This document shows, piece after piece, positions 1 through 56,544 of a stretch of 56,544 bases of DNA (the stretch's first letter is position 1; every line of letters begins with the position of its first letter). Below the pieces are notes generated by a model, which worked only from the letters and a program-made list of their open reading frames with translations, was not told where the DNA came from and made no database searches. The stretch is taken from IMG/VR virus record IMGVR_UViG_3300027799_000001, positions 1-56,544 of that record, one strand, 5' to 3'. The position numbers and the translations under genes were made by a program. Source of the stretch: a virus.

Positions 1-91
1 TGCAGCAAGGCAAACCTTTGGCGTTTTTTGGCTTTCAGTTAAGTGCCAAATTGCGTTCCCATTTTGCTTAACAGCCTCAAGGCAAATCTTT
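1..91. repeat. Terminal direct repeat (left copy), circular-closure overlap
   Basis: Bases 1-91 are identical to bases 56454-56544. A gene on the minus strand continues in frame through the overlap, as expected if the window is a linearised circular assembly. The same 91 bases also occur inverted at 47742-47832 inside a paralogous gene, so a false join at a repeat cannot be excluded from the sequence alone. Confidence 0.9.
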
Positions 92-624
92 GAAGTTCTT
101 TGTTTTTCAGTTAAATGAACAACAGCACAACCATTTTGCTTCACTGCTGCTAAACAAATCTGAGGTGTTCTTTGAGCTTCAGATAAAAACTTAATAGCAT
201 AACCATTCTCACACATTGCAGCAATGCAAACCTGATGTGTCCTATGTTCATCATTTAACCAATGAACAGCATAACCATTTTTATTAACTACTGATAAACA
301 TAATTCATGTGTACGAAGTTTATCCGGAATGAATTCCATTCCATCCCCATAATTTTCTGCTGTTATTATAGCCAATTCTAATAACTTTGGTTTTATTTTC
401 TCCATAAATCCTTCAACATCATCACCTACATAAACTTTAGAATCTATTTCCAAACCTTTGTTTTTACTATACTCATACTTGTTACATCTGTCCTCCCGAA
501 GCTTGAAAAAAGCACAGATCTGAGTGTGACTGTCAGGATTCTTAAGTAATTTCTTTTTGCGATCTTCTGCATTGATGTAATAGAAATTACCTTCATACGA
601 AACAAAGCTAAAAAAAAGACACAT
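1..624 (-). CDS. SFVSY/DUF4116-like repeat protein, 5' part of a gene spanning the circular join
   Basis: ATG at 624-622 is preceded by AAAGGAGTAG. The frame is open to base 1 and, through the 91-base terminal overlap, continues from 56453 to a TAG at 56367-56369, giving about 236 residues. It begins MCLFFSFVSYEGNFYYINAEDRK and has the family N-terminal domain of about 100 residues. About five 24-residue repeats of the form RTxQICLAAVxQNGxAVxxLTExQ follow, then a short KKRVDLD tail. The last three repeats are nearly identical in DNA to those of the gene at 47353. Function is unknown; repeats of this form resemble the DUF4116 class. Cytoplasmic, with no signal peptide or membrane segment. It lies in the minus-strand accessory operon. 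Confidence 0.85.
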   Translation of the reverse strand, partial: MCLFFSFVSYEGNFYYINAEDRKKKLLKNPDSHTQICAFFKLREDRCNKYEYSKNKGLEIDSKVYVGDDVEGFMEKIKPKLLELAIITAENYGDGMEFIPDKLRTHELCLSVVNKNGYAVHWLNDEHRTHQVCIAAMCENGYAIKFLSEAQRTPQICLAAVKQNGCAVVHLTEKQRTSKICLEAVKQNGNAIWHLTESQKTPKVCLAA

Positions 625-628
625 TTTT

Positions 629-757
629 CTACTCCTTTACTTTTTTCAATACCTTCAACAACTCATCCAGAGTAATCAGTACAAAAAACACGCCAGACAA
701 AGTGAGTATTATGCATAATTCGAGTGTATTAGAAATTGTTATTGTTAATGTGTTCAT
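629..757 (-). CDS. Small single-pass membrane protein, 42 aa
   Basis: The frame from ATG 757 to TAG 629 encodes MNTLTITISNTLELCII, then a hydrophobic stretch (about residues 13-29) and a basic, lysine-rich tail. The upstream AAGGAGTAAT is a good ribosome-binding site. Its own stop codon sits inside the ribosome-binding site of the next gene (start 624), so the two are translationally close-coupled. No family recognised. One of several membrane microproteins in the accessory arms (others at 46232, 46418, 46592 and 51063). Confidence 0.6.
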   Translation of the reverse strand: MNTLTITISNTLELCIILTLSGVFFVLITLDELLKVLKKVKE

Positions 758-784
758 TCTATTACTCCTTAGGTATACAGTTTT

Positions 785-1127
785 TTAACACAATATATCG
801 ACAGTACAATTCTGTTCGGAAGAATTGTTTTTATAGTAGTCAAACATTATATTGTAATTATCCCAAATCAAATTTTTAGCAAACTGTGCATCAAAGCCAT
901 AAACTTTTCTTACCACTCTTATCAAAGATTTAATATAGTAATACGGTTTTTTAGCCAAAACCAATTCTATGAATGTTTTAGAAGTTTTGTTATCCATAAC
1001 ATCACTAATCTCATCCCAAAAATTTACACAACACCAACTTTTTCTCTTCTTCACATTTTAATTCAATACTTCTGTACTCTTCTTCACATTTCAATTCAAT
1101 ACGCTTGTATTCTTCTTCTATATTCAT
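785..1127 (-). pseudogene. Frameshifted member of the MNLEKE/LKTF paralogous family
   Basis: Reading from ATG 1127 gives MNIEEEYKRIELKCEEEYRS... but stops at KFLG* because of one extra base in a C-run (1015-1017; GGG on the coding strand). Removing one base gives KFLDEISDVMD and continues through KTFIELVLAK to about 785, matching the paralogs at 1132, 2164 and 38908 end to end. The N-terminus carries an 11-codon tandem repeat (EEYKRIELKCE / EEYRSIELKCE). The C-terminus (QNCTVDILC) looks like the broken start of the zinc ribbon present in the 1132 paralog. A sequencing error, or internal initiation at 1054, are alternatives. Confidence 0.65.
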
Positions 1128-1131
1128 TCTA

Positions 1132-1533
1132 TTATCCTTTGTTGTGACATGACATGCATGTCCAGTTATAGTTTTCACCATTGTCCGCATAGACGCCTTC
1201 TATTGCTTCAGATTTTTTAACTACCTCACCGCATATCTCACATGTGCAATTTTGTTTTGAAGAGTTGTTTTTGTAATAATTCAAAATTGTATCGTAATAA
1301 GTACAAATTAAATTTTTGGCAAACAATAAACTAAAATTGTTTAACTGTCTAACTACTCTTATCAATAGTATCTTTGAAGTACATTGGTCTTTGGAAAGGA
1401 CTATCTCTCTGAATGTTTTTAATGTTTCTTTATCCTCAACGTGTCCAATTTTGTCCAAAAATTTGTGCAATAACAATTTTTTCTCTACTTGACTTCTGAA
1501 ATCGACCATAGCAAATTCTTTTTCCAGATTCAT
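1132..1533 (-). CDS. LKTF-family protein with C-terminal zinc ribbon, 133 aa
   Basis: No known function. Residues 1-95 form the domain shared with the genes at 785, 2164 and 38908. It is mostly helical by residue pattern, with conserved blocks HKFLD, LKTFREIVL, RVVRQ, FAKNLI and YYDTILNYYK. Residues about 98-131 add two CxxC pairs (CEIC and CMSC) that look like a zinc ribbon, absent from the 2164 and 38908 copies. Upstream GAAGGAGATAG is a clear ribosome-binding site. Small helical phage protein plus zinc ribbon suggests nucleic-acid or protein binding, which is inference only. Confidence 0.75.
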   Translation of the reverse strand: MNLEKEFAMVDFRSQVEKKLLLHKFLDKIGHVEDKETLKTFREIVLSKDQCTSKILLIRVVRQLNNFSLLFAKNLICTYYDTILNYYKNNSSKQNCTCEICGEVVKKSEAIEGVYADNGENYNWTCMSCHNKG

Positions 1534-1554
1534 ACTATCTCCTTCCTTAAAAAA

Positions 1555-1776
1555 TTACAACAAATGTTTTACGAATTCAAGCTCGTTCTCGAGTAGTAGC
1601 TTAGCAGCTTCTTTGTTTTGTGTAATAGCAGCTACGCATATCTCTTGTGATCGTATATTGCATGGTACATACGATATATTTAATCCATTTTTAGTCACAA
1701 GAGCCAAGCAAAGTTCGTAAGTAAATTCTGATCTTGGCAACTTTCGTAAATCTAAGGTTTCAGTATTTAAAGACAT
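1555..1776 (-). CDS. Short DUF4116-like repeat protein without the N-terminal domain, 73 aa
   Basis: ATG at 1776 follows GAAAGGACATATAAA; in-frame upstream codons exist but have no comparable site. The product contains two 24-residue repeats (FTYELCLALVTKNGLNISYVP and SQEICVAAITQNKEAAKLL) ending with a VKHLL tail. It is the only member of the family here that lacks the SFVSYD domain, and may be a deletion derivative or an antagonist of the full-length proteins. Overlaps the 3' end of the 1778 gene closely. Confidence 0.6.
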   Translation of the reverse strand: MSLNTETLDLRKLPRSEFTYELCLALVTKNGLNISYVPCNIRSQEICVAAITQNKEAAKLLLENELEFVKHLL

Positions 1777-1777
1777 T

Positions 1778-1966
1778 TTATATGTCCTTTCTTTTTTGTT
1801 CAATAAAAATAGTATTAACAATAAACTCATGCGATTTTCCAGCAAATAACCATCTTTTAAAAACTTTTTGAGCTTCATTGTTTTTTGATTTGCTGAGAGA
1901 ATCTATTATGTTCGCCAAAATGTCTACTTTTTCTTGTTCACTTAGTAAGCCATGTTTCGAATTCAT
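1778..1966 (-). CDS. Hypothetical protein, 62 aa
   Basis: Starts MNSKHGLLSEQEKVD with AAGGAATAT upstream, and is the first gene after a consensus promoter at 2017-2045. Charged, mostly helical, no membrane segment and no recognised domain. The C-terminus is basic (FIEQKRKDI). Confidence 0.55.
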   Translation of the reverse strand: MNSKHGLLSEQEKVDILANIIDSLSKSKNNEAQKVFKRWLFAGKSHEFIVNTIFIEQKRKDI

Positions 1967-2016
1967 AATATATTCCTTTTTTGAAATTTGTTGTACCTAA
2001 TTAACAACGCTTAATA

Positions 2017-2045
2017 AGTATACAACTATTTTAGGAAATTGTCAA
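2017..2045 (-). promoter_or_regulatory. Sigma-70-type promoter
   Basis: On the minus strand: TTGACA (2045-2040), 17-base spacer, TATACT (2022-2017). It is a perfect -35 with a one-mismatch -10, and drives the accessory operon starting at 1966 and running across the circular join. Confidence 0.8.
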
Positions 2046-2054
2046 TATTTTCCG

Positions 2055-2147
2055 TTATGTTTTTAATTTGAAAAAAAGTATACTTAAAACATTGTGATCC
2101 ATAATTATAACTTTGTCGCTTGTTAGTCTAATTTTTTGGATTATTAT
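2055..2147 (-). pseudogene. Remnant of the QKIRLTSGKV gene (paralog of 38706-38891)
   Basis: The DNA here matches the start of the intact gene at 38891: coding IQKIRLTSxKVIIxDH on the minus strand, including the upstream AAAGGT site. The initiator ATG is replaced by ATA (2147-2145), and after DH the sequence diverges and stops early. The neighbouring upstream gene (2164) is also paralogous to the neighbour of the intact copy (38908), so a two-gene cassette was duplicated and one half decayed. Confidence 0.65.
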
Positions 2148-2163
2148 TTTGGCTACCTTTGCT

Positions 2164-2439
2164 TTATACTTTAACTTTGTAATAATTAACCATTTCATCA
2201 TAATAATCGCAGATCCAATGTCTAGCAAATGATCTACTAAAACCATATGTTTGGCTTAGTACTCTATCCAATATTCTTTTTACATAATACCTTTCTTGGG
2301 TAAGAACTACTTCTTTGAATGTTTTCAATGTTCCTATATCTTCAACTTGTCCTACTCTATCAAAAAGTTTATACAATATAAATTTATTCTCTTCAAAACA
2401 TTTAAAATGAATGAGTTCACAATCTGTTACTATGTTCAT
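2164..2439 (-). CDS. LKTF-family protein, 91 aa
   Basis: Starts MNIVTDCELIHFKC after AAGGAGAAAAT. It carries the family blocks ILYKLFDRVG, LKTFKEVVL, RVLSQTYGF, FARHWICDYYDEMVNYYKVKV. It ends with the same YYKVKV as the 38908 paralog and has no zinc ribbon. The promoter at 2485-2513 lies 46 bases upstream. Unknown function. The remnant of a second cassette gene follows directly, as in the 38.9 kb locus. Confidence 0.75.
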   Translation of the reverse strand: MNIVTDCELIHFKCFEENKFILYKLFDRVGQVEDIGTLKTFKEVVLTQERYYVKRILDRVLSQTYGFSRSFARHWICDYYDEMVNYYKVKV

Positions 2440-2484
2440 ATTTTCTCCTTGTTAATTTTCAAGATACTTATTTCTTATATAATA

Positions 2485-2513
2485 ATTATACTATTTATTT
2501 AGAAAGTTGTCTA
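2485..2513 (-). promoter_or_regulatory. Sigma-70-type promoter
   Basis: TAGACA (2513-2508), 17-base spacer, TATAAT (2490-2485) on the minus strand. The sequence after it (ATTATATAAGAAATAAGTATCTT) is nearly the same as after the promoter at 39251-39279, so promoter, leader and gene were duplicated together. Confidence 0.75.
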
Positions 2514-2533
2514 CAACATTCAATATATTTTTG

Positions 2534-2577
2534 GGGTTTTTAAAAACAAAAACCCTCAAGATATTAATTCTTAAGGG
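2534..2577 (-). terminator. Overlapping terminator hairpins after the tail operon
   Basis: Two mutually exclusive stems share the bases 2553-2555: GGGTTTTT/AAAAACCC (2534-2541 with 2548-2555) and CCCT-AAGA/TCTT-AGGG (2553-2561 with 2569-2577). They separate the end of the tail module (2611) from the accessory promoter at 2485-2513. The downstream hairpin could also act on the opposite strand. Confidence 0.65.
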
Positions 2578-2610
2578 TCTTATAATAGGTGTTAAAATAT
2601 AAAAAAAATA

Positions 2611-2901
2611 TTATTTATTGATTATTTTTTCAAGGTTAGTAATTTTGTGTAAATTTTCAAGGTGGTTAATATTATTAATATCAATCCTTTGCGTCAAAGC
2701 ATCTATTTTTTGATACAAAGCCTTATTACTCTCAACCAAACCTCTGATACTTTCAGTTAGCGTGGCAACCCTTTCGACAAATATGTGATGCATTTCACAT
2801 GTTGATGTATGAGACTTTTTATACCAGTTGTTAATAAGCATTGTAACTACACCAATAACAAAACTGATTAAAATTGTCAATAGTTGATTACTACTAGGCA
2901 T
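2611..2901 (-). CDS. Membrane-anchored coiled-coil protein, 96 aa (lysis or tail accessory candidate)
   Basis: MPSSNQLLTILISFVIGVVTMLINNW is a short N-terminal tail plus one membrane segment (about residues 7-24). The rest is a polar coiled coil with heptad-like spacing (LTESIRGLVESNKALYQKIDALTQRI). This layout resembles inner-membrane spanins or antiholin-like accessory proteins, and the position at the very end of the tail operon fits a lysis role. However, the endolysin is 32 kb away and no outer-membrane spanin is visible. The name is tentative. Confidence 0.6.
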   Translation of the reverse strand: MPSSNQLLTILISFVIGVVTMLINNWYKKSHTSTCEMHHIFVERVATLTESIRGLVESNKALYQKIDALTQRIDINNINHLENLHKITNLEKIINK

Positions 2902-2910
2902 TGTATCTCC

Positions 2911-5900
2911 TTACGTTAATGGTATTACAGATATTTTACAGTTGTATGGATATGTTAATTTGTAAATAATTTTGGTTACTATTGATTGCAAATTTACACC
3001 CTCTGTTTGGTGAGGGAAATTTATATTAATCCTATCCAGCAAATCTATTGTATAACATTTATTTATGTGAACGTCAAAGCTAAAAATTCTATTATTCATA
3101 CATTGTACCCAGTAGTACAAATAATATTTAGCAATATCATAAGCATTAGGACCATTGACTAAATATAGGTCTGTCATATCGGCAGGTGGTTTATCAACAG
3201 ACTTAGTTTTTGAATACAAAGTGCGACACAAAGACCATATGTCAGCGGCAAGTGATGCATCAGCCACGTCAAAACCTTTGGTATAACTACTGTCATACGT
3301 CTCTTTGTTTGTATTAGTAATTTGTAACAAGCCTTGATATTGTCCCGAAGCAAAATCCTTATTATATCGTACAATTGGCATTGGATAGACATCAGTTGTT
3401 TCAGGCAATTGTATTGTTATGCTGTCGCGATTATATATATCCGACAATGTTATCGTAGTAGATGTTGCAAGTGAATTTTTATGCATAGCTTTAACACATT
3501 CATTACCATTTTTATCAGTCCAGTTGGCCAATCTAAACTGTTTGCACAAGTCTTTTTTGAGAGAATCTGTATAGGTTTTTGAATAATCGTCTACCACTGA
3601 ACCTATTTGATAACTCTTGATTGTGTTAAATGTAGAATCAGTAGTAACATCAAAACCGCCGTTAGACGTTATTGATACTTTAGCATAATTAGCATACTCT
3701 AAACCATAATTCTGTTGTGACAATGAAACTTCTGAATAATTTTGTAGTCTGCAAGTATGTTCTAATATATCAACAGGAGATGTAATTAAAGAAGCAGATA
3801 TTTTGCGTGATCCCCAAGTATTATTAAAAATTCGACCGCTAAATGGAGCGTACAATTCTTTTTTGCTTGATACCGTTCGTTTAAAAATTAAACATATTTC
3901 AAATATCCTAAAATCTTTTTGTAACCAAGTAGCATTAGTACTATTTACGTATTTGTGTTCATAAAATAAACTAAAAGAATTGTAACTATTATACTTTTTA
4001 ACATCTGAAATTATATCAGTAATATCGTAATATTCGTATCCTGTTAGGTTACTATCGTCGCTTACTTTTGCATAGAAATTTCTATTGTTTGTCTGCGGAC
4101 TGACATTGTAGTATTCGTCATTTATGCAATCATAAGTTGTATTCGTTAAATTAGTAGTAGTGTTTTGCAACTCTACTTTTTTAACGGAACCCATAAATCT
4201 TTTACTTAAAAAAAATAATTTTGTAAAATTATCAGTTGCAGGCTGATAACTATAGGTATTAATTATACTAGCTTTAATTCCTAAATACACGTTGCTATAA
4301 TCAAAGTTTTTTGGTACTGAAGGCATGGTTACATCAAATCCAAAAGCTAACCAATTTGAATAATAGTCTGGTACATCCAAAAAAATTCCATAATAAGTGC
4401 TATTGTTTTTGTCTATAACTTCGGAACCCGTACCAGTTATTGTAACTCCTGTAACGCTTGGCTGTACGCTAAAAATTCCATTTGAAACATCATACCATTG
4501 TATAGGAGGTGGAGCAAACTCAGTAGGATAACCCCACTTAGCTTGATATGTCTCATAATTTGATTGTGCTAATTCAAAACTATTAAGTGGTAGATTGATA
4601 AAACTATCTATACTATCTAAATTATTTGTACATTGCCTAAAATTAGCCTCAAGAGTATTGTTGTTACTACCTATTTTGACACTGTGTGAAGTATTTGGCA
4701 TGTATAAATAGTCAAAATTATTTTCTTGTACAATCGATTTAACATTTTCAGCCAATCCACTAACATCAATATCTATCTTTTTTTCGCTATCATAAACATA
4801 CAAATCAAAATTAGTCGATATTTCATTACCATTATTGTCTAACACTGATTTGCATGGTTGTATATCTGATTGATATTCTTTTTTAAGATTTATTATATTA
4901 ATCCAACTATTATCAGTTTCAGTAGCGGTTGCATTTCCTTTTAATGCTTCTTTGTAATAATCTTGCATGGTTAATTTTATAGTTTTTCCAGTTGGATCGT
5001 CATCAAGATCTATTATTGCGTTACTTATCTTTCTATATTCACCGTCACTTATACCCTCAACTACATAGGTGTAGCTTCCAACTAAATTCTCCATGTAGTG
5101 AGTCCCAGATGTTTGTAGGGTGTACAGAGTTCCAGACACAGAATACAATGATAACGAAGTTGAAGCAATACAAAATTTATAAGTATTAGTAGGTGCAGCA
5201 CCTACCAATCCAACGCATGGGAAAGTATAAACATCACTTTCAGGTGGTGAACCTGTTAAAAGATAATTATCTGATAGATCATAACATGGCAAATTAAATA
5301 CATAATCTGTTTGGCTATCAGCAGTACGAACAAATTTAGCATACCCAGACCAATTAGAATTAGGATATATTTTACCAAACGTAACTGGTATTGTACGTCC
5401 TATCAAATCTTTTGTAGCGTTAGGATAGTCAGTTTTGTTAATTTGTTTGGTTATATTAACATTTCTAGGATTAGGAATAAATGGTATGTTAATGGTTGTA
5501 GCATTCCAATGTATGTTGTCTATTTTATACGAACCTAATTGTGTTATTGTAGATGTATTGGTAAAATTCAAATACAAATCTAATAAATTACCATGTAAAT
5601 ATATACTATTTAGTTCTAACCACTGGGCAAATCCATCAGTGTTTTTTACATCAATACTACCACCAACTTTAATTTGTGTATTACCACCTCTTCTTATGTC
5701 GATATCCTTTGTGATATCCGATACATCTAACAATGAACCTATAGAAAAATTACCATAAATATTGGTATAATTTTGATACATACTGAAACCAAAATAATTC
5801 TCAATATATATACGGCCTGCGGCAGTTGTAAGTGCTTTTGTAGTTGGCTCTGTAAGATATAGAGTAAATCTTGAAGGACTTGTTTGTATAGTATATGAAG

Positions 5901-6138
5901 ATACTATTGCGTATTCGTAATCACCGGTATTATTATTGTATAATTTGATACGGCAACCAGCATGAAAATAAGTGAAATTATTAACACCGCTTGAATCTGT
6001 AACAACAATGCTTGTATTACCAATAGATATGTCTGAATATAGTGTTCTATATCCACCATAAAAACTTTTACTCGTTTGAGGTGATTTGGCCCACAAACCT
6101 GTATTAATACGTACAAACACATCTAATATATTTGACAT
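2911..6138 (-). CDS. Large tail tip/fibre protein, 1075 aa
   Basis: The largest gene of the window, lying downstream of the tape measure and the 6141 protein, where siphovirus tip, hub or receptor-binding proteins are encoded. The sequence is rich in Asn, Thr, Tyr and Ser with predicted beta structure throughout. The N-terminus (LDVFVRINTGLWAKSP) and a middle block (RTIPVTFGKIYPNSNW, about residues 248-263) look like structural tail motifs. No lysozyme or peptidase motif was seen. It starts two bases after the stop of the preceding gene. Assignment is by position and composition. Confidence 0.75.
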   Translation of the reverse strand: MSNILDVFVRINTGLWAKSPQTSKSFYGGYRTLYSDISIGNTSIVVTDSSGVNNFTYFHAGCRIKLYNNNTGDYEYAIVSSYTIQTSPSRFTLYLTEPTTKALTTAAGRIYIENYFGFSMYQNYTNIYGNFSIGSLLDVSDITKDIDIRRGGNTQIKVGGSIDVKNTDGFAQWLELNSIYLHGNLLDLYLNFTNTSTITQLGSYKIDNIHWNATTINIPFIPNPRNVNITKQINKTDYPNATKDLIGRTIPVTFGKIYPNSNWSGYAKFVRTADSQTDYVFNLPCYDLSDNYLLTGSPPESDVYTFPCVGLVGAAPTNTYKFCIASTSLSLYSVSGTLYTLQTSGTHYMENLVGSYTYVVEGISDGEYRKISNAIIDLDDDPTGKTIKLTMQDYYKEALKGNATATETDNSWINIINLKKEYQSDIQPCKSVLDNNGNEISTNFDLYVYDSEKKIDIDVSGLAENVKSIVQENNFDYLYMPNTSHSVKIGSNNNTLEANFRQCTNNLDSIDSFINLPLNSFELAQSNYETYQAKWGYPTEFAPPPIQWYDVSNGIFSVQPSVTGVTITGTGSEVIDKNNSTYYGIFLDVPDYYSNWLAFGFDVTMPSVPKNFDYSNVYLGIKASIINTYSYQPATDNFTKLFFLSKRFMGSVKKVELQNTTTNLTNTTYDCINDEYYNVSPQTNNRNFYAKVSDDSNLTGYEYYDITDIISDVKKYNSYNSFSLFYEHKYVNSTNATWLQKDFRIFEICLIFKRTVSSKKELYAPFSGRIFNNTWGSRKISASLITSPVDILEHTCRLQNYSEVSLSQQNYGLEYANYAKVSITSNGGFDVTTDSTFNTIKSYQIGSVVDDYSKTYTDSLKKDLCKQFRLANWTDKNGNECVKAMHKNSLATSTTITLSDIYNRDSITIQLPETTDVYPMPIVRYNKDFASGQYQGLLQITNTNKETYDSSYTKGFDVADASLAADIWSLCRTLYSKTKSVDKPPADMTDLYLVNGPNAYDIAKYYLYYWVQCMNNRIFSFDVHINKCYTIDLLDRININFPHQTEGVNLQSIVTKIIYKLTYPYNCKISVIPLT

Positions 6139-6140
6139 TT

Positions 6141-7901
6141 TTAAACCGTTTTGACAAATTTAAGATTGAAATTAATATCGTACAAACCCCTAAAATCTAT
6201 GTTTATTTTATTTGTAACCAGATAACAATTACTATGAGTTCCTGTCCCAAGCTCTTCGCCAAATAAATAGCCGCTACTGTCACCTATTGAATAGGTACTT
6301 GTTCTATTAGTGGTAATATAGTTTATAAGACGTTGTGCTTTCGGTAAATTACATGTTAAATTTATTTCACTTTCGTAAGTTTTGTAGTACAAATTTATAC
6401 GTTCAGTACTATATTGCCCTTGTAATTGAGTAAAACGATTACTAATTAATCTATTATTTCGATACATAGTTCTAGGGAATCGCAATCCTGACACTGAGCC
6501 AATAGACATATTACCTTCATTTTGATCAGTAACAAAACTATATGATGGAGGTAATGCTGTTAAAAACAATTCTAGTTCCATCTCAAAATTACCATAATAC
6601 TCTTCGCTCAAATAAGGAGCTTTAATAACACGCATCATAACAGTATAAGGGCCTACATTACTAAAATCAGGCCCGAAAGGATGAAACATGCTTAAAACGC
6701 CCATCTCAATCGTAAGACCATCTGTAGAATCCTGATCATATGGTATTAAAATGTCATTATTAAATTCATCTGCCTCTGTAGGTGTCATAATAAATCTACA
6801 TGTACATGATCTTTTATCGTATGATTGACCTCCATAACCATGGTCTACAATATTAACTGATTCATTTGGCATTTTCAAGAAATCCCAAGGATAGTCTATT
6901 GTGATGTTATAAGGCAAAATTGGTAAATATAAATCAGCATAATTTGTTTTATATGTAAATCTTATTTTTGATGGATTAATTGGTGGAAAATAATCATCAG
7001 AACCTATACTATAATATCCGTTATGAGGAGTAAAGTTTAATCGTATACCTAATATATTCCCAGATATTTGTGGAGTTGTTCCACCGTTAACTACATATAC
7101 ACTGCTTTGATTTACCTTGTAAAAGCCTGAATTAGATATAGATGTTGAGTTAAATTCAGGTGTATAATTTACGCTTGGAACATTACCGCTACCACCTGAT
7201 ACAAACAATGAATTAACCATATCAGACTTGTTAGATGTATTATTGTATCCATATAATATTACCGAAAAACCAACCCAAAATGTAGTTGTTCCAATTCCGG
7301 TTATATTAAAAACATTATTTCTGAAAGTGGCATTATTATTATTAGCTGATCTTATTAGTACAACACCTTTTAAATCAAATGTATTATTTTCAAAATAAAT
7401 AGTATTGTTTAAATCAATATCGATAGAGCTTCCATACGGACCAATATTACCAGTAATATTAAAAGTATTACGATAAATATAAGTTGTACATCTCCTAAAA
7501 TATAAATAATTTGTATTAATTGTAATTACACAATATTTAATTGTTGCGGTTGTATTAGCAGCAGTAGAATAACCATTAATATATAATGCGTTACATCTGA
7601 TACTTAAATTATATATTACTAATTTAGAATTTGAACTTTGAATAGTAAGACTAATGTTATACATGTATAATTTATAAGACGACGGAACATATCCATTATG
7701 ATATGTGTTTGACGTTATTGTTAACGTATATCCATTCATGTATATAGTTTTTGTATAATTAACTAAATCAGTTATATCGCTTATAAAAATTCCAGTAATA
7801 TCGCCATTAACTGAAGACGCTGATATATCATCACAAAAATTAACCAAATTAGCATAATCACCGCCAGAGCCTATAGTGTAAGAACCGGATGTTATAGCCA
7901 T
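6141..7901 (-). CDS. Tail protein with beta-helix-like N-terminal half, 586 aa
   Basis: Residues about 1-270 consist of short repeating turns (GDYANLVNFCDD... NTIYFENNTFDLKG... NATFRNNVFNITG), the pattern of a right-handed parallel beta-helix as in pectate-lyase-like tailspikes. The C-terminal half (from about 300) has the look of a distal-tail or sheet domain. The gene start overlaps the tape-measure stop (ATGGCTATAACA at 7901) and the 1075-aa protein follows. Probably a distal tail protein with a carbohydrate-facing helix. Enzymatic activity cannot be inferred. Confidence 0.7.
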   Translation of the reverse strand: MAITSGSYTIGSGGDYANLVNFCDDISASSVNGDITGIFISDITDLVNYTKTIYMNGYTLTITSNTYHNGYVPSSYKLYMYNISLTIQSSNSKLVIYNLSIRCNALYINGYSTAANTTATIKYCVITINTNYLYFRRCTTYIYRNTFNITGNIGPYGSSIDIDLNNTIYFENNTFDLKGVVLIRSANNNNATFRNNVFNITGIGTTTFWVGFSVILYGYNNTSNKSDMVNSLFVSGGSGNVPSVNYTPEFNSTSISNSGFYKVNQSSVYVVNGGTTPQISGNILGIRLNFTPHNGYYSIGSDDYFPPINPSKIRFTYKTNYADLYLPILPYNITIDYPWDFLKMPNESVNIVDHGYGGQSYDKRSCTCRFIMTPTEADEFNNDILIPYDQDSTDGLTIEMGVLSMFHPFGPDFSNVGPYTVMMRVIKAPYLSEEYYGNFEMELELFLTALPPSYSFVTDQNEGNMSIGSVSGLRFPRTMYRNNRLISNRFTQLQGQYSTERINLYYKTYESEINLTCNLPKAQRLINYITTNRTSTYSIGDSSGYLFGEELGTGTHSNCYLVTNKINIDFRGLYDINFNLKFVKTV

Positions 7902-9958
7902 TAGTTTTTAACTCCTATGCGGTTTAAAAATTTATCTAAACTACCACTTCTATGTGCGTCTACAAGTAAATTACCTATATCACCAGTTGATAATTGTTGT
8001 GAATTATTAACACTTCTACTATTATCTCCAACATTTAATGTAAGATTAATATTGTTATTAGAAACTCTTCTACCTGTATTACCAATATTTTGTAATATAT
8101 TCATAGCTTGACTAGGTGTGAAAACACCTTCGCCAGAATTAAGTAACGCTGGAACTTTATCTCCATTAAAACTATTACCACCAACAATACCTCCGTGCTG
8201 GAATTTAGTCGATGCAATTTTCGCCACATTAGCTATACCAGCTGCTATTGTAGTTGCCATAATAACAGGTGCAAGACTCCACCCAACAAAAGGTACAGTA
8301 GCAGCAGATTTAGATGCGGCCATTGCTGCAGCGTATGTATCCATTGTTGCTTGTGCTATTGCGGCGGCCTTATATATACCTGCCAATGTTTTGTTTCCGC
8401 TTGTTACTGTCATAATATTTTGCAATACTAATCTTCTTCCATCATCATTAGCTTGTTTCTGTTTTTCATATTTTGCTTTGCGTGTTGCATCTTCCATAGC
8501 CATTATTTTATTATTATGCTCTATCTCCAATATTTCTTTTGACATTAAATATTCATTTTCTAAATTTAGCAATATAGCTTTATTGTTTTGAGCGAGTAAT
8601 ATTTTCTGATTATACGACTCGTTTAATGCAGATAATTCTTCATCGAATAAAATTTTTTCTTTCTCGACTCCATCCGGTGTTTTCCCCAATAATAATGATT
8701 CTCTTAGAACCGTAAGTTTTGGTTTGAGGCTTTCAAGTCTTGCAATACCTTCTTGGTAGATCCTATAAGTTTTAACGTGAGCATCTCTCTGTTCTGTAAG
8801 TTTCTGTTCAGTCATTTTCAAATCACTATCAGTACCACCAATAGATAAAGGAGTTGGTTTTCCTGAAGTAGGTTGACTAATTACCATTTCCTTTGTCTTA
8901 TACGCATCTTTTATTTTAGAAAAAGAGGCCAAGGAAGCTTCCATTAAATCAGTTGATGTTGTGCCAATTGTTTTTTTAAATTCATTTAAATTTTTAGATG
9001 CATTTTTAATTGATTCAGACCATGAATCTGGTAATAACTTTTTAGGTAATGCATTGTTAATAACCAGAACTAAATTTAATATAGATGCTGATAGGCCAGA
9101 AAACATACTAATCAAATTAGTAACACCTGACGATAAAAAATTAATAATGCCAGCCAATATTCTATACGCTGCCACAAAAGAATTAGAAATTAACAAAACT
9201 GTTTTTTCAATAATTTCTCTGTTATTCATTAAAACATTTGCAAATTCATTAAGTGTTGGTATTAATTGAACGCCGACAGAATCTTTAATATCTGAAAAAG
9301 AATTAGCCATTTTTTGTAAAGGACCAATACCTGCCTCTGCCGCTGCTTTAGCCGATCCACCAACAACCTTATTAAGTTCGGTCTGTATGCTTTTTAATCT
9401 TTCGGCACTACCTGATACACCTTGTATATTCATTTTATATCTTCCAAAAGTATCAGAATTAGTTAAATACGCCCTGTTAACCATCTGAGCTGCAGAATTA
9501 AGATCTACTCCAAGCTTTGTGGATAAATCAGCTACAACTGGTATCATATTAGAAATTTCATCTTCATTTTTTATAAAAGCTGAGAGTAAATTTTCGGCTG
9601 ACAATATTTGATCATCAGTAAAAAGAGTGTTTTGTTGCATTTCTGAGGATAATTCAACTAATTTTTGAGAGTATTTACCGAGAGAATTTGTAAGTTTATT
9701 TATAGATACAGCTTCTTCATTAGCGCCTTTAATCGAGTCTTCAAAAAAAGATTTCAAACCGCCTAAAGCAGCTATACCAAAAATTAAATTTTTAAACTTT
9801 GATACAGCACTACCTAAACTTTCAAACGATTCTTGTTGCTCTTTGTTTTTTCTTTTAACATTTTCAGTAATTTTGTTAAAATTATTATTAATTTTTTCAA
9901 AATTATCACTCATGTAATCTTTGAGTCTTGCTTCTACTTCTAAAACATAGTCTGCCAT
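7901..9958 (-). CDS. Tail tape measure protein, 685 aa
   Basis: Sets tail length and is ejected with DNA. The N-terminal 75 residues are coiled coil, followed by hydrophobic segments (FLIFGIAALGG, LLISNSFVAAYRILAGIINFLSSGVTNLISMFSG). An Ala/Met-rich C-terminal hydrophobic region comes next (about 545-590), then the typical FQHGGIVGG...VPALLNSGEGVFTPSQA motif (about 600-630) seen at the end of many tape measures. It directly follows the chaperone frameshift cassette. By the usual 1.5 angstrom per residue rule the tail would be about 100 nm. Confidence 0.93.
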   Translation of the reverse strand: MADYVLEVEARLKDYMSDNFEKINNNFNKITENVKRKNKEQQESFESLGSAVSKFKNLIFGIAALGGLKSFFEDSIKGANEEAVSINKLTNSLGKYSQKLVELSSEMQQNTLFTDDQILSAENLLSAFIKNEDEISNMIPVVADLSTKLGVDLNSAAQMVNRAYLTNSDTFGRYKMNIQGVSGSAERLKSIQTELNKVVGGSAKAAAEAGIGPLQKMANSFSDIKDSVGVQLIPTLNEFANVLMNNREIIEKTVLLISNSFVAAYRILAGIINFLSSGVTNLISMFSGLSASILNLVLVINNALPKKLLPDSWSESIKNASKNLNEFKKTIGTTSTDLMEASLASFSKIKDAYKTKEMVISQPTSGKPTPLSIGGTDSDLKMTEQKLTEQRDAHVKTYRIYQEGIARLESLKPKLTVLRESLLLGKTPDGVEKEKILFDEELSALNESYNQKILLAQNNKAILLNLENEYLMSKEILEIEHNNKIMAMEDATRKAKYEKQKQANDDGRRLVLQNIMTVTSGNKTLAGIYKAAAIAQATMDTYAAAMAASKSAATVPFVGWSLAPVIMATTIAAGIANVAKIASTKFQHGGIVGGNSFNGDKVPALLNSGEGVFTPSQAMNILQNIGNTGRRVSNNNINLTLNVGDNSRSVNNSQQLSTGDIGNLLVDAHRSGSLDKFLNRIGVKN

Positions 9959-9960
9959 AA

Positions 9961-10335
9961 TTACCGCCCATCATTTTCAGCACTATATTCAGCACATTTT
10001 GCGTTGTAATATTTAAGCGCCGTTATATATCGTACACTAATATCATCTATATTTGGTAATTTTGCTCCTTCAAATAACTCTAATGTATTTTTAAGGTCTA
10101 TAAACTCTCTAATGCTGCGCCCTATAAATTTAGTGGGACAATTAAAATACCTATACTCTGTATCACCATCTATTTCTGTGTGCACATGCTTTCCAGATGT
10201 TGTCACACCTTCACAGCCCCATACTTTACGTAACACTTGATTTATTGTACACTCTCTACAGTCATATTTAGTTTTGTATTTTAAGTTTGATTCTTGGTTA
10301 TAAAAACTGCGAGAGTGGAAAGCGGCTACTATTCT
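9961..10335 (-). CDS. Tail assembly chaperone, frameshift-encoded C-terminal extension (gpT-like)
   Basis: This frame is open without a good start from 10335 (and further upstream) to the TAA/TGA end at 9961. It overlaps the end of the 10329 gene in the -1 frame, with the slippery heptamer at 10341-10335. The fused product would be about 275 residues: 151 from the upstream gene, then RIVAAFHSRSF..., a Cys pair region (CRECTINQVLRKVWGC... YFNCP), and a helical tail. A GTG at 10236 could start a separate 91-aa protein but has no convincing ribosome-binding site. In siphoviruses the cognate of this product lies immediately before the tape measure, as here. Confidence 0.8.
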   Translation of the reverse strand, partial: RIVAAFHSRSFYNQESNLKYKTKYDCRECTINQVLRKVWGCEGVTTSGKHVHTEIDGDTEYRYFNCPTKFIGRSIREFIDLKNTLELFEGAKLPNIDDISVRYITALKYYNAKCAEYSAENDGR

Positions 10336-10787
10336 AAACCCATCAACTCCTCTTCGGTTAAAATACTTCTTTCGCCAATAGCATTACACAATTCATGTAA
10401 CAATTCAGGCCTTAATGAGCTTATCTTGTCTGGTGAGTATACAATTTCTTCACCTGTTTCATCAAAAAAATTACTCCAAGAAATTATACCACACTTACAT
10501 GTAAGGAAAGTTATTCTACCCTGTTTGATTTTAAAAGTATTAAAATTTGATGAATTAATATCTATCTCACCAAGTAATTCATCTTCGAATTCTAACGCTT
10601 GTCTTCCATCTATTCCTTTTAAAATAAAGACTGGCCAAATTTCTTTTGGGAAAACAAACTCACCTTTTTCATTTTTTTCACGATAAGCTTTAGGAACATA
10701 TTTGTAATTATCAACAAGCTTAAAACCAAGAGAACTTTTAAGCTTCTTTTCCATTTCAGGTGTTAAAACAATATTCTTAATTTTCAT
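10329..10787 (-). CDS. Tail assembly chaperone (gpG-like), 152 aa
   Basis: Located between the tube and tape-measure genes, the standard place for the chaperone that coats the tape measure during tail assembly. Acidic, helical C-terminus (LRPELLHELCNAIGERSILTEEELMGLE) as is common for this family. The core has WPVFILKGIDGRQALEFEDELLGEI. Start ATG 10787 follows GGGGGATTATG. The final codons include the GGGTTTA slip site. Normal termination gives the 152-aa form; frameshifting gives the longer form. Confidence 0.87.
   Translation of the reverse strand: MKIKNIVLTPEMEKKLKSSLGFKLVDNYKYVPKAYREKNEKGEFVFPKEIWPVFILKGIDGRQALEFEDELLGEIDINSSNFNTFKIKQGRITFLTCKCGIISWSNFFDETGEEIVYSPDKISSLRPELLHELCNAIGERSILTEEELMGLE
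10335..10341 (-). other. Programmed -1 frameshift slippery site GGGTTTA
   Basis: On the minus strand the zero frame reads ATG GGT TTA GAA TAG, so the heptamer G-GGT-TTA fits the X-XXY-YYZ rule exactly, eleven bases before the zero-frame stop. Slipping back one base enters the only open frame downstream. I did not find a convincing stimulatory stem immediately 3' of the site. Confidence 0.8.
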
Positions 10788-10809
10788 AATCCCCCAATCC
10801 CCCCGTTAG

Positions 10810-10848
10810 AAAAAAACCGCGGTTTTTAGGGGGAATATTAAACCGCGG
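10810..10848 (-). terminator. Rho-independent terminator after the tube gene
   Basis: On the minus strand the stem CCGCGGTTT (10848-10840) pairs with AAACCGCGG (10825-10817) and is followed by a T-run (10816-10810). A second perfect hairpin, ACAGGCT/AGCCTGT (10862-10868 with 10875-10881), begins right at the tube stop codon. Together they should lower expression of the chaperone/tape-measure genes relative to the tube protein. Confidence 0.85.
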
Positions 10849-10880
10849 CGCAGTGTTGATTACAGGCTCAACACAGCCTG

Positions 10881-11843
10881 TTATGTTTTACTACCGTGTA
10901 AGATTTCTAAGCAATCATCACCAGAACTTTTATTTAATATTAATTTCTTTTGATGAATATAATATCCCTCACGATCACCCACTTGATAAATTTGAGTATA
11001 CTGTGCTGCCGGTGCAGATATAACAATTGGCCCATCTATTTGAGCTACAAAAGCACCAGAAGTATTATTTATAGTACGTGCATAATCGCCTTGTAACGCA
11101 ACGGTTTTAAGCATTGGATCAAGTTCTATTGTTGGCATTCTATTAACCACATGAGCTCCACCATACCCTGTAGAATTGGTAGGGTCTGTGTACAATTCAA
11201 CCTGATTAGCCAAATCTACAGTAAAACTATTTATCTGCTGTCCTTCTCCAAACAATGTCACGCCAACACCTAGTACAACAGATGGGTGATATTCTGTATA
11301 TGTTGGTGTTATAAATTGACCAAAAGTTGTATCTGTTGGTGCAACTGCTATACCTTTAAATTCAAAACTCATTTTAATATAATCACCAACACCTGAGGTG
11401 GCAAGTTTAACACTTGACATACATCCATAACCAGCAAATTTTGTTACTGCTGCATTTGAACCTTCTTCGAGCAATTGAACCACTACAGTAATAGGTACAT
11501 TAGTAAGCTGTGAATCCGGAGTCATTGATACCCCCGTAGATCCATACTGTGTTTTTTCCATTGCACAAGCTTCTAACAGATCAAAATAAGCCGGAGCAGT
11601 TCCAGGTGTACCGGAATAGTACATAGGTACATCAAATGAAAATGATACTGATCTTTTGCCAGCCAATGAAAAAGAAGGTTCCAATTTATTTATTGCCAAG
11701 GGCACATCTTTAACAGGAATATCATACTTAAACGACACATTTTCAATTATGCAACCATTAGTACCTGTTAAAGACGTTTCTTGTGTATATGCTGTACTTT
11801 CTTTTTTCCATAATAAAACTGTTTTTTCTTTTAAAAAAGCCAT
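10881..11843 (-). CDS. Major tail tube protein, 320 aa
   Basis: MAFLKEKTVLLWKKESTAY... resembles siphovirus tube proteins that begin with a short strand. A beta-rich body follows (SFSFDVPMYYSGTPGTAPAYFDLLEAC, then FEFKGIAVAP). Position between the tail-terminator-like gene and the chaperones, strong ribosome-binding site (GGAGTAGATACA), and a strong terminator directly downstream all fit an abundant structural protein. No Ig-like C-terminal domain was recognised. Confidence 0.87.
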   Translation of the reverse strand: MAFLKEKTVLLWKKESTAYTQETSLTGTNGCIIENVSFKYDIPVKDVPLAINKLEPSFSLAGKRSVSFSFDVPMYYSGTPGTAPAYFDLLEACAMEKTQYGSTGVSMTPDSQLTNVPITVVVQLLEEGSNAAVTKFAGYGCMSSVKLATSGVGDYIKMSFEFKGIAVAPTDTTFGQFITPTYTEYHPSVVLGVGVTLFGEGQQINSFTVDLANQVELYTDPTNSTGYGGAHVVNRMPTIELDPMLKTVALQGDYARTINNTSGAFVAQIDGPIVISAPAAQYTQIYQVGDREGYYIHQKKLILNKSSGDDCLEILHGSKT

Positions 11844-11858
11844 TGTATCTACTCCTAT

Positions 11859-12410
11859 TTATGACATTATAGTTGGATCTATTATACGTTGTCTATACCA
11901 CACATCAAATCTTACAGTTATCCCAACTACAGGCTCACCCAAAGACACACCCCATCTTTCACTACCTGTATAATAACAATGAGATGCAGTAGCTATACCT
12001 GAAGAATCTGGTATATAATAATTAACACCAAAAAATCTTTGTAAATCTGCACATGCGCAATCCATAATTGTTGTTACATCTTGAGTGCAGTTTAAAAAAA
12101 CCTCAAATCTCATACTAAATTTATTGTGCAACATTCCTGAGTTTTGATCTATTTGCACATTAGCGTTTGCGTTACTATTTTCAATATCGATAAACAAATT
12201 AATAGAAGGAAACTCAGAAAATGTCTCATAAGATCTTGGTGTGTCGTAACAATGAGGATATGACATGTAATAACCATAATCATCAATAATATTATTACCA
12301 GAATTACTATATCTAATAGTTTGACCGCCAGAAATTATTCGATTTTCAACAGAATAAACAACTGCTTTACGTATTCTAGTAATTACTGGTAATAATATTG
12401 GTGTTGTCAT
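11859..12410 (-). CDS. Tail terminator/neck protein candidate, 183 aa
   Basis: Lies immediately upstream of the tube gene and shares one base with the stop of the 12410-12724 gene, so the order matches head-tail joining genes. Mixed alpha/beta sequence: a conserved-looking N-terminus (LPVITRIRKAVVYSV), a middle LFIDIENS...RFEVFLN strand pair, then a VVGITVRFDVWYRQ strand. These fit a gpU-type tail terminator that caps the tube. The name is assigned by synteny rather than by a diagnostic motif. Confidence 0.65.
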   Translation of the reverse strand: MTTPILLPVITRIRKAVVYSVENRIISGGQTIRYSNSGNNIIDDYGYYMSYPHCYDTPRSYETFSEFPSINLFIDIENSNANANVQIDQNSGMLHNKFSMRFEVFLNCTQDVTTIMDCACADLQRFFGVNYYIPDSSGIATASHCYYTGSERWGVSLGEPVVGITVRFDVWYRQRIIDPTIMS

Positions 12411-12724
12411 TATCTGAATGCGATTATATCGTGATTGGTTATTGTTGATGCACCAGTAGCATAAATTTTTCTAAATGATATAGCGTACTGTATTCCTGCA
12501 ATAATCGGGAATGGAAATTTTTTACCTACTGCGTTACCAACAGGTTCTATAAAAACAGCTCCATCAACTTTAGAAATAAAACCGCGTGGATACATTGAAG
12601 ACACCCTATCGGGATTTGGAAAGTTCGGATTTGTATCTTCTATTAATATTTCTGAAGTGTCTGACAAGGTTACAGATATACCAGCTCTCCAAGCACAAAT
12701 TTTATCATCTTGATTAGACATCAT
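12410..12724 (-). CDS. Hypothetical virion or connector protein, 104 aa
   Basis: Small beta-rich protein (FPFPIIAGIQYAISFRKIYATGAS) in the head-tail joining block, one-base overlap with the next gene. Not recognised. AAAGAGGTAATG at the start gives a good site. The upstream spacer contains the AT-rich promoter-like segment at 12755-12785. Confidence 0.6.
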   Translation of the reverse strand: MMSNQDDKICAWRAGISVTLSDTSEILIEDTNPNFPNPDRVSSMYPRGFISKVDGAVFIEPVGNAVGKKFPFPIIAGIQYAISFRKIYATGASTITNHDIIAFR

Positions 12725-12754
12725 TACCTCTTTAAAACTTTAAATTATACTAAG

Positions 12755-12785
12755 CTATATAATATATATTATATACTAAATAGCT
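12755..12785 (-). promoter_or_regulatory. Promoter-like AT-rich motif (TTTAGTATATAATATATA)
   Basis: Read on the minus strand, 12780-12763 is TTTAGTATATAATATATA, close to the TTTGTATATAATATA motif in front of the portal (27146) and the 30873 gene. Placed 40 bases before the tail structural operon. Candidate late promoter; the -35 is not consensus. Confidence 0.45.
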
Positions 12786-12794
12786 TGTATATTT

Positions 12795-13061
12795 TTATAA
12801 ATCACCATTGAGTAATGCATCTATATCTAGACCATTTAAATTATCAAACATTTTGCTTCTTACAATTTCGTTCTCGCTTTCACACAATTCTATTTGATCG
12901 TACTTAACTAAACCATCATCTGGAAAAATTACCTCATACATTATGTTACCCTTGTATAAGCAACAACCTATGATTACACCCTTGTTAATTTTATTGCAAT
13001 ATTTTTTATAGACTATATCTCCATAAGAATAATTAAATTCACATTTACAAAATTTTGCCAT
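12795..13061 (-). CDS. Hypothetical protein, SH3/KOW-like fold suspected, 88 aa
   Basis: The first 60 residues (YSYGDIVYKKYCNKINKGVIIGC... YEVIFPDDGLVKYDQIELCE) have the beta-barrel spacing of small SH3/KOW-like domains: hydrophobic GDIV start, KGVIIG turn, YEVxF, and YDQIEL end. The tail is acidic. Overlaps the start of the 13045 gene's stop by 17 bases. Function unknown. Confidence 0.55.
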   Translation of the reverse strand: MAKFCKCEFNYSYGDIVYKKYCNKINKGVIIGCCLYKGNIMYEVIFPDDGLVKYDQIELCESENEIVRSKMFDNLNGLDIDALLNGDL

Positions 13062-13776
13062 TATAATCCTCCATATTTTGAAAATAATGTTCGCAACCTG
13101 GTCTGATTTTGCCTCTATTTATAACCTCGCAATAAGGGATAGGTGGTTCACCAATATATGTATGTATTTTAACATTTCTATATCTTAATATTTCTGTACC
13201 AGTCAACTCATGATCCCAAGGAGTCCATCCACGCCATAAAGTACTTAGTAAAAAATCCTTATCCCATATAGAGGTTTGATGAGATACTAAATATTGCAAA
13301 TTATTATTATATTCATATATATCATAAAACCTATCATTGCTTTTACTATCGTCATTACTTTTAATACAATGTGTTTTTTTATTAATAAAAGGTTTTTTAT
13401 CTGGTTGATTATGTTCAGGAGAACCACTCCATGATCCACAAATCTTTAATAAATTGTAATTATTTTTAATAAATATATCCAATAAATCAAAAAACAACAC
13501 GTTGTTTGTATCACTTGTTAGAAAATAATCCTCATGAACATAGATTATATTGTCATATTTACAATATAAAAGCCAGTCAATTAATCCGTCAGACCAACTT
13601 TTGTTTTTACCGACACACTCTGTTTTAAAACCTTCCCAATTTTTGGTAATACTTTCAGTAAGTATTATTTTATCTAAACACATGTTTTTAAAATGTTTTT
13701 CATGATTTTCAACAAATTTATCAATAACCCAATCGTATTTATCACTAGCATGCACTAAATAAACAGTATTATTCAT
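13045..13776 (-). CDS. Glycosyltransferase-like protein, 243 aa
   Basis: Pattern of a nucleotide-diphospho-sugar transferase: N-terminal VYLVHASDKYDWVIDKF, IIYVHEDYFL (about residue 77) in the place of a metal-binding acidic motif, and a C-terminal WTPWDHELTGTEIL block. It resembles small viral or bacterial glycosyltransferases that act on surface sugars. Part of a 13.0-17.9 kb sugar-modification block embedded between SSB/ThyX and recombination genes. Substrate is unknown. Confidence 0.6.
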   Translation of the reverse strand: MNNTVYLVHASDKYDWVIDKFVENHEKHFKNMCLDKIILTESITKNWEGFKTECVGKNKSWSDGLIDWLLYCKYDNIIYVHEDYFLTSDTNNVLFFDLLDIFIKNNYNLLKICGSWSGSPEHNQPDKKPFINKKTHCIKSNDDSKSNDRFYDIYEYNNNLQYLVSHQTSIWDKDFLLSTLWRGWTPWDHELTGTEILRYRNVKIHTYIGEPPIPYCEVINRGKIRPGCEHYFQNMEDYNGKIL

Positions 13777-13793
13777 AATTAAACCAACCTATT

Positions 13794-14189
13794 TTAAAAA
13801 GGTAAATCATCAATTTTTTCTTCAATTGTTTTTAATGGCTCAGTTACAATAATTTCAGCATTGTTATAATTAGCCTTATTCTTTTTTTCTGACACAACTA
13901 TTTTATTAACAAAAACAATGATTTTAAATATTTTTTCATTATTTTTATTAATATATTCATCAAAAATAACAGATCCAGAAATATCAACCAACCTACCTTT
14001 TAAAACATCGCTCTCAAAAGATGTTATAATCTTTTCATTTAAAACATTGCACTGAATCCATATCGTTTTATCTTCACCTGTTTTTTGTTTCTGCTTTGAT
14101 GCTACAGAAAACGAAGCCATTTTTTTACCAGATTTAGTTGTTAATATTTCTGGTTCTTTGCCAACTATTCCTTTAAAATTTAACTCCAT
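13794..14189 (-). CDS. ssb: Single-stranded DNA-binding protein, 131 aa
   Basis: OB-fold pattern: MELNFKGIVGKEPEI, SGKKMASFSVAS, IWIQCNVLNE, LVDISGSV. The C-terminus is acidic with terminal aromatic, EKIDDLPF, the classical tip that recruits partner proteins to ssDNA. It protects single strands during replication and recombination, and belongs with the Sak4-like ATPase and nuclease encoded upstream in the same operon. AAAGGTATTTTCC precedes the ATG. Confidence 0.92.
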   Translation of the reverse strand: MELNFKGIVGKEPEILTTKSGKKMASFSVASKQKQKTGEDKTIWIQCNVLNEKIITSFESDVLKGRLVDISGSVIFDEYINKNNEKIFKIIVFVNKIVVSEKKNKANYNNAEIIVTEPLKTIEEKIDDLPF

Positions 14190-14206
14190 TGGAAAATACC
14201 TTTCTT

Positions 14207-14716
14207 TTAAGATTTTTTAAAACACGATTTAATTTCTTTGCACTCGCCTCTATATATACAATCTGGTACTAATACATCCTTTAAAATTGGATCTATTAGT
14301 TTTATAGAGTTAACAACCAATTCCCATGCATATCTTGTTTCTTGTGATGCATTTTTACATAAACGTTTACGTGATATGTTGATTATGGACTGTATATTTG
14401 CAACACACATGTGCTCAATTAACGCACCTTGTGGTAATTCAGCTCGCGAAACACCAGTCCTATCCTCTCGCTGTGAACGGACATAATGTTCAATTCCAAA
14501 TTTGTGCCTAACGAAATGAACACTTACATAATATGGTAAATCAATCCATTTCCATGCAAAGGTTAAACATCTTATAGGAGAATGCTCTGATTTTAAAAGT
14601 TTTATTTTAAATTCATCTGATAAATCAATAGCATTATGTTTATTAATTGTTGAAGCACAAGCAATTGATACGATATCCCAATCTATTAATTTTTTACAAA
14701 ATTCCAATGTAGTCAT
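14207..14716 (-). CDS. ThyX-like FAD-dependent thymidylate synthase family protein, 169 aa
   Basis: Contains SPIRCLTFAW, VSVHFVRHKFGIEHYVRSQREDRTG (about residues 63-87), which aligns with the ThyX signature RHRxxSxNExSxR but is altered (Lys for the second Arg; HYVRSQRED). Then come LPQGALIEHM, NISRKRLCKNASQETRYAW and a final CIYRGECKE. At 169 residues it is shorter than cellular ThyX (about 210-250). This variant class is common in gut phages and its activity as a thymidylate synthase is unproven. Its start overlaps the previous gene's stop by four bases (ATGA). Confidence 0.75.
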   Translation of the reverse strand: MTTLEFCKKLIDWDIVSIACASTINKHNAIDLSDEFKIKLLKSEHSPIRCLTFAWKWIDLPYYVSVHFVRHKFGIEHYVRSQREDRTGVSRAELPQGALIEHMCVANIQSIINISRKRLCKNASQETRYAWELVVNSIKLIDPILKDVLVPDCIYRGECKEIKSCFKKS

Positions 14717-15516
14717 TTATTATACTCCAACAATATCTTTTTATTGCGTAATGTTTCTGGCAAGTCATTAATTTTAATTTTTTTAACAGATTCCCAACTC
14801 CATTCGTAACCAAGAGTTGTGTGTAAATTTTTAGCTGTTTCAATTTTCATCCATTTATGTTTAATCCAATTATCCATATTAACTAATTGCACATTTGGAT
14901 TATCATCTTTGTCGCCTGCATCACTAGTCCATATTTTTCTAAATACATCTTTTTCTTTGCTTCGCACATAAGTAAAATGATGCATATATATATCTTCAGG
15001 TATCAATAAAGGATTTACTCCATTACCACGTGTAGAATACATTCTTTCAAATATTGGCCGAAACAATATACATGGTTTACATGCCTCAATATTGGTTACA
15101 CGATAATATGGGCTTTTAAGATATGTGTACATTTTTATATGGATAGCATTAAACATGTGGCAATCAAATGAAAGTTTTAATAGTTTGTTTATATCACAAA
15201 TGCTAAACACCTCATCTGTATCTATTGACATTATCCAAACAGGATTAAACACATTTTTAATCCATGTATAAGCACTATCACACTGTTCTTTTTGTGATGG
15301 TATATTGTTCCACAAATGTATTATTTTGTTTTTTTTATCATTTTCTTTTTGCCACTTTTTAACAACTGGATAAACAGTATTAATACCTTTTTCGCCAAGC
15401 CAATTAACATCTGAATGAGAAAATACAATTTTATCTACACAAGAATAAATCGACTCAATACTAGCTTCTACAAATTCATCACCTGAAAATGTCTTATATA
15501 ACGCGCAAATATGCAT
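14713..15516 (-). CDS. Glycosyltransferase family 2-like protein, 267 aa
   Basis: MHICALYKTFSGDEFVEASIESIYSCVDKIVFSHS is the GT-A N-terminal Rossmann-like strand and helix. WIMSIDTDEVF (about residue 95) provides the metal-binding DxD equivalent. The C-terminal HHFTYVRSKEKDVFRKIW region follows. Likely adds a sugar to a phage or host surface molecule. It shares general design with the genes at 16959 and 25926, suggesting that the phage carries several paralogous GTs. Confidence 0.78.
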   Translation of the reverse strand: MHICALYKTFSGDEFVEASIESIYSCVDKIVFSHSDVNWLGEKGINTVYPVVKKWQKENDKKNKIIHLWNNIPSQKEQCDSAYTWIKNVFNPVWIMSIDTDEVFSICDINKLLKLSFDCHMFNAIHIKMYTYLKSPYYRVTNIEACKPCILFRPIFERMYSTRGNGVNPLLIPEDIYMHHFTYVRSKEKDVFRKIWTSDAGDKDDNPNVQLVNMDNWIKHKWMKIETAKNLHTTLGYEWSWESVKKIKINDLPETLRNKKILLEYNK

Positions 15517-15539
15517 TTCATCTCCAAGCTATAAAAATA

Positions 15540-16151
15540 TTATTTAACAAACCATTTTTGTCTAAATAAACTTCCAAAATATTGTATGTTTTCTTGATTG
15601 CATTTGTGATTATTGTGTATTAATTTGACTTTGTTATTTATCACATATATACCATTGTGTTTTCTGTTTAATTGCATACACATATCAGCATCTTCATAAC
15701 CAGAACCTTTGTTCTCGATAGTATAACGCTCATCAAATCTTAATTCTGGATCGTGTTTAAAAGCAACACAAGCTGAAGGTAAAGCATCATTAACAACTTG
15801 ATATTCTAATCCAAAATCTCTTTTGTGATTCATCATAATTGCGGCGCTTCCATCCTTATTCACCAATGATGCGCTGACCATAACACAATTTTTATACAAT
15901 TCAAACGGTTTAATTAAATTATCAGCCCATCCATTATAATAACCACTAATATCATCATCACACATAATTACATATCTTGGTTTAATAATATCAGCTTGTA
16001 ATAAACACCAATTTCTATTTGTTGGAGCTGATGCATTCAAGTTAGATATAACTATTTTGTGTCTTTTTCTGCAAGTTGTATTTAAAATATTTTTGTAAAT
16101 ATGTCTAGTTTCTTTTGCAGACAACAAAGTTGGAACGCAAATCAAATCCAT
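15540..16151 (-). CDS. Glycosyltransferase family 2-like protein, 203 aa
   Basis: GT-A pattern: VPTLLSAKETRHIYKNIL, NLNASAPTNRNWCLLQADIIKPRYVIMCDDDISGYYNGW with the DDD metal site (about residue 67), then GSGYEDADMCMQL with the ED acceptor-site motif (about 150). Compact compared with cellular family members. Neighbours are another GT and an FkbM methyltransferase, so a small glycan is probably built and capped. Confidence 0.82.
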   Translation of the reverse strand: MDLICVPTLLSAKETRHIYKNILNTTCRKRHKIVISNLNASAPTNRNWCLLQADIIKPRYVIMCDDDISGYYNGWADNLIKPFELYKNCVMVSASLVNKDGSAAIMMNHKRDFGLEYQVVNDALPSACVAFKHDPELRFDERYTIENKGSGYEDADMCMQLNRKHNGIYVINNKVKLIHNNHKCNQENIQYFGSLFRQKWFVK

Positions 16152-16159
16152 GTATTATT

Positions 16160-16813
16160 TTATCCTTTGTTTTTCAATAAAACATCACCACCAAAATCTT
16201 TTATTATGTCAAAATTTGGAAGCATCATTTTTATTTTTTCAAGATTAGGCTGACTTTTATACATTTCTATATTAGAATATTCTGTGTATATGTAAGACGT
16301 GTTTTCTAAAATTGTTTTTCCTCCAGAGAGGACCTTATCTTCAGCTCCTTGAACATCCATCCATATAAAATCTATATGATTTATATTAAAAAATTTAAGC
16401 GTATTGTTATAAAAGAAATCCAACGTTATAGTTTTTACACTTTTTTCACTGCTAAAAGTACACCATGAATGAAATAATTTATGACCTGTAGGTTCTTTGA
16501 TAGAACTTGAAAAATCCCAATCTTGTATATTGTGTGTAATATTTGTACCACTACTACAATACCAAGTTGTCTCACCGACACAGTCACTTATAGCAAAATC
16601 ACAAATATCCCATTGTCTTTTTTTGTGTTCACTTAACGATTTAAATTGTTCTGAAATTTTTTTAAGACATCGACTATCAGGCTCAAAGCTAAACAATTTT
16701 AGCTTGTCAAATGTATTTAAAAAATCTACGCTATCCTCACCATGATGTGCGCCTATTTCTATAATAACAACATTGTCACCAATTAGTTTTTTTATTTCTT
16801 TTTTATCCATCAA
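16160..16813 (-). CDS. FkbM family methyltransferase, 217 aa
   Basis: SAM-dependent methyltransferase: VVIIEIGAHHGEDSVDF (motif I, about residues 14-30), LFSFEPDSRC (motif II acidic residue), FAISDCVGETTWY, and HIDFIWMDVQGAEDKVLSGG (about 135-155), the FkbM hallmark IDxQGxE variant. FkbM proteins methylate hydroxyls on polyketides or sugars. Beside three glycosyltransferases this suggests methyl capping of a glycan. Confidence 0.87.
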   Translation of the reverse strand: MMDKKEIKKLIGDNVVIIEIGAHHGEDSVDFLNTFDKLKLFSFEPDSRCLKKISEQFKSLSEHKKRQWDICDFAISDCVGETTWYCSSGTNITHNIQDWDFSSSIKEPTGHKLFHSWCTFSSEKSVKTITLDFFYNNTLKFFNINHIDFIWMDVQGAEDKVLSGGKTILENTSYIYTEYSNIEMYKSQPNLEKIKMMLPNFDIIKDFGGDVLLKNKG

Positions 16814-16958
16814 AACAACCTTTCAGACATTGAAATAATAATTTATTTATTTCAAAAAAATATTTAATCATTATTTATAATATACAACAAAATTATTAAA
16901 TTGTGTCATGTTTTTAAATAATTTTATTTTAAATAATTGATTTGTTGTCTTGTGTTTT

Positions 16959-17888
16959 TCAATTAATCTCGTTGTAATAATTTTCAAATGTTTTATTTTG
17001 AACGTAATAATCTATTTGATTTCTAATCTCGTCATTTAATTCATCAATTTTAGACAATATTATATCAGGATGCTTTATTGTATCACATTTTATTGGGTAA
17101 CAATCACCCCTGAGTTCTGGTTTTAATTCATGCACACCACTATACTTTTTCTCAACAGATTTGTCACCGGTGATCCATGGCATATATATAGCATCAAAAT
17201 AATTGTTAATATAATTATTTTGTGGCATAAAAGACTTGTAGTATTCTATTTTTTCCCAAACTTTAATTGGAAAACAATACGAATAATTATACATTTCAAT
17301 ACCTTTATCCATAGAATGGTTAAAATCAAAATGTTCATCGAGTGTTGATGATTCTATTAAATCAGTATGTTTTATAATTGGTGGTCTATAAGATAGCCAT
17401 TTTGAACCTCTGAAGATTTTAAAAACTCTTTTTAATTCTATTGATCTTTCGTACCCAGTCAATGTGTGATACAAATCACCAAAAAATGTAATAGATTTAA
17501 ATCCACCGGATAAATAAGATCCATTCCAAAATAAATTTATAAATTTTTCCATTTCATTTGGTTTGTATATTTCGTAACTTCCTATTTGCCATAAAATATC
17601 GTTTTCATGCATTTGCAAATTAAATGCTGAAACACATTGTTCGTATTTTTCTATGTACTGACTGTGCAAAATTCTTATTTTATTCTGGTCATCTTCGTGT
17701 TTTAGTTTTTGCAATACCATATTTGTTTTGTCAAAACTTGTTCTGTATCCTTTTTTTTGCCAATAGGAAACAGGGCCCTCAGCAATAACTATTTCATTAG
17801 CTATATCATATACACTTTTAATTGAATCATACAAAATAGAATCACCGTTAAAAACAATCACTTGAAAACATATATTAGGTTTTTTCAT
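16959..17888 (-). CDS. Glycosyltransferase-like protein, 309 aa
   Basis: N-terminal NICFQVIVFNGDSILYDSIKSVYDIANEIVIAEGPVSYWQKKGY has the same layout as the 14713 protein. The region ENDILWQIGSYEIY stands where the DxD would be, but the acidic pair is not obvious, so metal dependence or activity is uncertain. The C-terminal half holds HTDLIESSTLDEHF and VWEKIEYYKSFMPQ. A 145-base AT-rich spacer separates it from the FkbM gene; no clear terminator is visible there. Confidence 0.68.
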   Translation of the reverse strand: MKKPNICFQVIVFNGDSILYDSIKSVYDIANEIVIAEGPVSYWQKKGYRTSFDKTNMVLQKLKHEDDQNKIRILHSQYIEKYEQCVSAFNLQMHENDILWQIGSYEIYKPNEMEKFINLFWNGSYLSGGFKSITFFGDLYHTLTGYERSIELKRVFKIFRGSKWLSYRPPIIKHTDLIESSTLDEHFDFNHSMDKGIEMYNYSYCFPIKVWEKIEYYKSFMPQNNYINNYFDAIYMPWITGDKSVEKKYSGVHELKPELRGDCYPIKCDTIKHPDIILSKIDELNDEIRNQIDYYVQNKTFENYYNEIN

Positions 17889-17889
17889 A

Positions 17890-18366
17890 TCATTTTTTCT
17901 TTTTATATATTTTACTCAATTGTTTTGATATTGAATCTTCTATTATTTTTTTGCCATTTTCTTTCCACTCTTCATAGACATACAATCTTTTTGGTACAAA
18001 AACTTTTAGTAAATAAAAAATTTTGTCTTTTATAAAAAACTTTAATGTTTTTTTGTTTTTAGGATATATGAAACCATCAAAATTATCATGCTGGTGTACC
18101 TTGCCATACCATACACGGTTCCGCATTAACACTTTAAAATCTTTCGAATCAACATTTTCTTTTTCAACAAAAAATCCATTAGCTAATTGACCTGACACTC
18201 TATTAAGACTAGTATTATCTTTTTTTCTTCCAGATAATTGAGTTTTGACAATATGAGTTTTGAATAGCTCCACACCAATGTATATGCCATGTTTAATAGC
18301 ATCAATACTATTTTTTTTGTTTTTATTTAAAAACTTTGAAAAATCATCAAAATTATTTTTGTTCAT
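17890..18366 (-). CDS. Head-tail/tail completion protein (HK97 gp10 / virion morphogenesis-like), 158 aa
   Basis: Order of elements typical for gp10/Mu gpG-like completion proteins: helical N-terminus, RVSGQLANGFF (as in TGxLxxS), a strand region, VWYGKVHQHDNFDGFIYPKNKKTLKFFI, the KxVxVPKR segment, and a C-terminal amphipathic helix. Such proteins join tail to head. It is isolated from the other connectors, sitting next to recombination genes and the glycosyltransferase block, which suggests that the block was inserted into the morphogenesis operon. Confidence 0.68.
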   Translation of the reverse strand: MNKNNFDDFSKFLNKNKKNSIDAIKHGIYIGVELFKTHIVKTQLSGRKKDNTSLNRVSGQLANGFFVEKENVDSKDFKVLMRNRVWYGKVHQHDNFDGFIYPKNKKTLKFFIKDKIFYLLKVFVPKRLYVYEEWKENGKKIIEDSISKQLSKIYKKKK

Positions 18367-18934
18367 AATATTTTTTTAATGCTCCAACAAAGCAATCGGT
18401 TTGTTCGTTTATTTTTTTAACTACAACCCTTCTATCAGAAGTATTAATTTTTATTATGTAACATTCAATTTGTTTGCCAGAAACTTCATTTTTATAATTT
18501 TCCTCAATTAAAATTTTATAAGCACCTAATTGATGCTCTATACCAACACTTTTGTGTCCTGTTTTAATATCTGCGATAATTATTTTATCTTTTGATATAA
18601 CAAATCTATCTATAGTTCCAGCAAATTTGTATTTTTGTGAATAAAGTTGTTCTTCTATATAGAGTTGCCCTCGATAGATCTTGTTTGTTTTATCCAAATA
18701 TAGTTTATAAATATCACCATACTCACAAAACTCTTCTACATCACATATTAACGAGTCTATTTTTTCTGTTTCTCTATGTATGCGTTCTCCTTTATTACGT
18801 GCAATTTCCAATATAACAGGATCTATACAATTAAAATCTTGCACCAAGCCACCAAATTTTAAAATTTGAGTTACGCTTGGTACAACTGAACCGCACCATT
18901 CATATTTATGATATTTTTTATTGAACGTCAGCAT
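18353..18934 (-). CDS. PD-(D/E)XK exonuclease (RecB/Cas4-like), about 193 aa
   Basis: Nuclease core visible: FAGTIDRFVISKDKIIIADIKTGHKSVGIEHQLGAYKIL, i.e. the GxxDR, DxKTG and QLxxY motifs of lambda-exo/RecB nucleases. An earlier RGERIH-like segment (NKGERIHRET) fits motif I. The adjacent Sak4-like ATPase and SSB make it the resection part of an annealing recombination system. Start chosen at MLTFNKKYHKYEW (18934); an upstream ATG at 18967 is possible. Overlaps both neighbours by a few bases. Confidence 0.85.
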   Translation of the reverse strand: MLTFNKKYHKYEWCGSVVPSVTQILKFGGLVQDFNCIDPVILEIARNKGERIHRETEKIDSLICDVEEFCEYGDIYKLYLDKTNKIYRGQLYIEEQLYSQKYKFAGTIDRFVISKDKIIIADIKTGHKSVGIEHQLGAYKILIEENYKNEVSGKQIECYIIKINTSDRRVVVKKINEQTDCFVGALKKYYEQK

Positions 18935-19856
18935 TTGAATCTGATTCTTGTTCAGACAAGATAACATTAATTCTATTTAAAACTTGCTTTAATTTCGTAA
19001 GATCATCTTTGTGTTTTTGAACATACTCTTTAATTTCTTTGGCTTTATTTTCTTCCAATTTTGTAGTAAGTTCTGTTATTTCTGCTATGTTTTTTCTACA
19101 ATCTTCAATATACGATTCATCAGTTTTAGATCTATCAATATAGTTAAAAACAATTTTTGGATCTAACGGCAATCGTTTTGGCATATTGAATCGATTTTTA
19201 GCTTCAAATCCTGGTTGTCTCTGTGTATAGACTACATGTTCACCACCCTTAGCTTTCCCTTTACCACTTTTTGAAGTTTTAACCACATTAAGATCATATG
19301 TGGCAAACAGAAGAGCATCTGATTTTTCTTTAAGTAAAGCAGCTAAAACATCTTTGATTTTTATTTCGTATCTTTCGTAACTCTCGCGTAATGGATCGTT
19401 GAATGTCTTTACTTGGCTATGCGCAGTAATCAATATATTGATTGATTTTTTTTCACATATTTCTTCCATCAAACAAAAAACATTATACATTTCAACTTTG
19501 GCTAATTTATAGCCAGAATTATAGCCAAAAGTTTCTATATTTTTTTGATCATTTTCTAAACTGATGTGGGTATACAATAAATTCTCCAACCCATCAATTG
19601 TGTCAATCACAATTGTTTTATAATCAAATTGTTCATTCAAAATAAAATTTAATATTTCTTTGAATTCTTGCCAACTATTAGGAGTTACATTACTAACATC
19701 AGAAAATGATTCTCCAACCATTCCATTTTCACCACATATAAAAAATGGTTTTTCACATCCTGCACCAAACGTTGACTTACCAACACCCTCAACACCGTAA
19801 AGGGTTATTATGTAACCTTTTTTATTAAACCCCTTTTTAATATTAATCTTCATCAA
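18918..19856 (-). CDS. RecA-like P-loop ATPase, Sak4/AAA_24 type, 312 aa
   Basis: Walker A LYGVEGVGKSTF (about residues 19-30), Walker B YKTIVIDTIDGLE (about 80-92), and sensor region ILITAHSQVKTF with DPLRESYERYEIK. These are the arrangement of single-domain RecA-fold recombinases (Sak4) that work with phage SSB in single-strand annealing. The C-terminus is an extended charged coiled coil. Operon order ATPase - nuclease supports a recombination/repair role. Confidence 0.87.
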   Translation of the reverse strand: MMKINIKKGFNKKGYIITLYGVEGVGKSTFGAGCEKPFFICGENGMVGESFSDVSNVTPNSWQEFKEILNFILNEQFDYKTIVIDTIDGLENLLYTHISLENDQKNIETFGYNSGYKLAKVEMYNVFCLMEEICEKKSINILITAHSQVKTFNDPLRESYERYEIKIKDVLAALLKEKSDALLFATYDLNVVKTSKSGKGKAKGGEHVVYTQRQPGFEAKNRFNMPKRLPLDPKIVFNYIDRSKTDESYIEDCRKNIAEITELTTKLEENKAKEIKEYVQKHKDDLTKLKQVLNRINVILSEQESDSNADVQ

Positions 19857-20244
19857 AACCCCCTAGTTTAGTAAATAAATAACGTCTATATTCATTTCGA
19901 TGTAATTCGCAATATTTTGGATATTTAAATAATAAAGGATTATACATTATTTTATAATAATTATTACATCCTTTAAGTTCACATTTTAATTCCAATGTTT
20001 CAACAACTTTTGAACCTTTTTTAATTTTTTTAACTCCCTGATCATATTTTTTTGGGATTATTATTCTATTTTTGTACAGTTTATGCTTTTCACAATACTT
20101 ACTTACTTTTAATCCAAAGTATTCAACGCCGCAATTATCATAAGAACAGCATTTTTTAACAATTTTTTGTTTGCGGTTTTTGCTGCTTTTATCGTAATTT
20201 GGGTTATTAAACGTCATGAACTGAGGTATTTTTTTTGTTTCCAT
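19843..20244 (-). CDS. Cys/His-rich putative zinc-binding protein, 133 aa
   Basis: Two similar modules: KCCSYDNCGVEYFGLKVSKYCEKH and KCELKGCNNYYKIMYNPLLFKYPKYCELH. Each has CxxxxC then CxxH, so two zinc sites are likely. The rest is strongly basic. It is the first gene of the minus operon and overlaps the ATPase gene by 14 bases. Probably binds nucleic acid. An HNH activity is not supported, since no HNH triad is visible. Confidence 0.65.
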   Translation of the reverse strand: METKKIPQFMTFNNPNYDKSSKNRKQKIVKKCCSYDNCGVEYFGLKVSKYCEKHKLYKNRIIIPKKYDQGVKKIKKGSKVVETLELKCELKGCNNYYKIMYNPLLFKYPKYCELHRNEYRRYLFTKLGGFDED

Positions 20245-20323
20245 GATTATAATATACTTTTTTTAAAAGAAAATGTATCATTTTTAATTAAAAAAAATTA
20301 TATTTATAGAAAAGGTGGTGATG
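20245..20323. promoter_or_regulatory. Divergent promoter region between the two main operons
   Basis: A 79-base A/T-tract spacer separates the leftward recombination/tail operon from the rightward replication/head operon. Leftward strand: CTTTTAAAAAAAGTATATTATA just before the ATG at 20244. Rightward: TTTTTAATTAAAAAAAATTATATTT then AAAGGTGGTG before ATG 20324. Both resemble the T-tract/A-tract/TATTATA promoter found at 22226 and 39287. Confidence 0.6.
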
Positions 20324-21418
20324 ATGGATAAAAATAATCAAAGTATTATTAACAACATTTTGTATGATATAGTATCAAGTGGTGAAAAAAATATAACAAT
20401 TAATGACTTGTCTCAAATAATTAATTTGAAAAATAACAAACAAATGGTATCAACTATAGCTGAAATTATTGAAAATGAAACCGCTAAAAATTCGAGTTTA
20501 GAAGTAATATCGCAAAAAATAAACGATGTCATTTCTAATACAAAATTTGCTGATAGCAATCAAAGCATACAGCACTGTTCATATGATGTTGCCGAAAATT
20601 TGACATTGGCATATAAAAGATCAATTGGAGAAGATATAAACAATGGGAAAATAATTACTGGCCTCAAAGGTTTGGATGATATCATAGATTCAATTGCATC
20701 GACAGATATGGTAGTAATAGCTGCAAGATCAGGACATGGTAAATCGAGTCTGGCATTGTCTATAGCTCTTAATGTCGTTAATGAAAATAATGGTGTGATT
20801 TTTATCACACTAGAAATGTCACGCAAACAATTGATAGATCGTGCCATAAGTGTAGACACGATGATACCGCACAGACAGATTAAAACAGGATTATTAAATC
20901 AAGAAGAAATAAATTGTGTAGCTAAAAGTATTGTAAAATTAAAATCGAAGCCTCTATATATCAGTGATGGTTGTTCTTTGACTATAAACAATATTAGAAA
21001 TCAAATAAAAAAAATTTCAAACAGAACAAAAATTTCATTAATAATTATAGACTATATACAATTGATTAAAACTGAAAAAGATAGAGAAAATAGGCAGGTT
21101 GAAGTATCAAACATTAGCCATGCAATCAAAAAAATGTCTAAAGAATTAGCCATACCTGTTATAGTTTTAGCCCAATTAAATCGAGCTGTAGATTATAGAA
21201 TAGATAAAAGACCAATAGTTGCTGATCTACGCGAATCGGGTGACATTGAAAATGATGCTGATATGATATTTTTTATATACAGAGAAGGAAAATACAATTT
21301 AGATAAACCTGAACTTAAAGATAAAACAGAAATTATAGTGGCTAAAAATAGAAGTGGTCAATGCGGTTCTACAGAAATAGGCTTCGACGAAAATACTACC
21401 AAATTTTTTAATCTTTAA
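20324..21418 (+). CDS. dnaB: Replicative DNA helicase, DnaB-like, 364 aa
   Basis: RecA-fold hexameric helicase. Walker A VIAARSGHGKSSLAL (about residue 133), LEMSRKQLIDR, Walker B SLIIIDYIQLI (about 243), and the VLAQLNRAVDYRIDKRP...LRESGDIENDADMIFFIYR block. The N-terminal 100 residues are shorter than the bacterial primase-interacting domain and not clearly homologous. AAAGGTGGTG precedes; ATG 20324 gives the best spacing (GTG 20315 and ATG 20321 also in frame). Unwinds DNA at the phage fork, with the primase at 39324. Confidence 0.95.
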   Translation: MDKNNQSIINNILYDIVSSGEKNITINDLSQIINLKNNKQMVSTIAEIIENETAKNSSLEVISQKINDVISNTKFADSNQSIQHCSYDVAENLTLAYKRSIGEDINNGKIITGLKGLDDIIDSIASTDMVVIAARSGHGKSSLALSIALNVVNENNGVIFITLEMSRKQLIDRAISVDTMIPHRQIKTGLLNQEEINCVAKSIVKLKSKPLYISDGCSLTINNIRNQIKKISNRTKISLIIIDYIQLIKTEKDRENRQVEVSNISHAIKKMSKELAIPVIVLAQLNRAVDYRIDKRPIVADLRESGDIENDADMIFFIYREGKYNLDKPELKDKTEIIVAKNRSGQCGSTEIGFDENTTKFFNL

Positions 21419-21469
21419 CAAAAACAAAAATAAAATTTAATATTTGAACACACGTTTAAAAACATGTTC

Positions 21470-21489
21470 TTATTTAAGCGCTTAAATAA
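21470..21489. repeat. 20-base perfect palindrome
   Basis: TTATTTAAGCGCTTAAATAA lies 51 bases after the helicase stop codon. As RNA it makes a tight hairpin that could end the helicase transcript; as DNA it could bind a dimeric regulator. A second stem, TAAGATA/TATCTTA with a three-base loop, follows at 21619-21635. Confidence 0.6.
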
Positions 21490-21749
21490 AATTATAGTTA
21501 AATTGGAAATGTTTTTTTATTCTTATTGTTTTTTTTGTTTTTTTTCTTTTTTATCTTCTATAAATATTTAACCTTTAAAAACTTAACGCATAATAATTTA
21601 ATCTAAAAACTAACTGTATAAGATAATCTATCTTATTGTACTGACTAGTAATTTTTTCTTTTCTATTAGCATGTTTTAGTATTGATTCTTATGCAATAGG
21701 ATAAAGAGTAGATTGTAAATGTAAGATATTTATACAAGATAATTTCAAC

Positions 21750-22190
21750 CCCGCACTTTGAAAGTGCTACAAAGCGCTAAGGAAGCCCCCCCCCTATCCC
21801 CCCCCATGAAAATTGACTACTGTCAATATCATGGTGTGGATAGCATGCCCCCCTCGGGTTAAGGTTCCCCGAGTACCACATGGAATCCCAACGTTTTATT
21901 GATCTATCAAATCGTGCATCCTACCGTTGTTTTATTGATCACGCACCACCAGTTTTGTGCGTATGTTGTGCTATGTATTCGCTTGGGTTGAGGTACTGCT
22001 TCCCCAATTTCTCCCAGCTTATGGATAATGCAATACAAACATAACACAACTTATTTGGATTGCATGTTGCATTGTGAGCTTTTGTAGCCTATATAATCAA
22101 TATTATCATGACTTTACGCTTTTACCACTTCATCCCTACTCATCCATATAGGACGGCGCGGGGTTCGCCTGCAACTGGCGCACTATATAT
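21750..22190. other. GC-rich, hairpin-rich noncoding locus (origin or structured RNA candidate)
   Basis: The whole gap 21419-22278 has no credible gene. Its first 330 bases are AT-rich; bases 21750-22190 are far richer in GC than the rest of the window. Visible elements: stem 21753-21767 (GCACT/AGTGC); C-runs of 9, 8 and 6 at 21786, 21798 and 21848; bipartite hairpin 21805-21833; hairpins 21853-21873 and 21941-21962; a related GGGTTGAGGT hairpin near 21984-22006; direct repeat GTTTTATTGATC at 21893 and 21929; GGCG/CGCC stem 22155-22169. Lies between helicase and RNase H genes, which suits a replication origin. A large phage ornate RNA (GOLLD/ROOL-like) is the alternative. Confidence 0.55.
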
Positions 22191-22225
22191 ATTATAGACA
22201 TTTTTTTATTTGATGTATCACTTTT

Positions 22226-22256
22226 TTGATTCTTTTTTTAAAAAAAATATTATATT
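22226..22256 (+). promoter_or_regulatory. Promoter TTGATT-16-TATTATATT
   Basis: TTGATT at 22226-22231, a 16-base T-tract/A-tract spacer, and TATTATATT at 22248-22256. The same arrangement, with the same spacing, is found at 39287-39317 before the primase operon, so it is probably the shared promoter of replication genes. Confidence 0.65.
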
Positions 22257-22278
22257 TAACATATACTTTGTCAATTGG

Positions 22279-22812
22279 ATGGATAGTATGAATAAAAAAA
22301 GATGTGTGTCTAATCCTAAAGGTGGTTTTAATAAAACATACAAATTGTCTGTTATTTATACTGATGGGTCGTGCCTTGGTAATGGCAAGTCTAATAATGT
22401 AGGAGGGTGGGCTTACATTATTAATAATAATGGTGTGAGGAATTGTAATAGTGGACGTGTTTTCAACACAACTAATCAGGTTATGGAGCTTACGGCTTGT
22501 TTAGAAGCGTTAAAGTCAGTTCCACCTGACACAACTAATGTAGATATTTATTCAGATAGCGCATACTTGATTAATTGCATGCTGTATAAGTGGTACGAAA
22601 AATGGATTCGCAAAAATTGGATAAATTCTACAGGTGGAAAAGTTGTTAATAGAGATTTGTGGGAACAGATATTACAATATAATAATATTTATATTGTTAG
22701 GTATAAAAAGGTTCACGCTCATTCTGGTGATTTGAATAACGAACGTGTAGATAAAATGGCTAGGGATGCAGCTAAAGGAACAAACTTAGAATACAAGGTG
22801 TGTATATTTTGA
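22279..22812 (+). CDS. rnhA: Ribonuclease HI, 177 aa
   Basis: Removes RNA from RNA-DNA hybrids during replication. Catalytic residues are visible: IYTDGSCLGN (first Asp, about 29), TTNQVMELTACLEAL (Glu, about 71), IYSDSAYLIN (second Asp, about 94), VHAHSGDLNNERVDKMARDA (His and last Asp, about 147-163). Also WYEKWIRKNWINSTGGKVVNRDLWEQI, the handle region. An upstream in-frame ATG at 22210 lies before the promoter-like element, so the ATG at 22279 is preferred. Confidence 0.93.
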   Translation: MDSMNKKRCVSNPKGGFNKTYKLSVIYTDGSCLGNGKSNNVGGWAYIINNNGVRNCNSGRVFNTTNQVMELTACLEALKSVPPDTTNVDIYSDSAYLINCMLYKWYEKWIRKNWINSTGGKVVNRDLWEQILQYNNIYIVRYKKVHAHSGDLNNERVDKMARDAAKGTNLEYKVCIF

Positions 22813-22824
22813 TGAGGAGAATAT

Positions 22825-23301
22825 ATGATAATAATATGTCCACATTGTGCTACTAAAATAAATGCACGAGACTTGAAATTAGAAACAACGCAAGAATCGG
22901 ATTCGCTTGGTTTGATTAATGAAATAGTTTCATACTGGAATAGTAAAAATATTTTGGGCAAAATACGAAAACCACATACTGCATTACAATTGTCTATAAT
23001 CAAATCTGTTGAAAGATACAACAAGGAGGATGTTAAAAGAAGTATAGATAATTACAATGAAATAATGATGCATCCTGAAACGTACTGGTATAGTTACAGA
23101 TGTAATATGTTAGGATTTTTTCAAATAAGAAAAACTAAAAATTCAATATACGAAGTTTTTTTAGACGAAAATAAGCCACTTGAAAATTTTTCGAGAAGCA
23201 ATACTAGGAGTTTTAGTAGGAAGCAGAGCCGTGGTTGTCTTAATTTACTCGGTGAAATATGTGTTGATTCTAAACCTATCAACAATGGAGGTGACCATTA
23301 A
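22825..23301 (+). CDS. Zinc-ribbon protein with replisome-organiser-like C-terminal domain, 158 aa
   Basis: N-terminal IIICPHCATKI gives one CxxC pair. The domain IVSYWNSKNILGKIRKP...SIIKSVERYNKEDVKRSIDNYNEIMMHPETYWYSYRCNMLGFFQ (about residues 36-100) follows the pattern seen at the C-terminus of phage replisome organisers and DnaD-like loaders (YWN, aI..Y..ediaIdNY, W.Y...L..F). Probably helps to load the helicase at the origin. It is followed by a 17-base overlap with the next gene. Confidence 0.68.
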   Translation: MIIICPHCATKINARDLKLETTQESDSLGLINEIVSYWNSKNILGKIRKPHTALQLSIIKSVERYNKEDVKRSIDNYNEIMMHPETYWYSYRCNMLGFFQIRKTKNSIYEVFLDENKPLENFSRSNTRSFSRKQSRGCLNLLGEICVDSKPINNGGDH

Positions 23302-23809
23302 TAAAGATTTGTTTGTTGTTGAATTTGATAAGATGTTAAGATATTATAATCATACAATAGATAATGATATTATAATTAGTGATTATATGCCTTGTTTTGA
23401 AGGTTTAGATGATAGTGAAATGGTTGAGGTGTGTAATATATCAAAAAGAACATTTTTAAAATTTCCACTTTTACCTCAAATAAATGAAACTAAAAGCATT
23501 GTTATTAAAAACAGGACTTGTATTAAAAACAGGATTATTTGCTCAACATTTGAGAACTCAAAAGACATTAAAAATATTATAGATTTTGTTAAAAAAATTG
23601 ATTTGTTTTGTGAGAAAAATGAGTATATTATTATTAAAGACAAGAAGTTTGATTTTGTACCTGGTTCAAAAAATAATTTTTTTAATTATGTTTTAGATTC
23701 TTTTGAAAAGTGGAGTGCCAAAACTGGAAATACTTTTACAAAATATTTAGAAAATTGGATAGATTTTATAGAGGTTCCTAAAAATGAAGAAAAAAACAAA
23801 GGTGTATGA
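23285..23809 (+). CDS. Putative replication/helicase-loader partner, 174 aa
   Basis: Start ATG 23285 overlaps the end of the preceding gene. MEVTINKDLFVVEFDKMLRYYN...DYMPCFEGLDDSEMVEVCNISKRTFLKFPLLPQINE matches the pattern of phage P-like/loader N-terminal domains (hydrophobic helix, W/Y-rich pair, KFP followed by a helix). The remainder is lysine-rich and not recognised. Position between the organiser-like protein and the metallophosphoesterase supports a replication role; direct evidence is limited. Confidence 0.6.
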   Translation: MEVTINKDLFVVEFDKMLRYYNHTIDNDIIISDYMPCFEGLDDSEMVEVCNISKRTFLKFPLLPQINETKSIVIKNRTCIKNRIICSTFENSKDIKNIIDFVKKIDLFCEKNEYIIIKDKKFDFVPGSKNNFFNYVLDSFEKWSAKTGNTFTKYLENWIDFIEVPKNEEKNKGV

Positions 23810-23954
23810 TTATGAAAAAAATGATCCAAAAGAAATACTTGCAGATTGTCTAATTAAAATTGTAGGATACCCTGAAAAACATAATCAGCGTTTAAAGATT
23901 TTAAAACAGATTGAACAACTTAAAATTGAAATAGAGGCACAAATTGGAAGGTAA
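23784..23954 (+). CDS. Small charged helical protein, 56 aa
   Basis: ATG 23784 to TAA 23954, overlapping both neighbours (26 bases with the previous gene, 11 with the next) with AGAGGTTCCTAA upstream. Product MKKKTKVYDYEKNDPKEIL...KILKQIEQLKIEIEAQIGR is one long amphipathic helix at the C-terminus. No family recognised. Confidence 0.6.
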   Translation: MKKKTKVYDYEKNDPKEILADCLIKIVGYPEKHNQRLKILKQIEQLKIEIEAQIGR

Positions 23955-24852
23955 GCGCATAGTAAATAATACAAAATTTAATGAAAAAAATTATTTGTAT
24001 TTTATTGGTGATACTCATTTGTCGAATATAAATTGCGATACAGATTTTTTGATCAAAACTATAAAGTATATAGCAAAACAATCTGAGTCAAAAAATGTTT
24101 TTGTTTTTTTAATGGGCGACTTATCTGATTTTATTTCTAATATTGATGATAAGAGGTTTGATTTTAATTCAGTTGGTACTCGTTATAAAATAAGGGATTT
24201 AAAAGATTTTATTCCGTTGCAGGTTGAGGAGATAGTTGATATTTTTAGTCCGATTAAAAAAAATATAGTATCTGCTATATGTGGTAATCATGAGGAAAAA
24301 ATAATACTCAAAACAAACAATAACATATATTGTGGAGCTAATGGTTATTGTACTAAATTAAAAATAACACCAATAGGCAATGTTGGTATGGTTCAAATAC
24401 AAAACTTAATTAATAACAGTCATACCAGAATGACCTATACTATTGCTATGAGTCACGGTTTTGGTGGTGGTTCACATTTGCCAGGTTCAGCGATTAATAA
24501 TTGTGTCAGATTTTATGAGACAATGTTTGGAAATATAGACCTGGGTGTAATGGGGCATATGCATAAATTGTGTCACACTAAACGTAATTATATAGAATTT
24601 ACTGAATCTAGATCTGCTGATAAAGAATTGGTTAATACTGTCCAAGTTCATTACGCAGTTTCAGGGACTTATTTGCAAAAAAGTTTAATAGGTACACACA
24701 ATTACTTCGAAGGAAAACCAGGTGGAAATACTGGAATAGGATGTCTTGAGGTTGCATATCAAATTCATCGCAAAACAATACATAGAAAAGAAACTTTGGT
24801 AAAAAATACAGTCATAAGGTATTTGGATTCGTTGGAGTCATTAAATGAATAA
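23944..24852 (+). CDS. Calcineurin-like metallophosphoesterase, 302 aa
   Basis: Two-metal phosphoesterase motifs in order: YFIGDTHL (about 21-28), FLMGDLSD (about 55-62), ICGNHEE (about 112-118), AMSHGFGGG (about 178), and VMGHMHK (about 205). Length of about 300 is normal for phage members. Starts with TTG (23944) inside the end of the 56-aa gene, with a GAGG-rich site just upstream. Substrate could be DNA ends, RNA or nucleotides. Confidence 0.9.
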   Translation: MEGKRIVNNTKFNEKNYLYFIGDTHLSNINCDTDFLIKTIKYIAKQSESKNVFVFLMGDLSDFISNIDDKRFDFNSVGTRYKIRDLKDFIPLQVEEIVDIFSPIKKNIVSAICGNHEEKIILKTNNNIYCGANGYCTKLKITPIGNVGMVQIQNLINNSHTRMTYTIAMSHGFGGGSHLPGSAINNCVRFYETMFGNIDLGVMGHMHKLCHTKRNYIEFTESRSADKELVNTVQVHYAVSGTYLQKSLIGTHNYFEGKPGGNTGIGCLEVAYQIHRKTIHRKETLVKNTVIRYLDSLESLNE

Positions 24853-25498
24853 AAAAAGTAAAAATATTAAAAAAGATAGCATCGATAAATCATTTAAATC
24901 CTTGTCAGCGTTTTGTTGTACAAAAGATAGTTTGGTTTTAAAAAACATTAAATTCGCTACGTATATGGCGAGCAGGAATTATAGATCATCATCAATACCA
25001 TTGGAAGATGCTATAATGGTTGCAATATACGGTATGCTTAAAGCTGAAAAAAAATTTGATGAAAAGTGTGGTGTAAAATTTACAACATTTTCTGCTAATT
25101 ATATTCTAGTTGAATTGAAGGATTATTATTACAGAAATAAACATGTTGTTTGTTTACGCCGCAGTGATATAGAAACAGAAAAAAAATTAACAAGTTCAAC
25201 CTTGAATGATGATGTTAGTTTGGATTTTGAGAATATTGGACATTTTAATATGGTTGAGTGTGATAATAGTAATTATGGCGCTTGTATCGATCAGAATTTC
25301 TTTAAGCTAATTGAAATATGTGAGTATGTTGAAGGATTATCTGATCTTAGTAATGAAGAAAAAGATATTTTAAAAAATATAAAATATGAAGGGCTTGGTA
25401 AAAACAAACTTAAAACAAAATTAATAAAAGATTTATTGGAAAAAGTTAAATCAAAAATAACAAATAAATTTAATATATTAGGTTTGAGTGATATATAA
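24845..25498 (+). CDS. Sigma-70-family RNA polymerase sigma factor, 217 aa
   Basis: Region 2 is recognisable (about residues 25-105): LVLKNIKFATYMASRN, LEDAIMVAIYGMLKAEKKFDEKCGVKFTTFSANYILVELKDYYYRNKHVVCLRR, the core-binding and -10-recognition helices including the FTTFxxxYI segment. The C-terminal LSNEEKDILKNIKYEGLGKNKL part could be a region 4-like helix-turn-helix. It probably redirects host polymerase to phage late promoters, and lies directly before terS and the head genes. ATGA overlap with the previous gene. Confidence 0.82.
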   Translation: MNKKSKNIKKDSIDKSFKSLSAFCCTKDSLVLKNIKFATYMASRNYRSSSIPLEDAIMVAIYGMLKAEKKFDEKCGVKFTTFSANYILVELKDYYYRNKHVVCLRRSDIETEKKLTSSTLNDDVSLDFENIGHFNMVECDNSNYGACIDQNFFKLIEICEYVEGLSDLSNEEKDILKNIKYEGLGKNKLKTKLIKDLLEKVKSKITNKFNILGLSDI

Positions 25499-25500
25499 TT

Positions 25501-25914
25501 ATGGAAAAGATTAAATTTGATCCTGAAGTTTTTAAGAATTTGTGTGCAATGTGTTGCACAACTATTGAAATTTGTTCGGTGATGGGTTTGTCTAAAACAA
25601 CTTTATCCAAGTATTGCAAAGAAATTTTTGGGATGGGTTTGTTAGAATCGCAAAAAATATTTAGAAGCATTGGATATACAAAGCTTCGCAGTGCTGGTTA
25701 TCAAATGGCTTTAGACAATCCCCAGATGTGGAAATTTTTTGCAACGAATTACTTGGTCAATTGTGAAACAGGCAAATTAATGACTGATAAACAATCAATA
25801 GATGTTACAACTGATGGAGAAAAGTTAGGAAGTAAAATTGATGAGTTAACAGACGAACAGAAAATGAAAATTGTTGAAGATTTAAAAGAAAAGGGTATAG
25901 ACATAACTGAATAA
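25501..25914 (+). CDS. terS: Terminase small subunit, 137 aa
   Basis: N-terminal helix-turn-helix: FKNLCAMCCTTIEICSVMGLSKTTLSKYCKEIFGMG, followed by SIGYTKLRSAGYQMALDNPQMWKFFATNYL, which is the classical small-terminase pattern in Firmicute-type phages (LCxxxCTxxEICxxxxVSxxTL). The C-terminus is acidic. Recognises viral DNA for packaging. Unusually it is separated from the large subunit (40713) by about 15 kb of other genes. Confidence 0.88.
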   Translation: MEKIKFDPEVFKNLCAMCCTTIEICSVMGLSKTTLSKYCKEIFGMGLLESQKIFRSIGYTKLRSAGYQMALDNPQMWKFFATNYLVNCETGKLMTDKQSIDVTTDGEKLGSKIDELTDEQKMKIVEDLKEKGIDITE

Positions 25915-25925
25915 TAGGGGATTGT

Positions 25926-27140
25926 ATGCTTAGTGTCAATGTAATGTGCACATATGGTGAACATGATATTTTGGTTCGTTGTATTAAATCTGTTTTAGAG
26001 GCTCAGGTTTTTGAATCAATACACATATTGTTACCTACTAATTATTGCAAAGATAATCTTTTGTTTGATGCGGTTGAAAATTGTAATACATTAATTGTTG
26101 ATTCAAATATTAAAATTTATACACATGAATATGAGTGGAATAATGATTTTTCACAAGCAAGGAATTTTTTACTATCTAAAACTAATGAAAAGTATGTTTT
26201 GTGGCTTGATTGTGATGATATAATATCTAAGTTAAATATAGATAAATGGAATGAAATTAAATCACTTGTTAGTTTTCATTGTCCGGATGTTTTGTGTCTT
26301 ACGCATGATTGTTATGATAATATTGGTGTGTTTGATTGTTCACACAAAAGTGGAAAATTAATTAATAAATATACAATGAAATTTGATGGTAAAATACATG
26401 AAGAGCCTGTTAGTATTAAAATGGGAAGTAAAATAAAAACTATTTTTGTGCGTGGGATATCAATAGAACACAGGCCGATTAAAGAACCGTCAAAGAGCAC
26501 AATAAGAAACTATGAAATATTAAAACAAATAAGAAATAATTGCCAAAGTAATGAATCAGACAAGTATGATTTTTTTTATATACGTGAATGTAGTTTGTTA
26601 GGTTACGATGATGAATGTTTGGATCTTAGTATTGATTTTATACTTAATAGGCGCGGCAACACTGTTATGCAATATACTGTTGCTTGTTATTTGAGCTGTT
26701 ATTATCTTGGGCAATATATTAAAATAAAAGAGAATGAAAAATTTATTTCATTAGCAGAAACATATGCGCGAATTGCAATGAGCTATTGTTCAGAAATGGC
26801 TGAGCCTTATGTCTATCTTGGGAGGATTTATATTTTTAAAGGTTTATATAAAGAAGCAATTGATTTTTTAAACAAAGCCTTATCTTCTAATATTGATATT
26901 AATTTTCCTGCGCCCCAAAAAATAAAAATGTACAAAGAAATACCATCTATAATTTTAGCAGAGATTTATTGTGAAATTGAAAATTTTGAAAATGCATTGT
27001 TATATCTTAAATACGCCATGGAAACTAATCGTGATAACAATTTAATTGAGTTAAATACTTATGCATTGCAAAAAATAATTAGTAAAAACATTTCTGCCAA
27101 AACGGTGAGTTGTGATTTTAAAACATTAATACAACAGTAA
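25926..27140 (+). CDS. Glycosyltransferase family 2 with C-terminal TPR-like repeats, 404 aa
   Basis: GT-A domain: LSVNVMCTYGEHDILVRCIKSVLE, SQARNFLLSKTNEKYVLWLDCDDII (DCDD metal site, about residue 97), then IHEEPVSIKMG. The second half (about 240-385) is helical with TPR-like blocks AEPYVYLGRIYIFKGLYKEAIDFLNKAL and LAEIYCEIENFENALLYLKYAM. Lies between the terminase small subunit and portal genes, so it is expressed with the head. May glycosylate a virion protein, or modify the host surface. AGGGGATTGT precedes the ATG. Confidence 0.85.
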   Translation: MLSVNVMCTYGEHDILVRCIKSVLEAQVFESIHILLPTNYCKDNLLFDAVENCNTLIVDSNIKIYTHEYEWNNDFSQARNFLLSKTNEKYVLWLDCDDIISKLNIDKWNEIKSLVSFHCPDVLCLTHDCYDNIGVFDCSHKSGKLINKYTMKFDGKIHEEPVSIKMGSKIKTIFVRGISIEHRPIKEPSKSTIRNYEILKQIRNNCQSNESDKYDFFYIRECSLLGYDDECLDLSIDFILNRRGNTVMQYTVACYLSCYYLGQYIKIKENEKFISLAETYARIAMSYCSEMAEPYVYLGRIYIFKGLYKEAIDFLNKALSSNIDINFPAPQKIKMYKEIPSIILAEIYCEIENFENALLYLKYAMETNRDNNLIELNTYALQKIISKNISAKTVSCDFKTLIQQ

Positions 27141-27145
27141 TTTTT

Positions 27146-27176
27146 TTTGTATATAATATAATATATATAGGAGTTA
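27146..27176 (+). promoter_or_regulatory. Candidate late promoter plus ribosome-binding site of the portal gene
   Basis: TTTGTATATAATATA (27146-27160) is identical to 30843-30857 and is followed by ATATATAGGAGTTAAT before the TTG start at 27179. Candidate target of the phage sigma factor. Confidence 0.5.
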
Positions 27177-27178
27177 AT

Positions 27179-29350
27179 TTGGAAGACAAAAACAAAGATA
27201 TTGAACAAAAAATAGCTAGCACATTAAATTTGGATCGTGATTTTTTTATTACGACTCCATACGGGAAAAATCTGTCTGTAAATGACATTACTGAGAATCC
27301 ATATAATTATCAATATTGGATTTTCTCAATGTGCAAAACTATTTGTCTTAATTGTTTGAAAATTGATTGGAAAATATGCGATAAAAAAAACAAGAATTTG
27401 TTTTTAGATGATCATGAAGTGACGGAATTGTTGGAATGTCCAAATCCATGGCTTTCAGAGACGGCATTTAAAGAGATGATCATATTGGGTTTATTATTAT
27501 CATCTGGTAAGAATTTCGAAGATACAGGCGGACAAGTTTTTATAGTAGGTGAGAAGAAAAAGGGCAAAGGAAATTTTTGTTTTTTCGACAAGGGTGAAAT
27601 ACCACAAAATTTGTTTTGTTATTGGGAAAAACGTCAACAATATTCTTTCGGAGCTAAATTAGATAAAAATGGAAGTTTTTCACACTGGTGTCTCGAATGG
27701 AATGATAATTGTAAAACAAAAATAGATTTTGAGCCCGGACAAGTTATTAGAGTGAATTTTTTAAATCCGAATAACTGGTACAGAGGCTTGTCATGGTTTA
27801 CTCCAGCCGGTAACCAAACATATCAAGATATTTTGAGTGATGTGTACAATTCAATGTTTTTTGAAAATGACGGTCGTGTTGCTGGTATTTTGAAATTTAA
27901 AGATGAGATGACCGAAGAGCAGTTAAGGCTATCAATGCAACGTTGGAATCAGAATTATGGATCTGCGGGTAGAAATGGCAAAATAGCTGCTCTAGACAAT
28001 GGTGCTGAATATCAACAGTTTTCTCCTACCCACTCTGATATGCAATTTAAAGATTTGAAAGATTTGACGCATTCAAATCTTCTTGCATGTTTTGGATTGA
28101 ATAAAATAGCTTTGGGAAATTATGAGAGTATAAATTTTGCTACTATTAAAGAGGGACGCAGAATGTTATACCATGACACTTATATACCTTTGGTTAAAAT
28201 AATTTTATCTGCATTTAACAATCAATGGATAAGGCACATTGGTAACGGTAATTTAAGATTGGTATATGATGTTTCTAATGTTGATGCAATGATGCCTGAT
28301 TATTCTAATTTACCCGGCCCTTATCAAGCTTTAATAAATTCAGGTGTTCCTCCAGTTGTTGCGGCTAGAAAATTAGGTGTATCATTCACAGAGTCGGAAA
28401 TTGAAGAATACCCTTGGTTAAATGAAAGAGTAAATAATAGTTCATTTGTTTTAAACAAACCGAATAAAGAAAATATAAAAAATGAAGATGAAACTGATGA
28501 TGAAAAAGATGGAAAAAAAAATACCGATAAAATAATTAAAAAAACATTAGATCAAAAAATAGAAAAAAATAGGGTTTATAATAAAAAATTTCAAGATGAA
28601 GAGATGCGACCTATTGAAGAAAGTTTTTTGAATAGATTGTATAAAACGAATGAATGGTTGAATGATCGTTTAGTGGATAAAGTAAATAATTATTACACCA
28701 ATTTAAATTCTAAGAATATTAGTAGTATTGTTATTAAAAGTGACAAAATTGATCCAGAAGAATTCATGCCAAATTTTAAACTTTATAAAATAAAGTTTTT
28801 GGATGATTATAAAAAAATGGTAAAAGATGTTACCGATAAATTGTCAGTAACCTTACCAAATGAAACTAATGGTATTGTTGTTTGGGATAGCAATCCGGAA
28901 AAATGGAAGAGGTACGTTGCTCTTAGAAAAAAACAAATAGAAGAAATACATACTACTACATTTGAAAAGTATAGAGAAAAAATAGGCGAAGCATTAAAAG
29001 AATCGATGGAAAACGATTTGATTTTATCAGAACAAAGGGAATTGATATTAGAGGCGATTTCTGAAACTGGTGAAATCAGAAAAAATCAATCAGTAACAAT
29101 AGCTAGAACAGAAGTTGGTACAGTCACATCTCAAGAAAGGTACGATAGTTATGTAGAAAATGATGTTGAAATGGTTGAATGGTCTGCCTATCATGATGAC
29201 GCTACACGTGACTCACATATAGCTTGTGAACAAGAAGGTCCAATTAGATTGGGAGATAGATTTTCTAATGGTTTGCTACATCCTGGTGATCCTAATGGTG
29301 ATCCTAGTGAAGTAATAAATTGTCGTTGCACATTATTAGTTACACAATAA
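27179..29350 (+). CDS. Portal protein fused to a Mu-F-like minor head domain, 723 aa
   Basis: Residues about 1-420 have portal features: WLSETAFKEMIILGLLLSSG, GQVIRVNFLNPNNWYRGLSWFTPA, FFENDGRVAGILKF, YHDTYIPLVKIILSAFN. A charged linker (EDETDDEKDGKKN) is followed by a helical region and the C-terminal minor-capsid domain: SVTIARTEVGTVTSQERYDSYV ... EWSAYHDDATRDSHIACEQEGPI ... NGLLHPGDPNGDPSEVINCRCTLLV. These are usually two separate genes; here they are one frame. TTG start with an AGGAG site. Confidence 0.9.
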   Translation: MEDKNKDIEQKIASTLNLDRDFFITTPYGKNLSVNDITENPYNYQYWIFSMCKTICLNCLKIDWKICDKKNKNLFLDDHEVTELLECPNPWLSETAFKEMIILGLLLSSGKNFEDTGGQVFIVGEKKKGKGNFCFFDKGEIPQNLFCYWEKRQQYSFGAKLDKNGSFSHWCLEWNDNCKTKIDFEPGQVIRVNFLNPNNWYRGLSWFTPAGNQTYQDILSDVYNSMFFENDGRVAGILKFKDEMTEEQLRLSMQRWNQNYGSAGRNGKIAALDNGAEYQQFSPTHSDMQFKDLKDLTHSNLLACFGLNKIALGNYESINFATIKEGRRMLYHDTYIPLVKIILSAFNNQWIRHIGNGNLRLVYDVSNVDAMMPDYSNLPGPYQALINSGVPPVVAARKLGVSFTESEIEEYPWLNERVNNSSFVLNKPNKENIKNEDETDDEKDGKKNTDKIIKKTLDQKIEKNRVYNKKFQDEEMRPIEESFLNRLYKTNEWLNDRLVDKVNNYYTNLNSKNISSIVIKSDKIDPEEFMPNFKLYKIKFLDDYKKMVKDVTDKLSVTLPNETNGIVVWDSNPEKWKRYVALRKKQIEEIHTTTFEKYREKIGEALKESMENDLILSEQRELILEAISETGEIRKNQSVTIARTEVGTVTSQERYDSYVENDVEMVEWSAYHDDATRDSHIACEQEGPIRLGDRFSNGLLHPGDPNGDPSEVINCRCTLLVTQ

Positions 29351-29364
29351 ATAAAGGGGCTTAA

Positions 29365-29769
29365 ATGTCTACGTATACATTTCCGCAAAGAAGAGCGGTA
29401 GAACAAAACAAACCCAATAGTGAAGTTTTAACATCTACATATGCCAATACTCCATTACATGATGTTTTGCCTATTGTTTTAGGTAAAATAGGTTCTGATG
29501 TTCTCAATGAGACATTGACAATAGATACTGTAATAAATAGTGGTGTATCTTTCACAATGCGAAGTAAGGGAGTTACTGATAGACAACTATTGGAATTTGG
29601 GAGACGAGCTTTGCGTGGTATGCTAAATAGTCAAATGACACACATAATAATGGACGAGCCTTCGTTTGATAATATAATGGACGGTTCAACCGATGCCATA
29701 AAGGATAATAGATATTATAACACTATGTTGCGTGTTGTGTGGGTTATAGCTAAGGATATTATAGTATAA
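29365..29769 (+). CDS. Hypothetical virion-associated protein, 134 aa
   Basis: Between the portal and a surface-type protein in the head operon. The sequence YTFPQRRAVEQNKPNSEVLTSTYANTPLHDVLPIVLGKIGSDVLNETLTIDTVINSGVSF is beta-rich, then mainly helical with a basic tail-end. No family recognised. AAAGGGGCTTAA gives its ribosome-binding site. Confidence 0.62.
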   Translation: MSTYTFPQRRAVEQNKPNSEVLTSTYANTPLHDVLPIVLGKIGSDVLNETLTIDTVINSGVSFTMRSKGVTDRQLLEFGRRALRGMLNSQMTHIIMDEPSFDNIMDGSTDAIKDNRYYNTMLRVVWVIAKDIIV

Positions 29770-29787
29770 AAAACGAAAGGCTTTAAT

Positions 29788-30837
29788 ATGGCACTGCCTG
29801 CTGGAACTAAATACTATGTAAAACTTACTATTAATCAAAGTTTGTTGGGTGAAAATAATGACAGCTTTTTGTTTTGTTTTCTTTTGGGTAATGTTAATAG
29901 TGATTTATTTTGGGGTGAGATAACAAATCAAAACAATTTGGCTGTTGTTGATGCAATTAGTGAGAATTTGTGTAATAAATCTACACTTGGATTTGTAGAT
30001 AAAGGTAGTAAAGAAGGTATTTTGTATTGGCATGGTAATACTCATTCCAATGCAGAATTTTATTTATGTGTAGGATCACAGTTAAATAACAGTGATACAA
30101 ATGTAACATTTAGTGACGCTGGTGTCGTACAATTATATCCTTGTTGTGATGCTTATGGAAGCACAACTATAAAAGGTGTCTCAAGTGATGCTACTATTGT
30201 TGGAAGTGATATATTCCTTGGTAGTACATGGTTTTATAGAGGAATAATTAGGCCTTCTGTAACTAACACATCATATATAATAGATAACACGGCATCTTTA
30301 CCATCTGGTGATCGTACAATAGAGTACATATTTTATTTAGACTCTATTCTTGATGTTTCTAATCCTATTATGTATACTGATGGTCAGATGACTCAATGGA
30401 TATCAGCTTATGTATCACCGACACGTGGTTTAATGTCAAAAAATACACCATCACAAGCTATATATAACAAATCGTCGGACTCGGCTTTTAATAGTGGTAG
30501 TTTATATCATGTAGCCGAAACAATCAAAACAGATGGAAAGGTTACTTTTGTAATTGATGGTTCTGTTTCTGGCGTGGTAGATCAAGTAGGTGATGTTCTA
30601 TTGGCCGGTTCTTATATAAAAATGTGGGAAGCCAAAAATTTGATTTGGAACAGGATTGCGGGTTACATGGAACAAATAACTTTTTGGAATTATAATTTGA
30701 CTCCAGGACATTTAATGTCGCGAAATTATATGTTTTCAAGTAATGCGTTGTTTTTTGGAAATGATTTTACTTTATTATCAGCCGGCAAAAAACTTGTTAA
30801 AAACAGAGTGAATATGATCATGAGCAACTGTATGTAA
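29788..30837 (+). CDS. Surface protein with DUF2341/LamG-like folds, 349 aa
   Basis: N-terminal half (YVKLTINQSLLGENNDSFLFCFLLGNVNSDLFWGEITNQ, then VDKGSKEGILYWHGNTHSNAEFYLCVGS) resembles the DUF2341 sheet. The second half (about 130-330: GDRTIEYIFYLDSILDV, GSLYHVAETIKTDGKVTFVIDGSVSG, IAGYMEQITFWNYNLTPGHLMSRNY) follows the LamG/concanavalin A-like jellyroll. It is likely a virion surface adhesin or capsid fibre, which is unusual inside the head operon. No catalytic site is apparent. Confidence 0.7.
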   Translation: MALPAGTKYYVKLTINQSLLGENNDSFLFCFLLGNVNSDLFWGEITNQNNLAVVDAISENLCNKSTLGFVDKGSKEGILYWHGNTHSNAEFYLCVGSQLNNSDTNVTFSDAGVVQLYPCCDAYGSTTIKGVSSDATIVGSDIFLGSTWFYRGIIRPSVTNTSYIIDNTASLPSGDRTIEYIFYLDSILDVSNPIMYTDGQMTQWISAYVSPTRGLMSKNTPSQAIYNKSSDSAFNSGSLYHVAETIKTDGKVTFVIDGSVSGVVDQVGDVLLAGSYIKMWEAKNLIWNRIAGYMEQITFWNYNLTPGHLMSRNYMFSSNALFFGNDFTLLSAGKKLVKNRVNMIMSNCM

Positions 30838-30842
30838 TATAA

Positions 30843-30857
30843 TTTGTATATAATATA
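30843..30857 (+). promoter_or_regulatory. Candidate late promoter motif TTTGTATATAATATA
   Basis: Identical 15-mer to that before the portal gene; followed by TATAAGGTGGACATA and the ATG of the 30873 gene. Confidence 0.5.
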
Positions 30858-30872
30858 TATAAGGTGGACATA

Positions 30873-31220
30873 ATGGAAAGTAAAAAAAATTTTTCTCTTA
30901 AAAAAGAGGAAGGAACACCATACGCCTTTTTGGTTATGGCAAATAGAGAAGAGGTTTTAAAAGTATACGTTAAAACTAAAATTGTTATTACTGAAAAAAA
31001 ACCAGTGCCACGCAAAAGCGATGATGATCCAATAGAATATAAAAATAAAGATGTTGTTAAAGAAGTTGAAAATGTATTAATGATTGCGGCCAATGTTAAT
31101 TATGTCGATTATTTGGGTCAAAAAAATATAAAATATACATACACAACACCGTTGATACAAATAAATAATTTAGTTGATGCAAATTGTGATAATGGTGTTG
31201 TTTACTTTCTTTATTTGTAG
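30873..31220 (+). CDS. Hypothetical head-operon protein, 115 aa
   Basis: AAGGTGGACATA precedes ATG 30873 (a GTG nine bases earlier overlaps this site). The product is small and lysine-rich: FSLKKEEGTPYAFLVMANREEVLKVYVKTKIVITEKKPVPRK, DVVKEVENVLMIAANVNYVDYLG. Mixed alpha/beta. No family recognised. It lies between the LamG-like protein and the protease. Confidence 0.6.
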   Translation: MESKKNFSLKKEEGTPYAFLVMANREEVLKVYVKTKIVITEKKPVPRKSDDDPIEYKNKDVVKEVENVLMIAANVNYVDYLGQKNIKYTYTTPLIQINNLVDANCDNGVVYFLYL

Positions 31221-31226
31221 GTTTAA

Positions 31227-32117
31227 ATGCAAAAAATTTTATGTAAAGAGTATGTAGCTAACACTAGGAGCGTGTTTGTAACTAAAGATGAGGCAATGCG
31301 TCTTTGCTCAACTATTGGCTTAGAGTACCATGATGGATTGGAAAAAAGGATATTACAGCATACAATAACAGATGCAACCCAAGATCATTCAGGTGATGTT
31401 GTAATTCCAGACGGTGTAGATTTTTCTGATTTTTTTCCTAAAAATCCCGTTGTAATGGGTTTTCATGATTATCATAATATGCCGATTGGTAGTTGTGTTA
31501 AGATCTGGTTGGATAAGAGATTTGGTAAACTTAATGCTTGGACATTATTTTATGATAATATAATTGATCCAACCGGAAAATCTGATGCTATGTATAAAAT
31601 GTATAGCTCTGGTGCTATAAAGGGAGTTAGTATAGGTTTTCATGGAATAGATGTTATTTACCCTAAAAATGAAAAAGAGAGAGAAGAGCTTGGTGTAGGT
31701 GAACATGGAAGATATATCAAATCTTGTAAATTGGTTGAGTATAGCCTTGTTCCAATACCTTGTAATCCAAACGCCTTGACAATGTATGAGGCTATAGGTG
31801 TAGATATAAAATCAATTTTAGTTGGAGATACTGTTGATTTTGTTGAAGATATTGAAAGTAAAATTAATAGTTATATACATTCAAAAAATATCGGTACAAT
31901 GGATGATGAGGAAAGTATGGCAATTAATGAATTGGTTAGTAAGTTAGTTTTGGAGATAGATAGTTTAAAAAAGATTGTTGAGGCACTAACAATAGAATTT
32001 AAAAATTTTAATGATGCTTCTAGTAAAGAAGAGCAAGAACTTAAAAATGCTGAGATAGAAAAAAAGAAAAAAGATGCGATTGAGGCAATAAAAAAAATAT
32101 TTAACTGTAAGGGGTAA
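31227..32117 (+). CDS. HK97-type prohead protease, 296 aa
   Basis: Serine protease that processes the head shell. ILQHTITDATQDHSGDVVIPDGVDFSDFFPKNPVVMGFHDYHNMPIG contains the catalytic His (H80). YSSGAIKGVSIGFHGIDVIYP has the catalytic Ser (S135), and KLVEYSLVPIPCNPNALTM is the usual EhSlVpiPaNp motif. The C-terminal 90 residues are charged coiled coil and may serve as a fused scaffold. Placed just before the capsid protein gene, the normal order. Confidence 0.93.
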   Translation: MQKILCKEYVANTRSVFVTKDEAMRLCSTIGLEYHDGLEKRILQHTITDATQDHSGDVVIPDGVDFSDFFPKNPVVMGFHDYHNMPIGSCVKIWLDKRFGKLNAWTLFYDNIIDPTGKSDAMYKMYSSGAIKGVSIGFHGIDVIYPKNEKEREELGVGEHGRYIKSCKLVEYSLVPIPCNPNALTMYEAIGVDIKSILVGDTVDFVEDIESKINSYIHSKNIGTMDDEESMAINELVSKLVLEIDSLKKIVEALTIEFKNFNDASSKEEQELKNAEIEKKKKDAIEAIKKIFNCKG

Positions 32118-32120
32118 GAT

Positions 32121-32237
32121 ATGGATTTTTCTAAATTTTTGTCTGTTGTTAAAAAGGTTGTGCAGATCGTCACTGCAATACTTGCAGTGCTTGAAACACA
32201 AACTGGTAGTGTTGTAAAGAAAATTTTAAAAAAATAA
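32121..32237 (+). CDS. 38-aa amphipathic peptide between protease and capsid genes
   Basis: MDFSKFLSVVKKVVQIVTAILAVLETQTGSVVKKILKK is read from ATG 32121 after GGGGTAAGAT, to TAA 32237. It is predicted to be a cationic amphipathic helix with an internal hydrophobic stretch (VVQIVTAILAVL). It resembles membrane-active small peptides more than a head protein. No match known to me. A good ribosome-binding site and tight spacing to both neighbours (3 and 14 bases) argue that it is translated. Confidence 0.6.
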   Translation: MDFSKFLSVVKKVVQIVTAILAVLETQTGSVVKKILKK

Positions 32238-32251
32238 TAAGGAGTTTTGAG

Positions 32252-33556
32252 ATGGAGCTTGAATTAAAAAGTATAGTGAGTGAGTTGCAGAATTACAAGA
32301 ATAAAATTGAGAGTGATATTAAAGGTTATTCAGATAGTAATTCGGCTGAAATTAAAAAATTGAAAGACCAACTCGATGAAATCAATAAACAAATAGCTTC
32401 GGTAAATGATGCTATTAAAGCACGTGATTTAAAAACCATACCAGGTTTTGATGATATTAAATCGGAGCGTGAGAAATTTTCTATTCGAAATTTCATTTTT
32501 GCATGCGCTGAAGCAGCGTCAAGAGGCTGTCACTGGAAAGATATAGCACCTTACGAGTATGAGGTTATATCGAAAATCAACCCGCCTGGACGTGTTATTA
32601 CAAAAGGTTCTACAGCTTCAAATAGCGAAGGTATGGGATATTTAATTCCAAATTCTTTGTCTGATGAGATAATTGAGTTGATGGTTCCAAAAATGCCAAT
32701 GTTATCTCTTGGCGCAACTGTTCTTAAAGGCTTAGTTGGTAATTTGTATCTTAATAAACACACACAACGTAATACCGGTTACTGGATTGGAGAGACTGAG
32801 ACACCTACTCCTAGTGGAAACTTGTTACAACAGATTCAGTTGTCACCAAAACGTTTAGGTGTTGTTGATGCACTATCACGCACTTTGTCACAACAATCAC
32901 GTGGTGTTGCCGATACTTTTATCAAGCAGCAGATGGCTATTGAGGCAGCGCGTACTTTTAACGCTGGAATGATTTCGGGTACTGGGTCTCTTCGGCAGCC
33001 TAAAGGTATACTTAATGACAAATATTCATTAACTAGTGCGCCAGGTCAAGCTCCAAATGGTCAACGGCTTAAAGTTAATGACGCGGCTTGTATGGTACAA
33101 GCACTCGACAATCTTGATGAATTGATTGATAGCGGTAGATTCGGGTTTTTGATGCATCCACAAGCTTTGTGGGCACTCAAAAAAGAACGGGTATCTTTGT
33201 ATTCGGGTCAACCTTTAGGAACTGGCCTTCCTATTGGTGGTTTTTTAAATTCAATTTTAACCGATGAACAAGTAAAGCAATCGATGGGTTATCCTATTGC
33301 AACTACAACTTTAATGCCTAAAAATTTGACTTGTGGTACTTCTTCGACTTGTTCAAATGTTGTTTTTGGTAATTTTGCACAAGCATTTATCGGTTTTTGG
33401 AATGAACTTGAAATTAGAACTTCTGACACTGCCGGTAATGCATTTGTTAATGATATGATTTATATGGTCGCTTTTCATACGGTTGATTTTCAAATTGGAA
33501 GAGAAAGTGCATTCTGTAAACGTTCTGACATTGAGACAAACGAGGCTAATTGGTAA
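32252..33556 (+). CDS. Major capsid protein, HK97 fold, 434 aa
   Basis: N-terminal coiled coil of about 65 residues (scaffold-like delta domain: LKSIVSELQNYKNKIESDIK..KKLKDQLDEINKQI), probably removed by the protease. Then FAIR-like segment, STASNSEGMGYLIPNSLSDEIIELMVPKMPMLSLGATVLKG, the E-loop/P-domain region GYWIGETETPTPSGNLLQQIQLSPKRLGVVDALSRTLSQQS, and FIGFWNELEIRTSDTAGNAFVNDMIYMVAFHTVDFQIGRESAF at the C-terminus. These are the general HK97 signatures. AAGGAGTTTTGAG site; terminator follows. Confidence 0.95.
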   Translation: MELELKSIVSELQNYKNKIESDIKGYSDSNSAEIKKLKDQLDEINKQIASVNDAIKARDLKTIPGFDDIKSEREKFSIRNFIFACAEAASRGCHWKDIAPYEYEVISKINPPGRVITKGSTASNSEGMGYLIPNSLSDEIIELMVPKMPMLSLGATVLKGLVGNLYLNKHTQRNTGYWIGETETPTPSGNLLQQIQLSPKRLGVVDALSRTLSQQSRGVADTFIKQQMAIEAARTFNAGMISGTGSLRQPKGILNDKYSLTSAPGQAPNGQRLKVNDAACMVQALDNLDELIDSGRFGFLMHPQALWALKKERVSLYSGQPLGTGLPIGGFLNSILTDEQVKQSMGYPIATTTLMPKNLTCGTSSTCSNVVFGNFAQAFIGFWNELEIRTSDTAGNAFVNDMIYMVAFHTVDFQIGRESAFCKRSDIETNEANW

Positions 33557-33561
33557 TAATT

Positions 33562-33594
33562 AAGGGTGATATTATTCACCCTTTCAAATTTTTA
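33562..33594 (+). terminator. Rho-independent terminator after the capsid gene
   Basis: AAGGGTGA (33562-33569) pairs with TCACCCTT (33576-33583), loop TATTAT, then TCAAATTTTTA. It limits read-through from the abundantly expressed capsid gene. Confidence 0.75.
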
Positions 33595-33618
33595 AATTAG
33601 AAAAAAATGGAGAAATAA

Positions 33619-34116
33619 ATGTATAATGGCAATTTAAAAGGAGCGATAACACAGCAAGTATTGCATAGTTTGAATCAGTCTAGTACTGAGGCAACTTTGT
33701 ATAATGGTAGTGTTGTTGCTGTTACAGGCAACGGTTTTGACACAACTAATTACGATGAAATGCTGGTGTATTGTGTTACAGGTAGTTCGCATACTGGAGC
33801 TATAAAAGTGGATTTTGTACATTCGGATACAAACGATCCAGCTACTGCTATTCAGATTGTTAGCTTAGCGCCTATGTCACCAACACAATATGGTCAATCA
33901 GCAAGTACTGCAGCTTTTGGCACTATTACATCTGCGTCTGCAATTGGGGTTGGTTCTTTAAGATCAAAAAATGCATGCAAAAGGTATATGTGGTCACGTG
34001 TCTATCAGACAGCTACTACTTGCCAGTTTTTTATATATGCTATAGCTGGTGCTTCTGATAAAAAACCTCTTAATACTTTGATAGGTACAAATCTTGTCTT
34101 TGATGCAGGTTATTAA
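33619..34116 (+). CDS. Capsid decoration or stabilisation protein candidate, 165 aa
   Basis: Follows the capsid gene and its terminator with AAAAATGGAGAAATAA ahead of the start. Sequence is beta-rich, Ser/Thr-rich and neutral: ATLYNGSVVAVTGNGFDTTNYDEMLVYCVTGSSHTGAIKVDFVHSDTND. It is also in the position and size range of head decoration proteins. No diagnostic motif. Confidence 0.62.
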   Translation: MYNGNLKGAITQQVLHSLNQSSTEATLYNGSVVAVTGNGFDTTNYDEMLVYCVTGSSHTGAIKVDFVHSDTNDPATAIQIVSLAPMSPTQYGQSASTAAFGTITSASAIGVGSLRSKNACKRYMWSRVYQTATTCQFFIYAIAGASDKKPLNTLIGTNLVFDAGY

Positions 34117-34125
34117 TAATAATAT

Positions 34126-34149
34126 TAGGCTGGTTTAACCACCAGCCTA
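34126..34149 (+). terminator. Strong hairpin, attenuator or terminator
   Basis: TAGGCTGG (34126-34133) pairs with CCAGCCTA (34142-34149), loop TTTAACCA. No T-run follows, so it may be an mRNA stabiliser or processing site rather than a terminator. Confidence 0.55.
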
Positions 34150-34159
34150 TGGGGCTACA

Positions 34160-35005
34160 ATGAACCTTACATCCTACGAGCGCATGCGTCGATACGCTGC
34201 ATCAATCAACGATAATAAAATAAATGATAATACTTCTTTTAGACGCGGTATATTGTCTCAAATACCTGTTGTAAGCAGTGATATTGAGGGTTATATTAAT
34301 CGTAAATGTGAGACAGGTCAATATACAGAGTACTACGATGTAACGTACAATCAACGCTTGTATCAAGTTCAGAATTATCCTATATCAACAATAGATGAGA
34401 TATCACTTGATATAGAAGGGCAATTTGATGGATACGAACAAGTATTGTCTTCAAGTGATTACACGTATGATGAATATAGAAGTGGTATAGTTCTATTGTG
34501 TTCACAATGGTGGACTGGTTTTAGATCAATAAAAATTAAGTATGTTGGTGGTTTAGCGAGTAGCGCTATTAATTCGGTTTACACTTTGTCATCTGTAAGT
34601 GGCACTATAACACCTGGATTATATTGCATTGGTGACAGTTCGTTATCATGCGGTATTGTTCGATCTACAAGTGCTACAGTGCCATCTGTTAATGTAGAGG
34701 TGTTATATGGTGTGTATACAGTTGGTGAAGGACTGAATTTTTATTCTAGTGAAGACGGATCTGGAACATATTTAGCAAGCTCTATTTTGCAGTCCAAGAC
34801 TTCTATTGCTTTATGCGAAAGTCATCCTTCGATTGTTAATGCAGCCGAAGTAGAAGTGTATTACAGATACAGGCATAAGGGTAACTTTGAAAATGTATCT
34901 ACTCAAAAAGATGGTACTAGTGTTCGTACTCAAGGTGAAGCCTGTTTGAGACCTGAAACAAAAAATCTTCTTAAAAAATATAGACGCATTGCAATGGGGA
35001 AATGA
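34160..35005 (+). CDS. Head-tail connector/adaptor with a beta-rich insertion, 281 aa
   Basis: The N-terminus (YERMRRYAASINDNK... RGILSQIPVVSSDIEGYINRKCETGQYTEYYDVTYNQRLYQVQNYPISTIDEISLDIEG) and C-terminus (AAEVEVYYRYRHKGNFENVSTQKDG... LRPETKNLLKKYRRI) resemble head-completion connector proteins. Between about residues 135 and 220 there is an extra Ser/Thr/Gly-rich beta segment (SSVSGTITPGLYCIGDSSLSCGIVRSTS) not usual in these small connectors. Possibly a surface-exposed domain. Confidence 0.68.
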   Translation: MNLTSYERMRRYAASINDNKINDNTSFRRGILSQIPVVSSDIEGYINRKCETGQYTEYYDVTYNQRLYQVQNYPISTIDEISLDIEGQFDGYEQVLSSSDYTYDEYRSGIVLLCSQWWTGFRSIKIKYVGGLASSAINSVYTLSSVSGTITPGLYCIGDSSLSCGIVRSTSATVPSVNVEVLYGVYTVGEGLNFYSSEDGSGTYLASSILQSKTSIALCESHPSIVNAAEVEVYYRYRHKGNFENVSTQKDGTSVRTQGEACLRPETKNLLKKYRRIAMGK

Positions 35006-35532
35006 TGAATTATCCATTCGATTTTTTGAGTGCGCTTAAAATCACACTTAAATTTGAAGGTGGGTTAAATAACGATCCTAAAGATTCGGGTGGTTTGACA
35101 AATTTTGGGATTACTCAAAGTGTATATAATACATATCGTAACTTTAAAAAGAAAAATTTACAAAGCGTTGAGTTAATAACACCTGAAGAATATAAAGAAA
35201 TATACTATAAAAATTATTGGCAAGCCGGATATTGCTACGACAGTTCGTTTAGTTCACCGCTTAATTATTTGCATTTTGACACATGTGTTAATTTAGGTCC
35301 CAAACGCGGCATTATGATTTTGCAAGAGGCAGTAGGTGCAGTCCAAGACGGTGTATTTGGCTACGAGACTAAGTCAAAGATTATTTGTAAGTCTTATGAG
35401 TTATCAATATTGGATTATGTGAGTTCAAGAAAAAGATTTTATGTTTTTTTAGCGCAAAAAAAACCAGAAAAATACGATTGTTTTCTTAAGGGATGGATTC
35501 GTAGGGCTAATTATTTTTTAGGTTTAATATAG
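35005..35532 (+). CDS. Endolysin, GH108 muramidase with PG-binding tail, 175 aa
   Basis: LSALKITLKFEGGLNNDPKDSGGLTNFGITQSVY carries the EGG motif of GH108 with catalytic Glu near residue 18. YYKNYWQAGYCYD and LNYLHFDTCVNLGPKRGIMILQEAVG follow as in the family, then a VQDGVFGYETKSKI peptidoglycan-binding-3-like segment. Degrades the host wall at lysis. ATG 35005 (an earlier ATG at 35002 also in frame) is embedded in the stop of the connector gene. No obvious signal peptide, so a holin is presumably needed. Confidence 0.92.
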   Translation: MNYPFDFLSALKITLKFEGGLNNDPKDSGGLTNFGITQSVYNTYRNFKKKNLQSVELITPEEYKEIYYKNYWQAGYCYDSSFSSPLNYLHFDTCVNLGPKRGIMILQEAVGAVQDGVFGYETKSKIICKSYELSILDYVSSRKRFYVFLAQKKPEKYDCFLKGWIRRANYFLGLI

Positions 35533-35566
35533 GTGCAGCAGTATTAGAGTACTGAAACCACTGCAC
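35533..35566. terminator. Bidirectional terminator between the endolysin and the leftward accessory operon
   Basis: GTGCAG (35533-35538) pairs with CTGCAC (35561-35566), with an inner CAGTA/TACTG stem (35539-35543 with 35550-35554). It sits exactly between two convergent transcription units. Confidence 0.72.
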
Positions 35567-35578
35567 TTATTGTATTAC

Positions 35579-35932
35579 TCAAAAATTACACACAATAACT
35601 GGTATGTTTTTATCTTTTGAAATTTTTATCATAGATTTTGTGCCATTTCCTCCTTTGAATGCAATGCATAGATCAGCAACCTCAGCCATTTTATAATTTC
35701 TTAAATAACCCGCGGCTTTACCGTGTTTTTCCCATTCAGCTCTGTATTCCATTACTGGGAGATTTAATTCTTTGGCTATTTGATAACCGAACATATCAGC
35801 CCCTTTTGCCATACCACATATTATGCATTTGACATTTAAAAGTTGTATTGTTTCAACAAGCCAAAGTTTGTGATCGTTATTTGGTATAAAATCTCTACCA
35901 CCACAAATTATAGCTTTTGTTATTTTGTCCAT
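35579..35932 (-). CDS. DUF2493 / SLOG-family (YpsA-like) protein, 117 aa
   Basis: Rossmann-like SLOG fold: KAIICGGRDFIPNNDHKLWLVETI (GGRxF/D motif), VKCIICGMAKGADMFGYQIAKELNLPVMEYRAEWEKHGKAAGYLRNYKMAEVADLCIAFKGGNGTKSMIKIS (GxaxGADxxa, W...G..AG..RN.km...aD). DUF2493 proteins are widespread in phages; SLOG domains bind nucleotides or related ligands. Actual ligand and role here are unknown. Last gene of the leftward unit. Confidence 0.88.
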   Translation of the reverse strand: MDKITKAIICGGRDFIPNNDHKLWLVETIQLLNVKCIICGMAKGADMFGYQIAKELNLPVMEYRAEWEKHGKAAGYLRNYKMAEVADLCIAFKGGNGTKSMIKISKDKNIPVIVCNF

Positions 35933-35956
35933 ATTTATTTACACTTTCGAAACATA

Positions 35957-36604
35957 TTATGCATAAGAATCAACACATTCGATTTTACAAACACAACTTA
36001 TAGTGAATATTGAGCTTGAATTATAAAAATTGTGTTCTTTGACAAAATGGTTATATGGTGTATCATTGTTTGATACTAAAAAACAAGTCATGCCTTTGTC
36101 TACACCTTCTATTACTGTTTCAGCTCTGTCTTCAACCAAAATTTTTATTCCATGATCAATACAATAATCGATTTTGTTTTTTGTAAGAACTAACTGTATT
36201 GTATTGTTATCAAGTTCGTCGGAAGGGTCAAGTGATAATTTGGTACCAATTTTATCAGTTATATTGTTTTTTATAGATTCAAATGTTGATTCTTCAGTTA
36301 CTTTTTCTCTTGCAGTTATTATATAAATCTTGAATCTTTTCATTAGATTTAACAACAGACTGTTAACGCACGGATAGTATTCTAGATCATTAATTATTTT
36401 GGGGTCGCGGATAAGTTTTTTGAATTCAGCTCTTATATGTTCGTTTATATCGGACATGTCGTATTTTTTTGATGTTGTATTACTAAAAAATACAGCATTG
36501 CTCAAATCATCACCTTTTTTTATAATGTTTTCTTTAGCCATAAGAATCAAGTTACTTTTAAATTTACATAGCACTCCGTCCATATCAAACGCTATTTTTT
36601 TCAT
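35957..36604 (-). CDS. HAD-superfamily phosphatase (5'-nucleotidase C-like), 215 aa
   Basis: MKKIAFDMDGVLCKFKS gives the HAD motif DxDGV. FKIYIITAREKV has the motif II Thr. KIDYCIDHGIKILVEDRAETVIEG has the Lys and DD/ED-like motif III/IV (VEDRAE). The cap region (about 20-90) is helical. Likely a nucleotide or sugar phosphatase. A distant paralog occurs at 50003. Its ribosome-binding site AAAGGATATACA is clear. Confidence 0.85.
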   Translation of the reverse strand: MKKIAFDMDGVLCKFKSNLILMAKENIIKKGDDLSNAVFFSNTTSKKYDMSDINEHIRAEFKKLIRDPKIINDLEYYPCVNSLLLNLMKRFKIYIITAREKVTEESTFESIKNNITDKIGTKLSLDPSDELDNNTIQLVLTKNKIDYCIDHGIKILVEDRAETVIEGVDKGMTCFLVSNNDTPYNHFVKEHNFYNSSSIFTISCVCKIECVDSYA

Positions 36605-36629
36605 TGTATATCCTTTCTATTTTATGATG

Positions 36630-36827
36630 TTATTCACTTCCAACGACATTGCAATGACATATATTGCATTTTGTTGGACAGTGGCAATAAATTCTTATAT
36701 TCGCCTGATCTTTGTTTATTTTTTCGATTTCTTTTTGTATGTACTTAGATAAGTTTCTTTCCATCAGCTCTTTGTTTGATTTTACTGTCAAAGAATCTTT
36801 TGCTAATATTTTTTTGTTTTTTTTCAT
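36630..36827 (-). CDS. Small protein with Cys-rich C-terminus, 65 aa
   Basis: Basic helical N-terminal part (MKKNKKILAKDSLTVKSNKELMERNLSKYIQKEIEKI) followed by IRIYCHCPTKCNICHC, with five Cys and two His within 12 residues, a likely metal site. No family recognised. TAGGACACAAAAT upstream. Confidence 0.55.
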   Translation of the reverse strand: MKKNKKILAKDSLTVKSNKELMERNLSKYIQKEIEKINKDQANIRIYCHCPTKCNICHCNVVGSE

Positions 36828-36837
36828 ATTTTGTGTC

Positions 36838-37131
36838 CTATGTTATTTTTTGAAAATTTTTAACATCATCGAAAACATTAAAACCGTCTTTGGATGAGAT
36901 GAAAATCATTGTATCACCAGTTGGTAGATTCCAAAAAAAGGGTAAATTAATATTTGGAAAGTATTTTAAAGCCCACATTTTGATTTGATCTCTAGTTCCT
37001 TTATAGTATGTATTAGCTATGTCTCCATCCCAGTGATAAGTTATTAACTCAAATATTTCTTCTCCGAAAAAATTTTTTTTGTCTGTTTTGGTAATGTACA
37101 AATTTAATGGGTTTTTACTTTTTTTAAACAT
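36838..37131 (-). CDS. Hypothetical protein, 97 aa
   Basis: Soluble alpha/beta protein with W/Y-rich middle (ELITYHWDGDIANTYYKGTRDQIKMWALKYFPNINLPFFWNLPTGDTMIF). No motif recognised. AAAAGGAAAAACT precedes the ATG. Part of the leftward accessory operon. Confidence 0.55.
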   Translation of the reverse strand: MFKKSKNPLNLYITKTDKKNFFGEEIFELITYHWDGDIANTYYKGTRDQIKMWALKYFPNINLPFFWNLPTGDTMIFISSKDGFNVFDDVKNFQKIT

Positions 37132-37145
37132 AGTTTTTCCTTTTA

Positions 37146-37523
37146 TTATTTGTTTACCAAGCTACTGTTATCGACTCTATTTTTTAGTTCAGTTAAAGGA
37201 ATTATTGTAATTTTAGGGCCAACAAGTATATGTGAGTTATTAATAAACTCGACAGAATCGTACTTGTCAATTCCGATTAAAAGATATTGATTCAATTTTG
37301 TCGAGTACAGAATTTTTTTGCATAGAGCCATGCACTTGACATTGAAATCCCCTGAAGACCATTCTACTATTATTATGTAGTCATCCGGTGCTGCTTCTAA
37401 GATATTAAATTGATAATACTTTTTAATATCCATATCTTTTGCACTCAAATCGAAACAAGACAATAGTATGCAAAAAACTATCCATGACCATATGCCTGTA
37501 AATAACACTGCTGTTTTGTTCAT
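37146..37523 (-). CDS. Exported or membrane-anchored protein, 125 aa
   Basis: N-terminus MNKTAVLFTGIWSWIVFCILLSCFDLSAKD is a signal peptide or anchor (LLSC could be a lipobox-like site, cleavage before Cys 23). The remainder is a beta-rich periplasmic/extracytoplasmic domain (YIIIVEWSSGDFNVKCMALC). AAAAGGAGTTTTT is a strong site. It could act in superinfection exclusion, which is inference from the envelope localisation. Confidence 0.6.
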   Translation of the reverse strand: MNKTAVLFTGIWSWIVFCILLSCFDLSAKDMDIKKYYQFNILEAAPDDYIIIVEWSSGDFNVKCMALCKKILYSTKLNQYLLIGIDKYDSVEFINNSHILVGPKITIIPLTELKNRVDNSSLVNK

Positions 37524-37542
37524 AAAAACTCCTTTTGAAAAA

Positions 37543-37896
37543 TTATATTAATTTTAAAAAATCATCTATCGACTTTGTGTCTTCCAATGACTTTCTTATT
37601 TTCTCTATGTCTATTCCTTTACCTCCTTCAGGTTCTTTTGTGTTATGAACATCATTTTCAACAGATGGAAGCGCATTGTAGAAGTAAGGTTGTATATTGT
37701 CTTCATATATTTCTAAACGGTGGATGTACACTTTGCGTGCTGCGTCTGGCATAACGTATACAACTCGGTATAAATCATTATGGATTTTAATTGCTACTAT
37801 TTCCGTTCCTTTTGACAGCGTAACATTTTTTTTGACGTTTTTTTGATCGGTAAATGTTACAATGGTATCATATTTTAGTGTGATTATACATAGCAT
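37543..37896 (-). CDS. Hypothetical protein, 117 aa
   Basis: N-terminal beta-barrel-like part (YDTIVTFTDQKNVKKNVTLSKGTEIVAIKIHNDLYRVVYVMPDAARKVYIHRLEIYEDN) with the spacing of a small SH3-like fold, then an acidic linker and helix. Overlaps the stop/start of the 37896 gene by one base. Unknown function. Confidence 0.52.
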   Translation of the reverse strand: MLCIITLKYDTIVTFTDQKNVKKNVTLSKGTEIVAIKIHNDLYRVVYVMPDAARKVYIHRLEIYEDNIQPYFYNALPSVENDVHNTKEPEGGKGIDIEKIRKSLEDTKSIDDFLKLI

Positions 37897-38132
37897 TACA
37901 TGTCCTCCTTTTGTTTTGATTTACCAAACAACCTAGCGGTGGAAATATATATTATAATCCATGTTATCAATGATAACATAAGGATTAACAATCCCTTGTA
38001 TAGTTGTATTAGTCCGACATCATTGAAAGAAATAACATAAACTACAATTGGAGCAATCACCATCACAATCAAAGCTGTTATTATTTGTATAATTGTTCCT
38101 AAAATATCCAATGTTTCTTCGCTTGGTTTCAT
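37896..38132 (-). CDS. Two-TM membrane protein, 78 aa (holin candidate)
   Basis: Start ATG 38132 (MKPSEETLDILG) after AAGGATGGGTACA; the ATG at 38141 overlaps this site. Two membrane segments: IIQIITALIVMVIAPIVVYVISF (about 12-34) and YKGLLILMLSLITWIIIYIS (about 44-63). The C-terminus is basic (RLFGKSKQKE). This is a class II holin-like topology. It is the best holin candidate in the window but is not adjacent to the endolysin. A small accessory membrane protein is equally possible. Confidence 0.58.
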   Translation of the reverse strand: MKPSEETLDILGTIIQIITALIVMVIAPIVVYVISFNDVGLIQLYKGLLILMLSLITWIIIYISTARLFGKSKQKEDM

Positions 38133-38146
38133 TGTACCCATCCTTG

Positions 38147-38344
38147 TTATATTGATTTCACGTTTCTAAAAAAATTTGCATGTTTTTGCAATGTTTTGTT
38201 ATTGATAAATATATCATTTCCAATTATTTTTATTTCACTTTTATGAATGATTATGTACTCAGTTGTTGTCCACACCTTCTTTTTTAGTTCGATATAACAT
38301 CCTGTTTTTTGATTGATAGTGAAGATTTTTGTTAATTTTGTCAT
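38147..38344 (-). CDS. Hypothetical protein, 65 aa
   Basis: Strong AAGGAGGACGAA site before ATG 38344. Short beta-rich basic protein (KIFTINQKTGCYIELKKKVWTTTEYIIIHKSEIKIIG). First gene after the TTGACT-17-TATAAT promoter at 38368-38396. Unknown. Confidence 0.58.
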   Translation of the reverse strand: MTKLTKIFTINQKTGCYIELKKKVWTTTEYIIIHKSEIKIIGNDIFINNKTLQKHANFFRNVKSI

Positions 38345-38367
38345 TTCGTCCTCCTTGTTATATATAA

Positions 38368-38396
38368 ATTATACAACTTTTTCAGGGAAGAGTCAA
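38368..38396 (-). promoter_or_regulatory. Sigma-70-type promoter
   Basis: Minus strand: TTGACT (38396-38391), 17-base spacer, TATAAT (38373-38368). Directs the 38344-35579 operon. Confidence 0.78.
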
Positions 38397-38409
38397 TACT
38401 TTTGATTAA

Positions 38410-38541
38410 TTATTTTTCTATTTGTTCCAATACCTTGTTAAATCCATTGTTATAGTTGTTGACTGTATTTTGAAAACTTTTGAACGTAAAAAAACCTATT
38501 ATCATTGTGATTGTTATTATTGTGATTATTATTGTTTTCAT
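38410..38541 (-). CDS. Small Ile-rich membrane protein, 43 aa
   Basis: MKTIIITIITITMIIGFFTFKSFQ... then NNYNNGFNKVLEQIEK, ATG 38541 to TAA 38410, preceded by AAAAGGGGTAAAAA. N-terminal membrane segment of about 16 residues and a short charged tail. Own promoter at 38591-38619. The ACAATAATAATCACAATAATAACAATC coding is repetitive (Thr/Ile codons). Confidence 0.58.
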   Translation of the reverse strand: MKTIIITIITITMIIGFFTFKSFQNTVNNYNNGFNKVLEQIEK

Positions 38542-38590
38542 TTTTTACCCCTTTTTTGTATTTGTTGTGTCTCATTACTACTGTATAATA

Positions 38591-38619
38591 AGTATACCAC
38601 TGATTCATGATATTGTCAA
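38591..38619 (-). promoter_or_regulatory. Sigma-70-type promoter
   Basis: TTGACA (38619-38614), 17-base spacer, TATACT (38596-38591) on the minus strand, ahead of the 43-aa gene. Confidence 0.78.
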
Positions 38620-38647
38620 TAATATTTTATATGTTTTTTAATCTTAA

Positions 38648-38690
38648 AATACAAAACCCATAAAAATAAACGGTTTATGGGTTTTGTATT
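38648..38690. terminator. Bidirectional terminator, 17-bp perfect stem
   Basis: AATACAAAACCCATAAA (38648-38664) pairs completely with TTTATGGGTTTTGTATT (38674-38690), nine-base loop. A/T-flanked in both directions. Insulates the 38908/38706 cassette from the operon below. Confidence 0.85.
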
Positions 38691-38705
38691 AATATCAGTG
38701 TTTTT

Positions 38706-38891
38706 TTAATTTTTAATCTCAGCAAATATAGCACCATAATAATCATGATCTACAACTTTGTAACATTTTATGTTATTTGAATATTTCTTGTAAGCCATTG
38801 TAAATTTTTCACCATTTTGGCCGATTTTGTCTTCGATATGATCAATAATTATAACTTTGCCGCTTGTTAGTCTAATTTTTTGGATTTTCAT
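38706..38891 (-). CDS. Hypothetical protein, 61 aa (intact QKIRLTSGKV gene)
   Basis: ATG 38891 after GCAAAGGTGGTCAAA (a GTG nine bases upstream lies within the site). MKIQKIRLTSGKVIIIDHIEDKIGQNGEKFTMAYKKYSNNIKCYKVVDHDYYGAIFAEIKN, a small alpha/beta protein with repeated Tyr/Lys. A decayed copy is at 2055-2147, also next to an LKTF-family gene, so the two genes travel as a cassette. Function unknown. Confidence 0.65.
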   Translation of the reverse strand: MKIQKIRLTSGKVIIIDHIEDKIGQNGEKFTMAYKKYSNNIKCYKVVDHDYYGAIFAEIKN

Positions 38892-38907
38892 TTTGACCAC
38901 CTTTGCT

Positions 38908-39189
38908 TTATACTTTAACTTTGTAATAAGTTAAAATAGCATCGTAATTATCATAGATTAAGTGTTTAGCAAACCACAAATCAAAACCATATTTCTTCAT
39001 GACCATTCTAGTCAATGTTATTTTTGATGTTTCACCAGAAAAAACTAATTCTTTGAACGTTTTCAAAGTTTCCAAATCTATTTCATATTCAATCTCATCC
39101 AGAAACTTAAACAACAGTAATCTTTTCTCGCAATCACACTCTGCTTTATATCTCAAATCAATAAGTTCATATTCGTGTTTCAAGTCCAT
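38908..39189 (-). CDS. LKTF-family protein, 93 aa
   Basis: MDLKHEYELIDLRYKAECDCEKRLLLFKFLDEIEYEIDLETLKTFKELVF ... RMVMKKYGFDLWFAKHLIYDNYDAILTYYKVKV. Shares the blocks KFLD, LKTFxExV, FAKxLI and YYKVKV with the 785, 1132 and 2164 copies. AAAGGAGACTGATATG gives the start; promoter at 39251-39279. Predicted helical and soluble, unknown function; more than three copies in one phage suggest it is under selection for variety. Confidence 0.75.
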   Translation of the reverse strand: MDLKHEYELIDLRYKAECDCEKRLLLFKFLDEIEYEIDLETLKTFKELVFSGETSKITLTRMVMKKYGFDLWFAKHLIYDNYDAILTYYKVKV

Positions 39190-39250
39190 ATCAGTCTCCT
39201 TTGTTAAAACATTTTAAACATTACCTAAGATACTTATTTCTTATATAATA

Positions 39251-39279
39251 ATTATACAACCCAATATTAATGTTGTCAA
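39251..39279 (-). promoter_or_regulatory. Sigma-70-type promoter
   Basis: TTGACA (39279-39274), 17-base spacer, TATAAT (39256-39251), minus strand, ahead of 38908-39189. Back to back with the plus-strand promoter at 39287. Confidence 0.8.
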
Positions 39280-39286
39280 TAATATT

Positions 39287-39317
39287 TTGATTTGTTTTTT
39301 TAAAAAAATATTATATT
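39287..39317 (+). promoter_or_regulatory. Promoter TTGATT-16-TATTATATT of the primase operon
   Basis: TTGATT (39287-39292), 16-base T-tract/A-tract spacer and TATTATATT (39309-39317), identical in design to 22226-22256. The ATG is only 7 bases from the -10, so the primase mRNA may be leaderless or nearly so; no Shine-Dalgarno site is visible. Confidence 0.65.
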
Positions 39318-39323
39318 GTTAAT

Positions 39324-40445
39324 ATGAACGTTAAATATTTGAAATCAAAAATAGATATTATCGAAGTGGTTGAAAAATATACAGTTATATATAAGGTAGG
39401 GAAAGATTGCAGATGCAAATGCATTTTACACAAAGATTCAAATCCATCTATGCATATCTATGTTGATAATACTTGGTATTGCTTTGGATGTCGTCGCGGT
39501 GGAGATGTTATATCATTTGTTCAACTTGTTGAAAATATTAATTTTACAGAGGCGTGTAAACTACTTGCCCAACAATACAATATTAATATAAGTATATCTG
39601 GTGGAGACTATAAACCATATAATATAGTGTATCCATTGGCTTTAGACGGTACTTGGCATGATTATCTTAGGCGTAGACGTATATCTGATACTACAATCAA
39701 TCAGTGGGGGCTTGGCTATGACTGCAATACATCATCAATATGCATACCAATACGTAATAGTTTCGGTGCAACAATAGCCCACGCCTATAGGTATATTGGA
39801 CATAATAATACAATATCCAAGTACCGTAATGCCAATGGAAATGTGTACAATAAGAGTAGTACACTGTTTGGGTTGGATAAAGCTAAAAAATATATAGACA
39901 CATCTAATTATTGCATTATTGTAGAGGGATATTTTGATTGTATTTCTCTTCATCAAGCCGGAATACGTAATGTTGTAGCTATTTGTGGAGTAGCCTTGAC
40001 TCAACAAATGATAGACATTATTAAAAGACATACCAAGAATGTTGTATTTTGTTATGATAATGATACGGCAGGAATAAATGCAACAGTTGATAGTATAACT
40101 AAGTCTATAGGGCAAGATTTTTGTATTAAAGTTTTAGAGGTGTGTGATTATCATGATATAGACGAGCTTGTTGTTGGGAGTACACCAGAACAATTACATA
40201 AATTTTTGTGTAGTAAAATACATTGGATAGATTTTATGTACAAAAATATGCCACAGAATATTATACAATGTTTATGCAGTGTCGGCGATATATCATATAT
40301 GATTGGATGTGTTGATCGATTGTCAGAAATATCTAATGTGTCTGCAGATATAATTTTTTGTAAAATGATTAAAAAAATAAATAAAACATCACGTTTATAT
40401 AGTGATTTTGTTAAATTTATTAAAAATGGAGGTATCAATGGATAA
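39324..40445 (+). CDS. dnaG: DNA primase, DnaG-like with CHC2 zinc finger and TOPRIM, 373 aa
   Basis: CHC2 zinc finger: CKCILHKDSNPSMHIYVDNTWYCFGCRRGGDVISFV (Cys/His about 33-56). TOPRIM: YCIIVEGYFDCISLHQAGIRNVVAICGVAL (Glu about 197), then VVFCYDNDTAGINAT (DxD about 245). Makes RNA primers for the lagging strand and should work with the DnaB-like helicase at 20324. The usual helicase-binding C-terminus is short. Its final codons overlap the next gene (ATG 40438). Confidence 0.94.
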   Translation: MNVKYLKSKIDIIEVVEKYTVIYKVGKDCRCKCILHKDSNPSMHIYVDNTWYCFGCRRGGDVISFVQLVENINFTEACKLLAQQYNINISISGGDYKPYNIVYPLALDGTWHDYLRRRRISDTTINQWGLGYDCNTSSICIPIRNSFGATIAHAYRYIGHNNTISKYRNANGNVYNKSSTLFGLDKAKKYIDTSNYCIIVEGYFDCISLHQAGIRNVVAICGVALTQQMIDIIKRHTKNVVFCYDNDTAGINATVDSITKSIGQDFCIKVLEVCDYHDIDELVVGSTPEQLHKFLCSKIHWIDFMYKNMPQNIIQCLCSVGDISYMIGCVDRLSEISNVSADIIFCKMIKKINKTSRLYSDFVKFIKNGGING

Positions 40446-40710
40446 TTTAATTTATCATTCGACAGATGGGCGTTTTTCAGAAGCCGCATTATTAGAATGC
40501 AAAAATGGTGTATCATTTCTTAGCGATAAAAAACAAATGGATTTGATTTATAACCATGAAACTAAAAAATATACTATAGTTGCAAGTCATTCATTATGCA
40601 ATATATTTGAGAGACGTATTAATTTTGAAGGTCTTGGACAATATGATCTTTTTTGTATTTACAATTTAATAGGTTATTTTATAAGGCAAAATGGTGGTGA
40701 GGTTTTATAA
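40438..40710 (+). CDS. Hypothetical protein, 90 aa
   Basis: ATG 40438 overlaps the primase stop and follows AATGGAGGTATCA. Small soluble protein (MDNLIYHSTDGRFSEAALLECKNGVSFLSDKKQMDLIYNHETKKYTIVASHSLCNIF). It lies two bases from terL. No motif recognised. Confidence 0.6.
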   Translation: MDNLIYHSTDGRFSEAALLECKNGVSFLSDKKQMDLIYNHETKKYTIVASHSLCNIFERRINFEGLGQYDLFCIYNLIGYFIRQNGGEVL

Positions 40711-40712
40711 TA

Positions 40713-42392
40713 ATGGATAGCCAATTAATTGATAATCTTGTTAATGGTTATCATAGAGCCAAATACATAAATTTTATCAAGTATTGTTGGTTGTATACTA
40801 ATCGACCATTTTTGATAGGGTACCACACAAAAATAATATCGGATGAGATCGATTTGGCGCTTAAGAGATACAAAGACGGTCAATCATCTTATTTGATGTT
40901 TTTGTGTTGTTTTAGGTCGGGGAAAACCGAGTTGACATCTCGGTTTTTGCCTGTCAGATTTTTGGCTCAAAATCCAGATGATGAGGTTTTAATAGTATCT
41001 CACAGACAAGATAAAGCTAATCAATTTAGTCGGTATAGCCAAATGATTGCATCTTCTAAAAATTTTAAAAAATTGTATCCAGATTTAGCCATTGGAAAAG
41101 CTTCTGTGCAGGAATGGGGTTTTGATAATCATTTGGGGTCTTGCCAGTATATAGGTATAGATACTGGATCGGCAGGTATGGGGGCTAATCTATTAATACT
41201 TGATGACTATTATGGTGGTATAGAAGATGCGCTATCACAAACTATAGAAGAAAAAAGATGGAACGCATTTAGTTCAAATTTGCTGACCAGGCTTGGCAGT
41301 CCGCATATAGTAGCGATATGTGTTACACCCTGGACTACGTCTGATATAGTTGCACGAATACAACAAGAAATGATTAAAACCAAAGACTATCCGCAATATA
41401 AAATTTTACGATTTCCCGGAATAGATGAGTCATATCCGTCAGGTTATCTTTTCCCTGAAAAATACCCTGAGTCATGGTATATTGCTCAAAAAGCTACCCT
41501 TAGTAAATATGAGTTTCACTCTTTGATGCAGGCACAACCATTACCACGTGACGCGGGTGTATTCAAAACTTCTAAAATTAAATACTATGATGATATAAGT
41601 GATGTTATTGATGACCCAGAGTCAATTATATGGATTAGGGCATGGGATATAGCTGCATCAGTTAAAGAATTAATTAAGAGTGATCCAGACTGGACTGTCG
41701 GCGTCAAAATGTTTGTCAAAAAATATGAAAGCAATGTTGATGGTTACTATGTACACACGGTGTATATAGATGATATAATAAGGGTTCGTTTTGAGGCACC
41801 TGAGCGCGATAGGCTTATACTGAGTACGGCTTTGGCAGAAAGTAATACCATAGTAGGGGTAGAGTCATTTGGGGTTCAGAAGGACGTCTACAGCAACGTA
41901 CGCAAGCTTCTACAGGGCAAACGTATAATACGCAAGTTCCCTGATGGAAAAGATCCTCGTGGAGATTTGTTATCAAGATCGTTTGCTTTACAAACTGCGT
42001 GTGAAAGCGGTAACCTTTATGTCAAACGTGCCGATTGGAACGAGGCTCTAATCAATGAGTTGGCGTGTTTTCCAGGCTCAAAACATGATGATATTATAGC
42101 TGCAATGGTCGTAGGATTTTACGTTGGACAACGTAGCGGAACCGGTGTAGGTGTGATGGTTGACACACACAGTATTGAGGTAGAGCGTGAAAATAAATGG
42201 GGCGTGATATTAGGGCAGATAATCGATGGATATGAGCCTACGATAAGTCAGACGGATTATATACGCTTTGTAAGGTATAGGCTTGTTGAGCATGCTGGTA
42301 AGGAGGAGAATAGTGCGGTGGTAGAGTTGATGAATTCTATCATCAAAAAGTTAGATATAGAATACGATTATGAATCGTTTAAAGTGGTGTAA
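40713..42392 (+). CDS. terL: Terminase large subunit, 559 aa
   Basis: Motor ATPase: Walker A-like LCCFRSGKTELTSRF (K71), VLIVSHRQDKANQFSRY, Walker B ANLLILDDYYGGIE (D164-D165), VTPW motif III. C-terminal nuclease: IIWIRAWDIAAS (first Asp about 310), GVESFGVQ (Glu, about 390) and KHDDIIAAMVVGFYVG (last Asp pair about 465). Cuts and pumps DNA into the head. Codon usage looks the same as in neighbouring genes. The small subunit is at 25501, so the two are not in the same operon. Confidence 0.93.
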   Translation: MDSQLIDNLVNGYHRAKYINFIKYCWLYTNRPFLIGYHTKIISDEIDLALKRYKDGQSSYLMFLCCFRSGKTELTSRFLPVRFLAQNPDDEVLIVSHRQDKANQFSRYSQMIASSKNFKKLYPDLAIGKASVQEWGFDNHLGSCQYIGIDTGSAGMGANLLILDDYYGGIEDALSQTIEEKRWNAFSSNLLTRLGSPHIVAICVTPWTTSDIVARIQQEMIKTKDYPQYKILRFPGIDESYPSGYLFPEKYPESWYIAQKATLSKYEFHSLMQAQPLPRDAGVFKTSKIKYYDDISDVIDDPESIIWIRAWDIAASVKELIKSDPDWTVGVKMFVKKYESNVDGYYVHTVYIDDIIRVRFEAPERDRLILSTALAESNTIVGVESFGVQKDVYSNVRKLLQGKRIIRKFPDGKDPRGDLLSRSFALQTACESGNLYVKRADWNEALINELACFPGSKHDDIIAAMVVGFYVGQRSGTGVGVMVDTHSIEVERENKWGVILGQIIDGYEPTISQTDYIRFVRYRLVEHAGKEENSAVVELMNSIIKKLDIEYDYESFKVV

Positions 42393-42440
42393 TTAGTTGT
42401 TTCACATAATTTTTTGGTTTAAAATCACAAAGGAGTTTTT

Positions 42441-42782
42441 ATGGATAATGAGACAAAGAAATTGTTGATCGAAGAACTTAAGGACAGAAAAGAAGAATTG
42501 TTGGACAAGATATCAGATATAAAAACTTTTTGCAAGGAGCAGCTCGAATGTCATTTTAATGATTTTTTAGATTCTTGTTATCCTACCATAGAGATAGCTG
42601 ATAGGGAGTTTAGGCCAAGCAAAGTTTTAGCTAAACTAGATTCTGTTGCTTATGAAATGGATTTTGAATCGTGGCTTGATGATTTAACCCATAATGATCT
42701 TAAAAAGATTGATATATTTTCCGAATTGATTGAAAAACTTGAAAAAACAGTATCGTTATTAATCACGCTTGAAAAAGAGTAG
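42441..42782 (+). CDS. Coiled-coil protein, 113 aa
   Basis: Acidic, mainly helical with a long N-terminal coiled coil (KLLIEELKDRKEELLDKISDIKTFCKEQLECHFNDFL) and a C-terminal helix (LIEKLEKTVSLLITLEKE). Strong AAAGGAGTTTTT site. It ends the terminase transcription unit; no terminator with a T-run is obvious after it. Confidence 0.62.
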   Translation: MDNETKKLLIEELKDRKEELLDKISDIKTFCKEQLECHFNDFLDSCYPTIEIADREFRPSKVLAKLDSVAYEMDFESWLDDLTHNDLKKIDIFSELIEKLEKTVSLLITLEKE

Positions 42783-42972
42783 AATTGTAGACATTGCAAA
42801 TTGTTAACCAAAAGTAAAAATGTGATTTGAGTCACGGTCTATAATTAGTCAAGCCATACTAAAGTATGGTTTTGATTATAATCGAACCCTGGGCTTATTA
42901 GGGGCCTTATAGACAATGTTGTATTTAAAACACACTTCAGAGGAAAAATAAAATAAAAATATAAGATTGATC
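42783..42972 (+). promoter_or_regulatory. Noncoding leader or spacer before the right accessory arm
   Basis: No gene. Contains hairpin CCATACT/AGTATGG (42854-42869) and a CCCTGGGCTTATTAGGGGCC block (42897-42916), loosely similar to the CGACCCTCTTAGGCCCCC block at 45032-45049. May be a processed leader, terminator for the terminase unit, or remnant; I see nothing coding. Confidence 0.4.
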
Positions 42973-43001
42973 TTGACATCTTTTGTGAATTGTTGTATAC
43001 T
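42973..43001 (+). promoter_or_regulatory. Sigma-70-type promoter
   Basis: TTGACA (42973-42978), 17-base spacer containing GAATTGTTG, TATACT (42996-43001). First of four related promoters of the right arm. Confidence 0.85.
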
Positions 43002-43049
43002 TTTTATATGATGAATTAATAGTTAGACAATATGAACAAAGGAGTCTGT

Positions 43050-43523
43050 ATGAGTACCATGTTAGTAAAAGATTTAGATAAGAATTTAGCCTTACTTACG
43101 AAAGGGATAGAAATTCGAACCACAATGAGAAAGATCGGGTACAGCAACATTGAATATGGTTTCAATTTTCTTTTTGTGAAATATAAAAACAAAAAGAAAA
43201 CACAGATTCTTTCTGTGTTTGGTGGTGAGGATTTGATACCTTTTCTACAAATAGATGTAGTCGGTTACCTGCAAGATAAGAAAGTAATTGAGCTTAAAAA
43301 CAAAAAAGTGCTTGAAGAGGAGGTACCGCCATCTATATGTATCCTTCTCTGGACTCTTTTAATTTCTTCAGCAACGGCGCTAATAAGTGCCTCTTTGGAG
43401 TCATTTGGTTTGAAAGATTTGTCTTTCAATATATGGGTTGTATCGATGATCGAAATGGGTGTAGGTTTGGCGTTAGGCATTGTAATTGATTGGATTTACA
43501 TGTATAAAAACAGAATAAAATAA
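43050..43523 (+). CDS. Two-TM membrane protein, 157 aa (paralog of 43865)
   Basis: ATG 43050 after AAAGGAGTCTGT; the ATG at 43032 overlaps that site. N-terminal cytoplasmic-type part of about 80 residues (MLVKDLDKNLALLTKGIEIRTTMRKIGYSN... FLFVKY... ILSVFGGEDLIPF) followed by two membrane segments (PSICILLWTLLISSATALISASLESFG and FNIWVVSMIEMGVGLALGIVIDWIYMY). Paired with a zinc ribbon in the order TM, Zn, TM, Zn. Function unknown. Superinfection exclusion or anti-defence are guesses. Confidence 0.7.
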   Translation: MSTMLVKDLDKNLALLTKGIEIRTTMRKIGYSNIEYGFNFLFVKYKNKKKTQILSVFGGEDLIPFLQIDVVGYLQDKKVIELKNKKVLEEEVPPSICILLWTLLISSATALISASLESFGLKDLSFNIWVVSMIEMGVGLALGIVIDWIYMYKNRIK

Positions 43524-43526
43524 TTC

Positions 43527-43555
43527 TTGACAACTTTGGCGAATTGTTGTATACT
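43527..43555 (+). promoter_or_regulatory. Sigma-70-type promoter
   Basis: TTGACA (43527-43532), 17-base spacer, TATACT (43550-43555), followed by TAGATAGTA as in 44317 and 44842. Confidence 0.85.
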
Positions 43556-43595
43556 TAGATAGTAATAATTACCAACCCTAAAATAGAGGTGACTT

Positions 43596-43817
43596 ATGAT
43601 AACAAATAAAGAAACCTATAAGACAAAATGTGATTATTGTAATAATGAATTTGATATTAAGGATTTGTATTCAACAGGTGGCTCAGAAGTTTTGTGCGAA
43701 GATTGCCTCGATCAAAATTATCCTTTTGAATGCTCAGGATGTGGGGGGCGATATAAAGAGTCTGAAATTACCTTTATAAAAGGATCGGAAGCTTTATGTG
43801 AAGGGTGTAATGTTTAG
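43596..43817 (+). CDS. Double zinc-ribbon protein, 73 aa
   Basis: Four CxxC pairs, in order CDYC, CEDC, CSGC and CEGC. The two halves (CDYCNNEF...SEVLCEDC and CSGCGGRY...SEALCEGC) are similar, indicating internal duplication. LIM/ribbon-like, so probably binds proteins or nucleic acid. AGAGGTGACTT precedes the ATG. Confidence 0.78.
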   Translation: MITNKETYKTKCDYCNNEFDIKDLYSTGGSEVLCEDCLDQNYPFECSGCGGRYKESEITFIKGSEALCEGCNV

Positions 43818-43864
43818 TTTTTAGTACAACACTATTGTCAAATTTCATGAACAAAGGAATACGT

Positions 43865-44305
43865 ATGAATACATTGTTAGTGAAAGATTTAGATAAGGAT
43901 CTAGTTTTAGTTCAAAATAACAGCGAAATACAAAAAATAATGGAGGCAATCGGCTACGATAACAATATATACGAATTCGATTTTATTTTCGTCAAAACAC
44001 AAAAAAAACAGATTGTTTCGGTGTTTGGTGGAAAAGGTATTATGCCTTTCGACCTAAAAGAAGTAACAGAGCTTAAAGCCAAGAAAAAAGAGTACCAAGT
44101 TATCAAGGGCGATTATCCATCAGCAGTGCATATACTTATCGGTACATTTTTTGTTTCTTGGTTTACTGGTTTTATAAGCGCTTTTTTCTCGCTATTCTGT
44201 TTAGAAGATCTATCCTTTAAGATATTTATTGTATCGATGATCGAAATAGCCGCCGGATTACTGTTGTCTTTAGTTATTGCTTTAATTGAAATTTTCAAAA
44301 ACTAA
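43865..44305 (+). CDS. Two-TM membrane protein, 146 aa (paralog of 43050)
   Basis: ATG 43865 after AAAGGAATACGT. LVKDLDKDLVLVQNNSEIQKIMEAIGYDNNIYEFDFIFVKTQKKQIVSVFGG parallels 43050 closely. Membrane segments VHILIGTFFVSWFTGFISAFFSL and FKIFIVSMIEIAAGLLLSLVIALIEIF. No own promoter: it depends on the promoter at 43527. Confidence 0.7.
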   Translation: MNTLLVKDLDKDLVLVQNNSEIQKIMEAIGYDNNIYEFDFIFVKTQKKQIVSVFGGKGIMPFDLKEVTELKAKKKEYQVIKGDYPSAVHILIGTFFVSWFTGFISAFFSLFCLEDLSFKIFIVSMIEIAAGLLLSLVIALIEIFKN

Positions 44306-44316
44306 TAAAATAATTA

Positions 44317-44345
44317 TTGACAGCTTTTGAGAATTGTGATATACT
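44317..44345 (+). promoter_or_regulatory. Sigma-70-type promoter
   Basis: TTGACA (44317-44322), 17-base spacer, TATACT (44340-44345), then TAGATAGTA. Confidence 0.85.
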
Positions 44346-44461
44346 TAGATAGTAACAAGCAAAGGATCCGAAAATGAAGCCTTAAAGAATCAGATTAGTT
44401 AACGGAGAGATTGTAATTGTCGATCATGTTCAAGAACAAGAAGATAATTAAAGGATATGTT

Positions 44462-44665
44462 ATGAATAATTTAACCGATTGTCCAGTATGTGGTTCTACA
44501 GAAATGAAACGAGTAACTCATAATGAAACCTTCATCTACAAAGGACGTGAAATACAGATTAAAGACTATACAATTTATCAATGCAATAATTGTGGGGAAG
44601 GTTTCGCTGATCCAGAAAGTAGGAAAAAAGAAGAGAGTTTACTTCAAGATGAGCAACTAAGTTGA
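44462..44665 (+). CDS. MqsA-like zinc-ribbon protein, 67 aa
   Basis: MNNLTDCPVCGSTEMKRVTHNETFIYKGREIQIKDYTIYQCNNCGEGFADPESRKKEESL: CPVCG...CNNCGE with the Y-x-C pattern typical of the N-terminal zinc domain of MqsA-type antitoxins. The helix-turn-helix half of MqsA is absent and no MqsR-like toxin gene is adjacent, so toxin-antitoxin function is not shown. ATG 44462 after AAAGGATATGTT; the ATG at 44417 is less likely. Confidence 0.7.
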   Translation: MNNLTDCPVCGSTEMKRVTHNETFIYKGREIQIKDYTIYQCNNCGEGFADPESRKKEESLLQDEQLS

Positions 44666-44694
44666 TTTAATAAACACAATTGAGGGAGGCTGAT

Positions 44695-44841
44695 ATGGTT
44701 GTTAATCAAAAGTTAATGTATCATGTCATCAATTTGCGCAACAAAATAACACAAGCAATATCTAACCATAATTATACTTCAGCTAAGGCATTGACACACA
44801 AGTTAGTTACATATTGCAAGAAAAATAAAATCAAAATTTAG
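44695..44841 (+). CDS. Small basic helical protein, 48 aa
   Basis: ATG 44695 to TAG 44841 with a strong GAGGGAGGCTGAT site. MVVNQKLMYHVINLRNKITQAISNHNYTSAKALTHKLVTYCKKNKIKI: two amphipathic helices, very basic. Unknown. Confidence 0.62.
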   Translation: MVVNQKLMYHVINLRNKITQAISNHNYTSAKALTHKLVTYCKKNKIKI

Positions 44842-44870
44842 TTAACAATTTCGTTGAAATTGTGTATATT
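44842..44870 (+). promoter_or_regulatory. Variant sigma-70-type promoter
   Basis: TTAACA (44842-44847), 17-base spacer, TATATT (44865-44870), then TAGATAGTA. Overlaps the stop codon of the 44695 gene and drives a 240-base leader before 45112. Confidence 0.68.
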
Positions 44871-44890
44871 TAGATAGTACATTGAAAATG

Positions 44891-45070
44891 GTGTACGTTA
44901 CACATCAACCTGTTACACTAACAATATAACAACATGATAACAAATATTCGAACAGTTGTTATTTGACCGAGACGTTAAAAAGTATAGAAGTGTAGCGTCC
45001 ACCACTAATTTATGTTATTGTATTAACAAATCGACCCTCTTAGGCCCCCGTCAAACTCTTTTTGGCGGGG
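44891..45070 (+). promoter_or_regulatory. Structured 5' leader of the 45112 gene
   Basis: Noncoding. Hairpin GTGTA/TACAC (44891-44903) at the start. Near the end a CCCCGTC/GGCGGGG stem (45046-45052 with 45064-45070), then no strong T-run. Could be a translational regulator or attenuator. Confidence 0.45.
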
Positions 45071-45093
45071 TTGTGGCAAGTAGTTAAAAGATT

Positions 45094-45329
45094 AAACAAA
45101 GGAGTAGAAAAATGAGAGCAATAGTATTAGATGTATCTGTAGGTACGGAAGAGCATGCAGGTGGTATTATGTGTAGTTTCGATGAGGACTGCGCAAGATA
45201 CATAGGGCAGACTATAGAAGTCCAGCATATGTTTACTGATTGTTTACGATGGTATACCTTGAAAGGAAAATCTACAATTAAGCCTGAAGTAATTTTCCAT
45301 AAAAATTGGTTAGAATTTGTACAATAAAA
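45094..45329. repeat. 236-bp perfect inverted duplication (plus copy)
   Basis: Bases 45094-45329 are identical to the reverse complement of 56145-56380, from inside the ribosome-binding site to just past the stop codon of a 71-aa gene. The sequences outside and the next genes are only paralogous, so identity is confined to this block. Confidence 0.9.
45112..45327 (+). CDS. Hypothetical protein, 71 aa, identical twin of 56147-56362
   Basis: MRAIVLDVSVGTEEHAGGIMCSFDEDCARYIGQTIEVQHMFTDCLRWYTLKGKSTIKPEVIFHKNWLEFVQ. Small alpha/beta or barrel protein with repeated Trp/Cys; the final IFHKNWLEFV resembles the WLDxV blocks of its neighbours. Start after AAAGGAGTAGAAAA. No base, even synonymous, differs from the minus-strand copy. 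Unknown function. Confidence 0.75.
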   Translation: MRAIVLDVSVGTEEHAGGIMCSFDEDCARYIGQTIEVQHMFTDCLRWYTLKGKSTIKPEVIFHKNWLEFVQ

Positions 45330-45383
45330 GTATGTTTATAGTGTATGAGGTGGTCAATAGATTTGTAACAAAGGAGTAGAAAA

Positions 45384-46166
45384 ATGTCGAGAAAATTCAG
45401 AGTGAACGAGAAAGTAAGGAAGTCACCGCCTGAATTCACAAAAGAAAAAAAATGTATAGGTAAAGTTTTAGAATTTGACGACAATGCCTTTTGCAATGGT
45501 TGTTATAAGATTAGGCCCAAAGGTTCTTTTGATTTACTCATGTTTCATGGGTCTTGGCTTGATGATGTGCATGAGGACACTCCTGTAGACGATTTACGTA
45601 CTATTTTAGAGAAAGCAGAAAAGACAAATATAGAAAAATTAGATGAAACACCTATAATGTTTCAGAAATCTTGGCTTGATGAGGTGTATGAGGACACCCT
45701 TGTAGACGATTTACACACTATTTTGGGGAAAACAGAAGAACCAAAGTCAGACTATCACAAAGCAAAATATGACAAAGGAAAATATCAACCAAGATACATT
45801 CCGGTGATAGCTGAAGAGTTGGCGGCCAGGGTGTTTGAGTTTGGCGGTTGTAAAAACTATGGTTTCTTCTCTTTCCAAGATGTACCGGAAGCTATGGACA
45901 GATACATGGATGCACTGAAGCGTCATTATGATGTTCTCATGCTGCATAAACAACAAAATGGAAATTATGATATCAATGAGTCAGAATCACAAATACCAGA
46001 GATAGCTTTTATTCTTTCAAACGCTATGATGCTGGTTCATGTATATGTTAGGGAGGCGGCAAAAGCCAAAGGTATGACAATGAGAGAGTATGTTGATAAG
46101 GAAATTAATCCGGGCATGTTTACTGCTTTTGATGCGGTAAAAGAAAAATATAATACGAAAAGTTGA
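45384..46166 (+). CDS. Fusion of SH3-like module and DUF5664-type domain, 260 aa
   Basis: Residues 1-65 (FRVNEKVRKSPPEFTKEKKCIGKVLEFDDNAFCNGCYKI...MFHGSWLDDVHEDTPVDDL) match the separate 83-aa protein at 55858. A tandem copy of the last part follows (IMFQKSWLDEVYEDTLVDDL, about 90-115). Residues about 125-255 (AKYDKGKYQPRYIPVIAEELAARVFEFGGCKNYGFFSFQD... YMDALKRHYDVLML ... SQIPEIAFILSNAMMLVHVYVRE) resemble the DUF5664 nucleotide-handling (dATP/dGTP phosphohydrolase-like, MazG-like) family. Likely acts on dNTPs or tRNA-type nucleotides. The linkage to the module is new to me. Confidence 0.72.
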   Translation: MSRKFRVNEKVRKSPPEFTKEKKCIGKVLEFDDNAFCNGCYKIRPKGSFDLLMFHGSWLDDVHEDTPVDDLRTILEKAEKTNIEKLDETPIMFQKSWLDEVYEDTLVDDLHTILGKTEEPKSDYHKAKYDKGKYQPRYIPVIAEELAARVFEFGGCKNYGFFSFQDVPEAMDRYMDALKRHYDVLMLHKQQNGNYDINESESQIPEIAFILSNAMMLVHVYVREAAKAKGMTMREYVDKEINPGMFTAFDAVKEKYNTKS

Positions 46167-46231
46167 AATTTTTTATACTTTTTTGCACATTTTGTATTAT
46201 ATTTGTAAATAACTTTTAATAAGGAGTAAAT

Positions 46232-46408
46232 ATGATACTTAAAATCATAGTGTATAGTATGTGTGTAGCCTTATTTACAGGTTTGCATATTGCAGCAATA
46301 GTTAAATTTAAACGCTGGTTTAGCTGGCAAAAATATTTACAAATTATAGGCTTAGGTCTTATAGTATTTGCAGTGTCACTATTCACTCTATGTGCTATTC
46401 TTGGATAA
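46232..46408 (+). CDS. Two-TM microprotein, 58 aa
   Basis: MILKIIVYSMCVALFTGLHIAAIVKFKRWFSWQKYLQIIGLGLIVFAVSLFTLCAILG. Two hydrophobic segments flanking a basic RWFSWQK loop. AAGGAGTAAAT before the ATG. First of three similar two-TM microproteins in tandem (46232, 46418, 46592). Confidence 0.7.
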   Translation: MILKIIVYSMCVALFTGLHIAAIVKFKRWFSWQKYLQIIGLGLIVFAVSLFTLCAILG

Positions 46409-46417
46409 GGAGTAATT

Positions 46418-46585
46418 ATGGAACTTAAATTCCTTATATCTGTTTTGTGTTTGGCCCTAACTGTGTTTCATACTGTTATTATGTATAACAAACCACTTCA
46501 GATAAATAAACACGTACAAGATTTAAGATGGAGTCTTACTATCTTTTTGCTTTCATTATTAGTATACATTAACGTATCCCAATAA
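46418..46585 (+). CDS. Two-TM microprotein, 55 aa
   Basis: MELKFLISVLCLALTVFHTVIMYNKPLQINKHVQDLRWSLTIFLLSLLVYINVSQ. Same topology as its neighbour. AAGGAGTAATT site starting in the stop of the 46232 gene. Confidence 0.68.
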   Translation: MELKFLISVLCLALTVFHTVIMYNKPLQINKHVQDLRWSLTIFLLSLLVYINVSQ

Positions 46586-46591
46586 AATGAG

Positions 46592-46777
46592 TTGTTATGG
46601 AACTCAAAAACATATTTCTTAATATGTGGCATTTTATCTCTTTTAAATCTTGTATTATGCATTGATATACTTTTTGATTTTGATTTTAAAAATTGGAAAG
46701 ATTATTTGCAAAGGATAAGTTTATACTTTGTTATATCAATATTGTTTATAGTCCTACAACATACCAATTTTCAATAA
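46592..46777 (+). CDS. Two-TM microprotein, 61 aa, TTG start or frameshifted
   Basis: Frame from TTG 46592 gives LWNSKTYFLICGILSLLNLVLCIDILFDFD... ISLYFVISILFIVLQHTNF. The ATG at 46597 encodes MELKNIF in the wrong frame; one A fewer in the A5 run gives MELKTYFLICGIL, aligned with the MELKFL start of the previous gene. So either a TTG start is used, the A-run slips, or the gene is broken. Confidence 0.5.
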   Translation: MLWNSKTYFLICGILSLLNLVLCIDILFDFDFKNWKDYLQRISLYFVISILFIVLQHTNFQ

Positions 46778-46788
46778 AGGATAAAAAA

Positions 46789-47337
46789 ATGTGTGAATTT
46801 TTTAGTTTTGTCTCATATAACAATGTTTTTTATTATTTTAATGCCAAGGACAGGGAAAAAAGGTTAGTTCCCAACCCAGATGACCATGAACGAATTTGTA
46901 AGTATTTTAAGATTAATGAATATAAGTGTAATAAATACTCATATATTAGAGGGAAACTTAAAACATATGATAAACAATATAAAGGTGACCACCCCAAAAA
47001 ATTTATTAAAAAGTTAAAACCAAAATTTAGCGAATTATGTTTGGCTGCTGTACAATTTTATGGTTCAAGCATTGGTGGAGTTCCAAACAAATACAGAACT
47101 CCAGAGCTTTGTATGTCATCAGTACAACAAGACGGAAGTGCAGTTTATTATTTGACTTCTAAACAAAGGACTAGATGTGTTTGTTTAGCAGCAATACAGC
47201 AAGACAGTTGGGCTATTGATTACTTAAATGATGAGCAAAGAACGCCACAGGTTTGTGAAGCGGCCGTTAGACAAGATGCATCAGCGGCCGATTTTTTAAC
47301 CAAAGAACAAAGAAAATTTGTAGAGTATTTATTATAA
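46789..47337 (+). CDS. SFVSY/DUF4116-like repeat protein, 3 repeats, 182 aa
   Basis: ATG 46789 after AAAGGATAAAAAA. N-domain MCEFFSFVSYNNVFYYFNAKDREKRLVPNPDDHERICKYFKINEYKCNKYSY is the most diverged in the family. Then NKYRTPELCMSSVQQDGSAVYYLTSKQ and two further repeats, ending RKFVEYLL. Unknown function. Cytoplasmic, helical-repeat solenoid expected. Confidence 0.82.
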   Translation: MCEFFSFVSYNNVFYYFNAKDREKRLVPNPDDHERICKYFKINEYKCNKYSYIRGKLKTYDKQYKGDHPKKFIKKLKPKFSELCLAAVQFYGSSIGGVPNKYRTPELCMSSVQQDGSAVYYLTSKQRTRCVCLAAIQQDSWAIDYLNDEQRTPQVCEAAVRQDASAADFLTKEQRKFVEYLL

Positions 47338-47352
47338 GAAAAGGAGTAAAAC

Positions 47353-47877
47353 ATGTGCCTTTTTTTTAGCTTTGTATCTTATGACGGCAATTTTTACTAT
47401 ATCAATGCAGAAGATAGAAAAAAGAAGTTACTTAAGAATCCTGACAGTCACACTCAGATATGTACTTTTTTCAAACTTCGGGAGGACATGTGTAATAAAT
47501 ACGAGTATACGAAAGAGAAAGGTTTGGTAATAGATTCCGAAGTTTATGTAGGTGATGATGTTGAAGGATTTATAAAGAAAACACTTCCAAAATTAGTAAA
47601 AATAGCTATTGTGACAGTGGTGAATTACGGTAAAGGCATTACCTTTGTTCCAGAAGAAGCACGTACATCAAAGTTTTGTTTAGCTGCAGTGAACCAAAAT
47701 GGTTCTGCTGTTGTTCATTTAACTGAAAAACAAAGAACTTCAAAGATTTGCCTTGAGGCTGTTAAGCAAAATGGGAACGCAATTTGGCACTTAACTGAAA
47801 GCCAAAAAACGCCAAAGGTTTGCCTTGCTGCAGTACTACAGAATAAAGATGCTTATAATTATCTGACTGATTCTTAG
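47353..47877 (+). CDS. SFVSY/DUF4116-like repeat protein, truncated by an amber codon, 174 aa
   Basis: N-domain MCLFFSFVSYDGNFYYINAEDRKKKLLKNPDSHTQICTFF, three repeats, then LTDS followed by TAG at 47875-47877. The frame downstream of TAG continues AAA AAA AGA GTA GAT TTA GCA TTA ... to a second TAG, coding the usual KKRVDLALENKK tail, so the stop replaces the CAG found in the junction gene. Probably loses only the 13-residue tail. DNA from 47707 to 47832 is nearly identical to bases 126-1. Confidence 0.85.
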   Translation: MCLFFSFVSYDGNFYYINAEDRKKKLLKNPDSHTQICTFFKLREDMCNKYEYTKEKGLVIDSEVYVGDDVEGFIKKTLPKLVKIAIVTVVNYGKGITFVPEEARTSKFCLAAVNQNGSAVVHLTEKQRTSKICLEAVKQNGNAIWHLTESQKTPKVCLAAVLQNKDAYNYLTDS

Positions 47878-47930
47878 AAAAAAAGAGTAGATTTAGCATT
47901 AGAAAATAAAAAACAGTAGAAAGGTAGAAT

Positions 47931-48737
47931 ATGTGCTGCTTTTTCGGTTTTGTCTCGTATGACAATGTTTTCTATTACATCAACGCAGAAGATAGGAAAA
48001 AGAAGTTACTTAAAAATCCTGACAGTCATACTCAGATCTGTTCCTTTTTCAATCTGCCTGAAGACAGATGCAATAAATACGAGTTTTCTGCAGATTTTGG
48101 CATTACAGCAGATGCCTTAGAATATAAAGATGACGACCCTGAAGGATTTATAAAAAAAATGTTGCCAAAATTAGTAGAAATGGCTATTGCGACAATTAAA
48201 ACTTATGGAGAAGGCATTGAGTTTTTATCAGACGAGGAACGCACTCAAGAAATATGTTTGGCTTTGGTTAAAAAGAATTGTGATGCAATAAGACACTTAA
48301 CTGATAAGCAGCGCACACCTGAGGTTTGTATCGCTGCAGTTAAGAAAGACGGCAACGCCATTGTCTATCTAACGAATAAACAGCGAACGCCAATGGTTTG
48401 CCTGGCCGCTGTTCAAAAAAATGGTGATGCTATTAGGTTCCTAACTGCTAAACAACGCACACCAAAAGTATGTAAGGAAGCAGTGAAGAAAGCTGGTTGG
48501 ACTATTACTTATTTAACAAATGAACAAAAGACTCTAGGACTTTGTATGTTATCTGTGGAAAAGAGTGGTACTAATATCGAGTATGTTCCTAATGAGCTAA
48601 GGACACCAAAGCTTTGCTTGACGGCAGTGTTAAAAGACAAGGCGGCTTTTAAATTTCTCAATTATATTCAAAAAGAAGAAGTGGCTATGGCTCTGCTAAA
48701 GCGAGTAAAAGCATGCAAAAAATCCGGAACAAAGTAA
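47931..48737 (+). CDS. SFVSY/DUF4116-like repeat protein, 6 repeats, 268 aa
   Basis: N-domain MCCFFGFVSYDNVFYYINAEDRKKKLLKNPDSHTQICSFFNLPEDRCNKYEF. Repeats from about residue 100: RTQEICLALVKKNCDAIRHLTDKQ, RTPEVCIAAVKKDGNAIVYLTNKQ, RTPMVCLAAVQKNGDAIRFLTAKQ, and three more. C-terminus basic (ALLKRVKACKKSGTK) and unlike the usual VDLALESKN tail. AAAGGTAGAATATG site. Confidence 0.88.
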   Translation: MCCFFGFVSYDNVFYYINAEDRKKKLLKNPDSHTQICSFFNLPEDRCNKYEFSADFGITADALEYKDDDPEGFIKKMLPKLVEMAIATIKTYGEGIEFLSDEERTQEICLALVKKNCDAIRHLTDKQRTPEVCIAAVKKDGNAIVYLTNKQRTPMVCLAAVQKNGDAIRFLTAKQRTPKVCKEAVKKAGWTITYLTNEQKTLGLCMLSVEKSGTNIEYVPNELRTPKLCLTAVLKDKAAFKFLNYIQKEEVAMALLKRVKACKKSGTK

Positions 48738-48761
48738 AAATCTGAAATAAAGGAGTAAAAA

Positions 48762-49712
48762 ATGGGTGGCTTTTTTAGTTTTGTATCGCACAAAAATACG
48801 TTTTATTATATTGACGTAAATGGGCGTAAAAACAAGATACTTGAAGATCCTGACAACCATACACAGATATGCGCATATTTCAAACTTCCTGAGAAGCAAT
48901 GTAATAAGTATGAGTATGTAAAATATGAGTTTTCTTCAGAAGATCCTAACGAGGAAGACGTTAGAGCTGAAAAGATAGTGTACGAAGGCGACGATCCATT
49001 TGATTTTATGGAAAAAATACGTCCTATTTTTACAGAATTGTGCATAACAACAGTTATTAATTATGGTAATGGAATCGAGTTCTTAAAGGGCTATCAACGG
49101 ACACCTGAAATTTGTTTAGCTTCTATTAAAAATAAGCCAGAGTCTATAGAATATTTGACTGATGAACAAAAAACACCACAGGTTTGTTTGGCAGCAGCGA
49201 AGAAAAATTGGGAAACTCTTGAGCACATGAATAACAAGCAGAGAACACCTGAAGTTTGTTTAGCGGCTCTTTTGCAAAATATCGAAGCAGCCAGAATATT
49301 GACGGCTGAACAGATAACTCCAGAGATTTTACTTGCTACTGCTCAAAAAAATGGAGAAATAATAAAAATTTTATGGTCAAGTCACTTCAGAACACCTGAA
49401 GTTTGTCTTGCTGCTATTAAACAAAATTGGATGCTTATTAGTAGTTTGGCTGACGACCAAATAACATTGGATATTTGTATTGAAGCGGTATCACAAAACA
49501 AAGAAGCTTATGCTTATGTGCCTTTATCTATGAGAAGAAGACTTCATTCAAAGGTATCAAAAAAATTAAAGAAATTTTTTGAACAAAAAGATGAAGAAAG
49601 AATACGTGTAATAGAAGCTCGTGAAAAAGAAGATAAACGCAGGTTAGCTGCTCGGGAAAAGAAAAATGAAATTAAGAAGGCTCTTCGGTTTTTGTTAAAG
49701 CAAATAGATTAG
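48762..49712 (+). CDS. SFVSY/DUF4116-like repeat protein with charged coiled-coil C-terminus, 316 aa
   Basis: N-domain MGGFFSFVSHKNTFYYIDVNGRKNKILEDPDNHTQICAYFKLPEKQCNKYEY with an acidic insertion (SSEDPNEEDVRAEKIVYEGDD). About six diverged repeats (RTPEICLASIKNKPESIEYLTDEQ and following). Unique C-terminus of about 60 residues, highly charged coiled coil (KKFFEQKDEERIRVIEAREKEDKRRLAAREKKNEIKKALR). The most elaborate family member. Confidence 0.88.
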   Translation: MGGFFSFVSHKNTFYYIDVNGRKNKILEDPDNHTQICAYFKLPEKQCNKYEYVKYEFSSEDPNEEDVRAEKIVYEGDDPFDFMEKIRPIFTELCITTVINYGNGIEFLKGYQRTPEICLASIKNKPESIEYLTDEQKTPQVCLAAAKKNWETLEHMNNKQRTPEVCLAALLQNIEAARILTAEQITPEILLATAQKNGEIIKILWSSHFRTPEVCLAAIKQNWMLISSLADDQITLDICIEAVSQNKEAYAYVPLSMRRRLHSKVSKKLKKFFEQKDEERIRVIEAREKEDKRRLAAREKKNEIKKALRFLLKQID

Positions 49713-49747
49713 TCTTCAATCTTTTTTGTAAGAATAGGATACAAAAA

Positions 49748-49951
49748 ATGCAACTTAAAGATCCTGAATTCAAGAAAATGATTGGAGACCGCATGCTAGA
49801 CAATGGCGGTTTTACCTACGTCTACGGCGCAGTAAAAGACGGCTCTTCTGTCAGACCTGCTACTGCCTCTACTAAAAGGCGCAAAAGAAACGATAAAAGA
49901 TCAGTGAAACAAGCTGTTTTGAAAAGAATTTTCAGAGAAGAATTAGAATAG
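49748..49951 (+). CDS. Basic hypothetical protein, 67 aa
   Basis: MQLKDPEFKKMIGDRMLDNGGFTYVYGAVKDGSSVRPATASTKRRKRNDKRSVKQAVLKRIFREELE. Contains a strongly basic KRRKRNDKR patch typical of nucleic-acid-binding tails. AGGATACAAAAA before the ATG. Unknown. Confidence 0.55.
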   Translation: MQLKDPEFKKMIGDRMLDNGGFTYVYGAVKDGSSVRPATASTKRRKRNDKRSVKQAVLKRIFREELE

Positions 49952-50002
49952 TTGTATGTATAAAATATCAAAAAAAGAACAGGTTTAATCAAAGGTTTTT
50001 TT

Positions 50003-50590
50003 ATGAAATATAAAATTGCTATTGATTTAGATGGAGTTAGTTGGAACTTTAGAACACACCCTTCTTCTTATGCTTGGTTTAAATTTGGATATAGTTTAGC
50101 TACGTTTCCTAAAAAATTCAGATACGATATGTCAGATTTTCCAAAGAATGTTCAAGAAGAAGCTAAAAAGTATTTGGTTGATGAAAAAAGAATGTCAGAT
50201 GTGATACCTGTTACGTGTCTTGTAAGTGTTGTAAATGACTTACAAGACAATTACGAAGTAATATTTTTAACAACAAGAGATCCTAAATTGAAATGCACTT
50301 CTGAAAAACTTAAGGAAATATTTCAAAAATATTCTTGCAACGTTCCTGAGTTAGTTTACAGTACAGACAAAATAAAATTCTGCGAAGAGCATAGCGAAGT
50401 AACAGCTATAGTAGAAGACTGCGCCGAGACTCTCATGAAGGTAACTTTAAATAAAAAGATTAAACATATAAGATGTTTTTTAGTTATTAATGAACATACC
50501 AAAGCCTATAACGGTTTCATAGAAAACCATAATATTCCTAGAATAACAAAAATGAAATGTTTGTGTGATATTTTGACAAACATTTATTAA
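50003..50590 (+). CDS. HAD-superfamily phosphatase, 195 aa (paralog of 35957)
   Basis: MKYKIAIDLDGVSWNFRT provides DxDGV (D9, D11 by count). NYEVIFLTTRDPKL gives motif II. KIKFCEEHSEVTAIVEDCAETLMKV gives the later Lys and Glu-Asp motif. Helical cap between about 20 and 75. Starts AAAGGTTTTTTT before ATG. Very diverged from the 35957 HAD protein, so the two were probably acquired separately. Confidence 0.75.
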   Translation: MKYKIAIDLDGVSWNFRTHPSSYAWFKFGYSLATFPKKFRYDMSDFPKNVQEEAKKYLVDEKRMSDVIPVTCLVSVVNDLQDNYEVIFLTTRDPKLKCTSEKLKEIFQKYSCNVPELVYSTDKIKFCEEHSEVTAIVEDCAETLMKVTLNKKIKHIRCFLVINEHTKAYNGFIENHNIPRITKMKCLCDILTNIY

Positions 50591-50675
50591 TAATTATTTA
50601 AAATAACACATCTGATACCATTTTAAGCTTTTATAGTATATTAATACAAACAGTATTTAAATAAATGGAGCAATT

Positions 50676-51059
50676 ATGAAAAAATACATACTTTTAGAAA
50701 ATGATACAAAAAACTTCGAATGTCGTATATTACATAGAATAAAAGCTGTACGTGATTTTGGTCACATAAGAGATGGTGACATTGGAGGTTATTTAGAATC
50801 TGAAAGAAATCTTAGTCATAAAGGTAATTGTTGGGTTTACGATGAAGCTATGGTTTTTGAAGATGCTACTGTTACAGACAAATCAATGATATTTGATAAA
50901 GCTATTATTTATGGCACGGTAAAAATTTGTGGAAAATCTATTGTTTGTGGCAACACAATGATTAGTGGTAATGTAAAAATATACAACAATTCAGTTGTGT
51001 CTGAGTTTGTACACATGTTAGAAGCAAAAACAAATCAAAATATACACAAAGGAGAGTAA
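50676..51059 (+). CDS. Left-handed beta-helix-like protein, 127 aa
   Basis: After an N-terminal ILLENDTKNFECRILHRIKAVRDFGHIRDGDIGGYLESERNLSHKG, a hexapeptide-like run begins: NCWVYDEAMVFEDATVTDKSMIFDKAIIYGTVKICGKSIVCGNTMISGNVKIYNNSVV. Repeating hydrophobic-x-x-x-[AGS] turns suggest a left-handed parallel helix, as in bacterial acyltransferases or polymer-forming proteins, though the active-site His is not evident. Similar small proteins occur in other phages; role unknown. Confidence 0.66.
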   Translation: MKKYILLENDTKNFECRILHRIKAVRDFGHIRDGDIGGYLESERNLSHKGNCWVYDEAMVFEDATVTDKSMIFDKAIIYGTVKICGKSIVCGNTMISGNVKIYNNSVVSEFVHMLEAKTNQNIHKGE

Positions 51060-51062
51060 ATA

Positions 51063-51215
51063 ATGAATAATTTTTTAATCAAAAACTTATGTGCTTTGTT
51101 GGTTGTGGTGTTATTTTTAGGACAAGCCGTAGTTTCGATGTTTCAGCGTAATGTGCCTTTGGCTGTATATTTTGCTTTAGCTGCTGCCATTAATTTCGCT
51201 GTTTTGTTTGTTTGA
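51063..51215 (+). CDS. Two-TM microprotein, 50 aa
   Basis: ATG 51063 to TGA 51215, AAAGGAGAGTAAATA upstream. MNNFLIKNLCALLVVVLFLGQAVVSMFQRNVPLAVYFALAAAINFAVLFV: two membrane segments and a short RNVP turn. Unknown; like the microproteins at 46232 and 46418. Confidence 0.7.
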   Translation: MNNFLIKNLCALLVVVLFLGQAVVSMFQRNVPLAVYFALAAAINFAVLFV

Positions 51216-51229
51216 TAAAGGAGTAAAAA

Positions 51230-52093
51230 ATGTGTAACTTTTTTAGCTTTGTTTCGTATGACGGTCATTTCTATTACATCAACGCTGAAGACCGCAAAAA
51301 AGAAATACTTGAGAATCCTGACAGTCACACTCAGATATGTTCATTCTTCAATCTGCCTGAAGATAGGTGTAATAAGTACGAGTATACGAAAGAGAAAGGT
51401 TTGGTAATAGATTCCAAAGTTTATGTAGGTGATGATGTTGAAGGATTTATGGACAAAATATATTCAAAATTAGTAGAATTGGCTATAATAACAGCAGAAA
51501 ATTATGGGGATGGAATGGAATTCATTCCGGATAAACTTCGTACATCAGAGCTTTGTTTGGCAGTGGTTAAGAAAAATGGAAATGCGATCAAATATTTATC
51601 TTTAGAGCAGAGAACTCCAAATGTTTGTTTAGCGGCGGTGAAGCAGGATGGTTATGCTGTTTGTTGGCTAACAGAGGATCAAAGAACGCCTCAAGTTTGT
51701 TTGGCAGCAGTAATGCAAAATGGTAGTGCTATTGGGTATTTAACTTTCAAACAAAAAACTCCTGAAATTTGTTTGGCTGCTGTTAAGCAAAATGGTGGCG
51801 CTATCATGGTTTTATCTGAGGAGCATGCCACACCAGAAGTTTGTAGGGCTGCTATTAACAACAATCCTTATTCCGTGGCAAGCATACCCGACAAATTGCG
51901 TACTCAAGATCTTTGTTTGATGGCTGTTAAAAAAGATGGGACTGTTGTTAAATATTTATTGGATGAAGAGAGAACGCTGGATATTTGTTTAGCGGCAGTG
52001 AGGCAAAATAAAAATACTCGTAAATATTTGACTGAAGATCAGAAAAAAGCAGTAGATTTAGCATTAGAAAATAAAAATAAAACAAAAGGATAG
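51230..52093 (+). CDS. SFVSY/DUF4116-like repeat protein, 7 repeats, 287 aa
   Basis: N-domain MCNFFSFVSYDGHFYYINAEDRKKEILENPDSHTQICSFFNLPEDRCNKYEYTKEKGLVIDSKVYVGDDVEGFMDKI, then LRTSELCLAVVKKNGNAIKYLSLEQ and six further 24-residue repeats to LTEDQKKAVDLALENKNK. The fifth repeat, ATPEVCRAAINNNPYSVASIPDKL, is a variant also present in the 54475 protein. AAAGGAGTAAAAAATG start. A truncated copy of the N-domain follows directly (52099). Confidence 0.9.
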   Translation: MCNFFSFVSYDGHFYYINAEDRKKEILENPDSHTQICSFFNLPEDRCNKYEYTKEKGLVIDSKVYVGDDVEGFMDKIYSKLVELAIITAENYGDGMEFIPDKLRTSELCLAVVKKNGNAIKYLSLEQRTPNVCLAAVKQDGYAVCWLTEDQRTPQVCLAAVMQNGSAIGYLTFKQKTPEICLAAVKQNGGAIMVLSEEHATPEVCRAAINNNPYSVASIPDKLRTQDLCLMAVKKDGTVVKYLLDEERTLDICLAAVRQNKNTRKYLTEDQKKAVDLALENKNKTKG

Positions 52094-52098
52094 AAAAA

Positions 52099-52260
52099 AT
52101 GTGTCATTTTTTTAGCTTTGTATCTTATGACAATGTTTTCTATTACATCAATGCCGAAGATAGAAAAAAGAAATTACTTAAGAATCCTGACAGTCATACT
52201 CAGATATGTTCCTTTTTCAATCTGCCTTTGAATATTACAATTTTCAGCAGCAAACAATAA
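52099..52260 (+). pseudogene. Truncated SFVSY N-domain joined to an ankyrin gene fragment
   Basis: ATG 52099 encodes MCHFFSFVSYDNVFYYINAEDRKKKLLKNPDSHTQICSFFNLPL then 10 unrelated residues to TAA 52260. At about 52229 the DNA switches from the family sequence to ankyrin coding: frame +2 there reads QFSAANNNINMLKLSIKEGGNVN, part of a first ankyrin repeat of the next gene. An illegitimate recombination created an out-of-frame junction. Confidence 0.72.
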
Positions 52261-52267
52261 CATAAAC

Positions 52268-52699
52268 ATGCTTAAACTATCAATAAAAGAAGGTGGAAAT
52301 GTGAATGCTAATGAAGGTTTTGCATTGCGCCGAGCAATAGAATTAAATAATGTTAAAATGGTCGCTCTGTTATTAAAAAATGGAGCAGACCCCAATGTAT
52401 ATAGACATTCATCAATACGACTTGCAGTACGACATAATAATACAAAAATTGCTAAGTTATTAATAGATGCTGGTGCTGATATTAATGAAGAAAATGGTTT
52501 TTCCTTGCTATTTGCCGCTATAAATGGTAATGTGGAAATGGTTAAAATTTTAATATCGCCAAATAATAAGGGCAAAAATATAAAAAAGAAAGTTTTACGT
52601 TCAACTATTAAAAGTATTCATGGGTATTCTTTGATACCAAATAATGCTAATAAATACACAGAAATTATTAATGTTTTAACAAATAAATTGAAAGGATAA
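52268..52699 (+). CDS. Ankyrin-repeat protein, 5'-truncated, 143 aa
   Basis: ATG 52268 gives MLKLSIKEGGNVNANEGFALRRAIELNNVKMVALLLKNGADPNVYRHSSIRLAVRHNNTKIAKLLIDAGADINEENGFSLLFAAINGNVEMVKILI. About three and a half ankyrin repeats (A...NN..VA.LLL..GAD.N). A first-helix coding segment remains upstream, out of frame and without a usable start, so the gene has lost its beginning. Ankyrin proteins bind other proteins; phage ankyrins may modulate host or, in symbionts, eukaryotic targets (inference). Confidence 0.8.
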   Translation: MLKLSIKEGGNVNANEGFALRRAIELNNVKMVALLLKNGADPNVYRHSSIRLAVRHNNTKIAKLLIDAGADINEENGFSLLFAAINGNVEMVKILISPNNKGKNIKKKVLRSTIKSIHGYSLIPNNANKYTEIINVLTNKLKG

Positions 52700-52700
52700 T

Positions 52701-52763
52701 ATGAAACACTATGTAAAACACAACATATCAAACAATATAGTTTGGTATGTTGAATTTGTTTAA
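52701..52763 (+). other. Possible 20-aa open frame after the ankyrin gene
   Basis: AAAGGATAAT ATG then KHYVKHNISNNIVWYVEFV, TAA 52763. A good ribosome-binding site but very short, and it is overlapped by the terminator hairpin. May be a leftover. Confidence 0.25.
52722..52751. terminator. Bidirectional terminator at the meeting point of the two accessory arms
   Basis: AACATATCAAAC (52722-52733) pairs with GTTTGGTATGTT (52740-52751), loop AATATA; 12-bp stem with one wobble pair. It lies at the convergence of the plus-strand and minus-strand arms and overlaps the last codons of the minus gene. Confidence 0.75.
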
Positions 52764-53219
52764 AATCTCTACCTTTTCAGCACTTTGTTTTTTTCGCATT
52801 GTTTTATACCATTCGCAAGGTATTTTACACAAAACAAAACCGCCTTTCTTGCGACTATATCTTTTCTGTTGTGGGATACATGAGCAATCGCTTAGTCCGA
52901 ATAGAAGTATTTCCAGTCTATCACCTGTATTCGGGTGTTTTAAATTGGCAAGATAATAATTGAAACTCTTTTTTACATGTGTGTTTTGTTTGATATAATG
53001 GCAAAAATAAAATCTAACGCTTCTGAGCCATGTTATCAATACTCTTTTTGTTATATCCTTATAAATTATCAAACCCTTGTGCACAACGCTGTATCTCCTA
53101 CAACCGCAATACACACTGCCTGACAAAACTATTTTGTACAAATGCTCTTTGCATCTATGATGGACTTTATCGATCCTATTTATCCCGCTATCCATTCCAG
53201 TACGTAATTCATACCACAT
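52728..53219 (-). CDS. Cys-rich hypothetical protein, 163 aa
   Basis: Start chosen at ATG 53219 (MWYELRTGMDSG) after GAGGTGTATAAAATCCCAT; a TTG at 53240 is also in frame. Basic protein with several Cys (VYCGCRRYSVVHKG, FGLSDCSCIPQQ, LCKIPCEWYKT) and a WLRSVRFYFCHYIKQ helix. Possibly a phage regulator or nucleic-acid binder. No family recognised. Terminal gene of the minus arm. Confidence 0.6.
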   Translation of the reverse strand: MWYELRTGMDSGINRIDKVHHRCKEHLYKIVLSGSVYCGCRRYSVVHKGLIIYKDITKRVLITWLRSVRFYFCHYIKQNTHVKKSFNYYLANLKHPNTGDRLEILLFGLSDCSCIPQQKRYSRKKGGFVLCKIPCEWYKTMRKKQSAEKVEILNKFNIPNYIV

Positions 53220-53589
53220 ATGGGATTTTATACACCTCAATAATATTTATTTTATGTACAGCATACATTAGTTTCTTTTTGAGCTTATACTCAGGTGTAA
53301 GTAACTTTTGGGATGCTTTAACATCATATACTATACTCTGTCCGTCATTATATGTTACAACAAAATCAGTTACATAATCACATATGCGTACATTATTTAC
53401 TTCGATTGGATATCTTTTGTGTACTTCAATCGATTCTATATTACCTCTATTTTTAAGCATTTCAAGAAATAAATAAAATTTATATTCCTTTTTTGAGTCG
53501 AATGTATATCCACCATATACAATACGCTTATGCATGTATCTACCAGTTTTTGACTTGAATTTTTTGTAACAAACTGGATAACTCGGCAT
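53209..53589 (-). CDS. DUF1064 PD-(D/E)XK nuclease-like protein, 126 aa
   Basis: ATG 53589 after AATGGAGTTTTA. KRIVYGGYTFDSKKEYKFYLFLEMLKNRGNIESIEVHKRYPIEVNNVRICDYVTDFVVTYNDGQSIVYDVKASQKLLTPEYKLKKKLMYAVHKINIIEV matches the DUF1064 pattern: DSkxEyxFY...L...G.I......YPI...........Y..DF.......ivYDVKg..T..yklKkkl. Asp, Glu and Lys of a restriction-like fold are in place. Probably a phage Holliday-junction-type or repair nuclease. Confidence 0.82.
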   Translation of the reverse strand: MPSYPVCYKKFKSKTGRYMHKRIVYGGYTFDSKKEYKFYLFLEMLKNRGNIESIEVHKRYPIEVNNVRICDYVTDFVVTYNDGQSIVYDVKASQKLLTPEYKLKKKLMYAVHKINIIEVYKIPYVV

Positions 53590-53696
53590 TAAAACTCCAT
53601 TAAGTACAACATTGTATTGTATATAATATAATACAATAATAATAAATTGTATCAAAAAAATATTATTTTTTTAAAAAAATAATTGTTCAACTAAAC

Positions 53697-53906
53697 TCAT
53701 CTCAATATTTGTTTGTAGGCTTCGTAAATCTGGCGGGAAAAAAGCTCATCTGTTTTTTTCATCTCTTCAATTATGCTGTATATTGTATCATTTGGATTAA
53801 TTACACACTCATAACTATATTGGTCACATGCTTCTTCATTGGTTTCTTTCTTAATCAAATACTTAGTATTCAATTTGCCGCCTTTGTAAAAGTTTGTTGA
53901 TTGCAT
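53697..53906 (-). CDS. Hypothetical protein, 69 aa
   Basis: Start MQSTNFYKGGKLNTKYLIKKETNEEACDQYSYECVINPNDTIYSIIEEMKKTDELFSRQIYEAYKQILR, with an earlier ATG at 53927. Alpha/beta, acidic middle. No clear Shine-Dalgarno. Unknown. Confidence 0.5.
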   Translation of the reverse strand: MQSTNFYKGGKLNTKYLIKKETNEEACDQYSYECVINPNDTIYSIIEEMKKTDELFSRQIYEAYKQILR

Positions 53907-53935
53907 AGTTATTAAATAATATATCAAAAGTGTAA

Positions 53936-54106
53936 TTACAACATGTTTCTGTCCTTTAATAATATATTAATTCGGTCATAATAGTCCTCTTTTTTTTGTC
54001 TTTCTATTTCCAACAATACGTCTACCGCCTCATAAATATTATATCCAACGCGACACAGTTTAATCAATTCATCAGAATAATCACTTGAATCACTTGTATT
54101 TATCAA
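53936..54106 (-). CDS. Small helical protein, 56 aa, tandem paralog of 54223
   Basis: TTG 54106 directly follows ATGGATAATTAA. LINTSDSSDYSDELIKLCRVGYNIYEAVDVLLEIERQKKEDYYDRINILLKDRNML, matching the 54223 product in SDELIKL, GYNIxEx and the coiled-coil tail. The upstream DNA is also duplicated (CCATTTC...AATTCGAT). Confidence 0.6.
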   Translation of the reverse strand: MINTSDSSDYSDELIKLCRVGYNIYEAVDVLLEIERQKKEDYYDRINILLKDRNML

Positions 54107-54222
54107 TTAATTATCCATTTCGTTAAAATGTTGATTGTTTTGATATATTTATTAAAATCGAATTCGATTGTAAATCATTGTTTGTATTTTTTACTCAATA
54201 ATACTGAATCAACAAAATATAA

Positions 54223-54399
54223 TCATAACGCATCTTTATCTTTTATAAATTTGTCAATTTCATTTTTGTGCTCCTCTTTCTTTTTTTTGATTTCTGATAT
54301 TATGTTTAATGACTCATTAATATTGTACCCTGCTTTAAACAGTTTGATTAATTCGTCTGAATAATCTTCTAAATCATCTAAATAACATGTGTTAAACAT
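54223..54399 (-). CDS. Small helical protein, 58 aa
   Basis: ATG 54399 after GAAATGGATAATTAA, the same leader as its tandem copy. MFNTCYLDDLEDYSDELIKLFKAGYNINESLNIISEIKKKKEEHKNEIDKFIKDKDAL: helical with a charged coiled coil. Unknown. Lies between the DUF4116-like genes and the 3' part of the minus arm. Confidence 0.62.
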   Translation of the reverse strand: MFNTCYLDDLEDYSDELIKLFKAGYNINESLNIISEIKKKKEEHKNEIDKFIKDKDAL

Positions 54400-54474
54400 T
54401 TAATTATCCATTTCTTCAGAATGTTAATGATTTGAATATGTTTATTACAATAGAATTCGATTTTAAATTATTGT

Positions 54475-55326
54475 TTAATTTTTACTTTCCAATGCTAAAT
54501 CTACTGCTTTTTTCTGATCTTGAGTCAAAAAATTATAAGCATTTTTATTCTGCAGTACCGCGGCCAAGCAAATCTGAGGTTCTCTTTGCTCATCAGTTAA
54601 ATAATAAATAGCAGTACCATTTTGCTTAACCGCAGCAAAACATATCTCCGGAGTTTTTTGCCTATAAGATAAATGTCTAACTGCTCTACCGTTTTGCATT
54701 ACTGCTGCTAAACAAATATCTGGAGTTTTATCTTTATCAAGTAAAAAATTAATAACATCTCCATGTTTTTTAACAGCCATCAAACAAAGATCTTGAGTAC
54801 GCAATTTGTCATGCATATAGGCTACAGAACAAGGGTTATTGTTAATAGCAGCAATACAAACTTCCAGTGTTTGCTGTTTTTCAGATAAATATTCTATAGC
54901 CTTACCATTTTGGTTCACTGCTGCCAAGCAAATCTGAGATGTCTTATGTTCATCATTTAACCAACGAACAGCATGTCCTTTTTTACTAACTACTGATAAA
55001 CATAATTCATGTGTACGAAGTTTATCTGGAATGAATTCAATTCCATTCCCATAATTTTCTGCTGTTATTATAGCCAATTCTACTAATTTTAAATATATTT
55101 TGTCCATAAATCCTTCAACATCATCACCTACATAAACTTTAGAATCTATTACCAAACCTTTCTCTTTCGTATACTCATACTTATTACATCTATCTTCAGG
55201 AAGCTTGAAAAAAGCACAAATTTGAGTGTGACTATCTGGATCCTCAAGTATTTTGTTTTTTCTATCTTCGGCATTGATGTAATAGAATGTATTATCATAA
55301 GATACAAAGCTAAAAAAATGACACAT
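54475..55326 (-). CDS. SFVSY/DUF4116-like repeat protein, 7 repeats, 283 aa
   Basis: N-domain MCHFFSFVSYDNTFYYINAEDRKNKILEDPDSHTQICAFFKLPEDRCNKYEYTKEKGLVIDSKVYVGDDVEGFMDKI. Seven repeats, starting LRTHELCLSVVSKKGHAVRWLNDEH and including the AINNNPCSVAYMHDKL variant, ending LTQDQKKAVDLALESKN. Closely parallel to the 51230 protein of the other arm and to the junction gene. AAAGGAATAGAAAAAATG start. Confidence 0.9.
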   Translation of the reverse strand: MCHFFSFVSYDNTFYYINAEDRKNKILEDPDSHTQICAFFKLPEDRCNKYEYTKEKGLVIDSKVYVGDDVEGFMDKIYLKLVELAIITAENYGNGIEFIPDKLRTHELCLSVVSKKGHAVRWLNDEHKTSQICLAAVNQNGKAIEYLSEKQQTLEVCIAAINNNPCSVAYMHDKLRTQDLCLMAVKKHGDVINFLLDKDKTPDICLAAVMQNGRAVRHLSYRQKTPEICFAAVKQNGTAIYYLTDEQREPQICLAAVLQNKNAYNFLTQDQKKAVDLALESKN

Positions 55327-55344
55327 TTTTTCTATTCCTTTTGT

Positions 55345-55836
55345 TTAATTTTTACTTTCCAATACCAAATCTACTGCTTTTTTCTGATCTTGAGTCAAAT
55401 GATAATAAGAATTTTTGTTTTGCATTACAGCCTTTAAACATACCTCAGGTGACCGCTGTTCGTCAGTAAAATACTTTATAGCATATCCATATTTTTCGAC
55501 TATCGCCAAGCAAATTTCAGGTGTGAGTTGAAAACCTTTTAAAAACTCATTTCCTTTACCATAATTCATAATTGTCACTATGCATAGTTCTTCAAATTTC
55601 GGCATTAATTTTTCAATGAAGCCTTCTGGATCATCGCCTTTATACTCAAAAGCATCAGTCATAATTCCATCATATTTATAATACTCATATTTATTACATC
55701 GGTCTTCAGGCAGATTGAAGAATGAACAGATCTGAGTGTGACTGTCAGGATTTTTAAGTAACTTCTTTTTGCGATCTTCGGCATTGATATAGTAAAAATG
55801 GCCGTCATACGAAACAAAGCTAAAAAAATGGCACAT
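55345..55836 (-). CDS. SFVSY/DUF4116-like repeat protein, 2 repeats, 163 aa
   Basis: N-domain MCHFFSFVSYDGHFYYINAEDRKKKLLKNPDSHTQICSFFNLPEDRCNKYEYYKYDGIMTDAFEYKGDDPEGFIEKLMPKFEELCIVTIMNYGKGNEFL. Then QLTPEICLAIVEKYGYAIKYFTDEQ and one final repeat, ending LTQDQKKAVDLVLESKN. It is the shortest complete member, a useful reference for the N-domain plus minimal solenoid. AAAGGAGTAAAAC site. Confidence 0.88.
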   Translation of the reverse strand: MCHFFSFVSYDGHFYYINAEDRKKKLLKNPDSHTQICSFFNLPEDRCNKYEYYKYDGIMTDAFEYKGDDPEGFIEKLMPKFEELCIVTIMNYGKGNEFLKGFQLTPEICLAIVEKYGYAIKYFTDEQRSPEVCLKAVMQNKNSYYHLTQDQKKAVDLVLESKN

Positions 55837-55857
55837 GTTTTACTCCTTTTGTTCCTA

Positions 55858-56109
55858 TTATTTTAGGTCATCTATTTCATTGACAACAGGGTATACATCA
55901 TCTGCTGGAGTGTCATCTGGGACAGAATCAAGCCAATATTTTTGAAATACAAAAAAGTAGGGATTGTATTTAGTTCCAATAACATAACAACCATTGCGAA
56001 TATATTTTTCATCAAAGGCTAAAACTTTACCAACTAATTTTTTTTCTCTCGAGAAATACCGTAAAGTACAATCCAATACATTCTCATTTACTCTAAATTT
56101 TTTCAGCAT
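55858..56109 (-). CDS. SH3-like module protein, 83 aa (paralog of the N-terminus of 45384)
   Basis: MLKKFRVNENVLDCTLRYFSREKKLVGKVLAFDEKYIRNGCYVIGTKYNPYFFVFQKYWLDSVPDDTPADDVYPVVNEIDDLK. The FRVNExV ... KKxxGKVLxFD ... NGCYxI ... WLDxVxxDTPxDD pattern is shared with 45384. Follows the 71-aa twin exactly as in the plus arm. Barrel-like; function unknown. Confidence 0.72.
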   Translation of the reverse strand: MLKKFRVNENVLDCTLRYFSREKKLVGKVLAFDEKYIRNGCYVIGTKYNPYFFVFQKYWLDSVPDDTPADDVYPVVNEIDDLK

Positions 56110-56144
56110 TTTTTCACTCTTTTGTTAAAAATTTATTAACAATT

Positions 56145-56380
56145 ATTTATTGTACAAATTCTAACCAATTTTTATGGAAAATTACTTCAGGCTTAATTGT
56201 AGATTTTCCTTTCAAGGTATACCATCGTAAACAATCAGTAAACATATGCTGGACTTCTATAGTCTGCCCTATGTATCTTGCGCAGTCCTCATCGAAACTA
56301 CACATAATACCACCTGCATGCTCTTCCGTACCTACAGATACATCTAATACTATTGCTCTCATTTTTCTACTCCTTTGTTT
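56145..56380. repeat. 236-bp perfect inverted duplication (minus copy)
   Basis: Reverse complement of 45094-45329 without a mismatch. It includes the whole 71-aa gene. Confidence 0.9.
56147..56362 (-). CDS. Hypothetical protein, 71 aa, identical twin of 45112-45327
   Basis: Same sequence as 45112-45327 in DNA and protein. The AAAGGAGTAG ribosome-binding site contains the TAG stop (56367-56369) of the junction-spanning DUF4116-like gene, so the two are tightly coupled. Confidence 0.75.
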   Translation of the reverse strand: MRAIVLDVSVGTEEHAGGIMCSFDEDCARYIGQTIEVQHMFTDCLRWYTLKGKSTIKPEVIFHKNWLEFVQ

Positions 56381-56544
56381 TGCTTATATCTAAATCTACT
56401 CTTTTTTTCTGAGAATAAGTCAGATAATTATAAGCATCTTTATTCTGTAGTACTGCAGCAAGGCAAACCTTTGGCGTTTTTTGGCTTTCAGTTAAGTGCC
56501 AAATTGCGTTCCCATTTTGCTTAACAGCCTCAAGGCAAATCTTT
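56367..56544 (-). CDS. 3' end of the junction-spanning SFVSY/DUF4116-like gene
   Basis: Continues in frame from base 1 (equivalent to 56454) with repeats SKICLEAVKQNGNAIWHL and TPKVCLAAVLQNKDAYNYLTYSQ, then KKRVDLDISKTKE and TAG. Unlike the 47353 gene the CAG codon after LTYS is intact. Confidence 0.85.
   Translation of the reverse strand, partial: KICLEAVKQNGNAIWHLTESQKTPKVCLAAVLQNKDAYNYLTYSQKKRVDLDISKTKE
56454..56544. repeat. Terminal direct repeat (right copy)
   Basis: Identical to bases 1-91; see the left copy. Confidence 0.9.

What the first reader, a model, noticed from the sequence alone, without database searches (positions are those of the whole stretch)
21750..22190. GC-rich structured noncoding locus after the helicase gene
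In an AT-rich, tightly packed genome this is an approximately 800-bp gap with an approximately 440-bp GC-rich core carrying many hairpins and repeats. It has no open frame of quality. It is either the replication origin or a large structured RNA. Both would be functional and neither is recognisable by a simple motif.
Basis: partly seen in the sequence, partly recalled or inferred. Interest (0 to 1): 0.7.

Follow-up and report, generated by a model that had tools for sequence, protein, structure and literature searches.

The report
Unknown folded-RNA gene in a phage
Between a phage's DNA-unwinding helicase gene and its RNase H gene lies a 440-base non-coding stretch that looks like a gene for a large folded RNA read from the opposite strand, possibly one that helps start DNA copying; it matches no known RNA family, but no relative was found to prove it.

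Summary
A gap of about 790-870 bp (21419-22209/22287) separates a DnaB-like helicase from RNase HI. Its core (about 21747-22184) is 45.6% GC, the most GC-rich 434-bp stretch of the contig (mean 31%). It has no coding frame, Rfam match or tRNA.

It is best read on the minus strand. There it folds at -144.9 kcal/mol, with 0 of 400 shuffles as low (z -4.1; plus strand z -2.0). The fold is closed by a 10-bp helix plus a broken 15-bp helix joining its two ends. A TATAAT box (22196-22191) would start a transcript at the first base of the core. Near the 3' side lies G8-ATA-G9, the only G-runs of 7 or more in the contig, followed by 330 bp of 19% GC DNA.

I read it as an antisense large structured RNA gene inside the replication module. 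The most likely role, inferred and not shown, is an origin transcript forming an R-loop trimmed by the neighbouring RNase H. A free-standing ornate RNA is about as likely.

Covariation is untested: no relative close enough to share the locus was found. Strong fold scores also occur elsewhere in this contig. It is a credible orphan candidate, not a proven RNA.

The parts
22249..22274 (-). promoter-like site TTGACA-N14-TATAAT (also readable as TTGACA-N16-TAATAT), pointing into the core
   Evidence: consensus match only; 2 such sites in the contig against 0.54 expected
22191..22196 (-). TATAAT -10 box placed 6-7 nt before the first base of the GC-rich core; predicted RNA start about 22184/22183
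   Evidence: no good -35 box at 16-18 nt
21747..22184 (-). predicted structured RNA, about 438 nt
22166..22180 (-). 5' hairpin CGCC/GGCG
   Evidence: mean pair probability 0.99
22156..22165 (-). P1 5' strand AACCCCGCGC, pairs with 21747-21756
   Evidence: probability 0.98
21747..21756 (-). P1 3' strand GTGCGGGGTT
22116..22131 (-). P3 5' strand GAAGTGGTAAAAGCGT, pairs with 21761-21777
   Evidence: probability 0.78-0.97
21761..21777 (-). P3 3' strand
22057..22067 (-). inner long-range helix ACATGcAATCC, pairs with 21878-21888 GGATTcCATGT
   Evidence: probability 0.92
21965..22050 (-). 12-bp hairpin arm GTTGTGTTATGT/ACATAGCACAAC with internal stems; holds a G-U pair that is a mismatch on the plus strand
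   Evidence: probability 0.98
21893..21904 (-). direct repeat GATCAATAAAAC, copy 2
21929..21940 (-). direct repeat GATCAATAAAAC, copy 1
21786..21805 (-). G8-ATA-G9 tract (+ strand C9-TAT-C8), the only runs of 7 or more G in the contig; G-quadruplex-capable
   Evidence: MFE -156.0 with quadruplex term
21419..21745 (.). AT-rich spacer (19% GC) 3' of the RNA, with a perfect 20-bp palindrome at 21470-21489; candidate unwinding or termination region
20315..21418 (+). DnaB-like replicative helicase, short N-terminal part; convergent neighbour
22288..22812 (+). RNase HI; divergent neighbour

Best explanation
The core is an RNA gene of about 440 nt on the minus strand, divergent from RNase HI and convergent with the helicase. 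Its transcript starts near 22184, folds into a multi-branched structure whose ends are joined by a long helix, and runs through a G8AUAG9 tract into AT-rich DNA. Most likely mechanism (inferred): an origin transcript. The G-rich nascent RNA would re-anneal to the C-rich template strand or form an RNA-DNA quadruplex and leave an R-loop over the AT-rich spacer; RNase H would trim it to a primer for host DNA polymerase; the phage helicase would load on the displaced strand. Shown by sequence: composition, predicted fold, strand preference, G-tract, neighbours. Inferred: transcription, R-loop, priming. Confidence is about 0.5 that it is a minus-strand structured RNA and about 0.25 that it works as an R-loop primer.
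For: GC 45.6% in a 31% GC contig, highest of 516 windows. Minus-strand fold z -4.1, 0/400 shuffles, against z -1.95 on plus. 25 pairs join the two ends, reached by 8 of 200 shuffles. Key helices have pair probability above 0.9. TATAAT sits at the correct distance from the core's first base, with a second promoter-like site upstream. The only long G-runs of the contig lie at the 3' side, followed by 327 bp at 19% GC. RNase HI and DnaB-like helicase flank the locus, with CHC2/Toprim primase and SSB elsewhere in the contig; no DNA polymerase among the proteins scanned. R-loop-primed replication is established for ColE1, phage T4 and mtDNA (PMC5333043). In mtDNA a G-tract anchors the R-loop and RNase H1 processes it to primers (PMC6317783).
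Against: No homologue, so no covariation. Two window-strands of the same contig have stronger fold z-scores: 40591 plus at -5.7 and 22100 minus at -4.2; the antisense of the RNase H coding region scores -4.6. The strand difference is little more than one sd of the background in the 24-shuffle run. No convincing minus-strand terminator before the helicase gene. The promoter match is weak statistically. Cumulative GC skew follows gene direction. The R-loop step rests on analogy.
Confidence: 0.45

Rival explanations
1. A free-standing large structured RNA in the style of ROOL or GOLLD: an abundant trans-acting RNA or RNP that happens to lie in the replication module, from a class not yet described.
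For: Size, end-to-end closing helix and multi-branched fold; raised GC in an AT-rich genome; apparent own promoter. Large phage RNAs without known function exist (PMC12286853).
Against: No Rfam match; no tRNA island nearby; long G-runs are unusual for such RNAs (own judgement); no homologue found.
Confidence: 0.3
2. A cis-acting DNA replication origin whose hairpins act as DNA (protein-bound or single-strand initiation sites), with no functional RNA.
For: Lies between helicase and RNase HI; AT-rich block with a 20-bp palindrome beside a GC-rich hairpin block; folds as DNA with z -2.9.
Against: DnaA-box-like matches in the core are at the expected density; no iteron array; a DNA role does not explain the strand asymmetry of the fold.
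Confidence: 0.15
3. A plus-strand structured leader or untranslated region of the helicase/RNase H operon.
For: Both neighbours are on the plus strand.
Against: The plus strand folds only weakly better than shuffles (z -2.0); the structure ends about 100 bp before the RNase H start codon.
Confidence: 0.07
4. Acquired or decayed non-coding DNA (for example a host fragment or dead gene) with a higher GC content and no function.
For: GC shift; no conservation shown; other gaps exist in this contig.
Against: No protein remnant open under any single stop recoding; no match in phage or plasmid records; folding energy beyond composition.
Confidence: 0.15

Closest known systems
ROOL and GOLLD (large ornate phage RNAs, Rfam)
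   Same: Large, multi-branched, phage-encoded, non-coding
ColE1 RNA II origin
   Same: Structured transcript of similar scale leading toward AT-rich DNA; RNase H and replicative helicase relevant (analogy, partly from own knowledge)
   Different: No sequence match in plasmids; no RNA I-like antisense identified; no evidence of priming
Mitochondrial CSBII / LSP primer R-loop
   Same: Promoter, then a long G-tract of similar form (here G8-ATA-G9), RNase H as processing enzyme (PMC6317783)
   Different: Unrelated sequence; preceded here by a 400-nt structured RNA; R-loop not shown
Phage T4 R-loop origins
   Same: Transcript-primed phage replication (PMC5333043)
   Different: No homology tested or expected; T4 encodes its own polymerase (own knowledge), none was found here

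Membership tests
ROOL / GOLLD / OLE and all other Rfam families | covariance-model score above the gathering threshold | tested here: not met
   no hit; best chance hit CRISPR-DR24, 15.7 bits against 35 needed
Large phage structured ncRNA (as a kind) | long non-coding region folding beyond composition | tested here: met
Large phage structured ncRNA (as a kind) | compensatory base changes across relatives | tested here: inconclusive
   no homologue found
Large phage structured ncRNA (as a kind) | expressed transcript | not testable with these tools
   needs RNA-seq
tRNA / tmRNA | ARAGORN model | tested here: not met
DnaA-type origin | cluster of DnaA boxes above chance | tested here: not met
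   two 1-mismatch sites within the core, about the expected number
Iteron origin | array of direct repeats | tested here: not met
   one two-copy 12-nt repeat
R-loop primed origin (ColE1 / mtDNA-like) | promoter upstream of a G-rich transcript leading into AT-rich DNA | tested here: met
   (sequence features only; the promoter match is weak)
R-loop primed origin (ColE1 / mtDNA-like) | RNA-DNA hybrid and RNA-to-DNA transition at the site | not testable with these tools
   needs experiment

The most novel reading that the evidence does not exclude
A phage replication origin primed by a large structured RNA whose G8AUAG9 tract anchors an R-loop processed by a phage-encoded RNase HI: a bacterial-virus parallel to the mitochondrial CSBII primer, with a previously undescribed RNA class.
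Probability: 0.15. Interest if true: 0.75.

Novelty: new member of a known kind. Interest (0 to 1): 0.45.

Why it matters
Few large phage RNAs are described and most lack a function. One embedded between helicase and RNase H would give such an RNA a testable role in starting DNA replication. The locus is compact enough to clone and test whole.

Tried and rejected
(1) Rfam at gathering and permissive thresholds: nothing. (2) Known small RNAs: ARAGORN none. (3) Hidden or recoded protein: no frame. (4) Homologues by single-protein scans of viral contigs with helicase, portal and terminase: none. By helicase and terminase alignments: best identities 41% and 29%, and none of the window's neighbouring genes beside the helicase hits. 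By DUF4116 proteins: four phages without this helicase, RNase H or RNA. (5) DNA similarity to phage and plasmid records: AT-rich chance only. (6) Motif scan with the repeated ATCAATAAAAC and a 16-mer: hits share only the motif used to find them. Two phages (L193, L206) carry AATAAAACGTTAGG arrays and aligned weakly by nhmmer (E 0.04), but they were selected by the motif, so I do not count this as homology. (7) DnaA boxes and iterons: chance. (8) GC skew as origin evidence: confounded with gene direction.

Full report
What is there. The window is the whole of one viral contig of 56,544 bp, with a 91-bp identical repeat at both ends. Genes left of 20.2 kb run leftward and genes right of it run rightward. 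The locus lies in the rightward part, between a DnaB-like helicase (20315-21418, phrog_19, E 1e-68) and RNase HI (22288-22812, PF00075, E 1e-32). The gap is 791-869 bp. Its left 327 bp are 19% GC and include a perfect palindrome (21470-21489) and long T-tracts. Its right part, about 21747-22184, is 45.6% GC, the highest of 516 windows of that size in the contig.

Is it coding? No. The longest stop-free stretch is 67 codons, and recoding one stop does not open a convincing frame.

Is it structured, and on which strand? Folded as RNA, the minus strand reaches -144.9 kcal/mol; 400 dinucleotide shuffles average -121.4 (z -4.1, none as low). The plus strand has z -1.95 (16 of 400 as low). The minus-strand fold has a 10-bp helix joining the two ends (AACCCCGCGC / GTGCGGGGTT, probability 0.98), continued by a broken 15-bp helix. 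Inside are a second long-range helix ACATGcAATCC/GGATTcCATGT (0.92), a 12-bp arm (0.98) and several hairpins. In the 12-bp arm one pair is G-U on the minus strand and would be A-C on the plus strand. In a whole-contig control with 24 shuffles per window the minus strand has z -3.5 and ranks third of 251 window-strands. The antisense of RNase H itself scores -4.6 in another run. So fold energy alone is suggestive and not decisive; the combination with GC content, absence of genes and end-to-end closure carries the case. The end-to-end closure has an empirical p of about 0.04 (8 of 200 shuffles).

Transcription signals. On the minus strand, TATAAT at 22196-22191 would start RNA at about 22184, the first base of the core. 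Further upstream is TTGACA-N14-TATAAT / TTGACA-N16-TAATAT (22274-22247). The second type of site occurs twice in the contig against 0.54 expected, which is weak. No convincing intrinsic terminator follows on the minus strand. The RNA gene would be convergent with the helicase and divergent from RNase H.

The G-tract. The minus strand carries G8-ATA-G9 at 21786-21805 and G6 at 21848-21853; there are no other runs of seven or more G in the contig (0.34 matches expected). When quadruplexes are allowed, the tract folds as one and the long-range closing helices remain. Downstream in the minus direction is the 19% GC spacer.

Search for relatives. None was found that could test conservation. Helicase, portal and terminase gave no close relative in 2.9 million viral contigs. 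No helicase hit has the window's neighbouring genes. DNA searches of phages and plasmids found nothing. Motif scans found only motif-selected coincidences.

What it most likely does. The contig has helicase, a CHC2/Toprim primase, SSB, a Sak4-like annealing protein, an exonuclease, a Holliday-junction resolvase-like protein and RNase HI; no DNA polymerase was recognised among the proteins scanned (not every small ORF was scanned). A structured transcript that ends in a G-tract next to AT-rich DNA, beside RNase H and helicase genes, is what an R-loop-primed origin would look like. R-loops prime ColE1, T4 and mitochondrial replication (PMC5333043). In mitochondria a G-tract (CSBII) anchors the R-loop and RNase H1 makes the primer ends (PMC6317783). 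This is an analogy; every step from transcription onward is inferred. The nearly equal alternative is a free-standing ornate RNA like ROOL or GOLLD, which also have no known function (PMC12286853).

Verdict. The origin half is possible and untested. It is not a member of any Rfam family. Interest is moderate because the claim rests on one sequence.

Noticed in passing
window 40591-41041 (+): Strongest fold z-score of the contig (-5.7), spanning a small ORF before terminase and the start of terminase; may be a structured mRNA region.
   Followed up: partly
window 1-624, 47353-48737, 51230-52093, 54475-55836: Repeated genes at the contig ends with the shared start MC.FFSFVSYD..FYYINAEDRKK; the copy at 51230-52093 holds seven DUF4116 stretches. 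Many stretches are about 75-98% identical in DNA and lie in both orientations, suggesting duplication and inversion.
   Followed up: partly
window 1-91 and 56454-56544: Identical 91-bp ends, so the genome may be complete and circular; but the repeat family also has copies inside, so this could be an assembly artefact.
   Followed up: partly
window 38142-38907, 44666-45383, 46167-46692: Three further gaps of 526-766 bp without ORFs of 75 codons or more, AT-rich and without notable structure on most strands.
   Followed up: partly
window 22825-23301: 158-aa protein after RNase H with CPHC-type zinc-ribbon start and a C-terminal part that reminds me of phage replisome-organiser or helicase-loader proteins; no match in Pfam, PHROGs, NCBIfam or phage records.
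   Followed up: partly
L193 350-1010 (minus) and L206 1815-2045: Other phages carry non-coding arrays of AATAAAACGTTAGG, in L193 beside tRNA-like genes, resembling a repeated promoter or processing signal.
   Followed up: no
window 22100-22800 (minus): The antisense strand of the RNase H gene also folds better than shuffles (z -4.2 to -4.6); the minus-strand transcript may start further upstream, or the score reflects composition.
   Followed up: no
window 24845-25498: Sigma-factor-like protein (phrog_351, region 2 weak in Pfam), so phage promoters may not follow the sigma-70 consensus used in the scans.
   Followed up: no

What the first reader, a model, noticed from the sequence alone, without database searches (positions are those of the whole stretch)
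46789..52260. Expanded SFVSY + DUF4116-like repeat family on two convergent accessory arms
At least nine genes (junction gene, 46789, 47353, 47931, 48762, 51230, 54475, 55345 and repeat-only 1555) plus a truncated copy (52099) encode a constant N-terminal domain of about 100 residues and 2-7 copies of a 24-residue helical repeat. Constant head plus variable solenoid in many copies, mixed with membrane microproteins, zinc ribbons and ankyrins, looks like an array of interaction proteins that change by recombination. Seen: family, repeat counts. Inference: recognition of varied host targets, for example counter-defence.
Basis: partly seen in the sequence, partly recalled or inferred. Interest (0 to 1): 0.75.

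Follow-up and report, generated by a model that had tools for sequence, protein, structure and literature searches.

The report
Phage proteins: one head, swappable tails
A virus of bacteria carries eight related genes that join one tightly conserved, undescribed head to a helical-repeat tail that varies in length and is reshuffled by recombination; other phages put the same head on quite different repeat tails, which suggests a modular set of binding proteins aimed at changing partners inside the host, though what they bind is untested.

Summary
The 56.5-kb phage record has eight genes with an N-terminal head plus 2-7 DUF4116 repeats (PF13475), one truncated head and one repeat-only gene. AlphaFold2 predicts a small alpha/beta head followed by a regular alpha-solenoid (mean pLDDT 95.7). 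The head matches nothing in Pfam, NCBIfam, PHROGs or the PDB by sequence, yet occurs in about 47 other viral contigs and one MAG. There it is fused to SVxDSV repeats plus a C-terminal domain, or to LRR-like repeats. In the window a head copy has been spliced onto an ankyrin array, out of frame. Heads are under purifying selection (pN/pS 0.06-0.19), repeats much less so (0.30-0.77); the copies are mosaics with repeat blocks displaced by exactly two repeats. A wider, probably homologous head family (MCxFKS) carries other repeats and, in three prophage records, a DGR-mutated C-lectin domain. Best reading: a constant effector or docking head, possibly a Cys2 enzyme, with an exchangeable recognition tail acting inside the host. 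Architecture and recombination are shown; targets and counter-defence are inference. The circular closure lies inside a 163-nt exact repeat, so the junction gene is insecure.

The parts
46789..47337 (+). head + 3 DUF4116 repeats, 182 aa; head departs from consensus (DDH for DSH, Ser for Glu51)
47353..47877 (+). head + 3 repeats, 174 aa; mosaic of g55345-like start, g51230/g54475-like middle, gJ-identical 3' end
47931..48737 (+). head + 6 repeats, 268 aa
48762..49712 (+). head + 6 repeats + charged C-terminal tail, 316 aa; head lacks Cys2 (MGG) and Ser32
51230..52093 (+). head + 7 repeats, 287 aa; AlphaFold2 model, mean pLDDT 95.7
52099..52227 (+). truncated head copy (88% to g47931), breaking off at about 52227
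52232..52699 (+). ankyrin array reading right up to the head breakpoint in another frame (annotated start 52268); head spliced onto ankyrin, out of frame
   Evidence: Ank_2 rises from 55.0 to 62.4 bits when the upstream stretch is included
54475..55326 (-). head + 7 repeats, 283 aa
55345..55836 (-). head + 2 repeats, 163 aa
1..624 (-). junction gene gJ, 5' part: head + repeats 1-5 (continues across the record ends)
56367..56544 (-). junction gene gJ, 3' part, if the circular closure is right; lies in a stretch shared with g47353
1555..1878 (-). repeat-only relative, 107 aa, below Pfam's cut-off
45094..45328 (+). left arm of the 235-nt perfect inverted repeat that flanks the accessory island (carries a 71-aa ORF)
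56146..56380 (-). right arm of the same inverted repeat

Best explanation
The genes encode soluble modular proteins: a conserved N-terminal head (about 65-80 aa) that does the same job in every copy, and an alpha-solenoid of DUF4116 repeats that sets what each copy binds. The head has an invariant Cys2 (exposed at the N-terminus once methionine is removed) and invariant Arg, Asp-Ser-His, Glu and Asp in nearly all members, so I read it as a small enzyme or a docking module. The phage keeps many copies and generates new tails by recombination between copies: mosaics, gain or loss of whole repeats, and swapping of the head onto other repeat classes. The likeliest use is in the host cytoplasm, acting on varied host or competitor proteins (takeover or counter-defence). 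Shown here: architecture, predicted fold of the solenoid, selection contrast, recombination, wide occurrence of the head with other tails. Inferred: catalysis by Cys2, cytoplasmic action, targets, counter-defence.
For: Family and repeat counts. Models: regular two-helix solenoid, head of mixed alpha/beta; top structural hits among viral proteins are DUF4116 proteins of giant viruses and phages, one of them annotated F-box; weak PDB resemblance is to armadillo/HEAT-type binding solenoids. Selection: head pN/pS 0.06-0.19, repeats 0.30-0.77, pooled Fisher p 0.0003; the most variable repeat positions are 13, 17, 20 and 24, with 17 and 20 on the short second helix. Recombination: max-chi2 p 0.0005-0.0025 in seven of eight triplets; blocks displaced by 144 nt. 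Modularity: the same head on SVxDSV repeats + C-domain, LRR-like repeats (L021) and, broken, ankyrin; tandem trio in G008 with near-identical heads and arrays of 100/56/64 aa. Cys2, Asp31, His33 and Asp61 are invariant in a 27-row alignment that includes members found through a pattern outside the MC motif. Probable wider family MCxFKS: a DGR target with A-specific TR->VR changes 14/15, 8/9 and 13/14. Genes lie at the 3' ends of two transcription units, away from the tail cluster.
Against: No assay, expression or target evidence. Elevated pN/pS in repeats never clearly exceeds 1, so relaxed constraint explains it as well as diversifying selection. g48762 lost Cys2 and g46789 lost Glu51, so not all heads can share a Cys2 mechanism. 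The link from the window head to the MCxFKS/DGR family rests on a profile-profile score (E 1e-4 for one comparison, probability 54%) and co-linear motifs; HMMER gives no significant cross-hit. The strongest single mosaic (gJ = g47353 3' end) may be an assembly effect.
Confidence: 0.45

Rival explanations
1. Superinfection or phage-phage competition proteins: each copy recognises a component of a rival phage (or its satellite), and the array is an immunity repertoire carried by this phage.
For: Accessory position at unit ends, many copies, recombining tails; the neighbouring ankyrin array, read from the head breakpoint, matches a PADLOC candidate-defence model, PDC-M72A (3e-13), though this may reflect ankyrin repeats only.
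Against: No PADLOC match for any head or DUF4116 member tested; lysogeny was not examined in detail; nothing here separates it from host-directed action.
Confidence: 0.15
2. Virion decoration or receptor-binding proteins whose tail varies for host range, as published for DGR-mutated DUF6273 lectins.
For: DGR targets with DUF6273 are proposed as receptor binders (PMC10743442); variable tails fit host-range change.
Against: Head genes lie outside the tail cluster (tail genes from 2911 upward on the minus strand); relatives sit by ssb and replication-type genes; no fibre or trimerisation motif in the window proteins; phage nd12's target2 joins DUF3310 to DUF6273, so such lectins need not be virion parts.
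Confidence: 0.12
3. Neutral expansion: a duplicating repeat gene kept by chance, with gene conversion homogenising heads and slippage changing repeat number.
For: Truncated head, repeat-only gene, degenerate heads in g48762 and g46789; repeats with pN/pS not clearly above 1.
Against: Head synonymous differences are near saturation while replacements are few (pN/pS 0.06-0.19), so heads are held by selection, not by recent conversion; open frames are intact in eight copies; the head persists across many unrelated phages with other tails.
Confidence: 0.13
4. Scaffolds for the phage's own proteins (replication or packaging machinery), each tail binding a different phage protein.
For: Alpha-solenoids commonly act as scaffolds (general knowledge); several copies per genome; relatives lie near replication genes.
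Against: Own partners would not call for recombining, weakly constrained tails or for tails of unrelated repeat classes.
Confidence: 0.1

Closest known systems
DUF4116 repeat proteins (PF13475), e.g. of giant viruses (Klosneuvirus, Hokovirus) and Pseudoalteromonas phage Slicky01
   Same: Same 24-aa repeat forming an alpha-solenoid, expanded within one genome; Slicky01 has three neighbouring genes with constant ends and differing repeat number
   Different: Other heads: Slicky01 has its own N- and C-terminal constant parts; one giant-virus protein is annotated F-box; none seen with this Cys2 head
F-box/ankyrin adaptor proteins of large eukaryotic viruses
   Same: Works like: constant docking domain plus variable repeat tail, many paralogues (general knowledge and one F-box hit)
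   Different: No F-box found by Pfam in the window proteins; bacterial virus, no ubiquitin system
Diversity-generating retroelement target proteins with DUF6273 (PMC11792537, PMC10743442)
   Same: Constant part plus diversified recognition part; three prophage records carry a probable cousin of the head on a DGR-mutated DUF6273 domain
   Different: The window has no reverse transcriptase and diversifies by recombination of whole repeats; homology of the two heads is probable, not proven
N-terminal-cysteine enzymes (SRAP/HMCES, class II amidotransferases)
   Same: Protein starts Met-Cys with an invariant Cys2 (general knowledge of those families)
   Different: Much smaller domain, no Pfam match to either family

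Membership tests
DUF4116 repeat family (PF13475) | Score over Pfam's gathering cut-off of 24.9 bits | tested here: met
   Eight head genes 33.0-129.9 bits; repeat-only gene 1555 scores 22.2 and does not reach it
DUF4116 repeat family (PF13475) | Alpha-solenoid of tandem two-helix units | tested here: met
   Model of g51230, mean pLDDT 95.7, helices of 10 and 6 residues repeating every 24; an alpha-solenoid was also modelled in PMC8078820
SFVSY (MCxFFS) head family, defined here | Profile match with landmarks M1 C2 .. F4 F5 S6 .. R22 .. D31 S32 H33 .. E51 .. D61 | tested here: met
   Nine heads in the record at E 2e-17 to 2e-27; g48762 lacks C2 and S32, g46789 lacks S32 and E51
MCxFKS head family (gut phages, DGR prophages) | Significant sequence similarity to that family's heads | tested here: inconclusive
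   hhalign E 1.3e-4, score 27.3 against a shuffled maximum of 26.3 and mean 19.8 (n=150); HMMER best cross-hit E 0.057
DGR target genes | Reverse transcriptase plus template and variable repeat in the same element | tested here: not met
   No RVT_1 match in the record
F-box plus repeat adaptors | F-box domain | tested here: not met
   No F-box match in any member at E <= 1
SRAP or class II amidotransferase enzymes | Pfam domain match around the N-terminal cysteine | tested here: not met
   No match in Pfam scans
SRAP or class II amidotransferase enzymes | Catalysis by Cys2 | not testable with these tools
   Needs a biochemical assay
Known anti-phage defence proteins (PADLOC) | Match to a PADLOC model | tested here: not met
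   No match for the DUF4116 head genes tested; the neighbouring ankyrin array matches PDC-M72A

The most novel reading that the evidence does not exclude
A widespread, undescribed phage effector system: a small Cys2 enzyme head that modifies or disables whatever its tail holds, with tails drawn from several unrelated binding modules (DUF4116 solenoid, SVxDSV helices, LRR-like, ankyrin, MORN, short STVQ/SATV repeats, DGR-mutated lectin), diversified either by recombination or by retro-mutagenesis, as a phage counterpart of adaptor-based target selection.
Probability: 0.3. Interest if true: 0.9.

Novelty: new variant of a known kind. Interest (0 to 1): 0.7.

Why it matters
It points to a head domain absent from Pfam, NCBIfam and PHROGs that recurs in dozens of phages on unrelated repeat tails, and gives a clear test: same head, different tails, different partners. 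If the head is an enzyme, phages would have a programmable way to aim one activity at many host proteins. The probable tie to DGR-mutated proteins suggests that some 'receptor-binding' DGR targets act inside the cell.

Tried and rejected
Close relatives of the phage: none from terminase, major head protein or the DUF4116 array in IMG/VR and no near DNA match among named phages, so between-phage copy number could not be compared. Head in cellular genomes: one of 395 Bacteroidota genomes, itself the query genome. Head profile against the PDB: nothing at E <= 10. The remembered consensus that led to the MCxFKS family was only a lead; the real sequences were then fetched and used. A template repeat near the reverse transcriptase of G020, matching the lectin-like gene between its two head genes: not found. 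Literature: DUF4116 is held in two papers only; the one I opened treats it as a structure-modelling case.

Full report
WHAT IS THERE. The window is a whole virus record with portal, major head, terminase, DnaB and primase genes. Eight genes encode a head plus 2-7 copies of a 24-aa repeat, matching DUF4116 at 33-130 bits. One gene holds repeats only, and one head is truncated. The two arms are a diverged inverted duplication: each runs 71-aa ORF -> FRVNE-type gene -> head genes. A 235-nt perfect inverted repeat (45094-45328 / 56146-56380) flanks the island.

CAVEAT ON THE ENDS. The 91-nt overlap that would close the circle lies within a 163-nt exact match between the junction gene and g47353. 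The 3' end of the junction gene, and the circle, may be assembly products. Many related contigs also end inside their repeat arrays.

STRUCTURE. With 32 sequences AlphaFold2 gives mean pLDDT 95.7 and pTM 0.87 for g51230: strands at 5-10, 13-15, 48-53 and 57-62 with two helices (head), a long helix 70-92, then regular helix pairs of 10 and 6 residues. The best viral structure matches are DUF4116 proteins of giant viruses and phages, one annotated F-box. An SVxDSV relative folds as head plus long helices plus a small C-terminal domain (pLDDT 85.7).

SELECTION. For three gene pairs the heads (codons 2-52) have pN/pS 0.06-0.19 with many synonymous changes, and homologous repeats 0.30-0.77 (pooled Fisher p 0.0003). 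Variability peaks at repeat positions 17 and 20 (3.5 and 3.6 bits), then 24 and 13; Cys8 is invariant in 38 of 38 (repeats were located by that Cys, so its invariance is partly by construction). Positions 17 and 20 fall on the short second helix of the model. Relaxed constraint is not excluded.

RECOMBINATION. Seven of eight triplets show significant mosaic breakpoints (p 0.0005-0.0025). g47353 starts like g55345, continues like g51230/g54475, and ends identical to gJ but displaced by 144 nt, two repeats. g51230 repeats 5-6 match g54475 repeats 3-4, again displaced by two. At 52099-52227 a head abuts an ankyrin array whose reading extends to the breakpoint in another frame (Ank_2 rises from 55.0 to 62.4 bits): a head caught on a different repeat class.

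THE HEAD ELSEWHERE. Scans of IMG/VR found about 47 contigs and one Chitinophagales MAG with the head. There it carries SVxDSV repeats and a 'GLVPSFDGTTWRLHSGK' domain, or LRR-like repeats (L021), which also occur in EBPR podovirus 1. G008 has three tandem copies with near-identical heads and arrays of 100, 56 and 64 residues. M1 C2 F5 R22 D31 H33 D61 are invariant in the 27-row alignment, including members retrieved by a pattern outside the MC motif. The head is not in Pfam, NCBIfam or PHROGs nor in the PDB by sequence.

A PROBABLE COUSIN. Gut phages hold 'MCxFKS...DSHxDL...FVRVE...VDQD' heads on SQVGEM/STVQ/SATV repeats, MORN repeats (L119) or, in three isolate prophages, a DUF6273-type domain. 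Next to the last lie an Avd-like ORF, a template repeat and a reverse transcriptase; TR->VR changes fall on adenines (14/15, 8/9, 13/14), and the strains differ mainly in the variable region. This is a DGR. The two heads share the order M-C-x-F-x-S, D-S-H, E and D; hhalign E is 1e-4 and beats all 150 column shuffles, but HMMER finds no significant cross-hit. I put the homology at about 75%. The window itself has no reverse transcriptase.

MECHANISM. A constant head on a tail that evolves faster, swaps class and is hypermutated in probable cousins is best read as one activity aimed at varied partners. The polar invariant set led by Cys2 suggests catalysis. Accessory position, and neighbours in replication regions elsewhere, favour action in the cell. 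These last steps are inference; counter-defence is one of several possible uses.

Noticed in passing
45094-45328 and 56146-56380: Perfect 235-nt inverted repeat with an identical 71-aa ORF flanks the accessory island, which could therefore flip by homologous recombination.
   Followed up: partly
785-1054(-), 1132-1533(-), 2164-2439(-), 38908-39189(-): A second paralogous family of small proteins, spread over the accessory parts; the member tested has no Pfam match.
   Followed up: no
45384-46166(+): FRVNE-type N-terminal part fused to a dATP/dGTP diphosphohydrolase N-terminal domain (PF18909, 3e-12); its inverted counterpart at 55858 has only the first part.
   Followed up: no
L120:2498-3391 (phage nd12, OR777946): The gene matching the published DGR target2 of nd12 joins DUF3310 to a DUF6273 domain, hinting at an intracellular role rather than the receptor binding proposed in PMC10743442.
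   Followed up: partly
L036:6691-9003 (Pseudoalteromonas phage Slicky01): Three neighbouring DUF4116 genes with constant ends and differing repeat number: the same principle with another head.
   Followed up: partly
L110:3001-5491: DGR in a prophage record with an MCxFKS-head target gene, Avd-like ORF, template repeat and RT.
   Followed up: yes
53209-53655(-): DUF1064 / TnsA-like nuclease-type gene between the two arms.
   Followed up: no
L103:5676-6395 and G020:C1:9344-9946: A lectin-like (WSGTT...YYVRCVRDGG) gene lies between two SV-type head genes in a contig that also holds a reverse transcriptase; no template repeat matching it was found near the RT.
   Followed up: partly
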